Below are positions 1 to 64,000 of a stretch of 64,000 bases of DNA, piece by piece. Position 1 is the first letter of the stretch, and the number at the start of each line of letters is the position of its first letter. Below the pieces are notes generated by a model. The model was not told the DNA's origin, made no database searches, and saw only the letters and a list, made by a program, of their open reading frames with translations. The DNA lies in NCBI RefSeq assembly GCF_010550675.1, contig NZ_JAAGOA010000005.1, forward strand, positions 233,524-297,523. Reading direction: 5' to 3'. This DNA comes from Phytoactinopolyspora halotolerans (GTDB lineage Bacteria; Actinomycetota; Actinomycetes; Jiangellales; Jiangellaceae). Both the position numbers and the translations under genes were made by a program.

Positions 1-231
1 CAGGACCACGTCGGGCTGCATCGCCGCCACCAGCGTGACGGCGTGATCGCCGTCGCTGGCCTCACCCACGACGTCGATGTCCTCCTCGGCGCCGAGAATG
101 ACCCTGAACCCCGCCCGCACCAGATCCTGGTCGTCCGCGAGGAGGACCCGAATCGGAGCACCGTCGGGCCGGCCGACACGCTGGGGCCGGCTATCCCCGA
201 GTGCCGGCGGCTCGTCGCCTCGTATGGTCAT
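1..231 (-). CDS. NarL/LuxR-type response regulator, N-terminal part (cut by window edge)
   Basis: Only the first 77 codons lie in the window. After a polar leader of about 26 residues the receiver domain begins with IRVLLADDQDLVRAGFR, which holds the acidic pair of the phosphorylation pocket, followed by the typical VVGEASDG segment; the phospho-accepting Asp region (QPDVVL) is at the edge. This opening is characteristic of NarL-family regulators, whose C-terminal HTH would lie outside the window. The ATG at 231-229 overlaps the stop of the kinase gene (ATGA), so the two are translationally coupled. Role inferred: cytoplasmic transcription regulator phosphorylated by the kinase encoded just upstream. 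Confidence 0.9.
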   Translation of the reverse strand, partial: MTIRGDEPPALGDSRPQRVGRPDGAPIRVLLADDQDLVRAGFRVILGAEEDIDVVGEASDGDHAVTLVAAMQPDVVL

Positions 232-1637
232 CGCTCGTTCGCCGTGGCCGCCACGGTCGTCCTCGCCTCCACGGCGCCGGTGGCGGCGCCGGCGCCGCCA
301 CCGCCTCCCGCGAGCGGCAGTCTCGCGCGGACCAAGAACCCTCCGCCGGAGCGGGGTTGTGCTTCCAGCTCTCCACCGTGCACGGCCACCCGCTCCCGCA
401 TACCGACCAGACCGAGGCCGCTCGGGGTCCGCTCGCCGGCAGACAGGAGATGTCCGCGTCCGTCGTCGCTCACTTCTACCTCGAGCAGGTTCCGCAGATG
501 GCGCACTCGAATGTCCACGCTGGTCGCGGCGGCATGTTTCACCGTGTTGGTCAGCGCCTCCTGGACCACACGGTAGGCGGTGAGTTCAACGGCCGCCGAC
601 ATCGGGTGCGGTTCTCCGAAAACACGGTAGTCCACCTGAAGGCCGGTGCTACGGGCCTTGTCGACCAGCCCCGACAGCTGCGCCAGCCCCGGGGACGGCC
701 CGCCCCGGTCCCTCTCCGCGTCCGCAGCCGCGTCGCCCTCGCGGCCGTCGCGATCCTCGCGCCCGTCGTCGCGGAGCACGCCGAGCAGACCTCGCAGTTC
801 GGTGATCGCCGTCCGGGCCGTCTCTTCGACGGCCTCCAGCGACGTGCTGGCCAGTTCGCGGTCGGAGTCGAAGACCCGACGCGCGGCGGCCGCCTGTACA
901 CCCATCACGGAGACGTGATGGGCTACGACATCGTGCAGGTCGCGCGCGATCCGGACCCGTTCCTCCACCACGGCCCGGCGCGCGTTGGCCTCCTGCGAGC
1001 GGCGCAGTTCGTCACCCTGAATCTCCAGCTTGTACCGCCGTCGAGCCGACTCCCACGCGGCATTGCCGAAGAAATACGCGGAGAAGAAGAACAGCAGGTT
1101 GAAACTGATGTGGTAGAGCGCGGCCGCCCAGAGCGGGTCGAACGGACCTTGCGCGGCGGGAAACTCCGGTGTCGCCTGCGTCAGGTCGCGGGCCATGGCG
1201 ATGCCCAGCCATGTGAACATCGCCCCGATGACGCCGATCCGGACCCACCTGGCCCGTACCCGGTCACGGCCCCACGCGCCGAGGGTGTAGATCGCCGCGA
1301 ACAGCGCGATCGACGGGATGAGGTTGTCGCCGTTCTGCCGTACCTGCGCCGCGATGAACAACGCCGGCAGCACGAGCACCACCGTGCACGGGAAACGGCG
1401 GCGGAAGACGAGCGGCGCAGTCAAGGCGACACCCCACGCGATCTGTTCGGCCAGGCTGGGTGCAGATGGGAAGACGAACGCACCCATGCTGTTGATCAGC
1501 ATCGACATCACCACCGCACCCGCCACGATGGCTGCGGCGAGCACAGCGTCCCTGCGATATCCGGCCCGTCCTGGCCCGGGCCGTTCCCATCGGTCCCAGT
1601 CCATGGTCGGGTGATCGTCTCGTCCTACGGCACCCAT
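228..1637 (-). CDS. NarL-family sensor histidine kinase (HisKA_3 type)
   Basis: Membrane histidine kinase of about 469 residues. The N-terminal third holds four to five hydrophobic segments (for example AVLAAAIVAGAVVMSMLI and ISFNLLFFFSAYFF), followed by a coiled linker and a HisKA_3 dimerisation helix with the phospho-His in RIARDLHDVVAHH (about residue 235). The HATPase_c domain shows the N box (VVQEALTNTVKHA) and G boxes (VSDDGRG, GLGLVGMRERV). No extracellular sensor domain is visible, so the signal is probably sensed in or at the membrane. ATG at 1637 is used; ATG at 1604 and TTG at 1667 are alternatives and none has a strong ribosome site. It forms an operon with the response regulator at the window edge. 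Confidence 0.88.
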   Translation of the reverse strand: MGAVGRDDHPTMDWDRWERPGPGRAGYRRDAVLAAAIVAGAVVMSMLINSMGAFVFPSAPSLAEQIAWGVALTAPLVFRRRFPCTVVLVLPALFIAAQVRQNGDNLIPSIALFAAIYTLGAWGRDRVRARWVRIGVIGAMFTWLGIAMARDLTQATPEFPAAQGPFDPLWAAALYHISFNLLFFFSAYFFGNAAWESARRRYKLEIQGDELRRSQEANARRAVVEERVRIARDLHDVVAHHVSVMGVQAAAARRVFDSDRELASTSLEAVEETARTAITELRGLLGVLRDDGREDRDGREGDAAADAERDRGGPSPGLAQLSGLVDKARSTGLQVDYRVFGEPHPMSAAVELTAYRVVQEALTNTVKHAAATSVDIRVRHLRNLLEVEVSDDGRGHLLSAGERTPSGLGLVGMRERVAVHGGELEAQPRSGGGFLVRARLPLAGGGGGAGAATGAVEARTTVAATANER

Positions 1638-1700
1638 GAGGGAAAACGTAACCGATCCACAGGACAACGGCAGCCGGCCCGATCACCCGCGCTCAACGTC

Positions 1701-1728
1701 GGTGAGAGAAACGCGGTGAGGGAAATGC
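1701..1728. repeat. Two adjacent 14-bp direct repeats upstream of the kinase gene
   Basis: GGTGAGAGAAACGC is followed directly by GGTGAGGGAAATGC (12 of 14 identical). A third TGAGGGAAA core lies at 1637-1645, across the proposed kinase start. The repeats lie upstream of the minus-strand kinase/regulator operon, so they could be a regulator-binding site; no function is shown by the sequence alone. Confidence 0.4.
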
Positions 1729-1759
1729 ACTGTGGCCGTGATCGCGACCACAATGTCGT

Positions 1760-2767
1760 TCACTTCAACGACGGAACCCGCTCGTCGCGGGGCGGCGGGC
1801 CCGGCGGCGTACCCTCGCCGAAAGGCCGCCCGCCCAGTTCCGCACGGTGGTGCGGCGTCAGCCATCCGCTCGGATCCGGTCCCTTGGGCACGATCTGGGT
1901 GGGGTTGATGCCGGTGTGCACCACGTAATAGTGCTCCTTGATCTGGGCGAAGTCGATCGTGTCGCCGAACCCCGGGGTCTGGAACAGGTCACGGGTGTAG
2001 GCCCACAGCGCCGGCATCTCGGTCAGCTTGTTCCGGTTGCACTTGAAGTGGCCGTGATAGACCGCGTCAAAACGGACCAGCGTGGTGAACAGCCGCACGT
2101 CCGCCTCGGTGATCGTGTCACCGACCAGGTACCTGCGGCGGGTCAGCCGATCCTCGAGCCAGTCCAGCCGGGCGAAAAGCCGGTCGTACGCCTGCTCGTA
2201 GGCACCCTGTGAACTGGCGAATCCGCATCGGTAGACACCGTTGTTGACGTCGGTGAAGACCAGCTCCGACACCTCGTCGATCTCCTCGCGCAGAGACTCC
2301 GGATACAGGTCCGGCGCGCCGTCCCGGTGGTACCGGACCCACTCGGTGCTCAGGTCGATCGTCATGGTCGGGAAATCGTTGGTCACGACCTGCCCGCTGG
2401 GCACGTCGACGATCGCCGGAACGGTGATACCGAGCGGATAGTCCGGATCGCGGGCGAGGTAGGCGTCGCGCAGCCGCGGGATCCGCAGCACCGGATCGAC
2501 GCCTGAGGGGTCGAGGTCGAAGGTCCAGCTGCGTTCATCGTGCACCGGGCCGCAGATGCCCATGGACAGCACCGGCTCCAGACCGAGCAAACGGCGCACG
2601 ATGGCGGCGCGGTTGGCCCAAGGGCACGCCCGGGCGATGATCAGCCGGTATCGGTCCGCCTCCACCGGATAGCCGTCTCGTCCGTCAGCGGTGATCCGGG
2701 TGGGGATGTACCGCATGTCCCGGGCGAACTCGCCGCTTGCCTTCGTATCCGCCTGTGCCGAACCCAT
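1760..2767 (-). CDS. Glutathionyl-hydroquinone reductase family (Xi-class GST, YqjG/PcpF-like)
   Basis: 335 residues, the usual length for Xi-class glutathione transferase-like enzymes, which remove a thiol adduct from hydroquinones. The thioredoxin-like N-terminal half carries the catalytic Cys in ARACPWANR (C48), the family signature; the helical C-terminal half includes GDTITEADVRLFTTLVRFD and the terminal HTGINPTQIVPKGP block, both typical. In actinobacteria, which make mycothiol rather than glutathione, the natural thiol is probably mycothiol; that is inference. Begins with ATG, 36 bases after the gene at 2804-4153 on the same strand, so the two may be co-transcribed. Confidence 0.9.
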   Translation of the reverse strand: MGSAQADTKASGEFARDMRYIPTRITADGRDGYPVEADRYRLIIARACPWANRAAIVRRLLGLEPVLSMGICGPVHDERSWTFDLDPSGVDPVLRIPRLRDAYLARDPDYPLGITVPAIVDVPSGQVVTNDFPTMTIDLSTEWVRYHRDGAPDLYPESLREEIDEVSELVFTDVNNGVYRCGFASSQGAYEQAYDRLFARLDWLEDRLTRRRYLVGDTITEADVRLFTTLVRFDAVYHGHFKCNRNKLTEMPALWAYTRDLFQTPGFGDTIDFAQIKEHYYVVHTGINPTQIVPKGPDPSGWLTPHHRAELGGRPFGEGTPPGPPPRDERVPSLK

Positions 2768-2803
2768 ATGGACCGATGGTAGACCTGAAGACGACGAGCG
2801 TGC

Positions 2804-4153
2804 CTACTCGCCGGCCGGGCCGGCGCCTCCGTGTCCCTGTGGCTGCTCATCCTGGTCTTGGTGATCCTGCGGACCATACCCATGATCGTGCGGTTCACGG
2901 GGTTCGATCGGCTGGTGCATGTCGTGCGTCCGGGAATCATCGGCCGGATTCTGGTCGACCCGATACTGCAGTGCGGGTGCGCTGTAACCGTTCGCCTGAC
3001 GCTGCCCGGAATCCCGCCGGTCCGCCGGCTCGTGGCCCGCTCCGGTGGCCATCAGGCCACGCTGCGCATCGCGAAGGGCCCTCATGATGCCCTCCTGGCA
3101 GCGTTCGAAATGGGCGAGCCGGTCGGTCAGGACGTCCATGTCGGCTCGCAGGTGCGCGTTGGCCAGGCGCAGTTCGGCGATCTGCACCGCCTGGATCCGC
3201 GCTCGCTCCGTCTGCTCGGACGCTGCCGCAGGGGTCGGTGGCCGCCCGCCGGTGGCCCGGTCCGCGTGCTCGCGTGCCTGATCCTCGCGTTCCTGAAGAA
3301 TCCGGTCGACCTCGACCGCGTCCGGTGGGACCGGAAGCCGCGACAGCCGGCTACGCTGTGCGGCCCCGAGCAGGTGCGAGACCTCCCGGCCGGTGGTGCG
3401 GTCGATGCGGGAGACGCTCAGCACCGGGTGGCGATTCTCGTCGTGGTAGCGATCGAGGTTGACCCCGGGGAGGTAGGTCCGCACCGCTCCCGCTCCGATG
3501 GCGTGCCGTTCCCCCACCATCTCGTTGAACTCCTGCTCCACCTGCTTGTCCAGCAGGAACATGACGCCCAGACCGATGATGTCGGACATCGCGTCATCCG
3601 CCCATTCCTGGAATTCCGCGGTCCGCCGGCTGTCCTGGCTGGCCACGAAGACCGGGCCGCGGCGGGCTTCGTCGGACAGATAGTCCATCAAGTCCGGCAC
3701 GTGGTCGCGGCTCGCCCACATCGGAACGGACGTCATCGGGGTTTGACCGTCGTAGCATGCGACCTCGGTGAGCACCGGCGGCACGAACGGCGGTACCGGC
3801 GCGAACAGGGTCCGCGCGGACCACGCCGCTCGTTCCGGCCCAGGAAGCTCGGCTTCGATCCAGAGCCAGCCGGGACCGCTCGCCTGTTCGGCGGCCGTCA
3901 CGCTGAGCCGGGTGACCGCCCCAGGCCGGTCCACCCCTGGTCGGTTCCACCGCCACCGATAGACGCCGTTGCCACGATGCGTCTCATGCTGGACGATGAT
4001 CTCGTTCTCATCGTCCAGCCTGTGGTAACCCGGCTGGTCAGTCGGGAGGTGAATGTCGATGGACTCGATCCAGGCGCCGATGTGCTTCGTGATCGGCTTG
4101 ACTACGCTTTCGCGGCCGTCTACAACGAGAAACGATCGGTATCCCACCGCCAT
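2804..4153 (-). CDS. Unrecognised 449-residue protein with coiled coil and disordered charged tail
   Basis: I do not recognise a named family. About residues 1-130 look like a beta-rich domain (WRWNRPGV, GWLWIEAELPGPE). A second region, about 135-265, contains MWASRDHVPDLMDYLSDE, PVFVASQD, IGLGVMFLLDK, GAVRTYLPGVNL and NRHPVLSVSRI; it resembles alpha/beta modules in uncharacterised actinobacterial proteins, which is memory-based and weak. About 290-370 is a charged helix likely to form a coiled coil (EQTERARIQAVQIAELRLAN). The last 75 residues are rich in D, H, Q, G and P and probably disordered. No signal peptide or membrane segment, so cytoplasmic. ATG is preceded by AAGGGAG at good spacing, and a promoter is visible upstream. 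Confidence 0.8.
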   Translation of the reverse strand: MAVGYRSFLVVDGRESVVKPITKHIGAWIESIDIHLPTDQPGYHRLDDENEIIVQHETHRGNGVYRWRWNRPGVDRPGAVTRLSVTAAEQASGPGWLWIEAELPGPERAAWSARTLFAPVPPFVPPVLTEVACYDGQTPMTSVPMWASRDHVPDLMDYLSDEARRGPVFVASQDSRRTAEFQEWADDAMSDIIGLGVMFLLDKQVEQEFNEMVGERHAIGAGAVRTYLPGVNLDRYHDENRHPVLSVSRIDRTTGREVSHLLGAAQRSRLSRLPVPPDAVEVDRILQEREDQAREHADRATGGRPPTPAAASEQTERARIQAVQIAELRLANAHLRADMDVLTDRLAHFERCQEGIMRALRDAQRGLMATGAGHEPADRRDSGQRQANGYSAPALQYRVDQNPADDSRTHDMHQPIEPREPHDHGYGPQDHQDQDEQPQGHGGAGPAGE

Positions 4154-4197
4154 GGCTCGGCTCCCTTGAAGCTTTTACGTGCCGATTTGATCGTTTC

Positions 4198-4225
4198 ATG
4201 GTACGGCTGTCAGGCCACAGGTCAA
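4198..4225 (-). promoter_or_regulatory. Promoter for the 449-residue protein gene
   Basis: Read on the minus strand: TTGACC (4225-4220), 16-base spacer, TACCAT (4203-4198), matching the actinobacterial TTGACN / TANNNT pattern. Transcription would start near 4191, leaving a leader of about 38 bases that contains the AAGGGAG ribosome site. Confidence 0.5.
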
Positions 4226-4573
4226 TAGGTTTGCCGTTTTGTAACCGAGAAATCGCGACAATTGGCCGACAACGGGCCACCGCGCTAGACAGCGGCTCGA
4301 GGCGGTCTGCACATCGCCATATCCCGGTCGTGCGCGTACCCGCTCGGACAGATCATTCGGCGTGTGAACGCTAACGCACGTTGCGGTGCTGGGCGGCCGC
4401 ATCGACGTCGCGCTGGTCATCCCGCCTCCGTCCGCGTTCCTCCGGCTCTATGCCGTTGCGGCACCGGAGGCCGGACCATCCGAATGCCGCACAGCTGACC
4501 GCAGTGCGGCACCGCCGGGGTATGGCCAAGACATTCTGTTCGCCCGCCGAAACCCGAGCGAGACACCTCGCCC
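4226..4573. other. Divergent intergenic stretch without a supported gene
   Basis: About 350 bases between the minus-strand promoter and the plus-strand small membrane protein gene. Open frames here are short and lack ribosome sites or recognisable content. Nothing further was seen. Confidence 0.5.
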
Positions 4574-4999
4574 ATGCGATACGTTGCCGATGTGGAGGTC
4601 GTCGGATTGGCCATCGCCCTCGTCGCCCTGGTGATCGCGCTGGTGGCGCTACAACGGTCACGGCACGGCAAACGGCGTGATGAACGTGGCCCGGCACAGC
4701 GGCTCACACCCGACCGAAAGCCGGCGCCCGCCGAGGGTGTGCACTTCGAGCTACGCCCAGCAGGCGAGAGTCTGTACCGGCTGAAGAACGTCGGCACCGA
4801 GACCGCCTACGACGTCAAGCTCCGCGCACACCGGCTCGGCAAGAACGCCTCCTACGACGAGTTCGACGCCGGCGACGTGGATGATATCGAGCTCACCCCG
4901 AAGGCCGAGGCGGAGCGGAACGTCGTCGAGATCACCTGGCATGAGAGACGCGACCACACCGACCGGATCCACCACAAGCTACTCCGCGTGCCGCAATGA
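4574..4999 (+). CDS. Small membrane-anchored protein of unknown function
   Basis: 141 residues. One hydrophobic helix near the N terminus (VVGLAIALVALVIALVALQ, about residues 9-27) is followed by a basic stretch (RSRHGKRRDERG), which suggests an N-out/C-in single anchor. The soluble part (VHFELRPAGESLYRLKNVGTETAYDVKL) looks like an immunoglobulin-like beta sandwich of the kind often found in small actinobacterial proteins; no function is known to me. The ATG has no strong ribosome site. It is convergent with helD. Confidence 0.65.
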   Translation: MRYVADVEVVGLAIALVALVIALVALQRSRHGKRRDERGPAQRLTPDRKPAPAEGVHFELRPAGESLYRLKNVGTETAYDVKLRAHRLGKNASYDEFDAGDVDDIELTPKAEAERNVVEITWHERRDHTDRIHHKLLRVPQ

Positions 5000-5012
5000 C
5001 CGGACACGACGT

Positions 5013-5062
5013 CGATGAATACGACTTCGGTGGGTCATTGCGCCTACTACTCGTATTCATCG
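5013..5062. terminator. Inverted repeat between convergent genes
   Basis: CGATGAATACGA (5013-5024) and TCGTATTCATCG (5051-5062) are perfect 12-base complements with a 26-base loop. The repeat lies between the ends of the small membrane protein gene and helD. It has no T tract, so it may act as a bidirectional transcript-end structure rather than a classical intrinsic terminator. Confidence 0.5.
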
Positions 5063-5105
5063 GCGCCGCGGTCAGCGACAGTCGGCGCGTAACGACGGTC
5101 AGCGC

Positions 5106-7472
5106 TCAGCGATCGTGGTCGTGTCCGTGGCCGTCGCGTGCCAGGCGGGAGAGGGCCGGCGGCAACGGGGCGACATGCAGCACGCCGAGCCGCCGGGTGG
5201 GACGCGTCAGCGCGACATAGAGGTCGGCATATCCCTGCGTCGAGGCGGCCAGCAGTTCGTCCGGGGTGACGACGACGGTCGCGTCGAACTCCAGCCCCTT
5301 GGCCTGTTCCGGGGTGATCACCGCAACCGGAGCGTCCAGCATGTCGAAGTCGCCGGCCGCCCGCGCCTCCGGCACCTCGGCTCGCACGGCGGCGAGGCAG
5401 CTGTCCAGCCGCGCTCGCGGAACGATGAAGGCCAGCGTGCCCTCGCCGATCGCGTCGCGTTCCCGCTTCACCACCGCGGGGAGCACATCCGGGAGATCAT
5501 CCTCGCTGACCCGCTGCGCCCACGGCACATCGCCGTCCGGGCGGACCGACCGTGGCGCCACCGCATCCGAACCTCCGGCGGCCAAGACATCGCCGGCCAC
5601 CGTCATGATCGGCTGCGGGGTCCGGTAGTTCACCGTGAGCCGGGCGCGCCGCCAGCTGCCGGGCGCGAGCCGGTCGAGGGCGTCCGCCCAGGAGTTCACC
5701 CCGTCCGGGGCGCCGGTCTGCGCGACGTCCCCGACGACGGTCATGGAGAGCGTGGGGCAGCGACGCGTGAGGATGCGCCACGCCATCGGCGACAGCTCCT
5801 GCGCCTCATCGACGATGACGTGTCCGTACTTCCACTCCCGGTTCCGACGGGCGCGCTCGGCGATCGACGCACGCCGGCCGGTGTCGTGATAGCGGGACAG
5901 CACGAGCGAGGCATCGACCGGCATCGCGACCTCCTCGTCGATCGCCATATCCATGGCCACGTCGTAGGCGTCGGTGATCATCTGACGCTCCTGCTCGGTC
6001 TGCTCGCTGCGTTCCGTCTCCGCGCGCGCCCGCGCATCCGCGGCTCGCGCCAGCACGACGTCCAGCTCACCCACCAGGGCCGCTGCCTCATCCAGCAACG
6101 GCACGTCGGCCACCGTCCACGCCGCCGGATCCGCACGGTGCAGGCAGTCCCGCTCGGCCTGAGTGAGCTGCGGGGCCACATCGGCGCGGAACCGCTCGTC
6201 CGTGTACAGCTCGGAGAGCAACCCTTCGGGCGTCAGTTCCGGCCAGAGGATGTCCAGGGCCTCGCGCACACCCGGCGACGACTTCAACTCCTGCCGCACG
6301 GCCGGCCGGTCGACCAGATCGACGAGCTCGCGATCGTCCTCGTCCTCGATCTCTTCCGGAATGTCCACACCGTCCAGCACCGCCTCGATCTTGCCCAGCG
6401 CCTGCTCGGTCAGCTCGTCCAGCACGTCGGCGACGACGTACTTGCGCATGCGGTTGTGCGGCTGCCGGGTGCGTTGGGCGCGCTCCCGGGCGTTGTCCCG
6501 GATCCGCCGACAGGTCGCATCGTCGAGGAAGTAGACGTCCCGGTCGGTGGTGACCCGCAGCCCGCCGATCGGCGCGCGTTCATTGCTCGCCACCGCTTGC
6601 GCCAGCACGTCGGCCATCCGCAGATCGCCCTTGACGATCGCCGTCGCCGGAGCGTCGACCCGCTCGGTCTCCACCCCCGGGTAGAGCCCGCCGACGGAGC
6701 TGAGCACGACGTCGGTCTCGCCCAGGCCGGGCAGCACCTGATCGATGTAGCGCAGGAATGTGGCGTTCGGGCCGACGACGAGCACACCGTTCGCCGCGAG
6801 CCGGCGCCGATACGTGTACAGCAGGTACGCCGCACGGTGCAGCGCCACCACGGTCTTGCCGGTTCCCGGCCCGCCCTCCACCACCAGGATGCCGTCGGGA
6901 TCGGACCGGATCACCCGGTCCTGCTCCGCCTGAATGGTGGCGACGATGTCCCCCATCCGGCCGGTACGGGCGGACTCCAGCGACGAGAGCAGCGCCGCCT
7001 CGCCGGTCAGGTGGCGGCGTTCGTCGTCGTCCAGGTTGTCGAGGGCCAGCACGTCGTCGTCGATGCGGACCACATCGCGGCCCCTGAGGTGGATGTGCCG
7101 CCGACGCCGGACACCCAGCCGCTCGGCGGACGTCGCCCGGTAGAACGGTGTCGCCGCGGGCGCGCGCCAATCGATCAGAAGCGGGTCGTAATCCTCGCTG
7201 TATATTCCGGCGCGCCCAATGTAGAGCGGTTCGTCCTCGCTGTCGATATCCAACCGGCCGATGACAAGACCGTGCTCGGCGGAGGCAAGCCGGGCGGCGC
7301 GCTCGGCGTAGTGGTTCACCGATGCGTCACGCTCGAACCGCCCTTGGTGTGTACTGCTCTGAGCAGGCTTGATGGCCCGGCTGAACTGCTCATCCACGCC
7401 TCCTCGGAGATCGTCGAAGCGCTCGTACAGGCGAGTGACATATTCTTGCTCGGCCGCTATCTCCGATTCCAC
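5106..7472 (-). CDS. helD: RNA polymerase recycling motor HelD (UvrD/Rep-like ATPase)
   Basis: 788 residues from the GTG at 7472. HelD removes stalled or nucleic-acid-bound RNA polymerase and, in actinobacteria, related proteins protect it from rifamycins. The N-terminal coiled coil (SEIAAEQEYVTRLYERFDDLR) is followed by the YIGRAGIYSEDYDPLLIDWRAPAA block typical of the family, Walker A in EGGPGTGKTVVALHRAAYLLY (about residue 197), VIVDEAQELSPMAWRIL (Walker B/motif II), VVGDVAQTG, and VYVALTRPTRRL at the C terminus, which ends in a His-rich tail. The GTG fits the family N terminus; upstream TTG codons at 7520 and 7604 would add residues unlike the family and would overlap the small RNA. Leader lies opposite that RNA. 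Confidence 0.9.
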   Translation of the reverse strand: MESEIAAEQEYVTRLYERFDDLRGGVDEQFSRAIKPAQSSTHQGRFERDASVNHYAERAARLASAEHGLVIGRLDIDSEDEPLYIGRAGIYSEDYDPLLIDWRAPAATPFYRATSAERLGVRRRRHIHLRGRDVVRIDDDVLALDNLDDDERRHLTGEAALLSSLESARTGRMGDIVATIQAEQDRVIRSDPDGILVVEGGPGTGKTVVALHRAAYLLYTYRRRLAANGVLVVGPNATFLRYIDQVLPGLGETDVVLSSVGGLYPGVETERVDAPATAIVKGDLRMADVLAQAVASNERAPIGGLRVTTDRDVYFLDDATCRRIRDNARERAQRTRQPHNRMRKYVVADVLDELTEQALGKIEAVLDGVDIPEEIEDEDDRELVDLVDRPAVRQELKSSPGVREALDILWPELTPEGLLSELYTDERFRADVAPQLTQAERDCLHRADPAAWTVADVPLLDEAAALVGELDVVLARAADARARAETERSEQTEQERQMITDAYDVAMDMAIDEEVAMPVDASLVLSRYHDTGRRASIAERARRNREWKYGHVIVDEAQELSPMAWRILTRRCPTLSMTVVGDVAQTGAPDGVNSWADALDRLAPGSWRRARLTVNYRTPQPIMTVAGDVLAAGGSDAVAPRSVRPDGDVPWAQRVSEDDLPDVLPAVVKRERDAIGEGTLAFIVPRARLDSCLAAVRAEVPEARAAGDFDMLDAPVAVITPEQAKGLEFDATVVVTPDELLAASTQGYADLYVALTRPTRRLGVLHVAPLPPALSRLARDGHGHDHDR

Positions 7473-7480
7473 GGCGTCGT

Positions 7481-7510
7481 TTGACGTGGCCTTTTTGGAT
7501 ATCGTATAAT
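7481..7510 (+). promoter_or_regulatory. Near-consensus housekeeping promoter on the plus strand
   Basis: TTGACG at 7481-7486, an 18-base spacer, then a perfect TATAAT at 7505-7510. No protein gene follows on this strand; an intrinsic terminator does, about 85 bases later. The local composition is far richer in A and T than the rest of the window. Confidence 0.65.
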
Positions 7511-7516
7511 CGGCAC

Positions 7517-7618
7517 GCAAGAGCGATATGTCCTTTCCAGAATTCCTGGCTACAAACAGTTCCCGAAGATAGCAAGAATTCGAGGACGGAAACAAGCCCG
7601 GCAATCGCCGGGCTTTTC
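7517..7618 (+). ncRNA. Candidate small RNA of about 100 nt opposite the helD leader
   Basis: Ends are set by the promoter at 7481-7510 (start expected near 7517) and by the hairpin plus T-rich tail at 7594-7620. The stretch has no open frame with a ribosome site on this strand. It is unusually A/T rich, holds two GAATTC motifs and a short possible stem around CCAGAATTCCTGG (7538-7550). It is antisense to the sequence just upstream of helD and lies between helD and the potassium channel gene. I do not recognise it as a known RNA family. The evidence is promoter plus terminator only; conservation and expression are untested. Confidence 0.5.
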
Positions 7619-7620
7619 TT
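7594..7620 (+). terminator. Intrinsic terminator (9-bp stem, AATC loop, T-rich tail)
   Basis: AAGCCCGGC (7594-7602), loop AATC, GCCGGGCTT (7607-7615), then TTCTT. The stem is perfect and the T tract follows on the plus strand, so it ends a plus-strand transcript. On the minus strand it lies directly after the potassium channel stop codon and may end that message as well. Confidence 0.75.
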
Positions 7621-8714
7621 CATTCGGCGGCATTTTGGATCAGCTGCCGCGACCCGTCCCGCGCCTGCACCGCCGCCACGACCTGATCGTCCGACAGCCG
7701 CGCGCGGCCGACGTAGTACACCACGGCGCCGGAGGGCAACCGCGTCTGCCAGGACGGACTGATCAGCAGCTGGCCGTCGATCCGCACCGCCAGCACAGTG
7801 ACGTCGTACCGTTGCCCGAGACCGGCCTGGCATGCACCGTACGTCACCGCGTCCAGCGTCTCGGGCAACCGCATCGAGTACGTGTTCCCGCCGCCGTAGG
7901 TCATCAGCTCGGCGTAGACCTGAGTGATGCCGGGGTCCTGCAACTCCTCGGTGGCCATCCGCGGCACATGCCACTGCACGCACCGGATCGATTCGCTCAC
8001 GTAGGTGAAGTGGTTCGCACGGCTGATGTCACGCAAGGTGACCACCACATGCGCCCGGGGGTTCACATGGTGCACGGACACCACCATCGCCAGAGCCTCG
8101 TTGTCGTCCCGGGCATCGACGAGAACGCTGTGCGCACGCTGCACACCGGCGCGCTGCAGAACGTCCGGATCGCTGAGGTCACCGCGGACGAACTCGATAT
8201 CCCGGTCGGGCAGCGGGTGTTGATCGACCTCGTCCCACGCGCACAACACGACTCGGCGGCCGCCTTCGCTCGGCAGACCGTGCAGAATCCGCTCGGTGCG
8301 TCCGGGCACGTAGCCCAGCACCACGACGTGATCGGACCTGTCCACGGTGAGGGCACCTTGCATACGACGTCCTTTCGCCTTCTCGACAACCCCGACGAGC
8401 TGAGTGATGAGCGTGGTGAGCGCGGTGATGGAGCCGATGATCACGTACACGCCGACGATATGGCCGCCGGCTGTCTCCGGGTAGAAATCCCCGTATCCCA
8501 CCGTCGAACCCGTGACGATGAACCACCACCAGTAGTTCTGCGGTTCGACGATGGCGCTCCCCGCCGGCTCCACCCAGGCCATCAACGGCCAGCTGGTCAG
8601 GAAAACGGAGACCATGACGGCGACCGCCGGCACACCGGTGCGCCATTTGACCAGGCGGCGCTTGAGACGGGTCAGAATGATCAGCACGTCGGTCCCCTCG
8701 ACAGCCACGTTCAC
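7620..8714 (-). CDS. Potassium channel with RCK/TrkA-N domain
   Basis: 364 residues. Two transmembrane helices (about 28-46 and 85-110) flank a pore loop with the potassium selectivity filter TVGYGD at 71-76. The C-terminal cytoplasmic part has a Rossmann-type TrkA-N fold starting VVVLGYVPGRTERIL and containing VRGDLSDPDVLQRAGV, which binds a nucleotide or ion to gate the channel. The GTG at 8714 is taken; a GTG at 8687 with GAGGGG before it is a plausible shorter start. It is divergent from the DUF4178-DUF350-spermidine synthase run. A linked ion channel in that neighbourhood agrees with the membrane character of the run. Confidence 0.9.
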   Translation of the reverse strand: MNVAVEGTDVLIILTRLKRRLVKWRTGVPAVAVMVSVFLTSWPLMAWVEPAGSAIVEPQNYWWWFIVTGSTVGYGDFYPETAGGHIVGVYVIIGSITALTTLITQLVGVVEKAKGRRMQGALTVDRSDHVVVLGYVPGRTERILHGLPSEGGRRVVLCAWDEVDQHPLPDRDIEFVRGDLSDPDVLQRAGVQRAHSVLVDARDDNEALAMVVSVHHVNPRAHVVVTLRDISRANHFTYVSESIRCVQWHVPRMATEELQDPGITQVYAELMTYGGGNTYSMRLPETLDAVTYGACQAGLGQRYDVTVLAVRIDGQLLISPSWQTRLPSGAVVYYVGRARLSDDQVVAAVQARDGSRQLIQNAAE

Positions 8715-8818
8715 TCACCGGCACGCGGCTGCTCACCGGCAAACCGCGCATGTGTAAGGTATCGCCCGGGAGTGACGTACAGCCGCACCGGGCGGACGCC
8801 CTGGGGGGATTCGAGGTC

Positions 8819-9427
8819 GTGGAGATAGTCGTCGTCATCATCGCCATCGCCGTGATCGCGGTGGCGGTCGCCGTCATCGTCCGATCACGGCAGTCGCAGC
8901 GCACGCCCGCTGCCGCCCCGCCGCCCCGCGACCCCTTCGCCCCCGAGGACAGCACCTTCGGAGACCCACGGACAATCCGAGTCGGCGACATGGTGGAGTA
9001 CCTCGGGCAGCGCCTGTTCGTCCGCGGTTCGCTGCGCCTGCGCGAAGGCGGCTACCAGTGGAGCGAACACTTTCTGGATGACATCGAGGGCACCCGTCGC
9101 TGGCTCTCGGTCGAGGAGGATCCCGATCTCGAGGTCGTGCTCTGGACCGAGCTGAAGGGTACGGACCTGCAGCCCAGTGAGAAGACGCTGACCCATGACG
9201 GTGTCGAGTACCGCCGCGAGGAGCACGGCACCGCGCAGTTCGCGTCCGAGGGAACCACCGGACTGGGCACCTCCGGACGCGTGGAGTACGTCGATTTCGC
9301 CGGACCGAAGGGCAGCTACCTCGCCTTCGAACGGTTCGACGGCGGCGAGTGGGAGGTCGGACTGGGCGAGCTCGTGCCGTCCGGAACGCTGACCGTCTAC
9401 CCGGGCAGCGACGCGGCGCAGAGCTGA
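8819..9427 (+). CDS. DUF4178 domain protein with N-terminal membrane anchor
   Basis: About 202 residues from the GTG at 8819, which follows a GGGGGG tract. One transmembrane helix (EIVVVIIAIAVIAVAVAVIV) precedes a P/A-rich linker and a DUF4178 domain: IRVGDMVEYLGQRLFVRGSLRLREGGYQWSEHFLDD, RWLSVEEDPDLEVVLW, and the closing GEWEVGLGELV. An in-frame ATG at 8750 would add 23 residues. Function unknown; in the families known to me DUF4178 occurs beside DUF350 and polyamine-related enzymes, which fits the four genes that follow on the same strand with short spacing. Confidence 0.85.
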   Translation: MEIVVVIIAIAVIAVAVAVIVRSRQSQRTPAAAPPPRDPFAPEDSTFGDPRTIRVGDMVEYLGQRLFVRGSLRLREGGYQWSEHFLDDIEGTRRWLSVEEDPDLEVVLWTELKGTDLQPSEKTLTHDGVEYRREEHGTAQFASEGTTGLGTSGRVEYVDFAGPKGSYLAFERFDGGEWEVGLGELVPSGTLTVYPGSDAAQS

Positions 9428-9437
9428 ACTCGATCCT

Positions 9438-9953
9438 GTGCTTGCCACGCTGGACGTGCCGTACGTCGACACGACCGCCACCGACCTGGTGTGGGCGCTG
9501 GATCATCCACCGACATCCGCCCTTGCCGCCACGGTGCTCCCGTTGGACACCGCCGACGGCTCCCTCGAACTGCGCATCCTCGGTGCGTCCCACCAAGCGC
9601 TGCTGCACACGCCGCGCGGCTCACTCGTGGAGACGGTCGCCTGCCTGCCTGGCCGCCGAGCTGAGCTACCCGGCGCCGCGGAGCGCCGGATCGGCGGGCT
9701 ACGGTATCGCTTCCGGGCCCGCGTCGAGCATCCGGCCGCGGACGCTCTGCGCTCCCGGGTTCGCGAACTTCGACGGCGAGCGGAGCTGGACGGCGGCGAC
9801 GGCCGGACGGTGCTCGCCGAGTTCCCGGCCCACCCGGACGCGGTCACCGTGCTGAGCATGCCGGAGACCGCGTCGCCGGGCGCCTGCTGGGAGACCTGGC
9901 ACGTGTACCCGAACAGCCGACAGATCGTGATGACCAGCACGGAGGTGCGCTGA
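9438..9953 (+). CDS. DUF2617 family protein
   Basis: 171 residues, soluble, GTG start 11 bases after the previous stop. Recognised as DUF2617 from its overall pattern: DVPYVDTTATDLVWALD near the N terminus, central ELRILGASHQALL, a low-charge ETVACLPG segment, then RYRFRARVEHP and WETWHVYPNSRQIVMTSTEV at the end. No enzymatic motif is visible. The stop overlaps the start of the DUF4247 lipoprotein gene (TGATG), so the two are coupled. The function is unknown; membership of the same run as a spermidine-synthase-like protein is the main clue. Confidence 0.8.
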   Translation: MLATLDVPYVDTTATDLVWALDHPPTSALAATVLPLDTADGSLELRILGASHQALLHTPRGSLVETVACLPGRRAELPGAAERRIGGLRYRFRARVEHPAADALRSRVRELRRRAELDGGDGRTVLAEFPAHPDAVTVLSMPETASPGACWETWHVYPNSRQIVMTSTEVR

Positions 9954-10384
9954 TGAGACGACGCGGAGGTCGTGCCGCGGTCGCCGGGGTGACTCTCCTG
10001 GCGACTGTCCTGACGCTGACCGCTTGCGGCAGCAGCGAGGAGAAGGTACGGGAGCACCTGGCGGAGAATTACGAGCTCGTCAATGAGAGCGGCACCTACG
10101 CGCAGTACCGCACGGATCAGGAGCCGTCGCGCGTCGCCTCCGCGATCCGCGCCGCAGCCGACCCCGGCCGGGACCATGCCGACCTCGATGACCACTATCT
10201 CGGCTACGAAGACGTGATGGTGCACGTGGAAGGGGAGCCGGCCGGCGGCTCCCAGATCGAGGTCACCGACGCCAAAGACGGCTATGACCGGTGGGGGCCC
10301 GTCATCGTACCGATCTGGGGCACATACAACGGCAGCTACCGCAGCGGCTTCTCCGGCGGAGGCTCCGGAAGCGGCGGCAAGTGA
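9953..10384 (+). CDS. DUF4247 lipoprotein
   Basis: 143 residues. Signal peptide with RRR, hydrophobic core and lipobox LTAC (Cys at about residue 25), so a lipoprotein on the outer face of the membrane. The mature part (EEKVREHLAENYELV...RYRTDQEPSRVASAIRAA...YLGYEDVMVHVEG) fits DUF4247, and the tail is Gly/Ser rich (SGFSGGGSGSGGK). ATG overlaps the previous stop. Neighbours are DUF2617 before and DUF350 after, the usual company of this family in actinobacteria. Confidence 0.82.
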   Translation: MRRRGGRAAVAGVTLLATVLTLTACGSSEEKVREHLAENYELVNESGTYAQYRTDQEPSRVASAIRAAADPGRDHADLDDHYLGYEDVMVHVEGEPAGGSQIEVTDAKDGYDRWGPVIVPIWGTYNGSYRSGFSGGGSGSGGK

Positions 10385-10424
10385 ACGAGACCCCCTGACT
10401 TCAGACTTCACGAGAGGATTTCAG

Positions 10425-10886
10425 ATGTTGACGGCCCTGGGAATCGACGACGGCGACCTGACCGCGGGCGGCCTGATGGAAGAGATCGGCGTCGTGCTGT
10501 CGTACTGCGGCGTAGGGCTGGTGATGATGCTGCTGGGCTTCATCCTGGTCGACCTGCTGACGCCCGGAAGGCTCCGCGATCTGATCTGGACCGAGCGCAA
10601 CCACAACGCTTCCGTCCTGGTGACCACCGGGTTCGTCGCCCAGGGGATCATCGTGATCGCCGCCATCTGGGCCAGCAGCGACGATTTCGGCGAGGGACTG
10701 ATCACCACCATCGCGTACAGCATCATCGGCCTGCTGGTCAGCACGGTCGTGTTCCTCGTGGTGGACCTGATGACGCCGAGCAGCATGCGCCGGGACATGG
10801 TGCACGCCGAGCCGCACCCGGCCAGCTGGGTGGTCGGCACGTTGCGTATCGTCGTCTCCGGCATCATCGCGCTGGCGATCATCTAG
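10425..10886 (+). CDS. DUF350 family membrane protein
   Basis: 153 residues with four predicted transmembrane helices (VVLSYCGVGLVMMLLGFILVDLL, SVLVTTGFVAQGIIVIAAIW, IAYSIIGLLVSTVVFLVVDLM, WVVGTLRIVVSGIIALAII). The two halves each contain a D-x-(L/M)-T-P motif (DLLTPGRL and DLMTPSSM), showing the duplicated DUF350 (YjfL-type) unit. The start follows GAGAGG at 10412-10417. An upstream in-frame start at 10284 would overlap the lipoprotein gene and is rejected. In enterobacteria DUF350 sits with a glutathionylspermidine synthase homologue; here it sits with a spermidine-synthase-like gene, so a link to polyamine chemistry at the membrane is reasonable inference. Confidence 0.88.
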   Translation: MLTALGIDDGDLTAGGLMEEIGVVLSYCGVGLVMMLLGFILVDLLTPGRLRDLIWTERNHNASVLVTTGFVAQGIIVIAAIWASSDDFGEGLITTIAYSIIGLLVSTVVFLVVDLMTPSSMRRDMVHAEPHPASWVVGTLRIVVSGIIALAII

Positions 10887-11028
10887 CCGTGTGCACGTGC
10901 ACGAGTCCGGCTGAACGAACCCGGGAGACACCCCGCTGAGCATCGGGCCGACGACGACCGACCGCGACCCGCCGCAGGCGGACGCCGGACCGAGCCGTCC
11001 CTCCGGGCCGCGATCGCGCCCCGCCCGG

Positions 11029-12558
11029 GTGGTGATCCTCGGCGCGGCGCTGATCTGCGCCGCGTGCGGGCTGGTCTACGAACTCGCGCTGATCGCGCTC
11101 GGCAGCTACCTGATCGGCGACACCGTCGTGCAGGCGTCGATCGTGGTCTCGGTCATGGTCTTCGCCATGGGGATGGGCTCGCTGCTCGCCAAGCCCCTGC
11201 AGCGGTACCCGGCGGTCTCGTTCGCCGCGGTCGAGTCGTTACTCGCCCTGGTCGGCGGCATCTCGGTACTTGTGCTCTACCACGCCTTCGCGGTCACCGA
11301 GGCCTACACGCCGATGATGGTCACCCTGGCCCTGATCATCGGCGCGCTGATCGGCGCGGAGATACCGCTGCTGATGACGTTGCTGCAGCGGATCCGCGCG
11401 CAGGACGCCGGCAGCGCGGTAGCCGACATGTTCGCGGCGGACTATCTCGGCGCACTGGCCGGTGGCCTGGCGTTCCCGTTCATTCTGCTTCCGGCTCTCG
11501 GCTTGGTGGAGGGGACGATCGCGACCGCCGGGCTGAACCTTGTGGCCGGGACGGTCGTGGTGCTGTGGCTGTTCAGGCGATCGTTGACCAAGCGGGCCTG
11601 GGCACTGATCGGCACGCTCGTGGCGGCCGTCGCGGTAGTGCTGCTCACGGTGCTGTGGCAGGCTGAGGAGATCGAGCTCGACGCCCGGCAGCGGCTCTTC
11701 CGGGACCCCATCACGCACGCCGAGCGGTCCGAATACCAGGAGATCGTGCTCACCGAGCGACACCGGATCTCCGGGGTCGACGACTTCCGGATGTTCCTCA
11801 ACGGCGATCTGCAGTTCGCGTCCCCGGACGAGTACCGCTACCACGAATCGCTCGTGCACCCGGCGATGTCGGGGCCTCGCGAGCGGGTGCTGATCCTGGG
11901 CGGCGGCGACGGCCTTGCGCTGCGCGAGGTGTTGCGCTACCCGGATGTCGACGAGGTGACCTTGGTGGAGCTCGATCCGGCGGTACTGACGCTGGCCCGT
12001 GACCACGACAGTCTGCGCGAGCTGAACGACGACGCTCTCGCCGACCCGCGCGTGCAGGCCCTGGCCGACGACGCGTTCAGCTGGGCGCGGGCTCAGGTCG
12101 ACGCCGCGGCCGAACCGTACGACGTCGTGATCGTGGACATGCCCGATCCCGATGCCACGGCAACCTCGAAGGTGTACTCGCTGGAGTTCTACGGGATGCT
12201 CCACGACCTGGTCGCGTCCGATGGCCGGATGGTGGTGCAGTCCGGTTCGCCGTTCTTCGCGCCCACGTCGTTCGCCTGCATCCGGGAGACCATCGTCGCC
12301 GCGGGGTTCGGTGTCGCGCCGTATATGGCGTCCGTGCCGAGCTTCGGGGACTGGGGTTTCACCCTGGCACGGCCGTCCGGCGCCGTACCGGAGTTGAGTG
12401 TGCCGGACGACGCACCTGACCTGCGTTATCTGTCTCCGGACGTGCTTGAGGCCGCCTCCGTCATACCGCCGGACAAGGTGGTGACCGACGTCGAGATCTC
12501 GACGTTGCTCGACCCGGTGATCCTGGACTACGCCCGCAGCGAGTGGCAGACCTCGTAG
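11029..12558 (+). CDS. Membrane-embedded spermidine synthase-like protein
   Basis: 509 residues. The first 205 residues hold about seven transmembrane helices (ILGAALICAACGLVYELALIALGSYLIG, WALIGTLVAAVAVVLLTVLW). The C-terminal half is a Rossmann methyltransferase-like aminopropyltransferase domain: LILGGGDGLALREVL (about 288-300, nucleoside binding), LVELDPAVL, and DMPDPDATATSKVYSLEFY (about 370), which carries the catalytic-type Asp region and Tyr. Enzymes of this type move an aminopropyl group from decarboxylated SAM to a polyamine; the substrate here is unknown. First canonical start is GTG 11029, but it has no ribosome site and lies at the edge of the first helix. A CTG at 10936 with GGGAG before it is in frame. 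Confidence 0.87.
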   Translation: MVILGAALICAACGLVYELALIALGSYLIGDTVVQASIVVSVMVFAMGMGSLLAKPLQRYPAVSFAAVESLLALVGGISVLVLYHAFAVTEAYTPMMVTLALIIGALIGAEIPLLMTLLQRIRAQDAGSAVADMFAADYLGALAGGLAFPFILLPALGLVEGTIATAGLNLVAGTVVVLWLFRRSLTKRAWALIGTLVAAVAVVLLTVLWQAEEIELDARQRLFRDPITHAERSEYQEIVLTERHRISGVDDFRMFLNGDLQFASPDEYRYHESLVHPAMSGPRERVLILGGGDGLALREVLRYPDVDEVTLVELDPAVLTLARDHDSLRELNDDALADPRVQALADDAFSWARAQVDAAAEPYDVVIVDMPDPDATATSKVYSLEFYGMLHDLVASDGRMVVQSGSPFFAPTSFACIRETIVAAGFGVAPYMASVPSFGDWGFTLARPSGAVPELSVPDDAPDLRYLSPDVLEAASVIPPDKVVTDVEISTLLDPVILDYARSEWQTS

Positions 12559-12618
12559 CGCTGAGATCCACCACCGCCGTGTCCGGCGTCCGCCGGGACC
12601 ACCGGGTGCCGATAGGCG

Positions 12619-15180
12619 CTACCGGGCCCGCAGACGCGCGGTGAAGGTACGGCCGTACGCCTGGTGGGTACGGACGTTCAGCCGGATACCTCCGTGAGCC
12701 GGCCGCAGCTCCACACCGTCGTCGGCAGAGACCAGCGTCATCGGTCTGCCACGCACCACGACGGAGATGTCGGCGCGGTTCATGGTCGGATCGGACACCG
12801 CCACCGTGGTCTCGTCGCCGTCCTGTCGCACCAGCACCGATGCCGGGCCGTGCACCGCCACGTGGCCGGCGGCCTGCCAGCCGTCGCCGAAGACGTTGGC
12901 CGCGATGAGGCCGAGACCGGTGTGCTTGATCGCCTGCACCCGCGGGTTGTTGGCCAGCACGCTGAGACCTCCGTCCGGGTACGCCCGCAATTGAGCCTCG
13001 TCGGCATCGGGCACCAGCGCGTATGCGAGCGTCGCCGGTCCGTCACCGGCCGGGTGGAACACGGACACGCCGAAGACGTTCTTGGTCACCTGAGTGTCGG
13101 GATTGGACGCCCGGACGACGCGGCGACTACGCGTCACCTGTTCGAGGTCGACGTTCACGCGTGCGGCGTCGAGCATGACGTAACCCACCGCGACACCCTC
13201 GGTGCTGTTCGCATAGCGCAGCCAGGCCACGTCCGCCGTGCCGGTGCCGGACCACTCCCTGCCGTCACGCGATGCGCCGACCACGGAGAGCTCGTCGGAG
13301 ACATCGGCGATGCGGCTGTCAAGCGTGGTCACCGCGTCGCGGCCGCCCTGCCCGTCGATGCCGGCGGCGAGCACCACCACCTCGTCGTCGAGCATGAACC
13401 ACGACTTCGTCGACCGGGCGTTCTGGTAGGCGACGAAGTCCTCGGGCAGGACACCGGCCTGTTTGTCGACGTACGGCACGTCGTCGGATTGGACCATGCC
13501 GGTGGCACCGTAGGCGCCCAGAACGGCGCCACCCGAATGCCGGTTGGTACCGCGCGGGAAATAGACGTACGTGTTCTGCGATTCCGAGGACGAGGTGAAC
13601 CCGAGCGGATGCTCTGGATTCTCGTACCAGAATCCGCCGTACAGCTCGGGGACGGTCAGCCGCTCCTCGACCGGCGCCGTCACACCGGGAAGCCGATACG
13701 GCGACACCACGGTATAGAAGTCGACCCCGAACGCCTTCGTCTGATCCTGGCCGGACAGGTACAGATAATGCGCGCCGTCGGCCTGGAACCACGGCATGAG
13801 GTTCTCGCCGTTCATGTACTCATACTTGCTGATCCGGTCGGAGCTCCGGGCCAGCGCGAACGCGAAGCCCGGCCGGAGGTGAACGGTCTTGTCCATGGCG
13901 TTGAAGGCGACGCTGCGTTCGGGCGGGTTCACGTCGGCGGCCGGGATCGAGTCGTCGGCGAGGACGTCGGCGTATTTCGCGATGGTGACTGGGGAGACGA
14001 ACCCGTCCGGGTTCAGCGTGGCCCGAGACGTGGACCGGATGAACTTGACGTATCCCTGGAGCGCCCGCGCGTCGTCGCCATCGAGGTAATCCGCAAGGTC
14101 GACGATCGCTTCCACGATGATGCCGACGTCGGTGTAGCCGGTGGTGGTGCGCGACACCGCTCGGCCCTTGACGATCTCCATCATCCAGCCTTCGAAGATC
14201 AGCGGCGCGAACCCGTTCACCACCCATCCGCGCACCACGTCGACGAGGTCTCCTCCGCTGGCGTAGGACGTCCCGTCCAGCATCTTGACCGACTGCACCA
14301 CCCTGGTGAGCAGCGCCTTCCCGTACGAACCGGTGTAAGCCACCGAATGGTGCTGGATGAAGGAGCCGTCCTGGTAGTAGCCGTCTGTCACGCCGTGCCG
14401 GAGGTTGTACGGATCGATGGTGGCGAACACCGTCGACTGGTCGCTGATCGCCTTGCCGATGCGAGCGTCGTCGCCGAGCAGGGCACCCTGGATCACCCGG
14501 TTGGCGGTGATGTCGGCGAGGTTGGCGCCGGTGTGGAAACGGGAGTCAAGGTCGACGTCGCCGTTCTCGCCCTCGCGCAGGTAGGCGTCCATGGACGCGA
14601 CGTAGGTCGGGATCAGATCGGGTCGGTAGTCGCGCACCACGTCGGCGAGCAGGGCAAGGGTCTTGCTGACGTGGGTGGAGATGCCGATCTCCCAGTTGTA
14701 CCAGTTGCCGTAGTAGCCCTGGCTCTGATCGCCGTAGTAGTTCTCGTGCAGCCACACCAGCCCGTCGGCGACGCGGCGCTGCACGTCGACGTCCCCGGCC
14801 AGTTCGGAGTCCGCGCCTTCGGTGGCCGTGGCCAGTGCGATCTCGTACAGGTACTGGTAGGAGTTTCGGAGCGCCACGTCGCTGGCGCCCAGCGGCTGCC
14901 CGGCGAAGAGCTCACCGTCGCCCGCGTCGTCCATGGCGCTCAGACGACTGCGCGCGGTCCGTGCCACGGCGGCGAGCTTGCCGGCCACCTCGGGCCGGAC
15001 GTTCGATCCGGCGTCACCGGCGAAGATCTCGATGGTGTTGCGCAAGAGCCGGGAATGGTCGGTAGCGGCATCGGCTGCTGCCGCGCCGGGGCGGGCAACC
15101 GCTTCCCAACGGCCGGCGCCGACGAGCAGGCTTGCGGCGGGGATGAGGGACAGGGCTTGACGACGGGAGATCTGCGGCAC
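12619..15180 (-). CDS. Polysaccharide lyase family 8 (hyaluronate/chondroitin/xanthan lyase type)
   Basis: 853 residues. Secreted lyase that cuts uronic-acid polysaccharides by beta elimination. The N terminus carries twin arginines (ISRRQALSLIPAASLLVGAG), suggesting Tat export. The alpha/alpha toroid domain contains the aromatic patch NWYNWEIGIS and the PL8 catalytic residues at family spacing: Asn227 (ADITANR), His277 (SFIQHHS), Tyr286 (YTGSYG) and Arg340 (VKGRAV); intervals of 50, 9 and 54 match those of the pneumococcal enzyme. Beta-sandwich domains follow (from about 520). The GTG at 15180 stands 5 bases after GGGGAGG; a GTG directly before it is the alternative. It converges on the spermidine-synthase-like gene. 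Substrate within the family cannot be read from sequence. Confidence 0.9.
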   Translation of the reverse strand: MPQISRRQALSLIPAASLLVGAGRWEAVARPGAAAADAATDHSRLLRNTIEIFAGDAGSNVRPEVAGKLAAVARTARSRLSAMDDAGDGELFAGQPLGASDVALRNSYQYLYEIALATATEGADSELAGDVDVQRRVADGLVWLHENYYGDQSQGYYGNWYNWEIGISTHVSKTLALLADVVRDYRPDLIPTYVASMDAYLREGENGDVDLDSRFHTGANLADITANRVIQGALLGDDARIGKAISDQSTVFATIDPYNLRHGVTDGYYQDGSFIQHHSVAYTGSYGKALLTRVVQSVKMLDGTSYASGGDLVDVVRGWVVNGFAPLIFEGWMMEIVKGRAVSRTTTGYTDVGIIVEAIVDLADYLDGDDARALQGYVKFIRSTSRATLNPDGFVSPVTIAKYADVLADDSIPAADVNPPERSVAFNAMDKTVHLRPGFAFALARSSDRISKYEYMNGENLMPWFQADGAHYLYLSGQDQTKAFGVDFYTVVSPYRLPGVTAPVEERLTVPELYGGFWYENPEHPLGFTSSSESQNTYVYFPRGTNRHSGGAVLGAYGATGMVQSDDVPYVDKQAGVLPEDFVAYQNARSTKSWFMLDDEVVVLAAGIDGQGGRDAVTTLDSRIADVSDELSVVGASRDGREWSGTGTADVAWLRYANSTEGVAVGYVMLDAARVNVDLEQVTRSRRVVRASNPDTQVTKNVFGVSVFHPAGDGPATLAYALVPDADEAQLRAYPDGGLSVLANNPRVQAIKHTGLGLIAANVFGDGWQAAGHVAVHGPASVLVRQDGDETTVAVSDPTMNRADISVVVRGRPMTLVSADDGVELRPAHGGIRLNVRTHQAYGRTFTARLRAR

Positions 15181-15363
15181 CACGGCCTCCCCAGGAGGGA
15201 CGGAGGTATAGACCAATGTGGGTGATTCAAGCAACCACCGGGGCCCCTGACAAGACCCGATGCCATACACGCAGGTTGACGGCGATGTCCCCCGATCCCT
15301 TCCCCGTCCCTCGTGCGACCCCCGCTTGAGCGATGGAGCGGACGACGGACCGAGCGTGCGTCG

Positions 15364-16857
15364 TCACCGCGTATAGGGGATCAGTTCGGCGACGGCGGCG
15401 GTCCCGGCGACGCCGGCGTGGGCCGTCAACCGCAGGTATCTGGCCCGGACCCCGTCCAGGAGCACGTCCTTCGGCAGCGAATCGCGGTCCCACCGTCCCG
15501 AGGCGATCGGCTCGTATGTCTCCCCGTCGGCGCTGACGGCGTAGGTGTACCGCGTGACGATGCCGTCGTAGGTGTCGATCGGCGGCTGGTAACGCACGGC
15601 CACCAGCGTCCGCTCGCCACCCATGTCGACGGTGAGATGGTGCGGGAACGGCTCCGGCGGGGCCGGCGCGACGCGTGAATGCCAGGATGTGCGTGCCTCG
15701 CCGTCCACCGCGAGCGCGGCGGCGCGGCCGGGTTCACTACTGGACGCCGCCGCGGACATCTCGGCAGCCGGCACCACACGGCCGTCGGGCGGTGCCGGGA
15801 CAGCCGGCCACTCGGTGATCGGCTGCTCGTCCACCGCCGGGCGGGCCGGTGCGTATCCGGGCAGGTCGCCTGGGAAACGCAGCCTGGAGACGACGGCACC
15901 GTGGTCGGAGTAGAACGGGTACAGCTCGTCGAGATCGCTCCCGTGGTGCTCGGGGATCCGTCGGGACCGCGTCGACGAGGCCAGCACCTCGACGTCGCCC
16001 CGGGCCAGCAGGTAATCGAGGCGCATCGGCGCATACATGAAGGAATGCCCGGCCGTCCACGTCCGTCCCGGGTACGTCGCGACGTCGGGATGGGCGACCC
16101 GGAAGGTGTCGATGAATCCCGCTTCGGCGAACATCCTGGACACAGGCCAATCCAGCACCACGCCCTCATGTCTGGGTGCGTCCGCGTACTCCGGACTCCA
16201 GTCCAGGTGCGTCTGCGTGTTGAGGTCCCCACCGACCAGCACCGGCGCGCCGTCGGCGGCGAATCTCGGCAGCCGATCGTCGAGGATCACCTTGGCCATC
16301 TCCAGCCGCCGGGTCTCGTCGCTGGCGACGAGACCCGCCGCCGACCGGGACCGCTCCAGGCCCAGCGCGGACTCCATCACCGCCTGGTTCACCGGTCCCC
16401 AGGCATCGTCGAGGTGCGATATCCACGCGGTGAACGCATGCACATGACCACCCCCAGGCAGACCGAGCCGGGCACCGCCGAAGTGGAACGACGTCACCGG
16501 CGCCTCGCTGACCACCGGATACACCTCCTCGACCGGCAACCAGGTGAACAGCCACAGGTTGTCCCGGTTCGGCAGCTGGCCGGGTTCGCGGGTGATCGGG
16601 ACACCGCGGAAGACCCGGCCGTCCTCCTGGTGCCGATTGAGCGCTGCCTCGATCCGCTCTCCGAGCCCGTAGGTCTCCACCATGAGCAGCAGATCCGGGC
16701 GCTCGACGGCGAGGAAGTCCAGCAGCTCCCGCTTGTTCTGCTCCTCGAAGCCGTGCGGATGGACGGTGTTGAACGCGCTGCCGTCCCAGAACTTGTCGAG
16801 GTTGCCGCCGTGCCAGATATTGAAGACCATCACGTCGAGCACGGTCCCGTCAGGCAT
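15364..16857 (-). CDS. Endonuclease/exonuclease/phosphatase-fold enzyme with C-terminal F5/8C (discoidin) domain
   Basis: 497 residues. The EEP fold is shown by MVFNIWHGGN (Asn near 13), LLLMVETYG (metal-binding Glu), VLVGGDLNTQTHLDW (Asp/Asn pair) and YSDHGAVVSRLRF (closing Asp-His). About residues 360-495 form a carbohydrate-binding discoidin domain (AAALAVDGEARTSWHS, HHLTVDMGGERTLVAVRY, ARYLRLTAHAGV). Such combinations are usually extracellular phosphodiesterases, but no clear signal peptide is visible at this ATG, so location is uncertain. It lies upstream of the PL8 lyase on the same strand, 183 bases apart, and is divergent from the DeoR regulator. The phosphoester or sugar-phosphate substrate is unknown. 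Confidence 0.85.
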   Translation of the reverse strand: MPDGTVLDVMVFNIWHGGNLDKFWDGSAFNTVHPHGFEEQNKRELLDFLAVERPDLLLMVETYGLGERIEAALNRHQEDGRVFRGVPITREPGQLPNRDNLWLFTWLPVEEVYPVVSEAPVTSFHFGGARLGLPGGGHVHAFTAWISHLDDAWGPVNQAVMESALGLERSRSAAGLVASDETRRLEMAKVILDDRLPRFAADGAPVLVGGDLNTQTHLDWSPEYADAPRHEGVVLDWPVSRMFAEAGFIDTFRVAHPDVATYPGRTWTAGHSFMYAPMRLDYLLARGDVEVLASSTRSRRIPEHHGSDLDELYPFYSDHGAVVSRLRFPGDLPGYAPARPAVDEQPITEWPAVPAPPDGRVVPAAEMSAAASSSEPGRAAALAVDGEARTSWHSRVAPAPPEPFPHHLTVDMGGERTLVAVRYQPPIDTYDGIVTRYTYAVSADGETYEPIASGRWDRDSLPKDVLLDGVRARYLRLTAHAGVAGTAAVAELIPYTR

Positions 16858-16931
16858 GAAGCCTCCATCGTCTCAAGGGTGATCCGATCCCGCGGTCGCG
16901 GATGATCGCAGCATGCACAATACTGATCGAT

Positions 16932-17717
16932 ATGATCCGCCACGAACGTCTGACCGCGATGCTCCAGCTGCTGGCCGAACGAGGCTCGCTCAGTGTCGAC
17001 GAAGCCGTGGAAGAGCTCGACGTCTCCCACGCGACGGTCCGGCGCGACTTCGATCACCTGGCCAAACAGCAGCTGCTGGCCCGCACCCGCGGCGGGGCGG
17101 TGACCGCGAACGTCTCCTATGATCTGCCGTTGCGTTACAAGGCCAGCCAGCATGCCTCGGAGAAGGAGCGCATCGCGCAGAAGGTGGTCGAACAGCTGCG
17201 GCCAGGCTCGGTGGTCGGTCTGAACGGCGGCACCACACTCACCCAGGTGGCACGGGCGATCGCGCTGGATGAGCGGTTCCATCTGGACGGCCCCGCCGAG
17301 GGCGTCACGGTGGTCACCAACGCCCTGAACATCGCCAGTGAGCTGGTGGTCCGGCCGCACATCAAGGTGGTCGTGGTCGGCGGGGTGGCCCGTCATCGCT
17401 CGTACGAGCTGGTGGGCTCGCTGGCCAGCCGCGTGCTCGACGTCATCTCGATCGATACGGCGGTCATCGGCGTCAACGCCATCGACCCGGACCGCGGCGC
17501 CATGGTGTTCGACGAGGGCGAAGCGGGCATCAACGCCCAGCTGGCCGAGCGGGCCGAGCGGGTGATCGTCCCCGCCGACAGCAGCAAGATCAACCAGCGC
17601 GCGTTCACGACGGTGCTGCCGGTCACCGACATCGACCTGCTCGTCACCGACAGCGGCGCGGATGCGGCCGCCGTCACCCAGTTCATCAACGCGGGTGTCG
17701 AGGTCATCCAGGCATAA
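16932..17717 (+). CDS. DeoR/GlpR-family transcription regulator
   Basis: 261 residues from the ATG at 16932 (MIRHERLTAML, the usual family start; ATG at 16902 would add 10). N-terminal winged HTH: GSLSVDEAVEELDVSHATVRRDFDHLAKQQLLARTRGGAV. The C-terminal DeoR sensor domain, which binds sugar phosphates, contains GLNGGTTLTQVARAI, VVTNALNIASELVVRP and IVPADSSKINQRAF. It stands divergent from the EEP/PL8 genes and ahead of the family-5 importer, so it is likely the local repressor responding to a phosphorylated breakdown product. A GTGA-N5-TCAC inverted repeat between it and the importer is a candidate operator. Confidence 0.88.
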   Translation: MIRHERLTAMLQLLAERGSLSVDEAVEELDVSHATVRRDFDHLAKQQLLARTRGGAVTANVSYDLPLRYKASQHASEKERIAQKVVEQLRPGSVVGLNGGTTLTQVARAIALDERFHLDGPAEGVTVVTNALNIASELVVRPHIKVVVVGGVARHRSYELVGSLASRVLDVISIDTAVIGVNAIDPDRGAMVFDEGEAGINAQLAERAERVIVPADSSKINQRAFTTVLPVTDIDLLVTDSGADAAAVTQFINAGVEVIQA

Positions 17718-17903
17718 CCGGCGTAGTCGGTGCGCATGCCCGCGGGCTGCGCGCGTGTCGCACTCGCTACCTCCGCGACGAGCACGAACGTGCGCCGCCG
17801 CCGCACCGACCTGTGACCTCACCGGGCCCCGCTGCGGTTCATCCAGGTTTAACGTACCGGTCGTCCGTCGACCACTCACTGATCACCACATGCGCGGTTT
17901 TGC

Positions 17904-17916
17904 GTGAAATTATCAC
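17904..17916. promoter_or_regulatory. Candidate operator upstream of the importer operon
   Basis: GTGA, five bases, TCAC in an A/T-rich patch (flanked by TTTTGC and TAAACG), followed by TTGACA at 17924-17929 that can act as a -35 box for the substrate-binding protein gene. The position just upstream of the -35 and between the DeoR gene and the importer suggests a DeoR-type site; the match to a defined consensus is not proven. Confidence 0.35.
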
Positions 17917-18014
17917 TAAACGATTGACAACTCGCATGATCATCAGCACGATGACGACAACGTCGTCCGGTGCACCCACACAGCTCTCCCATGGATCAGG
18001 CAAGGAGCATGACC

Positions 18015-19997
18015 ATGACGACCCCGCAGCTCTCCCGCCGCCGCCTCGGCGCCACGGCTCTGGCCTCGGCAATCGCGCTGCTGGCCGCCGCGTGCAGCCC
18101 CGGCTCATCCGACAGTTCCGGCCTTCCGGACGACGAACCAGACAACGCCATCGCCGAAGGCCAGAACGAGGCACCCGAACTCGCCGAGATGGTCGAGGCC
18201 GGTGAGCTTCCCCCGCTCGAGGAGCGGCTGCCCGAAGAACCGCTGGTCGTCGACGTGGTCGACGAGATCGGCGTCTACGGCGGCACCTGGCGGCGCGCCG
18301 AGTCGGAAGTCACCGAGCTCGAAGTCACGGAACGCCGGCACATCGGTTATGAGCGGCTGTTCAACTGGACACCCGAGTGGGAGGGCGGCAGCGAGACCAC
18401 GCCCAACATCGCCACCTCCGTGGACGTCAATGACGACGGTACCGAGTTCACTTTCCACCTCCGGGAGGGCATCCGTTGGTCCGACGGCGAGCTCTTCACC
18501 GCCGACGACATCGTCTTCGCCGTGGAGGACTACTACTTCAACGACCAGCTGACCGGTGCGACAGACGTCGCGGCACCGACTCACCTGGTCAGTGGCGGCC
18601 CGCCGGAGGTCGAGGCGGTGGACGACTACACCGTGACGTTCACCTTCAGCCAGCCGCACGGTCTCTTCCTCCAAGGCATCGCCGAGTGGGCCACTCAGCG
18701 GTTGACCTCGCTTCCCCGCCACTATCTGGAACAGTTCCACCCGGACTACAACGACGACAACCTCGATGAACTGGTCGCCGAGTCGGGCATGGGCAACTGG
18801 GTCGACCTGTTCGTCGACCGCTCGGATCCGATGCGCAATCCGGACCTCCCCGTGATCTACGCATGGCAGGTCACTCAACCGTTCGGGGAGAACACCCAGG
18901 TGATCTTCGAGCGCAACCCCTACTACTGGAAGGTCGATCCGGAGGGCAACCAGCTGCCGTACATCGACCGTCACGTCGTCGATCTGGTCGAAGACGCCGA
19001 GCTGATCAAGCTCCAAGCCATGAACGGCGAACTGGACTTCCAGCGCGGCGTCGGAGGTCCCGCCGACCGGGCGCTGATCATGGACAACGCCGAGCAGGGT
19101 GGCTACCGGACGATCACCACCGAGCCGGACCATATGAACACCATGGCCATCCACCTCAACCAGACCACACCGGACGAGACGAAGCGGGAGATCTTCCGGA
19201 ACAAGGACTTCCGCATCGGGCTCTCGCACGCCATCAACCGTGAGGAGATCATCGAACTGGTCTACTTCGGCCAAGGTGAGCCCTACCAGATGTCCCCGTC
19301 GACGGAGCTGTTCTACGACGAGGAGCTGGCCAAGCAGTACACCGAGTACGACGTCGACCTCGCCAACCAGTACCTCGACGACGCCGGCTACGAGACGGAC
19401 GATCAGGGACGACGGATCGGCCCGGACGGCGAACCCATCTCGATCACCATCGACTACGCCAGCGACGTCAACGACGACTGGTCGGACGCCCTGGAGCTGA
19501 TCGAGGGCTACTGGGAAGAGGTCGGCGTCCAGGTCGAGCTGAACGGCATGAGCCGCTCGCTGCACACCGAGGTGGTCCGGCAGAACGGCGAACACGAGGC
19601 GACCGTGTGGACCGGAAGCGGCGGCCTGGTCCCGTTCATGCAGACCCACTGGTACTTCCCGTCCACGTCCGCCGCCGACTTCGCCTCGGCCTGGGGCGAT
19701 TGGTATATGGACCCGGACAGCCCGAATGCGGAGGAGCCGGCGGAAGGTCCGCGTCGCCAGATGGAGCTCTACGACCAGATCAAGGCGACGGTCGACCAGG
19801 ATGAGCAGATCGAGCTGATGCGCGAGCTGCTGGAGATCTTGAAGGAGGAGTTCTACTCGATCGGCATCAGCACGCCACCGCAGGGCATCGGCGTGGTGAC
19901 CGACCGGATGCACAACGTGCCGGATCAGATGTACAACTCCACGTCCTGGCCGACGCCGGGCCCGACCAACACGATCCAGTACTTCATCCGAGAGTGA
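18015..19997 (+). CDS. Family-5 (peptide/oligosaccharide) ABC transporter substrate-binding lipoprotein
   Basis: 660 residues, longer than ordinary DppA/OppA (about 530). The start ATG at 18015 is 7 bases after AAGGAG; the ATG at 18009 is too close to it. The signal sequence has RRR and the lipobox LLAAAC. An acidic linker leads to the SBP_bac_5 fold (HIGYERLFNWTPEWEGG, FTFHLREGIRWSDGELFTADDIVFAVEDY, FRIGLSHAINREEIIELVYFGQGEP). Members of this longer subgroup often serve polysaccharide-degradation loci rather than peptide uptake, and the PL8 lyase nearby supports an oligosaccharide ligand; this is inference. First gene of the importer operon. Confidence 0.87.
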   Translation: MTTPQLSRRRLGATALASAIALLAAACSPGSSDSSGLPDDEPDNAIAEGQNEAPELAEMVEAGELPPLEERLPEEPLVVDVVDEIGVYGGTWRRAESEVTELEVTERRHIGYERLFNWTPEWEGGSETTPNIATSVDVNDDGTEFTFHLREGIRWSDGELFTADDIVFAVEDYYFNDQLTGATDVAAPTHLVSGGPPEVEAVDDYTVTFTFSQPHGLFLQGIAEWATQRLTSLPRHYLEQFHPDYNDDNLDELVAESGMGNWVDLFVDRSDPMRNPDLPVIYAWQVTQPFGENTQVIFERNPYYWKVDPEGNQLPYIDRHVVDLVEDAELIKLQAMNGELDFQRGVGGPADRALIMDNAEQGGYRTITTEPDHMNTMAIHLNQTTPDETKREIFRNKDFRIGLSHAINREEIIELVYFGQGEPYQMSPSTELFYDEELAKQYTEYDVDLANQYLDDAGYETDDQGRRIGPDGEPISITIDYASDVNDDWSDALELIEGYWEEVGVQVELNGMSRSLHTEVVRQNGEHEATVWTGSGGLVPFMQTHWYFPSTSAADFASAWGDWYMDPDSPNAEEPAEGPRRQMELYDQIKATVDQDEQIELMRELLEILKEEFYSIGISTPPQGIGVVTDRMHNVPDQMYNSTSWPTPGPTNTIQYFIRE

Positions 19998-20060
19998 CCA
20001 GCCCCGCGGCCGGAGATTCCGCCGGTGCCGTCCCGTCGCGACCGTCGCACGGGCCGGTGC

Positions 20061-20076
20061 CGGCGGCCGGCCGCCG
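20061..20076. repeat. 16-bp perfect palindrome between binding protein and permease genes
   Basis: CGGCGGCCGGCCGCCG in a 124-base spacer. A GC-rich hairpin in this place commonly stabilises or partly ends the message, which would raise binding-protein yield over the permeases. No T tract follows. Confidence 0.4.
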
Positions 20077-20121
20077 CACGCCACCTCATCATCCACTGTC
20101 CCCGAGCTGAGAGACGTGTAG

Positions 20122-21123
20122 ATGCTCACATACATCGCTCGCAGGGTGCTGATGATGATCCCGACGCTGTTCCTGATCTCGCTGGCGTCGTTCTTCATCA
20201 TCCAGCTGCCACCGGGCGACTTCCTCAGCACGTATGCCGCCGGTATGAGCGCCCAGAACGCCGAGGTCGCGCAAGAGACGCTGGAGGCGTTGGAACAGCG
20301 TTACGGCCTCGATCAGCCCTTCTACGTCCAGTACTGGTACTGGATCTCGAACATCGTCTGCTGCGGCGACTTCGGGCAGTCCTTCGAGTGGAACCGGCCA
20401 GTGTCCAGCCTGATCTGGGACCGGCTCACCCTCACCATGCTGCTGGCCATCGTCTCGACGTTGTTCACCTGGTTCGTCGCGTTCCTGATCGGAACCTACA
20501 CGGCGGTGCGGCAGTACTCGGTCGGCGACTACTTCTGGACGTTCGTGGGGTTCATCGGTCTGGCGACACCGAACTTCCTGCTCGCGCTGGTGCTGATGTG
20601 GATCTCGTTCCGGTACTTCGGGCAGAGCGTCGGCGGGCTGTTCTCGCCGGAGTATGAGAGCGCGCCGTGGAGCATCGGTAAGGCCGTCGACCTCTTCCAG
20701 CACATGTGGATCCCAGTGGTGGTGATCGCAACCGCCGGAGCGGCGAGCACGATCCGGGTCATGCGGGCCAACCTCCTGGACGAGTTGCATCGTCCATACA
20801 CGACGACGGCGCGGGCCAAGGGGATGCAGGAGTGGCGGCTGATCGCGAAGTATCCGGTGCGGCTGGCGCTGAACCCGTTCATCAGCACCGTCGGCTGGAC
20901 TCTGCCGACGCTGGTCTCGGGCGAGATCATCGTCTCCGTGGTGCTCAACCTGCCCACCACGGGGCCGCTGCTGCTCCGGTCGCTGGAGAGCCAGGACATG
21001 TACCTGGCCGGCAGCTTCATCCTCATGCTGGGAGTTCTCACGCTGATCGGGACGCTACTCTCCGACATCCTGCTGGCGTGGTTGGATCCGCGGATCCAGT
21101 ACGAGAAGGCGGGAAGCCGATGA
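20122..21123 (+). CDS. ABC transporter permease, DppB/OppB type
   Basis: 333 residues. Starts with the family pattern MLTYIARRVLMMIPTLFLISLASFFIIQLPPGDF and has six hydrophobic helices. The cytoplasmic EAA loop that contacts the ATPase is LLDELHRPYTTTARAKGMQEWRLIAKYPVRLALNPF. The stop overlaps the start of the second permease (ATGA). With the DppC-type partner it forms the membrane channel of the importer. Confidence 0.92.
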   Translation: MLTYIARRVLMMIPTLFLISLASFFIIQLPPGDFLSTYAAGMSAQNAEVAQETLEALEQRYGLDQPFYVQYWYWISNIVCCGDFGQSFEWNRPVSSLIWDRLTLTMLLAIVSTLFTWFVAFLIGTYTAVRQYSVGDYFWTFVGFIGLATPNFLLALVLMWISFRYFGQSVGGLFSPEYESAPWSIGKAVDLFQHMWIPVVVIATAGAASTIRVMRANLLDELHRPYTTTARAKGMQEWRLIAKYPVRLALNPFISTVGWTLPTLVSGEIIVSVVLNLPTTGPLLLRSLESQDMYLAGSFILMLGVLTLIGTLLSDILLAWLDPRIQYEKAGSR

Positions 21124-22349
21124 CGCACGTCGATTCGCCCCCGTTGACCGGCCCGGAGCCGGAACAGCCGGCCACCGGCGGGACCGCTGCGACCGGTGCA
21201 ACCGGTGCGGAGCCTGCCGTGGACAACACCGGATCGGGCGGTCGGAAGAAGGGCCCCTCGGTCTACACGGCCTCCCAGTGGCGGCTCATGTGGTGGCGGT
21301 TCCGCAAGCACAAGCTCGCGATGGCCGGCGCGATCTTCCTGATCGTGATCTACCTCATGGTGATCTTCGCCGAATTCCTCGCGCCGTTCCACCCGTCCGA
21401 CCACAACGGCGCGTACCAACATGCGCCGCCCCAACGCATCCACCTGTTCGAGGAGACCGACGACGGCACCCGATTCAACCCGCACGTCAAGGGCTACGCC
21501 TACGAAGAGGACGAGGAGACCTGGCGGCGCACCTACGTCACCGACGAGGAGCAGATCCATCCGGTCGGCTTCTTCGTGCGCGGGCACGAGTACACGCTGT
21601 TCGGACTGTTCACCACCGACATCCACCTGTTCGGGCCGAAGGACCCGGACGCCCCGATGTATCTGGTGGGCGCGGACCGGATGGGTCGTGACATCCTGAG
21701 CCGGGTCATCTACGGCACCCGGATCTCGATGTCGGTCGGTCTTGTCGGGGTCACATTGGCGCTCGTGCTCGGCGTCGTACTCGGCGGCGTCTCAGGGTAT
21801 TTCGGCGGCTGGATCGACTCCGCGGTGCAGCGCACGATCGAGTTCGTCCGATCGGTGCCGGAGATCCCGTTGTGGATGGCGCTGACCGCCGCGCTCCCGC
21901 GATCGTGGTCGCAGATACAGGTGTACTTCGGGATCACGGTCATCCTCTCGATCATCGGCTGGACGACTCTCGCGCGCGTGGTGCGCGGCCGGTTCTTCTC
22001 GTTGCGCGAAGAGGACTTCGTGACCGCGGCGGTGCTTGACGGCGTCAGCAAACGCCGCGTCATCTTCCGGCACATGATGCCGTCGTTCACCAGCCACATC
22101 ATCGCGGCCGTCACGTTGGCGATCCCCGCCATGATCCTGGCCGAGACGGCGCTCAGCTTCCTCGGGCTGGGGCTGCAGGAGCCTACGGTCAGCTGGGGCG
22201 TGTTGCTCCGGGAGGCCCAGAACATCCCCTCCATCGCGCACACCCCGTGGGTCCTGGTCGTGCCCGGCCTCGCGGTGATCACCACCGTGCTCGCGCTGAA
22301 CTTCGTGGGCGACGGCCTGCGCGACGCCGCAGACCCCTACAACCGATGA
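21120..22349 (+). CDS. ABC transporter permease, DppC/OppC type
   Basis: 409 residues, longer than usual because of a 45-residue Pro/Thr-rich N-terminal tail and a long periplasmic insert (about 90-195, with [21 protein letters not shown]) between helices 1 and 2; this insert goes with the longer binding protein. The rest is canonical: [28 protein letters not shown], the EAA loop [30 protein letters not shown], and [17 protein letters not shown] overlaps the stop of the first permease. Confidence 0.92.
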
Positions 22350-22363
22350 TGGAGGCGCACCAC

Positions 22364-24622
22364 ATGGCGACAGAGACCGTTCAGACGCCGGCGACGCCTG
22401 AGCTCGCCGCCGACGTCCTGCTGTCCGTGCGCAACCTGCAGACGCATTTCCCTCTTGATCAGGGCCTGGTCAAGGCGGTGGATGGCGCCGGCTTCGAGAT
22501 CCGCCGGGGCAAGACGCTCTGCGTCGTCGGCGAGAGCGGGTGCGGCAAGAGCGTCACGGCGCGATCGATCCTGCAGATCGTCGACCGGCCCGGCCGCGTG
22601 GTCGGCGGTGAGCTGCTGTTCCGTCAGACGCCGCGCAACGACGACGGCCGGCCGGACGCCGCACAGCACGGACAGGAACGGATCGTCGATCTCGCCAAGC
22701 TCAGCCCGAAGAGCGCAGCGATGCGCGCCATCCGGGGGCGCGACATCGCGATGATCTTCCAAGAGCCGATGACGTCGCTCAGCCCGGTGCACACCATCGG
22801 AAACCAGATCGTGGAGGTCATCCACCTGCACGAGAACGTCTCCAAGAAGGAGGCGAAAGAACGGGCGATCGAGGTGCTACGCCGGGTCGGCGTCCCGCGG
22901 CCCGAGCAGCGGTTCGACTCGCACCCCTTCCAGCTCAGCGGAGGGTTGCGGCAGCGCGCGATGATCGCGATGGCCCTGGTCTGCAACCCCACGCTGCTGA
23001 TCGCCGACGAGCCGACCACCGCACTCGACGTCACCACCCAAGCCCAGATCCTGGAGCTGATGCGGGAGCTGCAGTCCGACTACGGCATGGCGATCATGTT
23101 CATCACCCATGACCTCGGTGTGGTCGCGGAGATGGCGGACGACGTGGCCGTCATGTACCTGGGGACGGTCGCCGAGCGCGGAGACGTCGAGTCGGTGTTC
23201 CGCGATCCACAGCATCCGTACACGCGGGCGTTGCTCCATTCCATCCCGAAGGTCGGCGCCGCCGCCCGGGCACGCGAGAAGCTGGACACGATCCGCGGCA
23301 TGGTGCCCGACCCCTATAACCGTCCCGGCGGATGCCCCTTCCACAACCGCTGCGACGAGATGATGCCCGGCGTCTGCGATAGGATCCTGCCGCCGCCGAC
23401 CACGCTCGGCGAGCACCGAGAGGTGCGCTGCCTGTTGCACGATCCGGAGCTGATCTCCTCGAACGGCGGCACCGTCGGCGCAGCGGAGACCGAGGATGCG
23501 AGCCGGGACCTCGCGACCGAGCCGCGGCCGACCGTCGTCCCGGATGCCGCAGGCGGCTCCACGCCCGACGGCGATGCGCGGTCGACCTTGCTCGACGTCG
23601 AGGATCTGCGGTTGCACTTCCCGATCCGCACGGGTTTTCTGCGCCGCACCACAGGTCACGTGCGCGCCGTCGACGGTTTGACCTTCGCCATCTCGGAGGG
23701 CGAGACGCTCGGGCTGGTCGGCGAATCCGGGTGCGGAAAGACATCCACCGGCCGCTGCATCGTCCGATCGCACGACCCGACCGGCGGCCGCATCCTGTAC
23801 CGGGAGAACGGCTCGCCCGCCGTCGACCTGGCACAGTTGGCCGGGCCGGAGCTCAAGCCGTACCGCCGGGCGGTGCGGATGATCTTCCAGGATCCGCATT
23901 CGTCGTTGAATCCACGGATGACGCTGCGAGACATCATCGGCGAGCCGCTACGCGCACACGGCGTCGCCTCCGGAAGCGAACTGGAGGACCGGGTCGGCGA
24001 GCTGCTGCGCGATGTCGGGCTGCGGCCGGAGTACATGAGCCGATATCCGCACGCGTTCTCCGGCGGCGAGCGCCAGCGGGTCGGCATCGCTCGCGCGCTG
24101 AGCCTGGACCCGCGTCTGGTCGTCGCCGACGAGGCCGTCTCCGCGCTGGACGTGTCGGTCCGGGCGCAGATCCTCAACCTGCTCCAGGACCTGCAGGCCG
24201 AGCATCAGCTGACCTACCTGTTCATCTCCCACGACCTGTCCGTCGTCGAATACCTCTGCGACCGCGTCGCGGTCATGTACGTCGGCAAGATCGTCGAGCT
24301 GGCCGACACCGCCACTCTCTACGCACGCCCCCGGCATCCCTACACCGAAGCGCTGCTGTCCGCGGTGCCGAAACCGGATCCTCGGACGCGTGACCGCAGG
24401 GAACGGATCGTGCTCTCCGGCGACGTCGCGGATCCGTCAGATCCGCCCAGCGGATGTTACTTCCATCCGCGGTGCCGGTACGCGAAGCCGGTCTGTGCCG
24501 AGGAGCAGCCGCAGCTGCGCGACGTCGGCGACGGCACCACCGTCGCGTGTCACTTCGCCGAGGAACTCACCCTCCGGGGCGTCGCGGACGGCGCGAGCAC
24601 GGTCACGACGACGCCGAAGTGA
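22364..24622 (+). CDS. Fused dual ATPase of the family-5 ABC importer (DppD-DppF fusion)
   Basis: 752 residues; both ATPases of the importer in one chain. Domain 1 (about 25-370): Walker A GESGCGKS, signature [16 protein letters not shown], Walker [14 protein letters not shown], then the oligopeptide-transporter C-terminal Cys motif [16 protein letters not shown]. Domain 2 (about 410-740): Walker A GESGCGKT, signature [15 protein letters not shown], Walker [14 protein letters not shown], and [14 protein letters not shown]. Each half keeps its own Cys cluster. A linker of about 45 residues joins them. ATG at 22364 follows GGAGG by 8 bases. The last 73 bases overlap the convergent gene on the other strand. 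Confidence 0.93.
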
Positions 24623-25395
24623 TCGCTGGCCCAGATCCCGTCCACCGGCTCGTCGAACGTGCGCTCGCATGAGCCGATCGGCAGGGTGGGTCCTCGCTCG
24701 TCGCATCTGACGAGGATGTAGTCGATCCGCCGGGCCGGGATTCTGGACCAGGTGCTCTCAGCATCGATCAAGGGGTTGTCCGGCGTGAACGTCTCGCCGC
24801 CTTCCCCGGGGTGGGCGAATTCCCACGCGTCCTGATACGCGACGCTCAAGCCGTCGAGAGACTGGCGTCCGGTCCAGAACCTCATGCTCGATGTCTCCGG
24901 TCTGGCGTCCATGTCGCCGGCGACGACGACGTGCAGACCGCGATCTCCGGCGAGGTCTTCGATGAACCTGGCCGTGGTCACCGCCTGCAGCTCGCGTTCG
25001 CGTTCGAGGTGCACACGCCAGCTGGGCTTGTGGTTCACGAACAGCAGGGGCCCGAGCGGCGTCTCCACCTCGATCGCCGTCGCGCATCCCACGAAGTCGC
25101 CGGGATCGACCCGGGCCGTCACGCACAGGTCGAGTTCCCAGGTGTTCACCGGCGGCCATCGACTGACGATCGAGCATCCGGTGCCGTCGGCGTGGCGCCG
25201 CTTCTGGTGCACGACGTGGTACCGGTCGCCGAAGACGTCGACAACCTGGTCATAGTCATCGGTGACCACCGACTCCTGCAGCGCGACGAGGTCTGGCGCC
25301 AGGGCATCGAACCCGTCCCGAAGCACCTCTCGTCGTCGCGGCCAATCACCGTGTCGGCTCCACCAGTTCAGCGTCGCCAGCCGTATCCGGTCCAC
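24550..25395 (-). CDS. Endonuclease/exonuclease/phosphatase family protein
   Basis: 281 residues. EEP fold markers in order: [28 protein letters not shown] (metal-binding Glu), [33 protein letters not shown] and [14 protein letters not shown] (closing Asp-His). Likely a metal-dependent phosphodiesterase; no signal peptide, so cytoplasmic. GTG start lies 10 bases after GGAGGG. Its 3' end overlaps the fused ATPase gene by 73 bases in opposite orientation, so the two transcripts can pair. It may be unrelated to the importer in function. Confidence 0.85.
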
Positions 25396-25482
25396 TGCGC
25401 ACCATCCCTCCGGCCCCGATTGAGCATGGGGTCGACGTTCCCCGCGTGGCGATCGGCATGCGGCTACGGCTGAGAAGGCGCG

Positions 25483-26337
25483 TCAGTCCGGTTCCGGCGA
25501 GGCGCGGACCTGAGGCAGGCTCGCGCGGAAGGTCGACGGCGGGACGCCGAAGACGTCCTTGAACCGCCGGGAGAAGGCGAACTCGTCGGAGAATCCCAGG
25601 TGTCGTGCGATCTCACGGATCGTCCACCCTCCCTGTTGGAGTAGCCGTGCCGCCTCGTCCATGCGACGCCGCATGCGCCAGCGGCCGGGAGACTCGCCGG
25701 CGATCGCCGTGAAACGCTTGCGGAACCGCTCGTACGGCATGCCGATCGATGCCGCGACGCCGTGCAGATCCAGCCCTGGTTCGCGTGCCAGCAGCAGGCA
25801 TGCGTCGTGGAACCACGACGACGCGGATGGCACGTCCGCCTCCAGGCTCGCCGCGGCCAGCAGCGTCTGCAGCCGCGACAACTCGAGGAATGCCGAGCGG
25901 GTGCCACCGGGGACCGGGTCCGTGATCGCTTCCATCGCGGGCAGCCAGGTGTCCACCGGGCGGAGCATCCCGACCGGCCGGGAACGGTCCAGCACACCCT
26001 GTTTCTCCAACAAGCGGGGCAACGGGCCGTCGAAGAGGACATAGCGCTCGGTCCAGCGCTCCCCCGGTTCCGGACCATAGTTGTGCTCCAGCCCGGGAAA
26101 GACGGTGATCGTGCTACCGGCCGTCAATCGACGCTGGGTACCTCGCGCGTCGCGGTACCGCCCCTCACCGCTGACCAAGAACACGAACGCGTAGACGTCC
26201 AGCGTGCGCGGACCGCCGAGGCCGGCGCCGTCAGGGATCGCGCCGGCGAACAGCACCCGCCCGAGCGACGCATCGGCCGTCGCCCCACGCACCAGGCGAA
26301 CGCCAGTGAGGTCGGAAGCATCGAGGGCGCTCAGCAG
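25483..26337 (-). CDS. AraC-family transcription regulator
   Basis: About 285 residues. Cupin-like N-terminal sensor half (LDVYAFVFLVSGEGRYRDARG, TVFPGLEHNYGP), then two HTH motifs at the C terminus (GVAASIGMPYERFRKRFTAIAGESPGRW and TIREIARHLGFSDEFAFSRRFKDVFGVPPSTFR). The open frame runs far upstream, but that part is low-complexity Arg/Pro and not family-like. The ribosome site AAAGGAGGG (plus-strand 26342-26350) points to CTG codons at 26337 or 26334 as the start; the first GTG further in would trim the sensor domain. Downstream partner of the phytanoyl-CoA dioxygenase gene on the same strand, across a repeat-rich gap. Confidence 0.82.
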   Translation of the reverse strand: MLSALDASDLTGVRLVRGATADASLGRVLFAGAIPDGAGLGGPRTLDVYAFVFLVSGEGRYRDARGTQRRLTAGSTITVFPGLEHNYGPEPGERWTERYVLFDGPLPRLLEKQGVLDRSRPVGMLRPVDTWLPAMEAITDPVPGGTRSAFLELSRLQTLLAAASLEADVPSASSWFHDACLLLAREPGLDLHGVAASIGMPYERFRKRFTAIAGESPGRWRMRRRMDEAARLLQQGGWTIREIARHLGFSDEFAFSRRFKDVFGVPPSTFRASLPQVRASPEPD

Positions 26338-26745
26338 TGATTCCCTCCTTTGCGGACATCGCCGCTCGGGACCAGCCGCGCGCCGCCCTGGCGCGCCGCG
26401 GTCGTTCGGTCCCGTGGGTCCGTTCCGCCCGCTATCCGTGTGTCTATGCTGGAGACAGCTTTGCAGCTGTGTTCTGCCACGAGGTCGTGACCCCCGCAGG
26501 GTCGGCTCGAGCATCTCAGGTCTGGATCGCCTAGATCGGGAGCCGGGGCTTTCGCGTGTCTGCTGCCGTACCCCGTCCAGCCGACCTACATGTGGCTGTG
26601 CGATCGCCGACCTCGAGGGTTGAGCAACCATCGATCTATCTGCGCTCTCCGGCGGTCGCCCTGATGTCGGCGCAGGTCAGCGGCTGAAGCGCGGGAACTC
26701 TGTGCCGGCCGACCGGTCGCAAGCGTCGGGTTGTGCGCCACCGTC

Positions 26746-26904
26746 GGTTCGGATCACCTCACCGGATTCGGATCACCTCACCGAGTTCGGATCATCACAC
26801 CCGCTTCGGGCCATCACACCAGGCTCGGGCCATCACACCGGGCTCAGCTCATCTCAGCGGGTTCGGATCACCACACCCGCTTCGGGCCATCGCACCGGGT
26901 CCGG
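26746..26904. repeat. Tandem array of a 19-bp unit, about 8.3 copies
   Basis: Unit starts fall at 26748, 26767, 26786, 26805, 26824, 26843, 26862, 26881 and 26900, an exact 19-base period. Consensus TTCGGRYCATCACACCSGS, with copies such as TTCGGATCACCTCACCGGA and TTCGGGCCATCACACCAGG. The unit length is not a multiple of 3, so it was not shaped as a protein repeat. No spacers separate the copies. Confidence 0.9.
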
Positions 26905-27137
26905 ACGGCCAACCGCCAGCTGCGGCCGTCCGGTCCGTGCGGTGTGGTCGGCGTGTTGGACGATCGTCGTTGTTCGAGTCCCATCGCCCTGCCATTGGTG
27001 CCGTGTGACCTGCTGTGTAGGTTCTGGCCGGTTCGCGGCGTCGTGCGCCGAGCCGTGGTGCGCCTTGCCGCTATATGCGGTCAGAGTGCGCACGACAACC
27101 CACACCGCCACAGGAGACCGGCATCCAGCGGTCTCGC

Positions 27138-27226
27138 TTCACACGACCACGCTCACAACCCCGCCTGGACCGGCCGGTACTCCCACGACCACATACACGG
27201 GTCGGTTGTGGGAGGAGTCGTGTGAA
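27138..27226. repeat. Imperfect long inverted repeat
   Basis: TTCACACGAC (27138-27147) pairs with GTCGTGTGAA (27217-27226) and CACAACC (27154-27160) with GGTTGTG (27204-27210), separated by a mismatched 6-base block. The loop is 43 bases. The arms would form a hairpin in RNA or a cruciform in DNA. Function unknown. Confidence 0.6.
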
Positions 27227-27454
27227 ACGGGGCCGCTGTTCCGCCAGACCGTGTGGTCGGTCGTGCGACGGTGAACGGGTTGGCAGCAGACTGTGTAGTC
27301 TGTCGTGCGGCAAAGATGGGCACCACGCCATGCTGTGGACGCTGAGCGGGGACAGATCCGCCGCCGCCCATTTCAATATCGCGTCGCTACCGCGGACGAT
27401 GGGATGCCGCCACGCCCGCGCGGCGGCTTGCCGCCCGCAACCGGCCTGCGCCGC

Positions 27455-28372
27455 TCAGCAGATGATCCCCTTCTTCGCGTCCGGACCGTGCGCGATCGGC
27501 TCCGGCCCGATCCACCGCTCGTCGGCCGGGTCCGCCGCGGGCTGATACCGCGAATCCGTGGACATCCGCACCTGGTCAGAGGTGTTGTCCAGGCTTCCAT
27601 GCACGGTGAACATCCCGAAGACGATGATGTCCCCGGCGCGGAAGTCCGCCGTCAGCCACCGGCCGCCCAAGCGTTCGCGCAGCGCGGCGGGGTCGTGGGA
27701 TATCGAGCCATCCCAAGCGCCAGGGGCCTCGCCCTTGTTCTCGCAGTAGCTGTCCACGTCGCGCCGGCCATAGTCGTCGGTGATCTCCGGCAGGTGGTGG
27801 CTCCCTTCAAGAATGATCAGACCACCGACGTCGAACCCCGCATCCGAGAGCGGCGTCCACGTCGTGCGCAACCGCTGCGATCCCCGGTTCATGAAGACCC
27901 CGTCGCCGTGCGGCTTGGTCCCCGGTCCGGGCGGGACCACGCGCAGCCATGTGTAGTCGAGGTGCGCCACCGGCTCACCGAACATCGCCTCGTGCAGGGC
28001 GAGTGTGCGGCCTCGGTAGAGCAGCTCCGTCAACGGCGCACTCGCTCGGGCGATATCGGCCCGCACCGACGGTTGTGGTAGCGCTTCCGTCGCCACCAGA
28101 CGGTCCGGGAGAGCGCTGGAATCCAGCAGCCCGCCCGCGGCGAACCGTCCGCCGACGTCGGCACGGACCGCCCGAACGTCGTCGGGATCGTGAAATGCCG
28201 GCAGATACAGGTAGCCGTCCTCGTCCAGCCTGCGGTGCAGGTCCTCGACGCCGGCCTCTGGATCCGTCCGGCGAAGCTCGCCGAGGTGCGCCGCGTCCAA
28301 TCGCACGTCCCGCGCCTGCAGCGATCCGGCGGACGCCACGGGCGTACGGCCCACCGACTCCGACTCAGTCAT
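27455..28372 (-). CDS. Phytanoyl-CoA dioxygenase (PhyH) family protein
   Basis: 305 residues. Non-haem Fe(II), 2-oxoglutarate-dependent oxygenase. The HxD iron pair is in TKPHGDGVFMNR, the distal His in MFTVHGSLDN, and the 2-oxoglutarate-binding Arg in VRMSTDSRYQP. The N terminus has the usual LDEDGYLYLPAFHD. ATG at 28372 is 7 bases after GGAGG. The actual substrate of PhyH-family enzymes of this length varies widely (small alcohols, amines, natural products) and cannot be read here. The AraC gene downstream is a candidate regulator. Confidence 0.88.
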   Translation of the reverse strand: MTESESVGRTPVASAGSLQARDVRLDAAHLGELRRTDPEAGVEDLHRRLDEDGYLYLPAFHDPDDVRAVRADVGGRFAAGGLLDSSALPDRLVATEALPQPSVRADIARASAPLTELLYRGRTLALHEAMFGEPVAHLDYTWLRVVPPGPGTKPHGDGVFMNRGSQRLRTTWTPLSDAGFDVGGLIILEGSHHLPEITDDYGRRDVDSYCENKGEAPGAWDGSISHDPAALRERLGGRWLTADFRAGDIIVFGMFTVHGSLDNTSDQVRMSTDSRYQPAADPADERWIGPEPIAHGPDAKKGIIC

Positions 28373-28491
28373 CTGCCGCCTCCACATTCGACGATGATGT
28401 CCCTTCTGGCTCGAACGTAAGGCAACAATCAGCAGATGGACATGGCAGTGCTGGCTCAAGCATGTACTTTCTGGCCGATTGCCATTCCTTC

Positions 28492-30361
28492 TCAGCTCGT
28501 GTTCATATCGGACATCCGCACCTGCGGAAGCCTGATCGTGAACGCCGATCCATCACCCGGTTCGCTCGCCACGTCTACGCTCCCTCCGTGCGCCTCGACC
28601 AGGTGCTTGGTGATCGCGAGCCCGAGTCCGCTGCCGCCCGTCGCCCGGCTCCGCGACGGGTCGGCCCGATAGAACCGGTCGAACAGATGCGGCAGGTGTT
28701 GCGGATCGATCCCGTCGCCGGTATCCGACACCGTGAGCACCACGTCATCCGCCCGTCCATTGACCGCCACCTCCACCGTGCCACCGGCCGGCGTGTGCAT
28801 CACGGCGTTGGACACCAAATTGCCCAGAGCCTGTCGCAGCCGCACCGGGTCGGCGAACACCGGCACCTGTCCCGCCACATCAAGGCGCAGCTCTACCCCG
28901 GAGGCCTCGGCCTGTGCTCGATGACCCGCCACGGCCTGCGCCGCTATGTCTCCGGCGTCCCGTTCCTCGGGATGGATCCGCAACATCCCGGCGTCGGCGA
29001 GCGCCAGATCCTGCAGATCCGACACGAGCCGCTCAAGCACAGCGGACTCTTCCCGCAACGACTCGACCAGGCTGTCGTCCAGCGGCGCCAGGCCCACGTC
29101 GACCGCCTCCAGATGGGTCCGCACGTTGGCCAGCGGCGTCCGAAGCTCGTGCGCGACATCGCTGACCAGCGCCTTGCGCTGCCGCTCACTGCGCGCGATC
29201 GACTCGGCCATCCCGTTGAATCCGTCCGCCAGCCGCGCGACCTCGTCGCGCCCGGAGACAGGAACCCGCACGGAGCGATCACCCTGTGCCATCCGTTGGG
29301 CGGCCCCGGTCAGCGCGAGAATCGGCCTGACCAGCCGGCGCCCCGCCAGCACGGTGGCGACGGCCGCCACGAGCAGCACGACGGCGACGGTCATGGCGGT
29401 GCGCCACCAGGCGTCGGGCGCGAACGGATCAAACCGGTCGCTGGTTCCCAGGTACAGCTGCGCCGGCGGCGCGACGTACGGCTGCATCGCCTCGCTCTGC
29501 GCCGTCTCCGCGCAGTTCCGCCACGCTTGCGGCTTCTCGCCGTCGGCGACGGGCTCCACGATGCGCATGCCGTACGAGTCCTCGGAGACCTGGTGGTCGA
29601 GCCCGGCATCGTCCAGGCATGCCAACGTCAGATCGACGGATGTGTCGTTGATCTCCCGTGCCACCTCGCTCGGCGCATACAACTCGTCCGGCACGCACGC
29701 CTGCACCTCCGGCGACGCCCACAGCTGGCCGGTCCCCGCGGGTATCTCCCCGGCTGCGGCGACGAACAAGCCTCGCACACCCCCGCCCGGCCCGTCCGCG
29801 GCCTGGATCGTGGCGTCGAGGCCGCCGCGATCCAGGCATGCCTCGGCATCGTCGATGAGACGATCACGTTGCGCGAGCTCCTCGTCAGACATCTGCCAAC
29901 CGTGGTACGAGACGCCGTTGTCATTGCTCAGCTGCCAGGTCAGCGCGGACCGGGTCCCGGTCGGCGCCGTTTCGGACATGTCCGCAGGGGTGGTCGGCCC
30001 CCGCGCGTCGGCGACCACGTCGATCGCCGCCGCCGGTGTGGACGGTAACTCGGTGCCGCCCTGCCCCAACAGGTCGGCCGAGTCCGCGATGGTCTCCCCA
30101 TCCGGCGTCGTCAATGCGATCCGGCGACCCGTCTCCTGTGCGAGCTCGCGGACCAGGGGCTCCACGCCGTCCCAGCTGTCGTTGTTGCCGGCATAGCCCA
30201 GAAGCGCGGCGCGGATGTCGCTGTCCGTCTCCAGCAGCGAATCACCGCTCTCCAGCTCCTCCCGCAAGCGTGTGCCGGTTCCGTACGTGGCCAGAAGCGC
30301 GGTCGCGACGACGGCGAGTGCCGCCACACTCAGGGACACCGCCACCAGCCGCACCAGCAGG

Positions 30362-30372
<11 letters not shown>
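28492..30372 (-). CDS. OmpR-type sensor histidine kinase with large cysteine-containing ectodomain
   Basis: 626 residues. TM1 (about 5-28), an extracytoplasmic domain of nearly 300 residues, TM2 (about 322-345), HAMP (RLVRPILALTGAAQRMAQGD), HisKA with phospho-His 408 in SDVAHELRTPLANV, and HATPase_c (LGNLVSNAVMHTPAGG, VSDTGDGIDPQHLPHLFDRFYR, GSGLGLAI). The ectodomain holds four Cys (179, 226, 252, 287) in two repeats beginning ACLDRGGLD and ACLDDAGLD, the same pattern as in the lipoprotein encoded across the divergent promoter. ATG at 30372 overlaps the regulator gene by 11 bases. It probably senses a cell-envelope signal and controls the efflux operon. Confidence 0.92.
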
Positions 30373-31195
<823 letters not shown>

Positions 31196-31216
31196 ATCGA
31201 GAGTGTGCTGCCCCTT

Positions 31217-31273
31217 GCTGAGGATTCCCCAAGAGAACCGCGATCTGACCGGGATCTAGCCGGAACCTGACAC
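31217..31273. promoter_or_regulatory. Promoter/operator block, copy A
   Basis: First of two 57-58-base blocks that share GCTGAGGATTCCCCAAGA, then AACC, then TCTAGCCGG and CCTGA. Copy A carries GGATCT-AGCC-GGAACC, two half-sites 10 bases apart as for OmpR-family regulators. It lies just upstream of the response regulator gene (start 31195). Confidence 0.6.
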
Positions 31274-31354
31274 TCCGGGTCGGTCTGCGCGGCCGTCGGC
31301 GCTCGGCCCCGGCGTCGGCGCTCCGCCCCGCCGTCAGCGCCCCGCCCGGCTGTG

Positions 31355-31412
31355 GCTGAGGATTCCCCAAGAAAACCACGGGCTCACCTGGTTCTAGCCG
31401 GTTCCTGATCAC
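31355..31412. promoter_or_regulatory. Promoter/operator block, copy B
   Basis: Second block, 138 bases after copy A and in the same orientation, with GGTTCT-AGCC-GGTTCC half-sites 10 bases apart. It lies about 90 bases upstream of the lipoprotein gene start (31502). The duplication gives each side of the divergent pair one copy. Confidence 0.6.
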
Positions 31413-31501
31413 CGTGTCTGCACGCTGTGGCGCGTACCGAGGTCGGCCAGCCCATGGCAGCGACCGCCATCCCACAGAACGACACCAGGGGAGGAACACC
31501 C

Positions 31502-32029
31502 GTGCGACGCACCGTGCGAAACCTATCCATGGCCATACCCGCGCTCGCCTTGGCGCTCACCGTATTCACCGCCTGCGGCGGCGATGACGAAGAGACGGCC
31601 GCGGGCGGCGACGGCGTGGCCGGAAGCAGCAGTGAGGACACCTCCGACCTCACACCCCAGCAACAGCAGGAGCTGGACTACTACGAATGCCTGCGGGAGC
31701 AGGGCGTCGACGTCGAAGATCCCGACCTGAACGACCAAGGCATGCAGCTCCAGGTCACGCCCGAGACAGAAGCGGCCCACGAAGCGTGCAAGGACCTCGC
31801 GCCCATGGGCGGCGAACCGCCTGAGGCGAGTCAGGAAGACCTGGAGAACATCCAGAACTTCGTCGAATGCTTGCGCGCCGAAGGTATCGACATGGCCGAC
31901 CCGAACCCGGACGGATCGCTGAGCATGCCCGAGGGCGCCGATCCCAACTCCGCAGAGTTCCAGGACGCGATGGCCACCTGTCAATCAGAGCTCAACGGCG
32001 CCCCGATCAGGATGGGAGGACCTCGGTGA
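31502..32029 (+). CDS. Lipoprotein with two internal cysteine-pair repeats
   Basis: 175 residues from GTG 31502, 8 bases after GGGGAGG. Signal peptide with lipobox FTAC (Cys25). The mature part has two similar units: ECLREQGVDVEDPD (Cys63) ending EACKDL (Cys96), and ECLRAEGIDMADPN (Cys123) ending ATCQSEL (Cys160). Each unit has one Cys pair 33-37 residues apart, likely a disulphide outside the cell. It begins the efflux operon; its stop overlaps the adaptor start (GTGA). I do not know a function for the family; association with the adaptor and MacB pump suggests a substrate-handling or sensing part. Confidence 0.85.
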   Translation: MRRTVRNLSMAIPALALALTVFTACGGDDEETAAGGDGVAGSSSEDTSDLTPQQQQELDYYECLREQGVDVEDPDLNDQGMQLQVTPETEAAHEACKDLAPMGGEPPEASQEDLENIQNFVECLRAEGIDMADPNPDGSLSMPEGADPNSAEFQDAMATCQSELNGAPIRMGGPR

Positions 32030-33240
32030 TCGACGACGTGCTCGACGACCCTCGTCGCACGCGCCACCGAGTGCTGTGGCTGACATTCGGCGTCGTCCTG
32101 CTCGGCGCTGCCGCCGGGGGCGCCTGGTGGTACCACGACCGGCAGGCGCCGGACGACACAGCAGACGTCGCCACCGGCCCGGCCGCCACCGCGGAGGTGA
32201 CCCGGAGCTCGCTGTCCGAGACCGAGACCTGGGAAGGCACCCTCGGACACGGTGATCCATTCACGGTGTCCGCTCTGCTGGACGCCTCGGGCGCCTCCGG
32301 CGGTTCGGGTTCGGCCGGCACAACGGGCGGCTCGGATGGCACGACCGATGGCGGCGGGGCGGATCCGCGAGCCTCCGTCGTCACCCGGGTGACCGAACAA
32401 GGCGCCGAGGTCACACGCGGCACCGAACTGTACAGCATCAACGAGGAGCCGGTGACCGTCATGTATGGCGACATCCCCATGTATCGCGACCTTGCCTCCG
32501 GCGACGTCGGTGTCGACGTCGAGCAGCTGGAGCGGAACCTCTCCAAGCTCGGCTACGACGGCGGCTATGGAGACGACTTTCCCGTCGACGACGAGTACGA
32601 CTGGTACACGGAGCAGGCGGTCCTTCAGTGGCAACAGGACATCGGGGTCGAAGAGACCGGAGCTGTGCCGGCGACCGCGGTGGTGTTCATCCCGGAGAAG
32701 GGTCGCGTGGAGGCCGTCCACGTCACCTCCGGCCAGGCAGTGAACGCCGGTACTCCGATCCTGGACATCACCGGCCAGGATCAGGTCGCTCGCCTCGAAG
32801 TCGACGTCGCCGACCGCGACCTGTTCGAGATCGGTACCGAGGTCACGATCGACCTGCCGGGTGGCGACCAGGTCCAGGGGACTGTCAGCTCGGCCGCCGT
32901 GGTCCCGGCCGGGTCCGGCGGCGGCGATGGTGGGGACCAGACGGGCGCCGACGCCGCCATCACCGAGATCGACGTCCTGCTGAACGAGAACGTCGACGAG
33001 GCCCTGCTGGGCTCGCCGGTCGACGTGACGATCCAGATCGACCAGCGTGAGGACGTCTTGGCGGTACCCGTCAACGCGCTGCTGGCCCTGTCCGAGGGCG
33101 GTCACGGGTTGGAGGTCGTGGCCGAGGACGGCACCACCTCGGTGGTGCCGGTCGAGACCGGTCTGTTCGCCGACGGCCGGGTCGAGGTATCCGGTGACGG
33201 CCTCGAGGAAGGGACCGTCGTGGGGGTGGCTGCACGATGA
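32026..33240 (+). CDS. Efflux periplasmic-adaptor-like protein with peptidoglycan-binding domain
   Basis: 404 residues. One N-terminal transmembrane helix (VLWLTFGVVLLGAAAGGAWWY), a Gly/Ser/Thr-rich loop, a peptidoglycan-binding domain (DVEQLERNLSKLGYDGGYGDDFPVDDEYDWYTEQAVLQWQQDIGV, about 165-220) and HlyD-like adaptor segments (GRVEAVHVTSGQAVNAGTPILDI, RLEVDVADRDLFEIGTEVTIDLPGG). This lay-out is typical of Gram-positive adaptors that join a MacB-type transporter to the wall. GTG start overlaps the lipoprotein stop; preceded by GGGAGG. Stop overlaps the ATPase start. Confidence 0.87.
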   Translation: MIDDVLDDPRRTRHRVLWLTFGVVLLGAAAGGAWWYHDRQAPDDTADVATGPAATAEVTRSSLSETETWEGTLGHGDPFTVSALLDASGASGGSGSAGTTGGSDGTTDGGGADPRASVVTRVTEQGAEVTRGTELYSINEEPVTVMYGDIPMYRDLASGDVGVDVEQLERNLSKLGYDGGYGDDFPVDDEYDWYTEQAVLQWQQDIGVEETGAVPATAVVFIPEKGRVEAVHVTSGQAVNAGTPILDITGQDQVARLEVDVADRDLFEIGTEVTIDLPGGDQVQGTVSSAAVVPAGSGGGDGGDQTGADAAITEIDVLLNENVDEALLGSPVDVTIQIDQREDVLAVPVNALLALSEGGHGLEVVAEDGTTSVVPVETGLFADGRVEVSGDGLEEGTVVGVAAR

Positions 33241-34001
33241 CGGCCAGCGCTTCCCTCGCCACGGCACTGAGCCGGACGGACGCAGCACGACGCGGTGCGG
33301 CCGCGACGACCCGCGAACCGGTGGTGCTGATGGACAACGTCACGCGTGTCTACCCGGGGAGTCCTCCTGTGTACGCGTTGGGCGGCGTCAGCCTGCGGAT
33401 CGAGACCGGGGAAATGGTCGGCATCGTGGGACCATCCGGGTCCGGCAAGTCGACCCTGCTGAACATCCTCGGGACGCTGGACCGCGCCGATTCAGGCGTG
33501 GTGCGGATCGACGGTCACGACCTCTCGACCATGTCCGACCGGCAGCTGTCCGCCCTCAGGGCACGGCGGATCGGTTTCGTCTTCCAGCAGTTCTTCCTCT
33601 CTCCTGGCGTGACCGCGCTGGACAACGTCGCTGACGGCCTGCTCTACACCGGACTGCCGCTGCGCCGGCGGAGAGCACGGGCACGCACGTTCCTCGAGCA
33701 TGTGGGGCTGGCTGACCGGGTGCACCACAAGCCCAACGAGCTCTCCGGTGGGCAGCGGCAACGTGTCGCCGTGGCACGGGCGCTGGCGGGCAAGCCGTCG
33801 TTCTTACTGGCGGACGAACCCACTGGAGCGCTGGACTCGACATCCGGTGCCGCCGTGCTCAAGCTGCTGCATGAACTGCACGATGACGGCACGACGATCG
33901 TGGTGATCACCCATGACCATGCCGTGGCGGCCGAGCTACCCCGTCAAGTGCACATTCTCGACGGAAAGATCGAGTCCGACGAACGGACGGTGGGCAGATG
34001 A
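33237..34001 (+). CDS. MacB-type ABC transporter ATPase
   Basis: 254 residues. About 28 extra N-terminal residues, then the ATPase: [31 protein letters not shown] (Walker A), [17 protein letters not shown] (Q loop), [18 protein letters not shown] (signature), [13 protein letters not shown] (Walker B) and the switch His in [10 protein letters not shown]. The LolD/MacB subgroup drives mechanotransmission through an FtsX-type permease. ATG overlaps the adaptor stop, and the stop overlaps the permease start. Confidence 0.93.
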
Positions 34002-35203
34002 CATCCGCGGCGCCGGCACCGTCGCGGCTCAGACCGCGCGACACCGTCCGCCTGGCGTTCTCGGGTCTGCGCTCTCGCCCGCTCCGCGCGGTGCTGTCCG
34101 CGCTGGGCATCGCCGTCGGGATCGCGGCCATGGTGGCCGTGATCGGCATCTCGGCGAGCAGCCGGGAGCAGGTCAACCAACAGCTGCGAGAGCTGGGCAC
34201 CGACCTGCTCACGGTTGCGCCGGGGACCTCGTTCAGCGGCGAGGCGGCCAAGCTCCCCGAGGAGAGCGTCGACATGGTCAGCCGGATCGAGTCGGTGAAC
34301 ACCGTCAGTGCGGTCGGCACTGTCTCAGAGGCGTACGTGTACCGCAACGAGGCCATCGATGAGGGTCAGACCAATTCCATCGCGGTCAGCGCGGCACGCC
34401 TCGACCTGCTCGGCACCGTCAGTGGTGAGGTGGCGTCCGGCCGTTGGCTCGACGGAGCGCTGGCTGAGTACCCGGCGGTCGTGCTCGGCGCGTCCGCCGC
34501 GGAGTTACTGGGCATCTCGGAGACGGACGGAAGCGTCAGCGTCTGGCTCGGCGGGGAGTGGTTCACCGTCGTCGGCGTGCTGGAACCCGTCATGCTTGCT
34601 CCGGCGCTGGACATGTCCGCATTGATCGGGTGGGAGGTCGCGGAGGAGAGGCTCGGCTTCGACGGCTCGCCCACCACGATCTACGAACGGTCCGACGAGT
34701 CGGCCGTCGAGGACGTGCGTGCACTGCTCCCGGCCACCGTCAATCCCCAGGACCCCGGCGAGGTGGCGGTCAGCCGGCCGTCGGACACGCTCGCCGCACA
34801 GGCGGCCGCCGACGACACATTGACCGCGCTCCTGCTGGCCCTCGGCGGTGTCGCGCTCCTGGTCGGAGGGATCAGCGTGGCCAACACGATGGTGATGGCC
34901 GTGCTGGAGCGTCGCTCCGAGATCGGCCTGCGCCGGGCGTTGGGCGCCACCCGGGCCCACATCCGGCGGCAGTTCCTCGGCGAGTCCGTGCTTCTCGCGG
35001 CGCTCGGCGGGGTCGGCGGTGCCGGACTCGGTGCCGTGGCGACGGCCGTCTTCGCCGCCGGCCGCGATTGGCCGTTCGCCCTCCCGGCGTGGGTGTTGGG
35101 CGGTGTCGCCGGAGCGACGGTCATCGTCGGTGCGCTCGCGGGGGCGTTCCCCGCCGCTCGCGCGGCGCGCATGCCACCCACCGCCGCCCTGGCCACGGCG
35201 TGA
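33998..35203 (+). CDS. MacB/FtsX-type ABC permease
   Basis: 401 residues. One N-terminal helix (LRAVLSALGIAVGIAAMVAVIGISASS), a large extracytoplasmic MacB_PCD domain (about 50-270; QLRELGTDLLTVAPG), then three C-terminal helices of the FtsX fold with GGISVANTMVMAVLERRSEIGLRRALGATRAHIRRQFLGESVLLA, the loop that contacts the ATPase. Last gene of the lipoprotein-adaptor-ATPase-permease operon, which probably expels an envelope-active compound or moves a lipid or peptide outward. Confidence 0.92.
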   Translation: MTSAAPAPSRLRPRDTVRLAFSGLRSRPLRAVLSALGIAVGIAAMVAVIGISASSREQVNQQLRELGTDLLTVAPGTSFSGEAAKLPEESVDMVSRIESVNTVSAVGTVSEAYVYRNEAIDEGQTNSIAVSAARLDLLGTVSGEVASGRWLDGALAEYPAVVLGASAAELLGISETDGSVSVWLGGEWFTVVGVLEPVMLAPALDMSALIGWEVAEERLGFDGSPTTIYERSDESAVEDVRALLPATVNPQDPGEVAVSRPSDTLAAQAAADDTLTALLLALGGVALLVGGISVANTMVMAVLERRSEIGLRRALGATRAHIRRQFLGESVLLAALGGVGGAGLGAVATAVFAAGRDWPFALPAWVLGGVAGATVIVGALAGAFPAARAARMPPTAALATA

Positions 35204-35476
35204 CATCGGGCCGGCGCCTTTCCGTGGCCGGCCCGACCACCACGATGGCTCGCCCCACACTGGCGCGCCGACGTTGAGCTGGCTTAGCCTCGGGGCTGGT
35301 GGCATCGGCATGCGGTGCGACGCTTCGCATGGCGCGGATGAGACGCCATAGTGACGCTGGGCGGCGATCAGAGCGTCCGCTCGGCGACCGTATGATCGCG
35401 TACGCGGGGCCGAGGCGGTCAACCTCGGCTGCTGCTCGTGTTCCACGCTGGTCGTCCACAAGCATGGGAGCCGCAG

Positions 35477-36613
35477 ATGCCGGTCTCGTTGATCAACTAC
35501 CTGACCACGATCCGTTTCGGGGAAGGCGCCGTCGCCGGCATCGCCGATGACCTCGGTGAACTGGATATCTCGCGCGCACTCGTCGTCACCGACCGCGGTG
35601 TGACGGAGGCCGGGCTCGTCGAACGTGTATTGGCGGATGTTCCGGCGGACCGGATCGCGGCCGTCTTCGACGAGACACCCTCCAACCCGACCGAGGACGC
35701 CGCGATGGCGGCGCTCACGCTGTACCGCGACGCCGGCGCCGACGGGATCATCGCGGTCGGCGGTGGTTCGCCGATCGACCTGGCGAAGGCGATCGCGCTG
35801 CTGGCCACACACGACGGTCCGCTCGAGCGGTACGCGGCGATCCTCGGCGGAGTGGAGCGCATCACCGCCGACGTCGCACCAGTCCTGGCCGTACCGACCA
35901 CCGCCGGCACCGGCAGCGAGGTGGGGCGCGCCGCACTGGTCACCCTCTCCGACGGCCGGAAGCTCGGATTCATCTCGCCGCACTTGATCCCGCGCCGCGC
36001 AGTCTGCGACCCGGAGCTGACCTATGGGCTGCCACCCGCTCTGACCGCCGCAACCGGCATCGACGCGATCAGCCACTGCATCGAGACCTATCTGAGCCCA
36101 CGGGACAATCCACCGGCGGAAGCGATCGCACTCGACGGTCTGCGTCGCGCCGTGCAGCACATCCAGGCCGCCGTCGACGACGGTCGGCAGCCCGCGGCAC
36201 GGCGCGAGATGATGATGGCCGCTTTGCAGGGTGGTCTGACCTTCCAGAAGGGCCTGGGTGCGGTGCACGCCATCTCGCACCCGGCCGGCGGCATCGACGG
36301 CGTCGCGCTCCACCACGGCATGCTCAACGCCGTCCTGCTCCCGCACGTCCTGCGGTTCAACGCCACGGCCGCCGAGTACAAGTACGCGGCGCTGCGGCAC
36401 GCCTGCGGCCTGACGGAAGACGACGACGTCGCCGACTTCTTCGACCGGCTGGTCGCGGCGCTCGGGCTGCCCCCGTCGCTGTCGGTCCTGGGCTTACCGG
36501 CCGACGCGATTCCCACCGTCGTCGACGGCGCCCTCAAGGACCACTCGGCGGCTACCAATCCACGCCCGATCAGCCGCGAGGACGTCGAGAAACTCGTCAA
36601 CGCAGCATACTGA
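35477..36613 (+). CDS. Iron-containing alcohol dehydrogenase
   Basis: 378 residues. Group III NAD(P)-dependent dehydrogenase. Nucleotide-binding GGGSPIDLAKA (about 100) and PTTAGTGSEVGRAALV; metal ligands Asp and His in TGIDAISHCIE and two His in the HAISHPAGG...LHHGMLNAVLLPHVL region. Maleylacetate reductases and short alcohol dehydrogenases share this fold, so substrate is open. ATG at 35477 follows GGGAG by 6 bases; the in-frame start at 35438 has none. Transcribed alone; the hairpin at 36628-36663 follows its stop. Confidence 0.9.
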   Translation: MPVSLINYLTTIRFGEGAVAGIADDLGELDISRALVVTDRGVTEAGLVERVLADVPADRIAAVFDETPSNPTEDAAMAALTLYRDAGADGIIAVGGGSPIDLAKAIALLATHDGPLERYAAILGGVERITADVAPVLAVPTTAGTGSEVGRAALVTLSDGRKLGFISPHLIPRRAVCDPELTYGLPPALTAATGIDAISHCIETYLSPRDNPPAEAIALDGLRRAVQHIQAAVDDGRQPAARREMMMAALQGGLTFQKGLGAVHAISHPAGGIDGVALHHGMLNAVLLPHVLRFNATAAEYKYAALRHACGLTEDDDVADFFDRLVAALGLPPSLSVLGLPADAIPTVVDGALKDHSAATNPRPISREDVEKLVNAAY

Positions 36614-36627
36614 GACATCTAGACTAG

Positions 36628-36663
36628 GTGGAGTTAGTCTAAGCCGAACTAGACTAACTCCAC
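36628..36663. terminator. 14-bp stem-loop between convergent genes
   Basis: GTGGAGTTAGTCTA (36628-36641), loop AGCCGAAC, TAGACTAACTCCAC (36650-36663). The stem is perfect and A/T-rich for this genome, followed by TTGTGCT. It lies between the stop codons of the iron alcohol dehydrogenase and the TIGR03086 gene and can serve both. CTAGACTA also occurs at 36619-36626, just before the stem. Confidence 0.6.
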
Positions 36664-36725
36664 TTGTGCTGGTCGTCAGCCGCTAGGCGACACAGCGGCG
36701 GCCACCCACGTGCCCGGCTGGCTGT

Positions 36726-37325
36726 CTAGGATGCGTCGCTCATCGACGGCGGCCGCCAAGACGGGTCTCGGCCGGTCAGGCCGATCACTCGATCGAGAAG
36801 TGGTGCGTCCGCCGGGACCGGGACGGGCGGGCCGAAGAGCCCTGGCGTCCCCTCTGGATTCTCCGCCGCCGAGGCTTCGACGAACCCGTGCACGGCCTGC
36901 AACAGTTCCGGATCGCAGCTGAAGCCCTGGCCGCTGGCGACGGCGATGTCCCAGCCATGGATCACCACCTCGTCCAGCGCGACCAGTCCGGCGATCTCGG
37001 CCGGAAGCTGGACGCCGCCGGCCTCGGTCATCCCTGTCCACGCAGCCTCGTCCTTCCACGCCTGGGCCAGCTCGGCCAGCTGTTCGGGGATGCGTTGCCG
37101 CCAGTCCGGGCCGAGCTTGGCCGCGTCCGCGGACGGAGCCTGGCTCCCGCCGTCCGGGAAGCTCTTGGTCGCGGCCATGGTGAACGCCACCGACAGCCCG
37201 TCGACGTGGTGCAGCAGGTCGCCGAGGCTCATCTCCGGGCACGGGGTGGGAGCCGACAGGCGGTCATGGCCGACACCCCGGACAAGCCCGGCCAGCACGC
37301 GGGTAGCGGGTTCGATATCGAGCAT
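36726..37325 (-). CDS. TIGR03086 family protein (DinB/mycothiol-dependent superfamily)
   Basis: 199 residues. DinB-like four-helix protein: TPCPEMSLGDLLHHVDGLSVAFTMAATK at the N terminus supplies the metal-binding His, and LDEVVIHGWDIAVASGQ the later HGWD motif shared with mycothiol-dependent maleylpyruvate isomerase. Relatives bind a divalent metal and use mycothiol; no specific reaction can be assigned. ATG at 37325 follows AGGAGTGAGG. Upstream in-frame codons lack family resemblance. Convergent with the alcohol dehydrogenase. Confidence 0.88.
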   Translation of the reverse strand: MLDIEPATRVLAGLVRGVGHDRLSAPTPCPEMSLGDLLHHVDGLSVAFTMAATKSFPDGGSQAPSADAAKLGPDWRQRIPEQLAELAQAWKDEAAWTGMTEAGGVQLPAEIAGLVALDEVVIHGWDIAVASGQGFSCDPELLQAVHGFVEASAAENPEGTPGLFGPPVPVPADAPLLDRVIGLTGRDPSWRPPSMSDAS

Positions 37326-37408
37326 CCTCACTCCTGAAAAGCGCAAACGGTGTCCCCGGTATAGACAATCGCCCGGCCACAAACTCATCGTCCTTGCCCG
37401 CCGAGGTT

Positions 37409-38083
37409 TCACCCGTCCGGCAGCTGCCATCGCTCGGAGAACAGCTCATAACCTGGCGGGTCGCCCGGCAATGGTTCGGGCGCTCCAGCACGCAACCCGT
37501 CGAGGGCGATCCTGATGATCCGTGCGCGCGCCCTCTCCGCGGCTTCGGTCAGATCGCTCCGACCCTGCATGGCAAGCTGCTCGAGTAGCGGCGACTTCCC
37601 CAGCTGCTCGATCAGCAGTGCGATATCCACCTGCGTGACATCAGACCTGAGCATTCCCGCCGCACGCGCGCGCTGGACCAGCGCCTCGACCGCGCGATCC
37701 GAGCGTGCGTTCGTCTCCACCATGGCCTCCGTGACCTCGACCGTGCCGGCGATGGGTGCCAACGACCCCGTGCCCATGGTGATGGCGCTCGTGAGGTAGT
37801 ACTCGAGGCCCTCCCATGGATCTTCTCGCTTGAGACCTTCCTCGGCCGCCTGTAGATGCTCCTCGAGAGAGATGACGCAGAGGCGCTGAAAGAGCTCCGT
37901 CTTCGTCCGGTACCGCCGGTAGAGACTACCGATGCCGACGCCCGCTCGTTCTGCGATCGCAGCCACCGAGGCGTGTGCGCCGTCCCTGGCCAGAACCTCC
38001 TTGGCCGCTCGCAGCAGAGCGCGGTCATTGCGTGCCGCCCGTGCTTGAGGTCCCCGTTTCCCGTGCGCCCTGAGGTCACTCAC
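37409..38083 (-). CDS. TetR-family transcription repressor
   Basis: 224 residues from GTG 38083 (MSDLRAHGKRGPQARAARNDRALLRAAKEVLARDG). HTH: ASVAAIAERAGVGIGSLYRRYRTKTELF, about residues 38-66. C-terminal ligand-binding domain with the SbtR-like pattern ending LDGLRAG. It is divergent from the SnoaL-like gene and the spacer holds two quasi-palindromes, so it likely represses both itself and that gene. The ligand is unknown. Confidence 0.9.
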   Translation of the reverse strand: MSDLRAHGKRGPQARAARNDRALLRAAKEVLARDGAHASVAAIAERAGVGIGSLYRRYRTKTELFQRLCVISLEEHLQAAEEGLKREDPWEGLEYYLTSAITMGTGSLAPIAGTVEVTEAMVETNARSDRAVEALVQRARAAGMLRSDVTQVDIALLIEQLGKSPLLEQLAMQGRSDLTEAAERARARIIRIALDGLRAGAPEPLPGDPPGYELFSERWQLPDG

Positions 38084-38101
38084 CCGGTCAGCATAGCCTT
38101 G

Positions 38102-38147
38102 CGGAGTGTTCCGCTCCGAGTTACTATTCGGAGCGAAACACTCCGAA
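38102..38147. promoter_or_regulatory. Twin TetR operators overlapping a promoter
   Basis: Site 1, CGGAGTGTTCCGCTCCG (38102-38118). Site 2, 38127-38147, arms TTCGGAG and CTCCGAA around CGAAACA. The two sites are also inverted copies of one another (17 of 19). A plus-strand promoter fits inside: TTGCGG (38099-38104), 17 bases, TACTAT (38122-38127). Binding at either site would block it. The position between tetR and its divergent neighbour supports autoregulation. Confidence 0.65.
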
Positions 38148-38173
38148 TGGTCACGAGACGGGACGCCTTCACC

Positions 38174-38611
38174 ATGGGTCAGGACACGATGGACATCCGG
38201 CCGAACGCGGAGTCCGAAGCAGCCATCCGTACGCTCATCGCGGAAGCGGAGAAGTACCAGAACGACACCGAGAGGTTCATCGCGCTCCATTCCGAGAGCG
38301 CGATCATCGTGAACATCGCGGGCCGCCGTGTGCTCGGTAAGGATGCCATTCACCACGCGATGACGGAAGCACTCGCCAGCCCGCTGGCGCAGGTTCTCAC
38401 CCACATCGAGATCGAAGACATCCGGCTCGTCACCCCGGACGTCGCGATCGTGAGCGCCACCAAGCACGTGTCGGACGAACGTGATGCCGACACCCGCGCT
38501 CGTCCCGGCGCGAGCGTCCCGTCAGCTGGAAGCCTCGGCTACGTGGTCGTCAACGAGGCCGACGGGTGGCGAATCGCCTCCGCGCAGACCACGCCGATCA
38601 GGACATCCTGA
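38174..38611 (+). CDS. SnoaL-like / SgcJ-type small protein
   Basis: 145 residues from ATG 38174. Cone-like alpha+beta fold of the nuclear transport factor 2 superfamily: AAIRTLIAEAEKYQNDTERFIALHSESAIIVNIAGRRVLGKDAIHHAM, then IRLVTPDVAIVSATKHV and YVVVNEADGWRIASAQTTPI. Many members lack a known reaction; some are isomerases or accessory oxygenases. Starts at 38147 and 38189 are also possible; 38189 has AGGA at close range, and 38147 lies in the operator. Probably induced when the TetR protein binds its ligand. Its last 14 bases overlap the convergent GNAT gene. Confidence 0.82.
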   Translation: MGQDTMDIRPNAESEAAIRTLIAEAEKYQNDTERFIALHSESAIIVNIAGRRVLGKDAIHHAMTEALASPLAQVLTHIEIEDIRLVTPDVAIVSATKHVSDERDADTRARPGASVPSAGSLGYVVVNEADGWRIASAQTTPIRTS

Positions 38612-39083
38612 CCTCGCGGTCGGCAGGGCTGAGGTCGAGCTTGAAGCCGGTGTGCGAGGCGACGAACCCGAGCCGCGCATAGAAGCGGTGTGCGCCGGTG
38701 CGGCTGGCATCGCTGGTCAGCTGCACCAGTGCACACCCTCGGTCCCGCGCCTGCTCGACGGCCCACCGGATCAGCCGCTCACCGATGCCCGCGCCACGTG
38801 CCGACGACGCCACCCGCACGCCCTCGATCTGAGCCCGCCACGTTCCCCGGCGCGACATCCCTGGAATGAACGTGAGCTGCATCGTCGCCACGATGTCACC
38901 GTTCGACTCGCCGACCACCAACAACTGATGCGGATCGGCATCGATCGCCGCGAACGACGCGTCGTACGGGTCCCGGTCGTCCGGCATCTCGCGCCGCCGG
39001 CCCAGCTCGTCGTCAGCGAGCAGGGCGATGATGGCGGGCACGTCGTCGATCGTGGCGCGTCGCAGCGCGAGCGGGGCGTTCAC
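38598..39083 (-). CDS. GNAT-family N-acetyltransferase
   Basis: 161 residues. LRRATIDDVPAIIALLADDE opens the fold; the acetyl-CoA loop is VRVASSARGAGIGERLIRWAVEQARDRG, followed by VQLTSDASRTGAHRFYARLGFVASHTGFKL. This combination is common in small-molecule acetyltransferases of unknown substrate. GTG start. The 3' end overlaps the SnoaL-like gene by 14 bases. Confidence 0.9.
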   Translation of the reverse strand: MNAPLALRRATIDDVPAIIALLADDELGRRREMPDDRDPYDASFAAIDADPHQLLVVGESNGDIVATMQLTFIPGMSRRGTWRAQIEGVRVASSARGAGIGERLIRWAVEQARDRGCALVQLTSDASRTGAHRFYARLGFVASHTGFKLDLSPADREVRMS

Positions 39084-39184
39084 GTCAGATGATCGTAGTC
39101 GCCGCGCACCCAGGCGACGTGGCGCTCCGCCGAACGCTGGACCGCCGCGTCGGCACCCGAGGTGATCGCATTGCCGAAGTTGCT

Positions 39185-39880
39185 TCAGATCTGCTCGAAT
39201 CGCAGCGGCATGACACGTTCAGCGATCCGGGCCACCACCGCCGCGGAGAGCGGAAGGCGGTTCGGGTAGCTGCGCATGAAGCTGGCGGTCGCCCGGTCGG
39301 GGTTCACCATGATGGTGTCCCCGGCCAGCAACAGACCACCGTCATCCTCCGAATGCGCCACGGCACTACCCGGGAAGTGGCCACCGACCTGATAGATCAC
39401 CAATCCTGGGAGCACTTCGTGGTGCCTGGACCACATGGTGACGGCATCGTCCCGCCGTCCCAGCCACGCCTTGTCGGCCTCGTTCACCAGGATCGGTGCA
39501 CCGTCCAGCGCCCGCGACCACTCGACCTGGACGCCGTACATATGCGGATGGCTCGCCGCGATCGCCGCGACCGGCCCCTGACCGCGGACCCAGGCCACCG
39601 TCTCGTCGTCGATGTAGCCCAACGGATCCCACAGCAGGCTTCCTTCCTCGGTCACCAGCACCAACATGGTCTGGCCGATGCCCACGCCGGCCGCATGCAG
39701 GCCCCACAGCCGCGGCCCGAACTGACTGACACTGATCCGTGCGCCCTCGCGCCGCCGATCCTCGAGCGAGGCCCACGCCTGACCCGACTCCGGGACGTAT
39801 TGGCGTTCGTCGACACAGATCGGGCAGACGTCAGGCGTAGGTTCGTCGTACTCGACAGCGCATGTTCGGCAGGTGATCAT
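39185..39880 (-). CDS. MBL-fold-like protein with N-terminal zinc ribbon and altered metal motif
   Basis: 231 residues. CRTC (4-7) and CPIC (19-22) form a probable zinc ribbon. The rest resembles the metallo-beta-lactamase fold: TMLVLVTEEGSLLWDPLGYID, then SHPHMYGVQVEW where HxHxDH is expected, GGHFPGSAV, and LLLAGDTIMV. The first motif keeps HPH but has no DH, so metal binding is partial or different. Similar proteins occur in actinobacteria and are annotated as MBL hydrolases; activity is unproven. It ends 101 bases from the GNAT start and follows the S9 peptidase by 12 bases on the same strand, so it may be in that operon. Confidence 0.78.
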   Translation of the reverse strand: MITCRTCAVEYDEPTPDVCPICVDERQYVPESGQAWASLEDRRREGARISVSQFGPRLWGLHAAGVGIGQTMLVLVTEEGSLLWDPLGYIDDETVAWVRGQGPVAAIAASHPHMYGVQVEWSRALDGAPILVNEADKAWLGRRDDAVTMWSRHHEVLPGLVIYQVGGHFPGSAVAHSEDDGGLLLAGDTIMVNPDRATASFMRSYPNRLPLSAAVVARIAERVMPLRFEQI

Positions 39881-39892
39881 GGATCCTCCGGG

Positions 39893-41695
39893 TCAGCCGC
39901 GCAGGTGTTCGGCGAGGAACGACAGTGCCGCGGGGTAGGCGTCCAACCGATTGACTCGCTTCGCCAGGCCGTGTCCTTCGTCGTGGTAGACCCGCAGCGT
40001 ACACGGCACGCCCTTCTCGTCCAGAGCCGCCTTGATCTGTTCCGACTCGCTCAGCGGCACCCGCGGATCGTTCGCGCCGTGGATGACGAAGAGCGGGGTG
40101 TCCATGGCGTGCAGATACGTCAACGGCGACGCCTGAATCAGGAAATCGCGGTCGCGTTCCAGGCTTCCGTACTCGCGTTCCCGGGCCGCACGCCTATAGT
40201 CCGACGTGTTCTCCAGGAAGCTCACCAGGGACGACATTCCGACGATGTCCACTCCGGCCGCCCACAGCCCAGGATGCATCGCCAGACCCGCGAGCACCAT
40301 GTACCCGCCGTAACTGCCACCGTAGAGTGCGACCCGATCCGGGTCACCACCGACCTCGGGTACCCATGCCCGGAGATCCACCAGATCGAGCACCGACTCC
40401 AGCCGAAGCTCGACGTCGTCCAGCGAGTACCAGCGCTTGCCGTATCCGACCGAGCCCCGCACGTTCGGCACCAGCACGGTGTGACCGGCTGCGACCAGTG
40501 CCTGGTTGATCGGGCTGAACTGCCGCTGCGCCTGCCCCTCCGGCCCGCCGTGGATATTGATCACCACCGACCCGGCCATCTCCCCCACGGGCTCGGCCGG
40601 CGCGTAGACGAAACACGGGATCGCCTCACCGTCCCGAGCTGGAATCCGCACGCTGTCCGGCTCAACCAGCGCGGCGCGCATCTCCGGCGACATCTGCGCG
40701 GTCCCGTCCACGAGTGTCCGCACCCGGCCGTCCGCCGCATCGACGAGCAGGACGTCACCCGGGCTGGTGGGCGTACTCAAGCCGACAGCGATCCATGTGG
40801 AAGCAGGCGACCACGCCGCCGTCGCGACACCTCGTGCCGGCAGGTCTATCGCCACCCGGTGATGTCCGTCGGTGTCGTGCACGGCGAGCCGGTCGCCGCC
40901 ATCGATATGCCGGATGACCAGCAGCCGGGACCCGTCCGGGGAAGGAGTGGCGGTCACGTCGTGATCGTCGGACTCGACCAGCGTGGTCCACTGGCCGGAC
41001 CCGTCCACCCGCACCACGGCTTGGAAGTCCCGTCCATGGTTCGAGGCCATCAACACCGAATCCGTGCCCGGCACCACGTGCACCGCCGTGTGCAGGGCAT
41101 GGTCGTCCGCCGCGGTGACGTCACGCAGCGTACCCGCGTGCGCCAGCCGCACCTGCGTGGATGCCGGCTTCGCCGACAGCAGCGTCACCGCCACGGTGTC
41201 ACCGTCGACATGTACGGTCGAGACGTAGCCACCCTCGTCGTAGACGATCCGGTCGGCGCCGGAGTCCAGCTCCCGGATGACCACGTCGAAATCCACGCCA
41301 TTGCGCCGATTGGTGCTGTAGACCACCTGACCGGGCCGGACGTCGACCAGTGCGTGGATGTACGCCGTGTCCCGGACCAGCGGCCGCAGGTCCTCCAGAC
41401 CGGCCGGCCCGGCCGCCGGTGGCTCCAGGTCGAGCAGGGACAGTTGGGCCCGCTCGTCCCCGTCGGTGTCGTGCTGGACGATCACCGACCGCGTTCCCGG
41501 CAGGTACCGGCCCGAGCATTTGCTGGGCAGAGCGGTCAGCTGTCGCGTGGATCCGTCCGAGTCGATCTCCACCAATTGTGTGGAACCGCTCTCGTCGGAG
41601 CCGGCCAGCACGCGGCCGTCGTCGTCGACATCGAAGACCGTCCAGGCGTGCAGTTCGAGCAGATCGATGATGCTGGGCTTCGCCGAGGGAGTCAT
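39893..41695 (-). CDS. S9-family prolyl oligopeptidase-like serine peptidase
   Basis: 600 residues. An N-terminal seven-bladed beta-propeller-like half (VDDDGRVLAGSDESGSTQLVEI, RSVIVQHDTDGDERAQLSLLDLE) and a C-terminal alpha/beta hydrolase half with VINIHGGPEGQ, the nucleophile in YGGSYGGYM (about 460), Asp in HGANDPRVPLSE (about 540) and His in HDEGHGLAKR (about 572). No signal peptide, so cytoplasmic peptidase, or an acyl-hydrolase of the same superfamily. ATG at 41695; the open frame continues upstream with no family similarity. Co-oriented with the MBL-like gene. Confidence 0.88.
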   Translation of the reverse strand: MTPSAKPSIIDLLELHAWTVFDVDDDGRVLAGSDESGSTQLVEIDSDGSTRQLTALPSKCSGRYLPGTRSVIVQHDTDGDERAQLSLLDLEPPAAGPAGLEDLRPLVRDTAYIHALVDVRPGQVVYSTNRRNGVDFDVVIRELDSGADRIVYDEGGYVSTVHVDGDTVAVTLLSAKPASTQVRLAHAGTLRDVTAADDHALHTAVHVVPGTDSVLMASNHGRDFQAVVRVDGSGQWTTLVESDDHDVTATPSPDGSRLLVIRHIDGGDRLAVHDTDGHHRVAIDLPARGVATAAWSPASTWIAVGLSTPTSPGDVLLVDAADGRVRTLVDGTAQMSPEMRAALVEPDSVRIPARDGEAIPCFVYAPAEPVGEMAGSVVINIHGGPEGQAQRQFSPINQALVAAGHTVLVPNVRGSVGYGKRWYSLDDVELRLESVLDLVDLRAWVPEVGGDPDRVALYGGSYGGYMVLAGLAMHPGLWAAGVDIVGMSSLVSFLENTSDYRRAAREREYGSLERDRDFLIQASPLTYLHAMDTPLFVIHGANDPRVPLSESEQIKAALDEKGVPCTLRVYHDEGHGLAKRVNRLDAYPAALSFLAEHLRG

Positions 41696-41756
41696 CCTGG
41701 CACCATAACCGCCCGGACTCTGGAGATCACCGAGCGACCGTTGGCCGGCGTCGGCG

Positions 41757-41918
41757 TCAGGCCTCCCCTTGCCACGGCGGGCTGTACTCGGCGCCCACGT
41801 ACTCCAGGCCATCCCGGTGCTCGTCCGGTGGCTCGACGTCGGCCGCCGCCCCGATGGCGGATACCGCGATCGCGACGAGCCCCGACGCCACCAATCCGAT
41901 CGATTGCCGTGTCGGCAT
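41757..41918 (-). CDS. Small exported or membrane peptide, unknown function
   Basis: 53 residues. ATG at 41918 stands 6 bases after AAGGGGG, a strong ribosome site. A hydrophobic segment (IGLVASGLVAIAVSAIGAAA) looks like a signal peptide or anchor, and a short polar tail follows (DVEPPDEHRDGLEYVGAEYSPPWQGEA). No family recognised. It is in front of the S9 peptidase gene on the same strand and 62 bases away, and divergent from the tryptophan dioxygenase gene. Confidence 0.5.
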   Translation of the reverse strand: MPTRQSIGLVASGLVAIAVSAIGAAADVEPPDEHRDGLEYVGAEYSPPWQGEA

Positions 41919-42136
41919 GCGCTGACCCCCTTGCTTCCACACGCGCGGCCGATGGGTTCCGGCCGCCTATCGATGAAGACGCGCGAGCCATCCGCCCGGT
42001 TGCGTGCGCCTCCCCACCGGACAGCCCGCGGGCCCGGCTCTGGATGCCGGGCAACGTCTCGACAAGTCTCGACCAGCTCACTTTCTTGGCACTTTTGTAC
42101 CGCTTCGGCCCCGGTCATGAGATGGTGTTTATCGCT

Positions 42137-42928
42137 ATGGCCGACCAGCACGCAGCACTGACGTACAGCTCATATCTCGCTTTGGACGACGTGCTCGGGG
42201 CGCAGCGTCCCCGATCGGACGAACACGACGAGATGCTGTTCATCGTCATCCACCAGGTCTACGAGTTGTGGTTCAAACAGCTGTTGCACGAGCTCGACGA
42301 GTTGCAGACCCGCCTGGAGGCAGGCGACACCCCGCACGCGGTGCGGACGCTGCGCCGGGTGCTGACCATCCTCAAGGTCGTCGTCGCACAGATCGACGTG
42401 CTGGAGACGATGACACCGAGCCAGTTCACCAGCTTCCGGGACCGGCTCGACGCGGCCAGCGGATTCCAGTCGGCACAGTTCCGAGAACTGGAGGCGGTGC
42501 TCGGCCGGCGAGACGAGCGCGTCTTCCGGCACTACCCCGAGGGCAGCACCGAGCGCGACCGGATCGCGCAACGTATGCGGCGGCCGTCGCTGTTCGACTC
42601 GTTCCTGACCTACCTGGCGCGGCACGGCTACCGGATCCCGGCCGGGGCGGCCGAGCGCGACGTCTCGGCGCCGATCGAGCCGTCCACCGAGGTCCAGGAC
42701 GTGCTGCTACAGGTGTACCGCGACGACGGAGGTCCGGCCACGGTCTGCGAGCACCTCGTCGACCTCGACGAAGGTCTGCAGGAATGGCGTTACCGGCACG
42801 TGAAGATGGTGCAACGCACCATCGGCGACAAGACCGGGACGGGCGGGTCGTCCGGCGCCTCGTACCTGTCCACCACGGTCGGCACGACCGCCTTCCCCGA
42901 CCTCTGGAAGGTACGGGCACGTCTGTGA
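42137..42928 (+). CDS. kynA: Tryptophan 2,3-dioxygenase
   Basis: 263 residues. Haem enzyme that opens the tryptophan indole ring to N-formylkynurenine, first step of the kynurenine route. Signature segments: LTYSSYLALDDVLGAQRPRSDEHDEMLFIVIHQVYELWFKQLLHEL (substrate-site His), SGFQSAQFRELEAVLG, and EWRYRHVKMVQRTIGDKTGTGGSSGASYL (proximal haem His). Start at ATG 42137; ATG 42122 is five codons earlier. The open frame upstream is antisense to other genes and is not real. The stop overlaps the kynureninase start (GTGA). No kynurenine formamidase gene is visible nearby. Confidence 0.95.
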   Translation: MADQHAALTYSSYLALDDVLGAQRPRSDEHDEMLFIVIHQVYELWFKQLLHELDELQTRLEAGDTPHAVRTLRRVLTILKVVVAQIDVLETMTPSQFTSFRDRLDAASGFQSAQFRELEAVLGRRDERVFRHYPEGSTERDRIAQRMRRPSLFDSFLTYLARHGYRIPAGAAERDVSAPIEPSTEVQDVLLQVYRDDGGPATVCEHLVDLDEGLQEWRYRHVKMVQRTIGDKTGTGGSSGASYLSTTVGTTAFPDLWKVRARL

Positions 42929-44121
42929 TCACGCCGACCGACCTCCGCGCGTCGCCGAACGCGCTGGCGCGGCACTACTCCCGCTTCCGGGTCGGGGAGC
43001 GGCTGCTCCTCACCGGGCACTCGCACCAGGCGTGGCCCGACGTCGCCGTCGAGGGCCAGCTGGAGGCATTCGACGACGCGGCGCGGCACGTCGACGCCAA
43101 GTGGGAGCGGGCGATGGCGAAAGCCGCCGAGGTGGCGGAGAGTCTCGCCGGGCTCCTCGGCGACGATTCGGCCGAGATCACGCTGGGATCCAACACTCAT
43201 GAGCTGGTGGTGCGTTTCCTGTCCGCGCTGGATCTGCGCGGCCGTCCGCGGCTGGTCACCACGGACGGAGAGTTTCACACCCTGCGCCGTCAACTCAGCC
43301 GGCTCGCGGAAGAGGGTATCGACGTCGTCCGGGTGCCGGCATCGCCGGTCGAGACACTGGCGGAGCGGCTCGCCGCGGAGGTGGACGGGCGGACCGGCGC
43401 CGTGCTCACGTCGTCGGTGATGTTCGAGACCTCACGTATCGTGCCAGGTCTCGGCGACGTGGCGGCGACATGCGCCGAGCACGAGACCGAGTTGCTCGTC
43501 GACGTGTACCACGCGCTGGGGGTGGTGCCGGTCTCGCTCGACGCGATGGGGCTGCGTGATGCGTGGGTGGTCGGGGGCGGTTACAAGTATCTCCAGCTCG
43601 GCGAGGGAAACTGCTTTCTCCGGCTGCCGCCGCACGCCGACCGGTTCCGGCCGGCGGTGACCGGCTGGTTCGCCGAGTTCGCCGCGCTGAGAGACGAGCC
43701 GGATCCAAGCCGGGTGCGCTACCCGGCCGGCGCCGCACGGTTTGCCGGGTCCACGTACGATCCCACGAGTCACTACCGGGCGGCACGGGTGCTGCGCTTC
43801 CACACCCAGCACGGGCTCACGCCGGAGTTCCTGCGCGACGTCTCGCTGCACCAGGTGACGCTGCTCGCCCGGGCCTTCGACGATCTCGATATCCCGGAGG
43901 ACGTCCTCAGCCGAGACCGCTCCGCGCCACGCGAGGCGTGCGGCGGCTTCCTCGCCTTACGCGGACCAGGCGCCTCCGCTCTGCACGACGCGCTCGCCGA
44001 TCGCGGGGTGTACACCGACTGCCGCGGACATTACCTGCGGTTCGGGCCCGCGCCGTATCTCTCGGACGCCCAGCTGCGCGACGCGATGGCCGTTCTCGGC
44101 GAGGTCATCCGCCTCCGCTGA
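42925..44121 (+). CDS. kynU: Kynureninase-like aminotransferase class V enzyme
   Basis: 398 residues. PLP fold type I: N-terminal LLTGHSHQAWPDVAVEGQ, cofactor Asp region ELLVDVYHALGVVPV, and the Schiff-base Lys in VVGGGYKYLQLGEGNCFLRLP. Kynureninase splits kynurenine to anthranilate and alanine. Position directly after tryptophan dioxygenase, with translational coupling, supports this role; sequence alone would also allow a related cysteine desulphurase-like enzyme. GTG at 42925. Confidence 0.88.
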   Translation: MITPTDLRASPNALARHYSRFRVGERLLLTGHSHQAWPDVAVEGQLEAFDDAARHVDAKWERAMAKAAEVAESLAGLLGDDSAEITLGSNTHELVVRFLSALDLRGRPRLVTTDGEFHTLRRQLSRLAEEGIDVVRVPASPVETLAERLAAEVDGRTGAVLTSSVMFETSRIVPGLGDVAATCAEHETELLVDVYHALGVVPVSLDAMGLRDAWVVGGGYKYLQLGEGNCFLRLPPHADRFRPAVTGWFAEFAALRDEPDPSRVRYPAGAARFAGSTYDPTSHYRAARVLRFHTQHGLTPEFLRDVSLHQVTLLARAFDDLDIPEDVLSRDRSAPREACGGFLALRGPGASALHDALADRGVYTDCRGHYLRFGPAPYLSDAQLRDAMAVLGEVIRLR

Positions 44122-44273
44122 TGCTTCAGCCGCCCCGTCCGGCCACTCTGCCCGTTCGGCCGGTTCGCGGCCTCGCCGATGCCGCGAAGAAATTACGGTC
44201 CGGCGCGTCATGAGTTCTCCTCGCCGACGTCTTGCCTTGTGAAGGGGGCAGGACCGACAACGGGAGGAACAAC

Positions 44274-44441
44274 ATGCCGATCCACACCGAGTCCGCCCAG
44301 GGGACCATTCGTCCGTCCCGTCCGGCCGATCGCGGGGGTGTCGGCCGGGCGAGGACGGGTTCGCTGATCAGGCTCCGTCGCAATGGACCGCGGCGCGGAC
44401 GGTACCGCGCCGGCCGATACATCAGCGCCGGGAGGGCATGA
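44274..44441 (+). CDS. Short basic peptide, unknown (possible small gene)
   Basis: 55 residues, ATG 6 bases after GGGAGG, which is one of the better ribosome sites in the window. The peptide is rich in Arg, Gly and Pro (IRLRRNGPRRGRYRAGRYISAGRA), with no hydrophobic segment. It lies alone between kynureninase and the acyltransferase. It could be a genuine small nucleic-acid-binding protein or a chance frame; nothing but the ribosome site supports it. Confidence 0.35.
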   Translation: MPIHTESAQGTIRPSRPADRGGVGRARTGSLIRLRRNGPRRGRYRAGRYISAGRA

Positions 44442-44559
44442 AGCAGGTACAGCCGCTCCATCGCTGCGGCGGCTGTAGTCGTGTGGCCGACCCCGGTTGC
44501 GACACTGTTGCGACGTCACGGCGACGAATCACTCATATGGTGCCGAGACAGTCTCGTCC

Positions 44560-45942
44560 ATGAGTCACGCACCCCATGCTCCCCGGCACAGCCGGCCTGA
44601 ACCCGCGACACGTCGGTTCCTGGAGATCTCCACCAAACAGAACTCCCGCACGGACGGTTCCGAGGCCCGGGCGCTCACAGCCACGAAGCCGTGGGCGTAC
44701 GTCTCGTCACTGGATGGACTGCGCGGCCTGGCCATCGCCGGCGTGCTGCTTTTCCATACTGGGCACCTGGACGGAGGCTTCCTGGGCGTTGATCTGTTCT
44801 TCGTGCTGTCCGGCTTTCTGATCACGGGGCTGCTGCTCCGGGAGACCAGCGGTACCGGGTCCGTCTCGCTGCGGAGGTTCTGGGCTCGCCGCCTGCGCAG
44901 ACTCTTTCCGGCGCTGGCGACGATGCTCGCCGCCGTGACCCTCACGGTGTGGTGGCTGGAACGCGCCGCCGCAGGCATGGCGGCGAACGGTGAGATGGTG
45001 CGCACCACGCTGTCCGATGGACCGTGGGTCCAGCTGCATCTGATCAACTGGCATCTGCTCGCCCAAGACGCCGGCTATTGGGATGCCTTCGGCCAGTCCA
45101 GGCTATTCGCCCATCTGTGGAGCATCGCCGTCGAGGAACAGTTCTACATCGTCTGGCCTGCGATCCTGCTGTTGACCGCGGCGGTGATCGGGTCGGTGAT
45201 CGGCGTGCACCGGCGACGGGACCCCGTGGTGCTCGGATGGGCGGTGATCCTCGCGTGCGGCTTGCTGGCTGTTCTGTCTCTCACGTTGATGATTCTCCTG
45301 CTGGAACCGGCTGACCCGACTCGGGTCTACACCGGCACCGACACCCGTGCCTTCTCACTCCTGCTCGGAGCGGCCGCCGCCACTGAGCCCGCGCGGCTCT
45401 TGTTCCGGCATCTGCTCCAGCTCCTGGGCAGAGCCGCCGGGACGGTGACGGCACTGCTCACCGCGGGCATCCTCACCTCATGGTTCCTCGCAGACGGCAC
45501 CGACGCCGCGGGGCTGTTCACCGGAGGCCTGTTTGCTCATGCGACGGCCTCGGCCGTCCTGATCGGTCTCTGCGCCGAGCACCACGCACGACCGGAGCGG
45601 GGACGGGAACCGTTACAGGCCGTGTTGGAGTCTGCCCCTCTGCGCTGGCTGGGGCAGATCTCCTACAGCCTCTACCTGTGGCACTGGCCGGTGATCGTGC
45701 TCATGGCTCCTGAGCTCCCGGGTCTGAGCGGGTGGGCGCACACGTCGGTGGTCCTGGGCATCTCGATCGCGCTGGCGGCCGCCTCGAAGTATCTGATCGA
45801 GGACCCGGTGCGCTTCCGTGCCGGTTGGGCTCGTGGCACCACCGGCGCCGTCGTGTTCGCCATGGCGAGCGCAGCGCTGCTGGCCTTGTGGCTACTGCTC
45901 CCGCAGCCGGCAGGACCGCAGATCGACGTCACCCGCATCTAG
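44560..45942 (+). CDS. Acyltransferase-3 (OafA/YrhL-type) membrane protein
   Basis: 460 residues. About 70 polar N-terminal residues precede the acyltransferase-3 fold: LDGLRGLAIAGVLLFHTGHLDGGFLGVDLFFVLSGFLITGLLLRE (catalytic-type His), RFWARRLRRLFPALA, LWSIAVEEQFYIVWP, ISYSLYLWHWPVIVLM. About ten transmembrane helices. Such proteins carry an acetyl group across the membrane to a wall glycan. The extracellular SGNH domain that often ends these proteins is absent here, but the next gene encodes a separate SGNH lipoprotein. ATG 44560 chosen; GTG or ATG codons before it lack support. Confidence 0.92.
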   Translation: MSHAPHAPRHSRPEPATRRFLEISTKQNSRTDGSEARALTATKPWAYVSSLDGLRGLAIAGVLLFHTGHLDGGFLGVDLFFVLSGFLITGLLLRETSGTGSVSLRRFWARRLRRLFPALATMLAAVTLTVWWLERAAAGMAANGEMVRTTLSDGPWVQLHLINWHLLAQDAGYWDAFGQSRLFAHLWSIAVEEQFYIVWPAILLLTAAVIGSVIGVHRRRDPVVLGWAVILACGLLAVLSLTLMILLLEPADPTRVYTGTDTRAFSLLLGAAAATEPARLLFRHLLQLLGRAAGTVTALLTAGILTSWFLADGTDAAGLFTGGLFAHATASAVLIGLCAEHHARPERGREPLQAVLESAPLRWLGQISYSLYLWHWPVIVLMAPELPGLSGWAHTSVVLGISIALAAASKYLIEDPVRFRAGWARGTTGAVVFAMASAALLALWLLLPQPAGPQIDVTRI

Positions 45943-46035
45943 GGTCTCGGAACGGCATCAGGCGGATCTGAAGGGGCCTTCCGCAGATGAGCCGCCTTGC
46001 GACGCGACTGCGACACACCCGAGGAGCAACACTGA

Positions 46036-46062
46036 CATGGCGCCCACAGAGTGGATCCCATG
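46036..46062 (+). CDS. Possible 8-residue leader peptide overlapping the SGNH gene
   Basis: ATG at 46036, 9 bases after GAGGAG, reads MAPTEWIP and stops at TGA 46060-46062, which overlaps the ATG of the SGNH gene as ATGA. The SGNH start itself has no ribosome site, so ribosomes reaching it by termination and restart at this leader would explain its translation. Confidence 0.4.
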
Positions 46063-46860
46063 ACCACACAGCACACCGCCCAGAAGGCGATGCTCATCGC
46101 CACCGGATTGACCGCCGCATGCGCGCTCGCTGCCTGCGGTGGCGCGACGAGCGACGACGAGAACGGGAGCAACGGCAATGGCGACGGGCGGGCAGAATCG
46201 GGGTCCGCCGCGGAGACGGGAGTCTCCCCGCTGCTTCTCCTCGGTGATTCCGTCGCCGCGGGGCAGGCGCTGCCCCTGGGACAGGCCTTGGCCGAATCCG
46301 GTGGGTACTTCATCGACGAAACGTCCACCGGGGGCGGCAACGTCCTCGGCCCCAACGCAGAAGCCCAATGGGAAGACCTGCCCGAGCGTCTGGAAGCGGC
46401 GGCGGACGGCGTCGTCGTTTACCAGCTCACCAGCTACGACTGGGGAACCCCGGACGAACAACACGACGCATACGAGGCCCTGGCCGAGGTCACCTCAGAG
46501 GTCAACGCCGACCTGATTCTCGTCTCCATGCCACCCATTGAGCCCGACGAGTTCTACGCCGATCACATGGACGAACTGGCGACCGCCGCCGAAGCCGCTC
46601 AGAACGTGGCCGGCGAGGACGAGGCCGTAGAGTTCCTCGACGCCACAGCCGTATGGGGGGCCACGTACTCCCGCGAGCACGACGGCGACATCGACCGCAG
46701 CGACGACGGCATCCACACCTGTCCGCAGGGCGCAGCACGGTTCACCAGCTGGCTACTGGATGAGCTCTCCGAGCTCTACCCCGGATTCCAGCCGGCCGAC
46801 CCGGACCAGTGGGCGAACACCGGGTGGTCCTCCGATGAGACCTTCACCGGCTGCGACTGA
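46060..46860 (+). CDS. SGNH-hydrolase-like lipoprotein
   Basis: 266 residues. Signal peptide with lipobox LAAC (Cys26), acidic Gly/Ser linker, then SGNH block I LLLLGDSVAAGQALPLG (Ser64) and block V DDGIHTCPQGAARFTSWLLDEL (Asp and His, about 220). The Gly and Asn blocks are less clear (SGGYFIDETSTGGGN, VVVYQLTSYDWG). Predicted to act outside the membrane as acyl esterase or transferase. The acyltransferase-3 gene 117 bases upstream probably provides the acyl group; in other bacteria both parts form one protein. GTG at 46051 is an alternative start. Confidence 0.85.
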   Translation: MTTQHTAQKAMLIATGLTAACALAACGGATSDDENGSNGNGDGRAESGSAAETGVSPLLLLGDSVAAGQALPLGQALAESGGYFIDETSTGGGNVLGPNAEAQWEDLPERLEAAADGVVVYQLTSYDWGTPDEQHDAYEALAEVTSEVNADLILVSMPPIEPDEFYADHMDELATAAEAAQNVAGEDEAVEFLDATAVWGATYSREHDGDIDRSDDGIHTCPQGAARFTSWLLDELSELYPGFQPADPDQWANTGWSSDETFTGCD

Positions 46861-46928
46861 CCCCTGCGACACAGGTCTACGGTTCGTCGCCTGCGTCTTC
46901 GTCAAGACCGCGCGGAGCGGCGCGGCCG

Positions 46929-47792
46929 TCAACGGGCCTGGGGAAGCTTGGCCGAGCCTCGCTTGGCGGCGGGCGCCGACGGCGGCGGGACCACCGGTCC
47001 GATGTCGCCGTCCGGCGCCTCGTCCAGATCGACGATCACCGGAGCATGATCGCTCGGTCCGGTTCCCTTCCGCGCCTGCCGGTCCACCCACGCCGCACGC
47101 ACGCGGTCCGATACCGACGCCGACGCCAGGACCAGGTCGATGCGCATCCCCAGATCCTTGTGGAACATGCCGGCGCGGTAGTCCCAGTAGGTGAAGACCC
47201 GCTCCGACGGCCAGCGTTCCCGGACCACGTCACGCAGCCCGAGCGCCTGCAGCTGCGCCAGCGCGGTCCGCTCGGGCGGCGTGACGTGCGTCTGCCCGAC
47301 GTAGGCCTCCGGGTCGAAGACGTCGTCGTCGGTGGGTGCGATGTTCATGTCACCGCACACCATCGCCGCCTCCGGCCCAGCCCCCACCACGGCGCGCAAC
47401 GCGGCCAGCCACGCCAGCTTGTAGTGGTAATGCTCGGATTCCGGTTCCCGGCCGTTCGGCACGTAGACCGAGTGCACCCGGACGCCGGCACAGGTCGCGG
47501 CCACCGCACGAGCCTCCGGGTCCGGGAAGCCGGGCGCGCCGTCCAGACCGACGACCACGTCGTCGAGCCCGACCTTTGACAGGATCGCGACACCGTTCCA
47601 CCGGCCCTCACCGTGCACGGCGAAGGCGTAACCGCGCTGCTCGAGCTCGGCACCGAGGAGTTCGGCGAACCGGTCATCGGCGAGCTTCGTCTCCTGCAGA
47701 CAGACCACATCCGGACGCCGTTGGTCCAGCCACGGCAGCAACCGCGGCACCCGCTGCTTCACTGAGTTCACATTCCAGGTCGCCACCCTCAC
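46929..47792 (-). CDS. xth: Exodeoxyribonuclease III
   Basis: 287 residues from GTG 47792. DNA repair AP endonuclease/3'-5' exonuclease. Motifs in order: VATWNVNSVKQRV, VVCLQETKL (metal Glu), VHSVYVPNGREPE, MVCGDMNIAP, DYRAGMFHKDLGMRIDLVLAS and PSDHAPVIVDL (active His). A C-terminal tail of about 30 residues rich in Pro and Ala is extra. Reading frame is open upstream into the remains of a phosphotransferase gene without a stop, but the family N terminus fits the GTG. Converges on the SGNH gene with 68 bases between. Confidence 0.93.
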   Translation of the reverse strand: MRVATWNVNSVKQRVPRLLPWLDQRRPDVVCLQETKLADDRFAELLGAELEQRGYAFAVHGEGRWNGVAILSKVGLDDVVVGLDGAPGFPDPEARAVAATCAGVRVHSVYVPNGREPESEHYHYKLAWLAALRAVVGAGPEAAMVCGDMNIAPTDDDVFDPEAYVGQTHVTPPERTALAQLQALGLRDVVRERWPSERVFTYWDYRAGMFHKDLGMRIDLVLASASVSDRVRAAWVDRQARKGTGPSDHAPVIVDLDEAPDGDIGPVVPPPSAPAAKRGSAKLPQAR

Positions 47793-47836
47793 CGGACCTA
47801 CGGTAGCCCGGCGGACCGTCGATCGAAAGCCGCCGC

Positions 47837-48325
47837 TCACCGGCCCGGTGCATCGAGCGGACGCGCTTCGGTCAGCGTCGAGGATGCGCTCGGCGGCGTC
47901 GGTGACGTCTTCAAGGGTCCGAAGACAGCGGAAGTAGACCAGCCGGTCGCCGTCGACCTCATACCGGCCGTACCCGTCCCGGAACCACGCCTGCTGCTCA
48001 TCGCCGGCCGGCGCGAACGCTCCCGTGTCATCGGCCCGTCCAGGCCGGGCCGACCGTCGATCCAGGTGACGACGGACAACCGCGCCCCGAGCCGCTCCGC
48101 CCACAGGTCACCCGACCGAGTGCGGACCACCCGGGGCACGGCCTCAGCGGCGACCCGAAATAGTCGATCCTGGGCGACCAGCCCGGCGGCCGATCCACCG
48201 CTGCTCCATTTCACCGCATACCGCGAGCCGTCCGCGGCAACGCCTCGGAACGTGTCCGCCCGTGCGTCTACACCGCCGCTGACCACCTTCACCTCGGCAA
48301 GAACCAGTCCGAAGGCCGACCGCAC
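47837..48325 (-). pseudogene. Remnant of an aminoglycoside-phosphotransferase-family gene
   Basis: N-terminal part in one frame from GTG 48325: an APH-like N lobe (FRGVAADGSRYAVKWSSGG, ...RLFRVAAEAVPRVVRTRSGDLWAERL, LSVVTWIDGRP). Near 48025 the similarity moves to another frame: AWFRDGYGRYEVDGDRLVYFRCLRTLEDVTDAAERIL, which is the C-terminal end of such proteins. The middle with the catalytic HxDxxxxN and DxD motifs is missing and the length is about half normal, so the gene has an internal deletion plus frameshift. The second frame runs open into xth. Confidence 0.7.
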
Positions 48326-48364
48326 CCAGTCACGTACGGTGCCGGCCGGGACGGTCCCACGGCC

Positions 48365-49324
48365 TCACGGCGTCATAGCCTCGTGGTGGGCCGCGATCCG
48401 GTCCGCCGGCAGCTCGACGTCGTAGACGGCGACCTTGCCCACCGCCCCTTCGAAGAACGAACCGAAATCGCGGGTACCGACCCGGAACGGAGCGCCGCCG
48501 CGCTCTGGCACGATCACGTTGCCGCGGATGCTGAGATCGTCCTGGTCCCGCAGAACGCCGTCGCGGTAGATCTTGGTGTAGCCGTTCGGGAACTCCGCGC
48601 TCTTCACCTCCGCGTTGATCACCAGCACGTAGTGGATCCAGTCTCCGGCGCTGACCGGATCCTGGAAGTAGGAGCCCGCGCCCAGGCCGCCGTCCAGGTT
48701 GAACGAGTAGCCGGAGATCCGATTCGGTCGACCCTCCGTGTTGTCGTACGAGTACATCCGGGCCACATACTCGTGCTCCCCGGGCGTGCCCTTGCCCATC
48801 CAGTGCACGTAGCCGCTGCTCTGATCGTTGGGGAACTGCAGCGTGTCCGGACGCATCCACGCCTCGAGGGTGAACTCACCGGTGGTCGCCGGGCTGAGCT
48901 CGGGCGCGTCGCCCACCTCGAAATACTGGGACTCCCCGTCGAAGACCGCCGCCGCGTCACCGTTCGGAAGCGTCGTCGTCCCCGGCCCCGCCGTGTAGTG
49001 GCCGTCCAGGTCGGAACCGGAGAGGTCGGGCTCCGCACCGGTAGCGGATTCGGACATCGCCCAGTAGGCCGAAGGCGAGTCGGCCAGGATCTCCGCGTCG
49101 TACGCGGAGTCGACGTGACACCGGAACGGCGGCGGGGTCGCGCCGGCGTTCGAGTGTGGAGGAGTGACGTGGCAACGAGCCGATGGCGGACCGGCGTGCG
49201 ACGCTGCTTCGGCACCGACGGCCGGGCTCGTGGTGGCCGAGGCGGCCACCAGCCCGCCGACGCCGAGCGCAGTGCAGATCAGGGTGGTCAGAGCGATGGA
49301 TCGTCGAGCGGTTCGTCGGATCAT
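48365..49324 (-). CDS. Secreted LamG/concanavalin-like domain protein
   Basis: 319 residues. Signal peptide (RRTARRSIALTTLICTALGVGGLVAASA, cleavage near AVGA-EA), a Pro-rich segment with two similar RCHV pieces (SARCHVTPP, PFRCHVDSA), then a LamG-type beta sandwich: SPSAYWAMSE, NGDAAAVFDGESQYFEV, EFTLEAWMRPDTL, YKIYRDGVL-like TKIYRDGVLRDQDD, and FEGAVGKVAVYDVELPADRIAAHHEA. Typical of extracellular carbohydrate-binding proteins; here probably a partner in glycan capture. ATG 49324 after AAAGGGAA. Last gene of the minus-strand sugar importer operon. Confidence 0.85.
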   Translation of the reverse strand: MIRRTARRSIALTTLICTALGVGGLVAASATTSPAVGAEAASHAGPPSARCHVTPPHSNAGATPPPFRCHVDSAYDAEILADSPSAYWAMSESATGAEPDLSGSDLDGHYTAGPGTTTLPNGDAAAVFDGESQYFEVGDAPELSPATTGEFTLEAWMRPDTLQFPNDQSSGYVHWMGKGTPGEHEYVARMYSYDNTEGRPNRISGYSFNLDGGLGAGSYFQDPVSAGDWIHYVLVINAEVKSAEFPNGYTKIYRDGVLRDQDDLSIRGNVIVPERGGAPFRVGTRDFGSFFEGAVGKVAVYDVELPADRIAAHHEAMTP

Positions 49325-49371
49325 GCCGTTCCCTTTCCTCGTGCGGACTACTGGTCCTGCCATCTGGCAGA

Positions 49372-50379
49372 TCAGGGTGGTGCGGCGACAGAGCCGCGGT
49401 GGACCACTCGCCCCTCGATCGCCCGGCTGCGGCCCGCCTCGCCGTCGCCGTCGTCGCTGTCTTCCGCCGGCTCTTCAAGCAGCCAGTCGACGGCGAGCTG
49501 GCCGATCCGTGCGCTCTGCCCCGTGACGGTGGTGATGCCGGGATAGACGAGCTCCGCGAGGATGTCGTCGTGACCGGTCACACTGATGTCGTCCGGGACG
49601 GAGCGGCCGAGGCGGCGAAGCCCTTCGACCAAGCCGGAGGCGAGCACGTCGTCGAAGGCCATCACCGCGGTGGCGCCCGACTCCACGACCTCTCCGGCCG
49701 CGGCGCGCCCATCGGAGTAGCTCGCCGTCGTGGGCGGCAGCTTGACGAACTCCGCCCCGTGCGCGGCGACCCGTCGGGACACGGCCCGCGACCGCTGCTT
49801 GTTGGCCCACGACTGGGCTGGGCCGGAGAGGTACGCGATGCGCCGGTGCCCGAGACCGACCAGCTCGTCGACCAGCTCCTCCAACGCCGGCGTCGAGCCC
49901 GTGTAGAGCGACGGGATGCCCTCGACAACGCGGCTCACCAGCACCAACGGGATCATCTCGCTGAGCTCCCGGATGTGCGGGACACTCATACGGGGCCCGC
50001 ACAGGATGATGCCCCGGGTCTGCTGGGCTAATTGGTGGCAGACCTCCCGCTCGATCCGCGCGCTGTCGTCGGTGTCCGCCGCGAACACGCCGATGCTGCG
50101 CTCCCGCGAATGCGCCTGGGCCGCCTTCAGCAGCGTGGACATGTACGGGTTGGCGATGTCCGGCACCACCAGGCCGATATTCATCGACGTGCCGGTGATC
50201 AGCGCCTTCGCCACCGGGTTGACGGCGAAGCGCAGCCGCGCCGCGACTTCCTTGATGTGCTGCACGGTCGCCGGGGACAGCCGTTCCGGACTGGAGAACG
50301 CCCGCGACACCGTGGAGATGGAGACGCCGGCCTCCTCCGCGACGTCCTTCAGCGTGGCACGACCCGCCTGCTTCTTCAT
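49372..50379 (-). CDS. LacI-family transcription regulator
   Basis: 335 residues. HTH and hinge at the N terminus: ATLKDVAEEAGVSISTVSRAFSSPERLSPATVQHIKEVAARLRFAVNPVAKAL. Periplasmic-binding-like effector domain (IGLVVPDIANPYMSTLLKAA, GVFAADTDDSARIE). It is in the importer operon, after the second permease by 46 bases. Two sites of LacI type in the divergent amino-sugar genes (53708-53722 and 55364-55377) are its likely operators, so it should sense an imported amino sugar. Confidence 0.92.
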   Translation of the reverse strand: MKKQAGRATLKDVAEEAGVSISTVSRAFSSPERLSPATVQHIKEVAARLRFAVNPVAKALITGTSMNIGLVVPDIANPYMSTLLKAAQAHSRERSIGVFAADTDDSARIEREVCHQLAQQTRGIILCGPRMSVPHIRELSEMIPLVLVSRVVEGIPSLYTGSTPALEELVDELVGLGHRRIAYLSGPAQSWANKQRSRAVSRRVAAHGAEFVKLPPTTASYSDGRAAAGEVVESGATAVMAFDDVLASGLVEGLRRLGRSVPDDISVTGHDDILAELVYPGITTVTGQSARIGQLAVDWLLEEPAEDSDDGDGEAGRSRAIEGRVVHRGSVAAPP

Positions 50380-50425
50380 GACCTGACCACCTCAGATAGA
50401 CCCGGTTGGTCATCGTACGGCGCGC

Positions 50426-51343
50426 TCATCCCTTCAACGCGCCCTCGGCCAGGCCCTTGAACACCTGTTTCTGCATGAAGAAGTAGACGAGCAGCGGCGG
50501 CACCATCACGACGAGCGCGGCGGCGGAGATCACCCGCTGATCGGCGGAGAACGTACCGGAGAGGTACTGCACGCCGACGTTGACCGGGTACTTGTCCGGG
50601 TCGCTGAGGATCACCAGCGGCCAGATGAAGTGGTCCCACGAGTCGAGGAAACCGAGTACGGCGACGACGGCGAGCGAGCCGCGCACGGACGGCAGCATGA
50701 CGTTGGCGAACAGACGGAACGGACCCGCGCCGTCGACGGTGGCGGCTTCCTCCAGCTCGTCCGGGATGTTCAGAAACGCCTGCCGCATGACGAAGATGGA
50801 CACGATCGAGACCGCCTGCGGCAGCACCACCCCGAGAAGGGTGTCCTGCAGGCCCACGCCGCGCGTGACGAGCAGCGTGGAGACCAGGATCACCTCGAAC
50901 GGCAGCACCGCGGTGGCCAGCAGCACGGTGATGTACACACCGCGCCCCCGGAACGAGATCCGCGCCAGCGCATAGCCGGTGAGCGTGGCGAGCACGACGT
51001 TGGCGGTGACGCCCATCGTGGCGATGAGCGCCGAGTTGAGCAGGTACCGGGGCAACGGGATGGCCGTGAAGGCGGTGATGAAGTTGTCGAACGTCGGATC
51101 ACGCGGGATGAGCGTCCCCGGGAAGCCGACGGTGGACTCCGCGGCACCCTTCAGCGCGTTGCTCAATTGCCAGAGCAGCGGCCCGAGCACGATGAGGACG
51201 GCGACCAGCATCAGCGCCCACCGGATCAGCTTCTCTTTGGTCGAGATCCGGTCGCGCCCGCTCGGCTGCGGCCGGGGCCGCGGGCGCGGCGGCGCGGTGT
51301 GCGGCGAAGGCTTGCCGGGGTCGACGGTCGAGGCACTACTCAT
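50426..51343 (-). CDS. Carbohydrate ABC permease, MalG type
   Basis: 305 residues. Pro/Arg-rich N-terminal tail of about 35 residues, six transmembrane helices, EAA loop EEAATVDGAGPFRLFANVMLPSVRGSL. Second permease of the sugar importer (CUT1 type, which uses an external ATPase such as MsiK; none is encoded here). Start ATG 51343 follows GGAGGAAC, a copy of a sequence duplicated from the end of the upstream gene. Confidence 0.92.
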   Translation of the reverse strand: MSSASTVDPGKPSPHTAPPRPRPRPQPSGRDRISTKEKLIRWALMLVAVLIVLGPLLWQLSNALKGAAESTVGFPGTLIPRDPTFDNFITAFTAIPLPRYLLNSALIATMGVTANVVLATLTGYALARISFRGRGVYITVLLATAVLPFEVILVSTLLVTRGVGLQDTLLGVVLPQAVSIVSIFVMRQAFLNIPDELEEAATVDGAGPFRLFANVMLPSVRGSLAVVAVLGFLDSWDHFIWPLVILSDPDKYPVNVGVQYLSGTFSADQRVISAAALVVMVPPLLVYFFMQKQVFKGLAEGALKG

Positions 51344-51377
51344 GTGCGGTTCCTCCGCTCATATGCGGTTCCTCCGC
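51340..51377. repeat. 19-bp tandem duplication at the junction of the two permease genes
   Basis: TCATGTGCGGTTCCTCCGC and TCATATGCGGTTCCTCCGC lie back to back with one difference. On the coding strand the first copy gives the last codons and stop of the MalF-type gene, the second gives the ribosome site and start codon of the MalG-type gene. Confidence 0.85.
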
Positions 51378-52297
51378 GAGATCAGCCAGGAGATCCCGGA
51401 GACGGCAAGGACGAACACGAACAGCACCAGGCTCACCGCCGAGGCGTAGCCGGCGTCCGTGCCAGGGGATATGCCGCGCTGGTACAGGTAGAGCACGATG
51501 GTCTCGGTCGCCTTGCCCGGGCCGCCTCCGGTGATGACGAACGGCTCGGTGAACACGCGCAACGTGGCGATGGCGGCGAGGATCGACACGAGCGTCGTCG
51601 TCCCCCGGATCTGCGGCAGGGTGACGCTGAACGTGCGTCGCGGCCACGACGCTCCGTCCAGCTGTGCGGCCTCGTCCAGGTCTCTCGACACGTTCTGCAG
51701 GGCGGCGAGCAGGATCAACGTGTACAGCGCGCAGCCCTTCCAGATGGTGACGGCCATCAGGCTGAACAGCGCCAGGTCCGAGTCGTTCAGGAAGGGCACC
51801 GGCTCGGCGGTGATCCGCAGCCCCTGCAGGATCTGGTTGGCGAGCCCTTGCGAGCTGAGCACGTACTGGAAGACCACGGCGACGACGGCCATCGGCATCA
51901 CCATCGGCGAGAACAGGATGGGCCGGACGATGCCCGCGCCGCGCACCGACGTGTTGACCAGGATGGCCACGGAGACCGAGACCACGGTGATCACCGGCAC
52001 CGTGACCGCCATGTAGACGAACGTGCGTCCCACCGCCGCCCAGAAGGCGCCGTCGGAGGCGAGCCGGCTGATGTTGTCGAGCCCGGTGAAGGTTCCGCCG
52101 CCCACCGTGCTCGCGTCGGTGAACGCGAGCACGAAGGTGTTGATCAACGGGAGGAACAAGAAGACGCCCTGAACGACGAGCGCCGGCGCGACGAAGGCGA
52201 GCGGGACGAACCAGCGGTGCCGCCGGATGGCCGGTGTGCGCCGCCGCGGCACCCGCGCCCGGGCCGGCGCCGCGGCTTCAGGTGGAGCGAGCGTCAT
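51359..52297 (-). CDS. Carbohydrate ABC permease, MalF type
   Basis: 312 residues. N-terminal Arg/Pro tail, six transmembrane helices, EAA loop DEAAQLDGASWPRRTFSVTLPQIRGTT. First permease of the importer; its ATG overlaps the stop of the binding-protein gene (ATGA). Shares with its partner the task of passing an oligosaccharide through the membrane. Confidence 0.92.
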   Translation of the reverse strand: MTLAPPEAAAPARARVPRRRTPAIRRHRWFVPLAFVAPALVVQGVFLFLPLINTFVLAFTDASTVGGGTFTGLDNISRLASDGAFWAAVGRTFVYMAVTVPVITVVSVSVAILVNTSVRGAGIVRPILFSPMVMPMAVVAVVFQYVLSSQGLANQILQGLRITAEPVPFLNDSDLALFSLMAVTIWKGCALYTLILLAALQNVSRDLDEAAQLDGASWPRRTFSVTLPQIRGTTTLVSILAAIATLRVFTEPFVITGGGPGKATETIVLYLYQRGISPGTDAGYASAVSLVLFVFVLAVSGISWLISRRNRI

Positions 52298-53595
52298 TCG
52301 GACCGCGCTTCCAGCATCGCGGTCAGCTCAGCCTCGGCGTCGGCCAGAGCCTGCTCCGCGCTGACCTCACCGAGGATCGCCGGCTGCGCGTGGGACCAGA
52401 GCGCGGTGGAGAACTCCGAGTCCACCGCCGCGGGCTTCGCCAGGGTCTTGTCCTCCAGCAGGCTGGCGCCGGCGGTCGCGCGGGCCTCGGTTGTCAGGTC
52501 GGTCGGCTCGGCGGTGAAGAACGGGTCTTCGAGCGATTCCGCGGTGCTGGGGAAGATGCTCGATTGCTTGGCGAAGTCCAGCTGGCTCTCCGGCGAGGTG
52601 AGGAACTCGGCGAAGGCCAGCGCGGTCGCCTGATTCTCCGAGGTGGTCGGCACCGCGATGCCGTGCGCCACGATCCATGTGGTCTGGCTGGTGTCTCCCA
52701 GCGGCTTCTGGATCGCCACCGAGGGGATCAGGTCGGGGGCGTTCTCCTCGATGATCGCCACCCGGGATGGGCCGGACTCCAGGTAGGCGATCTCTCCCTC
52801 CTGGAAGGTCTCGATCTCGCTGCGCTGCTTCGCGGTGACGGTGTCCGCCGGGATCCCGCCGGACGCGTACAGCTCAGCGAGCCGTTCCAGGAACGCTACC
52901 GCTTCCGGCGTGTTGACCACGGCCGCGGTAGCGTCGTCGTTCACCAGCGGAACCCCCATGGTCAGCAGCGCGTGTGGCAGCCCGACGGCGGTCGGCTGGA
53001 AGCCGGCTTTGCCCGTCTGAGCAGCGATGGTCTCCGACCGCTCGAAGAGCTCCTCGTAGCCGGTCGGCGCCGGCGCATCGGCCAGGCCGGCCTCCTCCAG
53101 AAGGGTCGTGTTGGCGTACAGCACCGGCGTGTTCAGGTACCAGGGCAGGGCGGCCACCGTGGTGGCGCCGAAGTCGAACGAGGCCCACGCCGACGCGACG
53201 AAGTCCTCCTGGAGTTCGGGCGCGACCTCGGCCATGTCCAGCACCTGCCCGTCCCGGCCGAGCGGGGCAAGCGTGGCGGTATCCAGGTCCATCACATCCG
53301 GCAGGGTCCCGGCGACCGCGTCAGCGCTGACCTTACGGGCGGCGGCGTCGCTCGGGATGTCGGTCCATTCCACCGTCGTGCCCGGGTTCGCCTCCTCGAA
53401 GTCGGCGATGACGCCGTTGATGTAGTCGTCGAACGTGGGCGAGAGCTGCATCGTCTGGAACTGGATCGTGCCCTCGATCTCGCCGCTGGTGTCGGCGGAG
53501 TCCTCGGATTCCGAGCCGAGGCCGCAGGCGGCGAGAGCGAGCGTCCCGCCGACCGCGAGCGTTCCGGAGAGTATGCGCGGATGACGAAGGGTCAT
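52294..53595 (-). CDS. Sugar ABC transporter substrate-binding lipoprotein (family 1)
   Basis: 433 residues. Signal peptide with lipobox LAAC, then the family-1 extracellular binding fold: IQFQTMQLSPTFDDYINGVIADFEEANPGTTVEW, YLNTPVLYANTTLLEEAGL, and the sugar-contact helices near the C terminus. ATG at 53595 is 6 bases after GAGGAGC. It is divergent from the GH3 gene and opens the importer operon. The ligand is inferred to be a GlcNAc-containing oligosaccharide from the neighbouring nag genes. Confidence 0.92.
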   Translation of the reverse strand: MTLRHPRILSGTLAVGGTLALAACGLGSESEDSADTSGEIEGTIQFQTMQLSPTFDDYINGVIADFEEANPGTTVEWTDIPSDAAARKVSADAVAGTLPDVMDLDTATLAPLGRDGQVLDMAEVAPELQEDFVASAWASFDFGATTVAALPWYLNTPVLYANTTLLEEAGLADAPAPTGYEELFERSETIAAQTGKAGFQPTAVGLPHALLTMGVPLVNDDATAAVVNTPEAVAFLERLAELYASGGIPADTVTAKQRSEIETFQEGEIAYLESGPSRVAIIEENAPDLIPSVAIQKPLGDTSQTTWIVAHGIAVPTTSENQATALAFAEFLTSPESQLDFAKQSSIFPSTAESLEDPFFTAEPTDLTTEARATAGASLLEDKTLAKPAAVDSEFSTALWSHAQPAILGEVSAEQALADAEAELTAMLEARSE

Positions 53596-53707
53596 GGTGC
53601 TGCTCCTCACTCGCTGGCAATCGGGGTCCTGCGGCCGCGACGGCACAGGACGTACTGGCGCCGTCGCTGATGCTGACGGCGGTGGCGCCGGAGTTGATGG
53701 CAACGTA

Positions 53708-53722
53708 GTGCAAACGTTTGAT
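53708..53722. promoter_or_regulatory. LacI-type operator in the divergent promoter
   Basis: GTGCAAACGTTTGAT, a palindrome around CAAACGTTTG. It overlaps a TATTGT (53722-53727) that may be the -10 box of the GH3 gene, whose ATG follows at 53736, so binding would stop transcription on that side and probably on the binding-protein side. Confidence 0.7.
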
Positions 53723-53735
53723 ATTGTCCAGGGCC

Positions 53736-55328
53736 ATGGCCACCGAACTGCACGACCTCAGGCCGGCGACCCCGATCTCCGCGGCGGGCCAGAAGTGGAT
53801 CGACGACACGCTCGGCCGGCTCACTCTGGCGCAGAAGGCTGCTCAATGCCTGGTGATCCTGCCCAGTGCGACCACCGACGGGACACCCGATGACGCGACG
53901 TTCGCGGCGGTGCGCGGCGGCCTCGGGGTGCTGCACAGCATCACCGACCTGACCGCGTCGACAGCCGCGAGATACCACTCCACCGTCGGCTCGGCCAGTG
54001 TGGACGCGGGCCTGCCGCCGGTCTTCATCACCGGCAACCTGGAGGCCGGCGTCGGGTACTCACTCGGCGCCACCGGCACCGATTTCCCGTACCCGCGCGG
54101 CATCGGAATGTCCGGCGATGAGGACCTCGCCTATCGGGTGGCTCGCCGGGCAGCCGAGGAGGCACGCACGCTCGGCTACCGCTGGACGCTGAGTCCCTGC
54201 GTGGACGTGGTGACCACGCCGGACGACCCGATCCTGGGGGTGCGGGCCTACGGCGTCGACGCCCCGGCCACGAGCGCCCTCGGCTCCGCGCAGATCCGCG
54301 GCTACCAGGATGCCGGAGTGCTGGCCACGGCCAAACACTTCCCGGGCCACGGGGACAGCGCGGTGGACAGTCACCTGGACCTGCCGCGGATCGACCGGAC
54401 GTCCGAAGACCACGCGGAGGTGCACCTCGCACCGTTCCGCTCCGCGATCGACGCCGGCGTCGCCTCGATCATGGTCGCCCACGTCGTCCTGCCCGCACTC
54501 GGCGTCGACGAGCCCGCGAGCCTCTCGTCGCTGGTCAATACGGGCTGGCTGCGCGAAGAACTGGGCTACGACGGGCTCATCATCACCGACTCGCTGCGGA
54601 TGAAGGCCGTCGCGGCGCGCTACGACGCCGGTACCGCCGCCGTTCTCGCGCTGCGCGCCGGCGCCGACGTGGCCAACGTCAAATGCCCGGCCGACCAGTT
54701 CCCCGCCGTGCTCGCGCACGTCGTCGGCGCCGTCAAGGCGGGCGAACTCAGCGAGTCGGCGCTGGATGCCGCGGTCGCTCGCCTACTGGCCGCCCGCTGG
54801 CGTGCCGGCGCCGATCGGCCGGTGGAGTACGACGAGGCGATCGCCACCCGATACGACCCGCCGCTGGAGTGGAACGACGAAGACCGGCGCAGTACGGTCA
54901 CCGTCAGCACGGCTCGCCCGGTGACCCACCCGCTGCGGCCCGGCACGTCGTACGCGGTGATCGGCGACACCGGCTTGGCCCGCCGGGTCACGGAGTTGAT
55001 CCGCGAACGAGGGTTCGCGGCCCACCTCGTGGCGGACCGGCCCACGGCCGCGACGTTGGCCGCCGCGGCAGCACAGACCGCCGAGCCGAGCCTGATCCCC
55101 GTCGTCCAGCCATCGCTGCCGATGACCGGCGACGAGCGCCGTCAACTGACCGAGGCGACGGCGACGCCCGGGGTCGCCCGCGCGGTCGTCGCCGTCCTGG
55201 TCAATTCCGCCGCCGAGGCGGACAGCCTGCCCGACACCGGTTGCCCGCTCGTCACCATGCCCGCTGTCGACGCGTTCGAGATGGTCACCGACGCGGCGGT
55301 CCGCGCCGCCGTGGACGCGCTGTGTTGA
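53736..55328 (+). CDS. nagZ: Glycoside hydrolase family 3 beta-N-acetylglucosaminidase-like enzyme
   Basis: 530 residues. Family-3 NagZ-type TIM barrel: GLPPVFITGNLEAGVGYSLG, FPYPRGIGMSGDEDLAYRVARRAAEEARTLGYRWTLSPCVDV, the KHFPGHGDSAVDSHLDLP block (about 200, catalytic His dyad and substrate loop) and the nucleophile Asp in LIITDSLRMKAV (about 285). No signal peptide, so it works on imported oligosaccharides in the cytoplasm. It is longer than NagZ (about 340) by a C-terminal alpha/beta domain (ARPVTHPLRPGTSYAVIGDTGLA). Some actinobacterial relatives are phosphorylases, which remains possible. ATG 53736 is near the start of transcription. Confidence 0.88.
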   Translation: MATELHDLRPATPISAAGQKWIDDTLGRLTLAQKAAQCLVILPSATTDGTPDDATFAAVRGGLGVLHSITDLTASTAARYHSTVGSASVDAGLPPVFITGNLEAGVGYSLGATGTDFPYPRGIGMSGDEDLAYRVARRAAEEARTLGYRWTLSPCVDVVTTPDDPILGVRAYGVDAPATSALGSAQIRGYQDAGVLATAKHFPGHGDSAVDSHLDLPRIDRTSEDHAEVHLAPFRSAIDAGVASIMVAHVVLPALGVDEPASLSSLVNTGWLREELGYDGLIITDSLRMKAVAARYDAGTAAVLALRAGADVANVKCPADQFPAVLAHVVGAVKAGELSESALDAAVARLLAARWRAGADRPVEYDEAIATRYDPPLEWNDEDRRSTVTVSTARPVTHPLRPGTSYAVIGDTGLARRVTELIRERGFAAHLVADRPTAATLAAAAAQTAEPSLIPVVQPSLPMTGDERRQLTEATATPGVARAVVAVLVNSAAEADSLPDTGCPLVTMPAVDAFEMVTDAAVRAAVDALC

Positions 55329-55363
55329 CCGGCGCCGACACGAGGCAACGTCGTCATTGAATG

Positions 55364-55377
55364 TTCAAACGATTGCA
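55364..55377. promoter_or_regulatory. LacI-type operator before nagB
   Basis: TTCAAACGATTGCA; reversed it reads TGCAATCGTTTGAA and matches the first site (TGCAAACGTTTGAT) at 12 of 14 positions. It lies in the 64-base gap before nagB, 5 bases from AAGGAG and 16 from the start codon. Confidence 0.65.
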
Positions 55378-55392
55378 CAACCAAGGAGACCC

Positions 55393-56142
55393 ATGCCTGG
55401 AACGATCGACCGCCTCCCGGACCTGCATGTCCTGCCGACCAGACGCGCCCTCGGTCGACAGGCCGGCGCCGTGGCCGCCGATGCCGTGCGGACCGTTCTC
55501 GCCGAACGCGGCTCCGCCCGCATCATGCTGGCGGCCGCGCCGAGCCAGGAGGAGACGCTCAAGGTATTCGCCGCCTCGCCGGATATCGACTGGTCGGCGG
55601 TCGAGCTGTTCCACATGGACGATTACGTCGGGCTCGCGCCGGACGCGCCGCAGGGTTTCGCGAACTGGCTGCAGACCGTGGTCGTCGACCACATGCCCGG
55701 CGCGACGTTCCACCGCATCGACACGTCGGCCGAACCCGAAGAGGCGGCCCGGCAGTATGAGCACACGATGGGGGACGAGCCGTTCGACCTCGTCTTCCTC
55801 GGCCTCGGCGTCAACGGCCACCTGGCCTTTAACGATCCTCCGGCCGATCTCGCCGATCCCCGTGGCGCCAAGGTGGTGGCGCTCGACGAGATCTGCCGGC
55901 AGCAGCAGGTGGACGAGGGCCACTTCCCCACGCTCGACGACGTGCCGCCCACCGCCATCACCGTGACCATCCCTCGCCTACTGAACGCCACCGAGGTCAT
56001 CGCGTCCGTGCCCGGAACGGCGAAACGCAAAGCCGTGGCGAACACCCTGAACCAGCCGATCAGCGGGGACCATCCGGGCACCGCCCTGCGCACCCACCCC
56101 CGGGTGACGATGTTCCTCGACACCGAGTCCGACCCGCGATGA
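55393..56142 (+). CDS. nagB: Glucosamine-6-phosphate deaminase
   Basis: 249 residues. Converts glucosamine-6-phosphate to fructose-6-phosphate and ammonia. Family features: MLAAAPSQEETLKVFA (sugar-phosphate loop), VELFHMDDYVGL, FDLVFLGLGVNGHLAFNDPP (active-site loop), and PRLLNATEVIASVPGTAKRKAVANTL. ATG after AAGGAG; own operator just upstream. Stop overlaps the SIS gene start (ATGA). Confidence 0.95.
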   Translation: MPGTIDRLPDLHVLPTRRALGRQAGAVAADAVRTVLAERGSARIMLAAAPSQEETLKVFAASPDIDWSAVELFHMDDYVGLAPDAPQGFANWLQTVVVDHMPGATFHRIDTSAEPEEAARQYEHTMGDEPFDLVFLGLGVNGHLAFNDPPADLADPRGAKVVALDEICRQQQVDEGHFPTLDDVPPTAITVTIPRLLNATEVIASVPGTAKRKAVANTLNQPISGDHPGTALRTHPRVTMFLDTESDPR

Positions 56143-56924
56143 CGAGCGAATCCGCCACGCGGGCGGAGGTCACACGGCTGGGCGAGGCGTACGCGGACCG
56201 CCTTCGCGGCCTGTTCGATGCCGTCCTCGAGTCCAACGGCGACGCCATCGCCGACGCGGCGGGCGTACTGGCGGACCGGGTCGCGGCCGACCGTCTCATC
56301 CACGTCTACGGGCCCGGTGGCCATTCCAACCTGGCCGCTCAGGAGATCTTCTACCGGCCCGGCAGCCTCATGCATGTCTCGGCCATTCTGGATGAGGGCA
56401 CGTTGCTGTCGTCCGGCGCGCTGCGCTCCACCGCCACCGAACGGACCCCGGGCTACGGGGCGGACGTGGTCGCCGCCGCGGGGCTCGTGGACGGCGACGT
56501 CCTCGTCCTGGTCAACGCGTTCGGCATCAACAGTGCCGTGATCGACGCGGCGAGGGAGGCCAGGAACAGGGGCGTCACCACGGTCGGCGTCTCGTCGCGT
56601 GCCGCCGCCATCGAGGCCCCGGCCGATCATCCCGCCCGGCACCCGGACCGGCTGAACCTCCACGATGTGGTCGATCTGCATATCGACTCGCACGTGCCCA
56701 CGGGTGACACCGTCATCGAGCTCGGTCCCGCGGGCCCGTGGACCGGTGGCGTATCGACGTCGGCCAACGCCTTCTGTCTACAGTGGCTGATCATGACGAC
56801 GATCGCTGTGCTCACCGAGCGCGGGCACCAGGCGCCGGTGTGGCGGTCACGGAACGCCGCGGGCGGGGATGAGGCGAACGCTCGCGGCATCGAACGTCTT
56901 CAGGGAAGGGTGACGCACCTGTGA
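56139..56924 (+). CDS. SIS-domain (sugar isomerase-like) protein
   Basis: 261 residues. SIS fold: AADRLIHVYGPGGHSNLAAQEIFYRPG, DVLVLVNAFGINSAVIDAAREARNRGVTTVGVSSR, and a C-terminal helix with NAFCLQWLIMTTIAVL. The family binds phosphosugars; those resembling UPF0309 stand in amino-sugar operons with no clear reaction. No second SIS domain, so not GlmS-like. Overlaps nagB by 4 bases and nagA by 4, a tight operon. Confidence 0.88.
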   Translation: MTSESATRAEVTRLGEAYADRLRGLFDAVLESNGDAIADAAGVLADRVAADRLIHVYGPGGHSNLAAQEIFYRPGSLMHVSAILDEGTLLSSGALRSTATERTPGYGADVVAAAGLVDGDVLVLVNAFGINSAVIDAAREARNRGVTTVGVSSRAAAIEAPADHPARHPDRLNLHDVVDLHIDSHVPTGDTVIELGPAGPWTGGVSTSANAFCLQWLIMTTIAVLTERGHQAPVWRSRNAAGGDEANARGIERLQGRVTHL

Positions 56925-58078
56925 CACACGCCCGGTCCGTGTCCGGTCGCCTTCCTGGAGGTGAGGCCGCCGTCACGGTCCATTACACCGATGAGGCGAT
57001 CGTCGCCGTGGATACAGCCCCCACCGAATCGCCCGAGTCTCTGCCGCTGCTCACCGCCGGGCTGATCGATCTGCAGGTCAACGGCTACGCCGGACTGGAC
57101 ATCAACAGCGCGTACGTCAGCGCCGAGACCGTCGCCGAGCTCAGTGACCGGCTCGCCCGGATCGGAGTGACGAGCTGGGCGCCCACCGTCATCACCGCCG
57201 ACGAGGCACGCATCCTGCACGCGCTGCACCAGATCGACCTGGCCCGGTCCACCGACCCGTTGGTCCGGGCGGCGGTGCCGATGGTGCACGTCGAAGGACC
57301 GTTCATCTCTGATCGCGACGGCGCGCGCGGCGTGCACGACCCCGCATCGATCCGCCCGCTCGACGCGGACGAGGTCGAGCGGTGGGCCGCCCACGGGCCG
57401 ATCGGCCTGGTCACCGTGTCGCCGCACACCGACGACGCCCCCGACCACATCGCGCGGATCCGGGCACTCGGCATCGAGGTGGCGATCGGCCACACGCACG
57501 CCTCCCCGGAACAGATCCGCCGTGCGGTGGACGCCGGAGCCCGGTACTCGACCCACCTGGGCAACGGAATCCCGCCGATGCTGCCTCGGCACCCGAATCC
57601 GATCTGGACACAACTCGCGGACGACCGCCTCACCACCGGCATCATCGCCGACGGCCATCACCTGCCGGCCGAGGTGCTCGAAGTGATGCTGCGGGCGAAG
57701 ACCCCGGCGCGCGCATTCCTGGTCTCCGATCTGACCGCCATCGGCGGCCTGGCTCCAGGACGGTACGAGACGCCGGTGGGCGGGCAGGTCGAGCTCGAGG
57801 AGTCCGGCCGGCTCTCCTACGTCGGCACCGAGATGCTGGCCGGCGCCGCCTCCACCCTCGTGGACGGGGTCCGGACCGTCGCCACCGGTACCACGTTCTC
57901 GCTGGCGGACGCAGTCGGTCTGGCGACGACCGTCCCCGGAAGCATCGTGGCAGGCCGGCGGCCCGGACTAGGCAGGCTCAGCATCGGCTCGCCGCCCGAC
58001 CTCGTGCTGTGGGAAGCGGACGGCGACAACCTCGGCGAATCCGTCACCGTCGTCCAGTCCGGGCGGATGGTCAGCTGA
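56921..58078 (+). CDS. nagA: N-acetylglucosamine-6-phosphate deacetylase
   Basis: 385 residues. Amidohydrolase that removes the acetyl group before NagB. Metal-site motifs: VHVEGPFIS (Glu), GHTHASPEQI (His), RYSTHLGNG (His), and VSDLTAIGG (catalytic Asp). PGLIDLQVNG-like start of the barrel (TAGLIDLQVNGYAG). Opens with ATG? no, GTG at 56921, overlapping the SIS stop. Completes the pathway GlcNAc-6-P to fructose-6-P. No GlcNAc kinase or PTS gene is in the cluster. The last 8 bases overlap the convergent DUF488 gene. Confidence 0.93.
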   Translation: MTHARSVSGRLPGGEAAVTVHYTDEAIVAVDTAPTESPESLPLLTAGLIDLQVNGYAGLDINSAYVSAETVAELSDRLARIGVTSWAPTVITADEARILHALHQIDLARSTDPLVRAAVPMVHVEGPFISDRDGARGVHDPASIRPLDADEVERWAAHGPIGLVTVSPHTDDAPDHIARIRALGIEVAIGHTHASPEQIRRAVDAGARYSTHLGNGIPPMLPRHPNPIWTQLADDRLTTGIIADGHHLPAEVLEVMLRAKTPARAFLVSDLTAIGGLAPGRYETPVGGQVELEESGRLSYVGTEMLAGAASTLVDGVRTVATGTTFSLADAVGLATTVPGSIVAGRRPGLGRLSIGSPPDLVLWEADGDNLGESVTVVQSGRMVS

Positions 58079-58445
58079 GGCGCTCGCGGAGCAGTTCAGC
58101 GAGGACAGCGGCCTGGCTGTGCCCGGGGTCCTTGGTCGCGGTAAGCAGACACAGCGGCCCTGAACGGGCGAGATCGTGCACGTGCGCCATGGCGTCGGCC
58201 CGCTCGGCGTCGTGGAGCTCGGCTCGATAGCGGCGAGCGAACTCGGCGAACCGCTCCGGGCGGTGCCCGTACCATTTCCGCAGTTCGGTCGACGGTGCAA
58301 CGTCCTTGCACCATTCGTCGATGTCAGCGTCGTCCTTGCGCAATCCGCGGGGCCAGACCCGGTCGACCAGGACGCGCGCACCGTCCGTGTCCTTCCGCGG
58401 TTCGTACACCCTGCGGACCGCGACCCGCGGCTCGCTCGTCGTCAT
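58071..58445 (-). CDS. DUF488 family protein
   Basis: 124 residues, small soluble protein of the DUF488 type, recognisable by VRRVYEPRKDTDGARVLVDRVWPRGLRKDDADIDEWCKDVAPSTELRKWYGH and the closing LLTATKDPGHSQAAVLAELL. Function not established; members are often stress-linked. ATG start. Convergent with nagA, overlapping by 8 bases. Confidence 0.9.
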   Translation of the reverse strand: MTTSEPRVAVRRVYEPRKDTDGARVLVDRVWPRGLRKDDADIDEWCKDVAPSTELRKWYGHRPERFAEFARRYRAELHDAERADAMAHVHDLARSGPLCLLTATKDPGHSQAAVLAELLRERLS

Positions 58446-58587
58446 GCCTCCTCGCCTCGCTCGGCTCCATCATAGAGAGCAGCGTCGCGTGCTGTGAGGT
58501 CTCTGACCCACGAGTGAGAGGACGCCGTGATCAGACGTGAGCGGGTTCGGCGCATCAGCCGATCCTGCGGTCACATAGGGTTCGACC

Positions 58588-59817
58588 ATGCGTGAGAGTG
58601 CCCGTCCTGCCCGCCGCACCTCGAGCGTCCGCAGGGAACTGGTGTTCATCGGCCTGGCCGGGTGTGTGGCGCTGGCTCTGAGCGCATGCGGAGAGGCAGA
58701 GTCCGGCTCGGATGACCGGACCTCCGAAGCGGCCGCTGCAGGAGGCGGTGCGGCCCACCGGCCGACGTCTCCCACACCGGAGGACATCGCCGAGGAAGCC
58801 TGGACCGAACGGGTCTTCGACAGGGTGGACGTCGCCTACATCGATGAGGACGGCGACGAGCACAGTTCACTGCCAGAGGATCAACGCGGCTGGGTGGCGC
58901 GGATCCACCTGGTGTACGAGATCGAACGGCTGCCGGCGAACCACGCGTCGGAGCTGGTCGCCGAGCTCACTTCGGACTATGCCGACTCCGAGGCGGGGCC
59001 GGCCATGCAGATCTGGCTCCGTCCGGCCGCCGAGGCCGACGTGGCGGCACTCGCGTATCCGCTCCCAGCGGACGGCGTCGATCCCGTCGCTGACGCGTAC
59101 CTTATGGCGGAGACGCCCGGCGTGACGCGTGCGGTGTTCGACGGCGATACGGCCGACGTCCGGGTTCACGACTCAGATGATCTGGCGAAGGTCGCAGACG
59201 TCGCCGCCGTGCACGGTGTCGCGGTCGAACGGATACAGACGGCCGACGGCACGTCGTCGCTGGACGTCGCCGACGTCCCGGCGCGCCCGAAGCGCATCGA
59301 GCCGGAGACGTGGCCGGAGGACCCGGACGCTCCGGACTGCTCACCAGCCGATCTCTGGCTGGAGATCGCCGGACACGACGCCGCCACCGGCCATCGCGCC
59401 ATGATCCTTGGGGCGACGAACGTCGGAGACCGACCATGCGCATTGGAGGGCTACCCGGAGCTGGGGTTCCGCGCGCTGGACGGCAGCGATCTCGACGTCG
59501 CGGTGACTCAGGGCCGATCCTTCATGGGCAACGATCCAGGTCCACGCCGCGAAGTGCTTCCCACAGGTGCTCGCGCCTTCGCCGTGGTCGGATGGGACGC
59601 GATGCCCACTGCAGAATACCCGGAAGGGTCGGGCAACCGGCCGGCCGTAGCCGCCGAGGTCCTGCTGGCGGCTGAGCCCGGGACTCCGATGCACGAACTA
59701 CCGCTGACGTCGTTTGTGTTCCCGTCCCCTTCGTTGCCGACGATGAGCACGCTCGACATTGTGGACGGCGGCGAGGTGGCGGTAACCGCCTGGGCGCCAG
59801 AAGGCACGGCCTTCTGA
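58588..59817 (+). CDS. Lipoprotein with DUF4232 domain
   Basis: 409 residues. Signal peptide with lipobox LSAC (about residue 35). A middle domain of unknown type (about 60-235) is followed by DUF4232 (about 250-400): CSPADLWLEIAGHDAATGHRAMILGATNVGDRPCALEGYPELGFRALDG with its conserved Cys pair, and LLAAEPGTPMHELPLTSFVF at the end. DUF4232 proteins of actinobacteria are surface lipoproteins of unknown role. ATG start at 58588. Confidence 0.85.
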   Translation: MRESARPARRTSSVRRELVFIGLAGCVALALSACGEAESGSDDRTSEAAAAGGGAAHRPTSPTPEDIAEEAWTERVFDRVDVAYIDEDGDEHSSLPEDQRGWVARIHLVYEIERLPANHASELVAELTSDYADSEAGPAMQIWLRPAAEADVAALAYPLPADGVDPVADAYLMAETPGVTRAVFDGDTADVRVHDSDDLAKVADVAAVHGVAVERIQTADGTSSLDVADVPARPKRIEPETWPEDPDAPDCSPADLWLEIAGHDAATGHRAMILGATNVGDRPCALEGYPELGFRALDGSDLDVAVTQGRSFMGNDPGPRREVLPTGARAFAVVGWDAMPTAEYPEGSGNRPAVAAEVLLAAEPGTPMHELPLTSFVFPSPSLPTMSTLDIVDGGEVAVTAWAPEGTAF

Positions 59818-59852
59818 GCTTCCCCACGACTGACTTCTTCTACCCCTATCCC

Positions 59853-59877
59853 CTACTTGACACGTCGCGTCAAGTAG
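59853..59877. promoter_or_regulatory. 25-bp palindrome over the promoter of the small HTH gene
   Basis: Arms CTACTTGACACG and CGCGTCAAGTAG around a single T (11 of 12 paired). TTGACA inside the left arm (59857-59862) can be the -35 box and TATGGT (59882-59887) the -10, with a 19-base spacer. The predicted transcript begins at or next to the ATG at 59894, so it would be leaderless. A protein bound to the palindrome would cover the -35 box. Confidence 0.6.
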
Positions 59878-59893
59878 CGGATATGGTGAGCAC

Positions 59894-60418
59894 ATGCTGC
59901 ACGGGACAGAAGGCGCGACGCAGGTGCACGTCGATCTTGTCGAGCATCTGGTCGCGCTGGTAACGGTCCGCTTGATCGATCCCCTGGCCATCCTCCTGGA
60001 CGATGCCGTTGCGGCAGCCCAGGATCGAGTTCGGATCGAGGCTCAGACGTGGTCGGCGCAGCTACTCGGGCCGGACGACCGTCGTGCCGTGGACACTGCC
60101 GCACGGCTGATCTCGGCCCTGTACCCGGGCGACGAAGCCTTTGATCCACCCCCGGACTGGTGGTCCACGCCGTTCGGACAGGTGGTGCTGTGCCGCATGG
60201 GGCATCCGGCGCGGGAGAGTGTCACCTACGCCGTCGCCGGAGCCATGCTCGGCATCACCCGGCAAGGTGTCCATGACCTCGTGGGACGCGGCAAGCTACA
60301 GCGCCACCCGGATGGTGGCGTCACGACGGCCTCCGTCCGTGACCGGGCGGTCAGACGGATCTCGTCGACCGCCACATCGCACGACGAGCATACCGACACG
60401 GATCGGAATGACAGATGA
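59894..60418 (+). CDS. Small protein with C-terminal helix-turn-helix, likely autoregulator
   Basis: 174 residues. The N-terminal two thirds have no domain I recognise (VEHLVALVTVRLIDPLAILLDDAVAAAQDR). Near the C terminus, SVTYAVAGAMLGITRQGVHDLVGRGKLQRHPDGGVTTASVRDRA is an excisionase/MerR-like helix-turn-helix. ATG is at the expected transcription start (no ribosome site). The stop overlaps the next hydrolase gene by 4 bases (ATGA), so the two form one operon under the 25-bp palindrome. Acting as own repressor is inference. Confidence 0.75.
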   Translation: MLHGTEGATQVHVDLVEHLVALVTVRLIDPLAILLDDAVAAAQDRVRIEAQTWSAQLLGPDDRRAVDTAARLISALYPGDEAFDPPPDWWSTPFGQVVLCRMGHPARESVTYAVAGAMLGITRQGVHDLVGRGKLQRHPDGGVTTASVRDRAVRRISSTATSHDEHTDTDRNDR

Positions 60419-61212
60419 ATACAACGACGGACATGTTCGTGCAGAACGGGCAGCTCCCCATCGCCGTCCGAGAGTACGGCGGCTCCGGGCAGCCGGTGAT
60501 ATTGCTGCATGGGGCCGGCGGCGACATGAGCGCATGGGACTCAGTCGGGCCAACGCTCGCCGCGGGTCTCCGGCCCGTCGCGATCGACCTGCGCGGCCAC
60601 GGGACGTCCGGGGACGGCCCATGGAGCTGGGACGCGGCTCTGTCGGACCTGGAAGCTGTGGCCGACGAGCTCGACCTGCGCCGCCCAGCCGTCGCCGGTC
60701 ACTCTCTGGGCGGCAGTCTGGCCGCCCGCTGGGCACACCGGCATCCCGAATGTCCGGCTGTGGTCAGCCTCGACGGCCACCGTGCACCGGTGACAAGCCA
60801 GGACAACTATGACCCTGAGGCGGCCGGCCTGACCACCCAGGAGCTCGACCATCTCGTCACACGGCTGAACGCGATGTTCGATGCGCAAGCCGCCACGTCG
60901 AACCGGCCTCGTGCCGACATGATGGAGGCGCTCCGCGCGAGCGTACAAAGCGACAGTCTCCCCGTGTTCGCCGAATTGACCGTGCCCGTGCTACTCGTCC
61001 TCGCCACTCGCAGCATGCCCGGCTTGCCCGCGGAACTGGAGCCCCTGATGGTCGCGTTCCGGGCCGGTCTACGCCGCGATGTCGAGGCCTTGGCCGCGTC
61101 ACATTCCCACCTCCACGTCCGCGAGATCGACGGGACCCATGGGCTGCTGTTCGAGATGCCGACCGAGGTGGCCGAGATGATCTCTACCTTCGTCGCACGG
61201 GCGACCGCGTAG
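60415..61212 (+). CDS. Alpha/beta hydrolase
   Basis: 265 residues. VILLHGAGGDMSAWDSVG (oxyanion loop), nucleophile in VAGHSLGGSLAARWA (Ser about 102), and His in IDGTHGLLFEMP near the end. Short lid region. Substrate unknown; possible esterase, lactonase or haloperoxidase-like enzyme. Coupled to the HTH gene by a 4-base overlap. Confidence 0.88.
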   Translation: MNTTTDMFVQNGQLPIAVREYGGSGQPVILLHGAGGDMSAWDSVGPTLAAGLRPVAIDLRGHGTSGDGPWSWDAALSDLEAVADELDLRRPAVAGHSLGGSLAARWAHRHPECPAVVSLDGHRAPVTSQDNYDPEAAGLTTQELDHLVTRLNAMFDAQAATSNRPRADMMEALRASVQSDSLPVFAELTVPVLLVLATRSMPGLPAELEPLMVAFRAGLRRDVEALAASHSHLHVREIDGTHGLLFEMPTEVAEMISTFVARATA

Positions 61213-61255
61213 CGGCGCCGCGGCCGTGGACGGGACATTCCGGTCGACGATCGCT

Positions 61256-61681
61256 TCACGACTCCGGTACGACGACATCCTTGGGCTGGGTCAGCCGCCA
61301 ATGGTTGCCGAACGGGTCGCGGAACGCGGCGTCGATGCCGTAAAAACGTTCCTCGGGTTCCTCGATGAACTCGACGCCCTTCGCCTTGAGGTCCCGGTAG
61401 GTGGCCCAACAGTCGTCCGTACGGAATGCGCCCGGTCCGAGATATCCGGTCGCCACCAACGACTGGAGCTGATCGGCGATCTCCTTCTGCACCACCGGAG
61501 GTTCGGGAACCACCAGCATGATCGCCAGATCCGGCTGCGCCGGGGCGTGGACCACGAACCAATGGAACCCGTCGCGAACCATGTCCACGCTGACCTCGAG
61601 GCCAAGGGTCCCGACGTAGAAGTCGCGAGCCTCGTCCATGTCCAAGACGTTGACGCAGACCAGTGCCATACCTGTGATCAC
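61256..61681 (-). CDS. VOC-family (glyoxalase-like) protein
   Basis: 141 residues, two beta-alpha-beta-beta-beta units: LVCVNVLDMDEARDFYVGTLGLEVSVDMV and DDCWATYRDLKAKGVEFIEEPEERFYGIDAAFRDPFGNHWRLTQ. Metal-dependent dioxygenase, isomerase or resistance protein; not decidable here. GTG at 61681 follows GGAGG by 6 bases; ATG at 61669 is an alternative. It ends an operon of AraC, hydrolase and VOC genes on the minus strand. Confidence 0.85.
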   Translation of the reverse strand: MITGMALVCVNVLDMDEARDFYVGTLGLEVSVDMVRDGFHWFVVHAPAQPDLAIMLVVPEPPVVQKEIADQLQSLVATGYLGPGAFRTDDCWATYRDLKAKGVEFIEEPEERFYGIDAAFRDPFGNHWRLTQPKDVVVPES

Positions 61682-61716
61682 GCACACCCTCCTCGAAGCA
61701 CTCGGTGACGATATTC

Positions 61717-62502
61717 TCACGGTCGACGGTCGGCGAACCGCGCGACGACGACCGAGGCGATGACGTCCGCGGCCACGTTATGGTCCTGGCCGTCGAGGAT
61801 GTCGTGGCCGGCGCCCGGGATCGCCGCAGCGGCCCGGGCGGCGGCGACCCGCATGAACTCCGGACTCTGCGAGCCCGCCAGCACCAGCGTCGCGGCCTCG
61901 ATCCGGGCGAACCGACCGGACGGTATCGTGCCGTCACCCATGATGGCGGCGTCGTAGGCGAGCGTCGGCGCCAGTCGCACGCCGGCCTCCCAGTACGGCG
62001 ATCGGCGGGCGCCTTCGATCATCTCCTCCGGCATGCCGACCTGCCGCATGAACAGCGTCAGCGCCTCATCCCGTCGTCCGCCGTCGAGCAATTCACTCAG
62101 GCGGCGAGCATAGGCGCGGCTCCTCTGCGCCGCCTCGGCGTCGATGCTGAACGGCGGCTCCCACATGATCAGGCTCTCGACCGGAAGGCCGTGCGCAGCG
62201 GCTTCCGCGGCCAGCACGGCACCGGAGGACAGCCCGAGCAGGCTCGCCGCGCCGCCGGCGGCGTCGATCAGAACCTGGATGTCCTCAACCTCGCGGGCGA
62301 CGGCGTAGGGATGCGTGTCACTGCTGTCGCCACGGCCGCGCCGATCGTAGTTGAGCACCGTCATATGCGGGGTCAGCGCCTCGGCGATCGGGACACCGAC
62401 CGCGCGAGCGCAGGAGGCGCCGGCCACCAGGATGATCGGCGGGCCCTGTCCCAGCTGGTCGAACGCGATCACCGTGCCGTCGGCCGACATGACCTTTTCC
62501 AT
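61717..62502 (-). CDS. Alpha/beta hydrolase
   Basis: 261 residues. PPIILVAGASCARAVG (oxyanion region), LNYDRRGRGDSSD, nucleophile in LLGLSSGAVLAAEAA (Ser about 99), late His in IPGAGHDILDGQDHNVAA. Typical of small-molecule esterases in AraC-regulated pairs. ATG 62502 is 7 bases after GAGAGGGG. 35 bases separate it from the VOC gene, 127 from the AraC gene, all on the same strand. Confidence 0.87.
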   Translation of the reverse strand: MEKVMSADGTVIAFDQLGQGPPIILVAGASCARAVGVPIAEALTPHMTVLNYDRRGRGDSSDTHPYAVAREVEDIQVLIDAAGGAASLLGLSSGAVLAAEAAAHGLPVESLIMWEPPFSIDAEAAQRSRAYARRLSELLDGGRRDEALTLFMRQVGMPEEMIEGARRSPYWEAGVRLAPTLAYDAAIMGDGTIPSGRFARIEAATLVLAGSQSPEFMRVAAARAAAAIPGAGHDILDGQDHNVAADVIASVVVARFADRRP

Positions 62503-62629
62503 CGCATACCCCTCTCGCCGTGACCAGCGAACGTCCCGCCGGCCGTCGACTCGACGATAGAGGCGCGTGCCACGCGACGGCTTCTCCAAAACGACTCTCT
62601 TCGTGCCGGATGATCTCCGCCGGTCAAGG

Positions 62630-63061
62630 TCACGGTGACGGTCGCGGCCGCGTCCACATCCGCACATAACACGCCGGAACCGGCACCGCGTCATCCGATG
62701 TGACGTGCGAGCGGTACGCGCTCGGGCTCTCGCCGACGAACCGACGGAATTGGGTGCTGAACGACCCCAGACTGGTGAAGCCGACGGCCAGGCAGACCTC
62801 GGTGACGGACAGCTCACCCACGCGGAGCAGGGCCTTGGCCCGCTCCATCCGGCGGCTCATGAGGTACTGGTGCGGTGTCTCCCCGAACGCCGCCTTGAAG
62901 CTCCGGCTGAAGTGCGTCGGCGACACCGATGCGCTGCGCGCCAGAGCCGCGATATCGAGCTGCTCGCCATACGCACGGTCGATCAGATCACGCACGCGCA
63001 GCAGGTGCCTCGCCAGCGGGACGGCGGGTCGAGTGCTCACCAGTCCATCGTCGCAGAGCAT
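62630..63061 (-). CDS. Short AraC-family regulator
   Basis: 143 residues, only the DNA-binding part of AraC proteins: LIDRAYGEQLDIAALARSASVSPTHFSRSFKAAFGETPHQYLMSRRMERAKALL and VTEVCLAVGFTSLGSFSTQFRRFVGESPSAYR. No sensor domain, as in MarA/SoxS-like regulators. ATG 4 bases after the stop of the preceding BTAD gene. Probable regulator of the hydrolase and VOC genes downstream. Confidence 0.9.
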   Translation of the reverse strand: MLCDDGLVSTRPAVPLARHLLRVRDLIDRAYGEQLDIAALARSASVSPTHFSRSFKAAFGETPHQYLMSRRMERAKALLRVGELSVTEVCLAVGFTSLGSFSTQFRRFVGESPSAYRSHVTSDDAVPVPACYVRMWTRPRPSP

Positions 63062-63065
63062 AGTG

Positions 63066-64000
63066 TCAGCTCGTCCGTTCGAGAGCCGTTGAGATCTCCG
63101 CCAGGTATCCGGCCACCGGACCGGCGGTCAGCATGCCACTGCCGGCACCGGCCAGCTCGTCCGCCGCCGGCGCCAGCTCGGACCGTGCCCGCTCCATCAT
63201 CATCCGCTCCCCCGTCACGCAGGCGGCACGACCGACCAGGCACCACATCGCCTCATACAACAGGTCCCGCGGCGGATCCGGCAACCGGCGCAGCGCCGCC
63301 GTGGCATCCGCCGGGCGGTCGCCCGCCGCCAGCAGGAGCGGCCGCACCCACTGCTCGTACGGACCCCAGTCCGCCTCGTCGTCGATGTCGAGCGGGGCGC
63401 CGCGCCACACGCGAAGGCACAAGCGAGCCAGCGGCAGGATGCCTCGTTCGACGCCCGGCATCCCAGCGCCGTCCAGCGTCGTCGCCGCATCGCGGTACGC
63501 CGTGTCGGCGACATCCAGCGACGCGCCGGTGGCGGCACGCCGCAATGCCCGGTACCAGGTGGTGAACACACCGGCCAGCGGACGTTCATGCCGTTCGGCG
63601 AGCCGATCCGCCGCGTCGGCGTGCTCGTCGGCGACGCCGAAGTCGGCGAGCGCGCCGCGGGCCTGGACCTGGATGAGGTGACCGAGAATCTCGAAGGTGG
63701 GCAGCCCGTGCCGGCTCGACAAGGCAACCAACTCCGCCCCGATCTCATCTCGCCGCGGAGCCCGTCCGGCGCGGTCGAACGCCTGCATGAAAGATCCGTT
63801 CAGCGCGAACGCGAGCAGCGTCGGGTCGCCGAGCCTGCGGGCGATCCGCTCCGCCTCACGAGCCGCCTCGGCGGCGCGTGCGGATCCGGTACCCCGCGAT
63901 TCCAGCGCGATCGTGGCCAGCAGACGCGCCCGCATCGCATCCGCCGTATCAGGTCGAAGCCTTGCCAGGGTACGCTCGGCTGCGGCGATGACCTGGACGG
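63066..64000 (-). CDS. C-terminal part of a large regulator with TPR-like repeats (BTAD/LuxR type), cut by window edge
   Basis: Open from the right edge to TAG at 63066, 311 residues in the window. Ala-rich helical repeats (ARAAEAAREAERIARRLGDPTLLAFALNG, GLPTFEILGHLIQVQARGALADFGVADEHADAADRLAER) match the tetratricopeptide-like region of BTAD/SARP and MalT-type regulators. The DNA-binding and ATPase parts would lie beyond 64000. It may be co-transcribed with the AraC gene 4 bases downstream. Confidence 0.7.
   Translation of the reverse strand, partial: VQVIAAAERTLARLRPDTADAMRARLLATIALESRGTGSARAAEAAREAERIARRLGDPTLLAFALNGSFMQAFDRAGRAPRRDEIGAELVALSSRHGLPTFEILGHLIQVQARGALADFGVADEHADAADRLAERHERPLAGVFTTWYRALRRAATGASLDVADTAYRDAATTLDGAGMPGVERGILPLARLCLRVWRGAPLDIDDEADWGPYEQWVRPLLLAAGDRPADATAALRRLPDPPRDLLYEAMWCLVGRAACVTGERMMMERARSELAPAADELAGAGSGMLTAGPVAGYLAEISTALERTS

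Follow-up and report, generated by a model that had tools for sequence, protein, structure and literature searches.

The helD gene of Phytoactinopolyspora halotolerans probably stands under two convergent promoters whose transcriptional interference is lifted when RNA polymerase becomes blocked. In the 64,000-nucleotide stretch of contig NZ_JAAGOA010000005.1 that we analysed (the window), two promoter-like sequences face each other across the start of this gene, whose product rescues RNA polymerase; the pair and its spacing are conserved in several actinobacterial families, and no rifamycin-associated element (RAE) was found near the gene. We refer to the window genome as G000, to the other four species of the genus as G001-G004, and to a member of a neighbouring genus of the same family, the Jiangellaceae (NCBI taxonomy), as G005.

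A Near-Consensus Antisense Promoter Sequence Lies over the helD Start

The first-pass annotation of this DNA described a small RNA candidate bounded by a promoter and a terminator in an A/T-rich stretch, and the promoter and hairpin sequences that it named are all present as described (Table 1). On the plus strand, TTGACG (7481-7486) is separated by 18 bp from TATAAT (7505-7510), a combination that matches the consensus at 11 of 12 positions, and 83 bases lie between this -10 box and a hairpin (7594-7615) of the sequence AAGCCCGGC-AATC-GCCGGGCTT, which is followed by the tail TTCTTCATTC. The A/T-richness was likewise borne out, since the G+C content of positions 7481-7620 is 48.6% versus 68.3% for the window; the fraction of 140-bp windows that are equally A/T-rich is 0.0003. 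The promoter had been assigned to the helD leader, but it actually lies within the first codons (4-14) of the gene. The most likely helD start, as read from the sequence, is the TTG at 7518-7520 of the minus strand, and a TTG was also read at the corresponding position in G001, G002 and G004; with this start, the antisense -10 box falls over codons 4-6 and the -35 box over codons 12-14. A plus-strand open reading frame (7481-7762) had no Pfam match.

Table 1. Coordinates of features around the helD start in the window.
Feature	Position	Strand	Remarks
Antisense -35, TTGACG	7481..7486	+	inside helD codons 12-14; TTGACG in G001/G002, TTGACA in G005
Antisense -10, TATAAT	7505..7510	+	inside helD codons 4-6; TATAAT in G001/G002/G004, TATATT in G005
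Predicted antisense RNA, ~100 nt	7517..7618	+	would run from the point facing the helD start codon as far as the hairpin; predicted from promoter and terminator
9-bp perfect hairpin	7594..7615	either	followed on the + strand by a T-rich tail (7616-7625) and on the - strand by GTTTCC
Sense helD -10, TATCTT	7566..7571	-	position shared by TATCTT in G000, TATTCT in G002 and TATCTT in G001
Sense helD -35, TTGTTT	7590..7595	-	overlaps the hairpin end; TTGTTT/TTGTTT/TTGTTC in G000/G002/G001
helD, 804 aa, TTG start, class II HelD	5106..7520	-	matches 6yxu chain H
helD 5' UTR	7521..7559	-	Shine-Dalgarno AAAGGA at 7531-7536; presumed transcription start 7 nt past the -10
Ion-channel/TrkA-N gene, upstream	7620..8714	-	transcript could end at the hairpin 7594-7615

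From base composition, TTGACN-16..18-TATAAT is expected about 0.003 times in 64 kb and about 0.3 times in the 7.3-Mb genome, which contains exactly one match, the helD site. The hairpin sequence with any 4-base loop is also found a single time in the genome, at 7594-7615. Over the first 16 kb, generic scans at looser thresholds returned small excesses of promoter-like (3 versus 1.2 expected) and terminator-like sequences (5 versus 4.0 expected), and the looser pattern TTGACN-16..18-TANNNT has 161 matches in G000 versus 61 for its reversed control.

The helD product matches the Mycobacterium smegmatis-type HelD (6yxu_H) along the protein (E 6e-153) and the other HelD type (6wvk_H) more weakly (E 7e-32), by which the protein is to be classed as a class II HelD; the NCBIfam HelR/HelD models match it with scores under their cut-offs. 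A search of viral contigs with the helD N-terminus recovered no relatives.

Judged by its sequence, the hairpin could act as an intrinsic terminator in either direction. One reading, compatible with the one that we prefer, makes it the plain terminator of the upstream channel gene, unrelated to the antisense promoter; we regard this as possible but lean against it. The stop codon of the channel gene directly precedes the hairpin, and the hairpin is absent in G001, where a different gene was read directly upstream of helD. However, the tail is more T-rich on the antisense strand both in G000 and in G002 (antisense-strand tail of the G002 counterpart, TTTGTTTG), the helD loci of a genus in another family (g24, see below) have a hairpin similarly positioned, and in Bacillus subtilis, too, the distal terminator of helD is thought likely to serve the upstream gene, a potential transporter, as well (PMC12802891).

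A Putative Weak Sense Promoter Faces the Antisense Promoter

On the minus strand, a candidate sense promoter is situated at an identical distance from helD in G000, G001 and G002, with an 18-bp spacer in each of them (Table 1). Its counterpart in G004 is TTGTTA-18-TATGGT and, by eye, TTGTTC-18-TATCGT in G003; in G005, a -10 box (TAAAGT or TACGAT) was read without a good -35 box. The sense promoter of the window matches the consensus at 7 of 12 positions, and by this measure it would be weak and the antisense promoter the stronger of the two. Between the two -10 boxes lie 55 bp in G000, G001 and G002 and 54 bp in G005, and the predicted start sites in the window are separated by about 43 bp. 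A sense -10 box (TANNNT) was present 40-58 bp from the antisense one at 7 of 10 loci and, in family f17 (see below), at 18 of 24, versus 31 of 1972 positions in the control; as these are mostly coding, the comparison understates the background of leader regions. The proposal that the antisense unit could set helD levels gains from its conservation, described below; the facing sense promoter had been overlooked when it was made.

Two further observations concern the leader. The sequence GAATTC occurs twice, once in the helD leader (7540-7545) and once in the spacer of the sense promoter (7576-7581); G001 has the motif in the matching positions and G002 has it in part, and it is possibly the operator of some regulator. 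Furthermore, visual inspection of G000 suggested a stem (GGACATATCG/CGATATCC) that pairs the helD Shine-Dalgarno sequence with codons past the start; it was discarded, as it is not kept in G001.

Conservation of the Promoter Pair within the Genus and Family

The first-pass annotation had tied its candidate to conservation of promoter and terminator in close relatives that keep helD, a comparison carried out here in part. The promoter is kept in two of the other four species of the genus: the pattern TTGACN19TATAAT occurs once each in G000, G001 and G002, always at the helD start, and has no match in G003 and G004. In slightly altered form (TTGACA-18-TATATT) it is present at the helD start of G005. 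G004 retains the TATAAT box but not the aligned -35 sequence (an alternative would be TTATCA-16-TATAAT), and in G003 (locus L006) the antisense promoter is absent and helD is seemingly leaderless; L006 offers a naturally occurring comparison in which the switch is missing. Across 22 genomes of the family, TTGACN-16..18-TATAWT yielded 14 matches, four of them at the helD site. A composite pattern for the convergent pair is found once per genome in three of the five genus genomes, only at helD, while its reversed control gave one match (in G000) over all five.

When the genes are aligned by codons, G000, G001 and G002 agree at all 12 promoter positions, while the 18-bp antisense spacer of G000 matches that of G001 at 8 of 18 positions. 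Six of 771 same-phase windows in helD keep the corresponding 12 positions, and the promoter window is the only one of them with a spacer so diverged.

Beyond the genus, an antisense TTGACN-17/18-TANNNT lies over the helD start in 8 of the 20 best-match loci of the family (L035-L038, which repeat G002, G003, G005 and G004, were counted once); the 12 negatives comprise ten loci of genus g3 together with G003 and G004. Genera g3 and g6, whose helD products share 51-53% identity with that of the window, contribute TTGACA-18-TANNNT at L007, L008, L009 and L017. The scan of paralogues covered the five related ones (L066-L070): TTGACA-18-TATTGT is present at L069 and L070, and the antisense pattern is absent from L066-L068. 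The helD genes at L069 and L070 apparently use the rare start codon ATT, located inside the palindrome ACTATTAACAATAGT, and the related L008 perhaps uses ATC.

The terminator fared less well. A counterpart exists in G002, but G001 and G005, which keep the promoter, have no terminator-like hairpin within 300 nt by our scan. These comparisons suggest that the conserved feature is the convergent promoter pair over the helD start and not the terminator.

The Promoter Pair Recurs in Other Actinobacterial Families

A helD match is present in 60 of the 61 genomes of family f17. Among the 30 best-scoring loci of these 60 genomes, 24 carry TTGAC(A/C/G)-17/18-TANNNT over the start; one more positive locus of the family (L147) stands outside this count. 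The pattern was found in none of 300 antisense windows deeper in helD, and neither the sense strand (0/30) nor the reversed pattern (0/30) gave a match. At the starts of other genes, an antisense match within a 210-bp window was seen in 1 of 332 cases (464 kb, from the window and G000, G001 and G002).

In a third family, represented by one genus (g24, probably Streptomyces), 20 of 20 helD loci (41 genomes, 21 without a match) have TTGACA-18-TAT(A/G)NT over the start. The sense -10 box (TATATT, once TATAGT) is 51-53 bp away in 18 of them and 64 and 66 bp away in the other two. A long hairpin lies roughly 60-77 nt past the antisense -10 in 18 of the 20 loci, and 10 of the 20 passed the T-tail criterion; terminator-like hairpins are present in these ten loci as in G000 and G002. 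In the g24 loci (L168-L186), a strongly conserved hairpin, typically AAATCCCCCG...CGGGGGATTT, is located just 5' of the sense -10 box in 18 of 20 cases. By reading, TTGACA-17/18-TANNNT is present at a helD-like start in Streptomyces angustmyceticus plasmid p1, Streptomyces sp. BHT-5-2 p1 and Embleya sp. NBC_00888, three records found by similarity to a g24 locus that contains this region and hence not independent of it; the sense -10 lies at 66 bp in S. angustmyceticus, and BHT-5-2 has none in the tested range. A fourth record contained neither the antisense site nor a recognisable helD start.

Many other families lack the pattern. Among 26 further loci, L027 (of family f17) was the sole positive; ten of them are L021-L030, of which L029 shows a weak TTGAAT-19-TAACAT, and no match was seen at the other 16, which belong to Amycolatopsis, Prauserella, Qaidamihabitans, Saccharopolyspora, Corynebacterium, Nocardioides and Actinomadura. 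A survey of the class, in which several loci without the anchor motif were scanned by position, gave positives in g24 (5 of 5 loci fetched), f18 (G174), f17 (G173) and f37 (1 of 2 loci), and the pattern was absent at the loci of f28, f9, f14, f13, f3, f4, f24, f32, f38, f22, f31 and f35. A match far upstream (-153) at L136 was not counted, and two duplicates (L134, the gene of L123, and L144, the gene of L028) were left out. Since the loci are related by descent, none of these counts represents independent trials. In every positive locus of the window's family, f17 and g24, the antisense spacer measures 17-18 bp.

Two Reading Frames of the -35 Hexamer Point to Selection on the DNA

We considered whether the promoter might be a mere by-product of constraints on the sense strand, that is, of an A/T-rich start region, the Shine-Dalgarno sequence and the N-terminal codons. 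Rare codons are preferred at the site of the -35 box. In the 30 loci of f17, glutamine is encoded by CAA in 31 of 43 N-terminal codons but in 18 of 605 elsewhere in these genes; in the 20 loci of the window's family, serine is encoded by TCA in 9 of 37 N-terminal codons versus 17 of 667. The TCA and CAA codons at the -35 site of positive loci follow from the motif itself, and away from this site CAA still accounts for 7 of 19 N-terminal glutamine codons in f17 (TCA for 1 of 29 serine codons in the window's family); the codon signal is therefore partly a general effect of the start region. The hexamer.GTCAA is read in the glutamine CAA frame at 24 of 24 sites in f17 and in the serine TCA frame at 8 of 8 sites in the window's family, which points to selection on the DNA, as one shared protein motif would not explain two frames.

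The by-product explanation draws on the A/T-richness of the region, on D-Y-T codons that yield TATAAT in G000, G001, G002 and G004, on the abutment of the antisense -10 and the Shine-Dalgarno sequence in many f17 loci, and on the off-site excess of CAA. Against it stand the single match among the 332 control starts, the two reading frames of the hexamer, the uniform antisense spacing and the narrow range of distances at which the sense -10 box is found, and we consider it very improbable.

Comparison with the B. subtilis helD System and with RAE Control

Experiments in B. subtilis have proven that a stronger antisense promoter, convergent with the weak, slow-escaping sense promoter of helD, silences the latter, and that sub-inhibitory rifampicin relieves this silencing; the dual-promoter alarm was also described at pps (PMC12802891, NAR 2026). 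Among the matches listed by a literature search for antisense or convergent promoters at helD, this was the only relevant report. The window shares with it two convergent promoter-like sequences, of which, judged from consensus, the sense one would be weak and the antisense one stronger, and the spacing of the -10 boxes, published as 45-55 bp and amounting to 55 bp in the window. The antisense RNA is about 90-94 nt long, with start sites 39 bp apart (PMC12802891), and about 100 nt is predicted here; in both cases the hairpin could be shared with the gene upstream, which in the window is the channel gene. In contrast, the B. subtilis protein is a class I HelD and that of the window class II, the antisense promoter of the window overlaps the coding start, and its spacer is 17-18 bp in the actinobacterial loci but 19 bp in B. 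subtilis.

The published search motif, TTGN3-N17,18-[AT]6-N45,55-[AT]6-N18,19-N3-CAA (PMC12802891), is missed by the window solely because of the C in the sense -10 box TATCTT; it is a search pattern and not a proven requirement. In its search of many genomes, the same report retained sites up to 300 bp upstream of a gene provided that they overlapped no other annotated region, a criterion under which antisense sites inside gene starts were probably dropped. It also states that convergent promoters are not universal among helD genes and that the actinobacterial ones carry an RAE (PMC12802891), while some genes of the HelR group are reported without a clear RAE (PMC8655204). Silencing of a weak promoter by a strong opposing one is furthermore known from phage 186 and icsA (PMC12802891); the case in the window differs in that the gene concerned encodes a protein with RNA polymerase itself as its target.

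Another alternative is control of the window's helD by an RAE, with the antisense promoter as an incidental feature. In Streptomyces venezuelae and M. abscessus, the induction of HelR is linked to the RAE (PMC10719064, PMC8655204). The gene shares with RAE-controlled HelR the protein superfamily and the presumed signal, rifamycins. The best match to the 19-bp palindromic RAE consensus near the window's helD (7401-7800) has 8 of 19 mismatches, and we consider RAE control of this gene most improbable. RAE-like palindromes do occur upstream of other helD paralogues, with two mismatches in G000 (L071, positions 192-210, contig C13) and three in G004 (L072, on the minus strand, upstream of its helD). 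With an RAE-like element at another paralogue and none found here, one genome may hold both systems, and G000 possibly possesses two helD genes with two rifamycin switches.

A Model for the Control of helD

Since its parts match those of the B. subtilis system, we infer transcriptional interference that is relieved by blockage of the polymerase. The helD mRNA would be made from the weak sense promoter (TTGTTT-18-TATCTT, minus strand), whereas polymerase starting at the near-consensus antisense promoter (TTGACG-18-TATAAT, plus strand) would run back across the leader and the sense promoter to the hairpin terminator. During normal growth, the stronger antisense promoter would hold helD low through interference. 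With polymerase stalled by rifamycins or other blocks at the much-used antisense promoter, interference would end and helD would be transcribed; the HelD protein then made would clear and protect the polymerase. Transcription from both promoters, their relative strength, the interference and the response to rifamycins are predicted.

The antisense RNA is predicted to start at about 7517, opposite the helD start codon, and, if made, would overlie the 5' UTR and the Shine-Dalgarno sequence of helD, so that base pairing with the ribosome-binding site may add to the repression. A stronger version of this idea holds that the transcript of about 100 nt is a base-pairing small RNA that blocks translation of helD or of other mRNAs. 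Promoter and terminator do bound a compact RNA, positions 7517-7620 fold with a z of -3.3 relative to shuffles, and the g24 hairpins suggest that a short antisense RNA may often arise. Nevertheless, Rfam gave no match within the window at the gathering score, the hairpin is equally usable by the upstream gene, and swapped-promoter constructs in B. subtilis show that it mattered in which order the promoters stood and how fast polymerase escaped from them (PMC12802891). A trans-acting RNA was demoted as the main reading because G001 and G005 keep the promoter without a terminator-like hairpin. We consider the base-pairing RNA unlikely: of the original proposal, the antisense unit is conserved, but a free RNA acting elsewhere is less probable than interference between the two promoters.

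Implications for Actinobacterial helD Genes

Actinomycetes include producers of rifamycins and often possess several helD genes. By analogy, these bacteria may sense polymerase-blocking antibiotics as B. subtilis does. The conserved promoter pair provides a sequence-level hypothesis for how helD genes that lack an RAE are switched on, testable in laboratory strains of Streptomyces, and with it the alarm known from B. subtilis would reach to HelD proteins of class II. It also suggests that searches restricted to intergenic DNA miss the alarm where the antisense promoter lies inside the gene. A wider proposition, on which we find the balance to be even, is that polymerase alarms built from convergent promoters at helD constitute a major, so far unrecognised, form of control in the actinobacteria (in the Streptomycetaceae, a second large family and the Jiangellaceae), with the antisense promoter in or over the start codons, and that this control serves the RAE-less paralogues, senses any block of the polymerase and is reset when HelD evicts the stalled enzyme. 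If true, the alarm, which Bacillus has at its class I helD, would be of great age or else have evolved twice.
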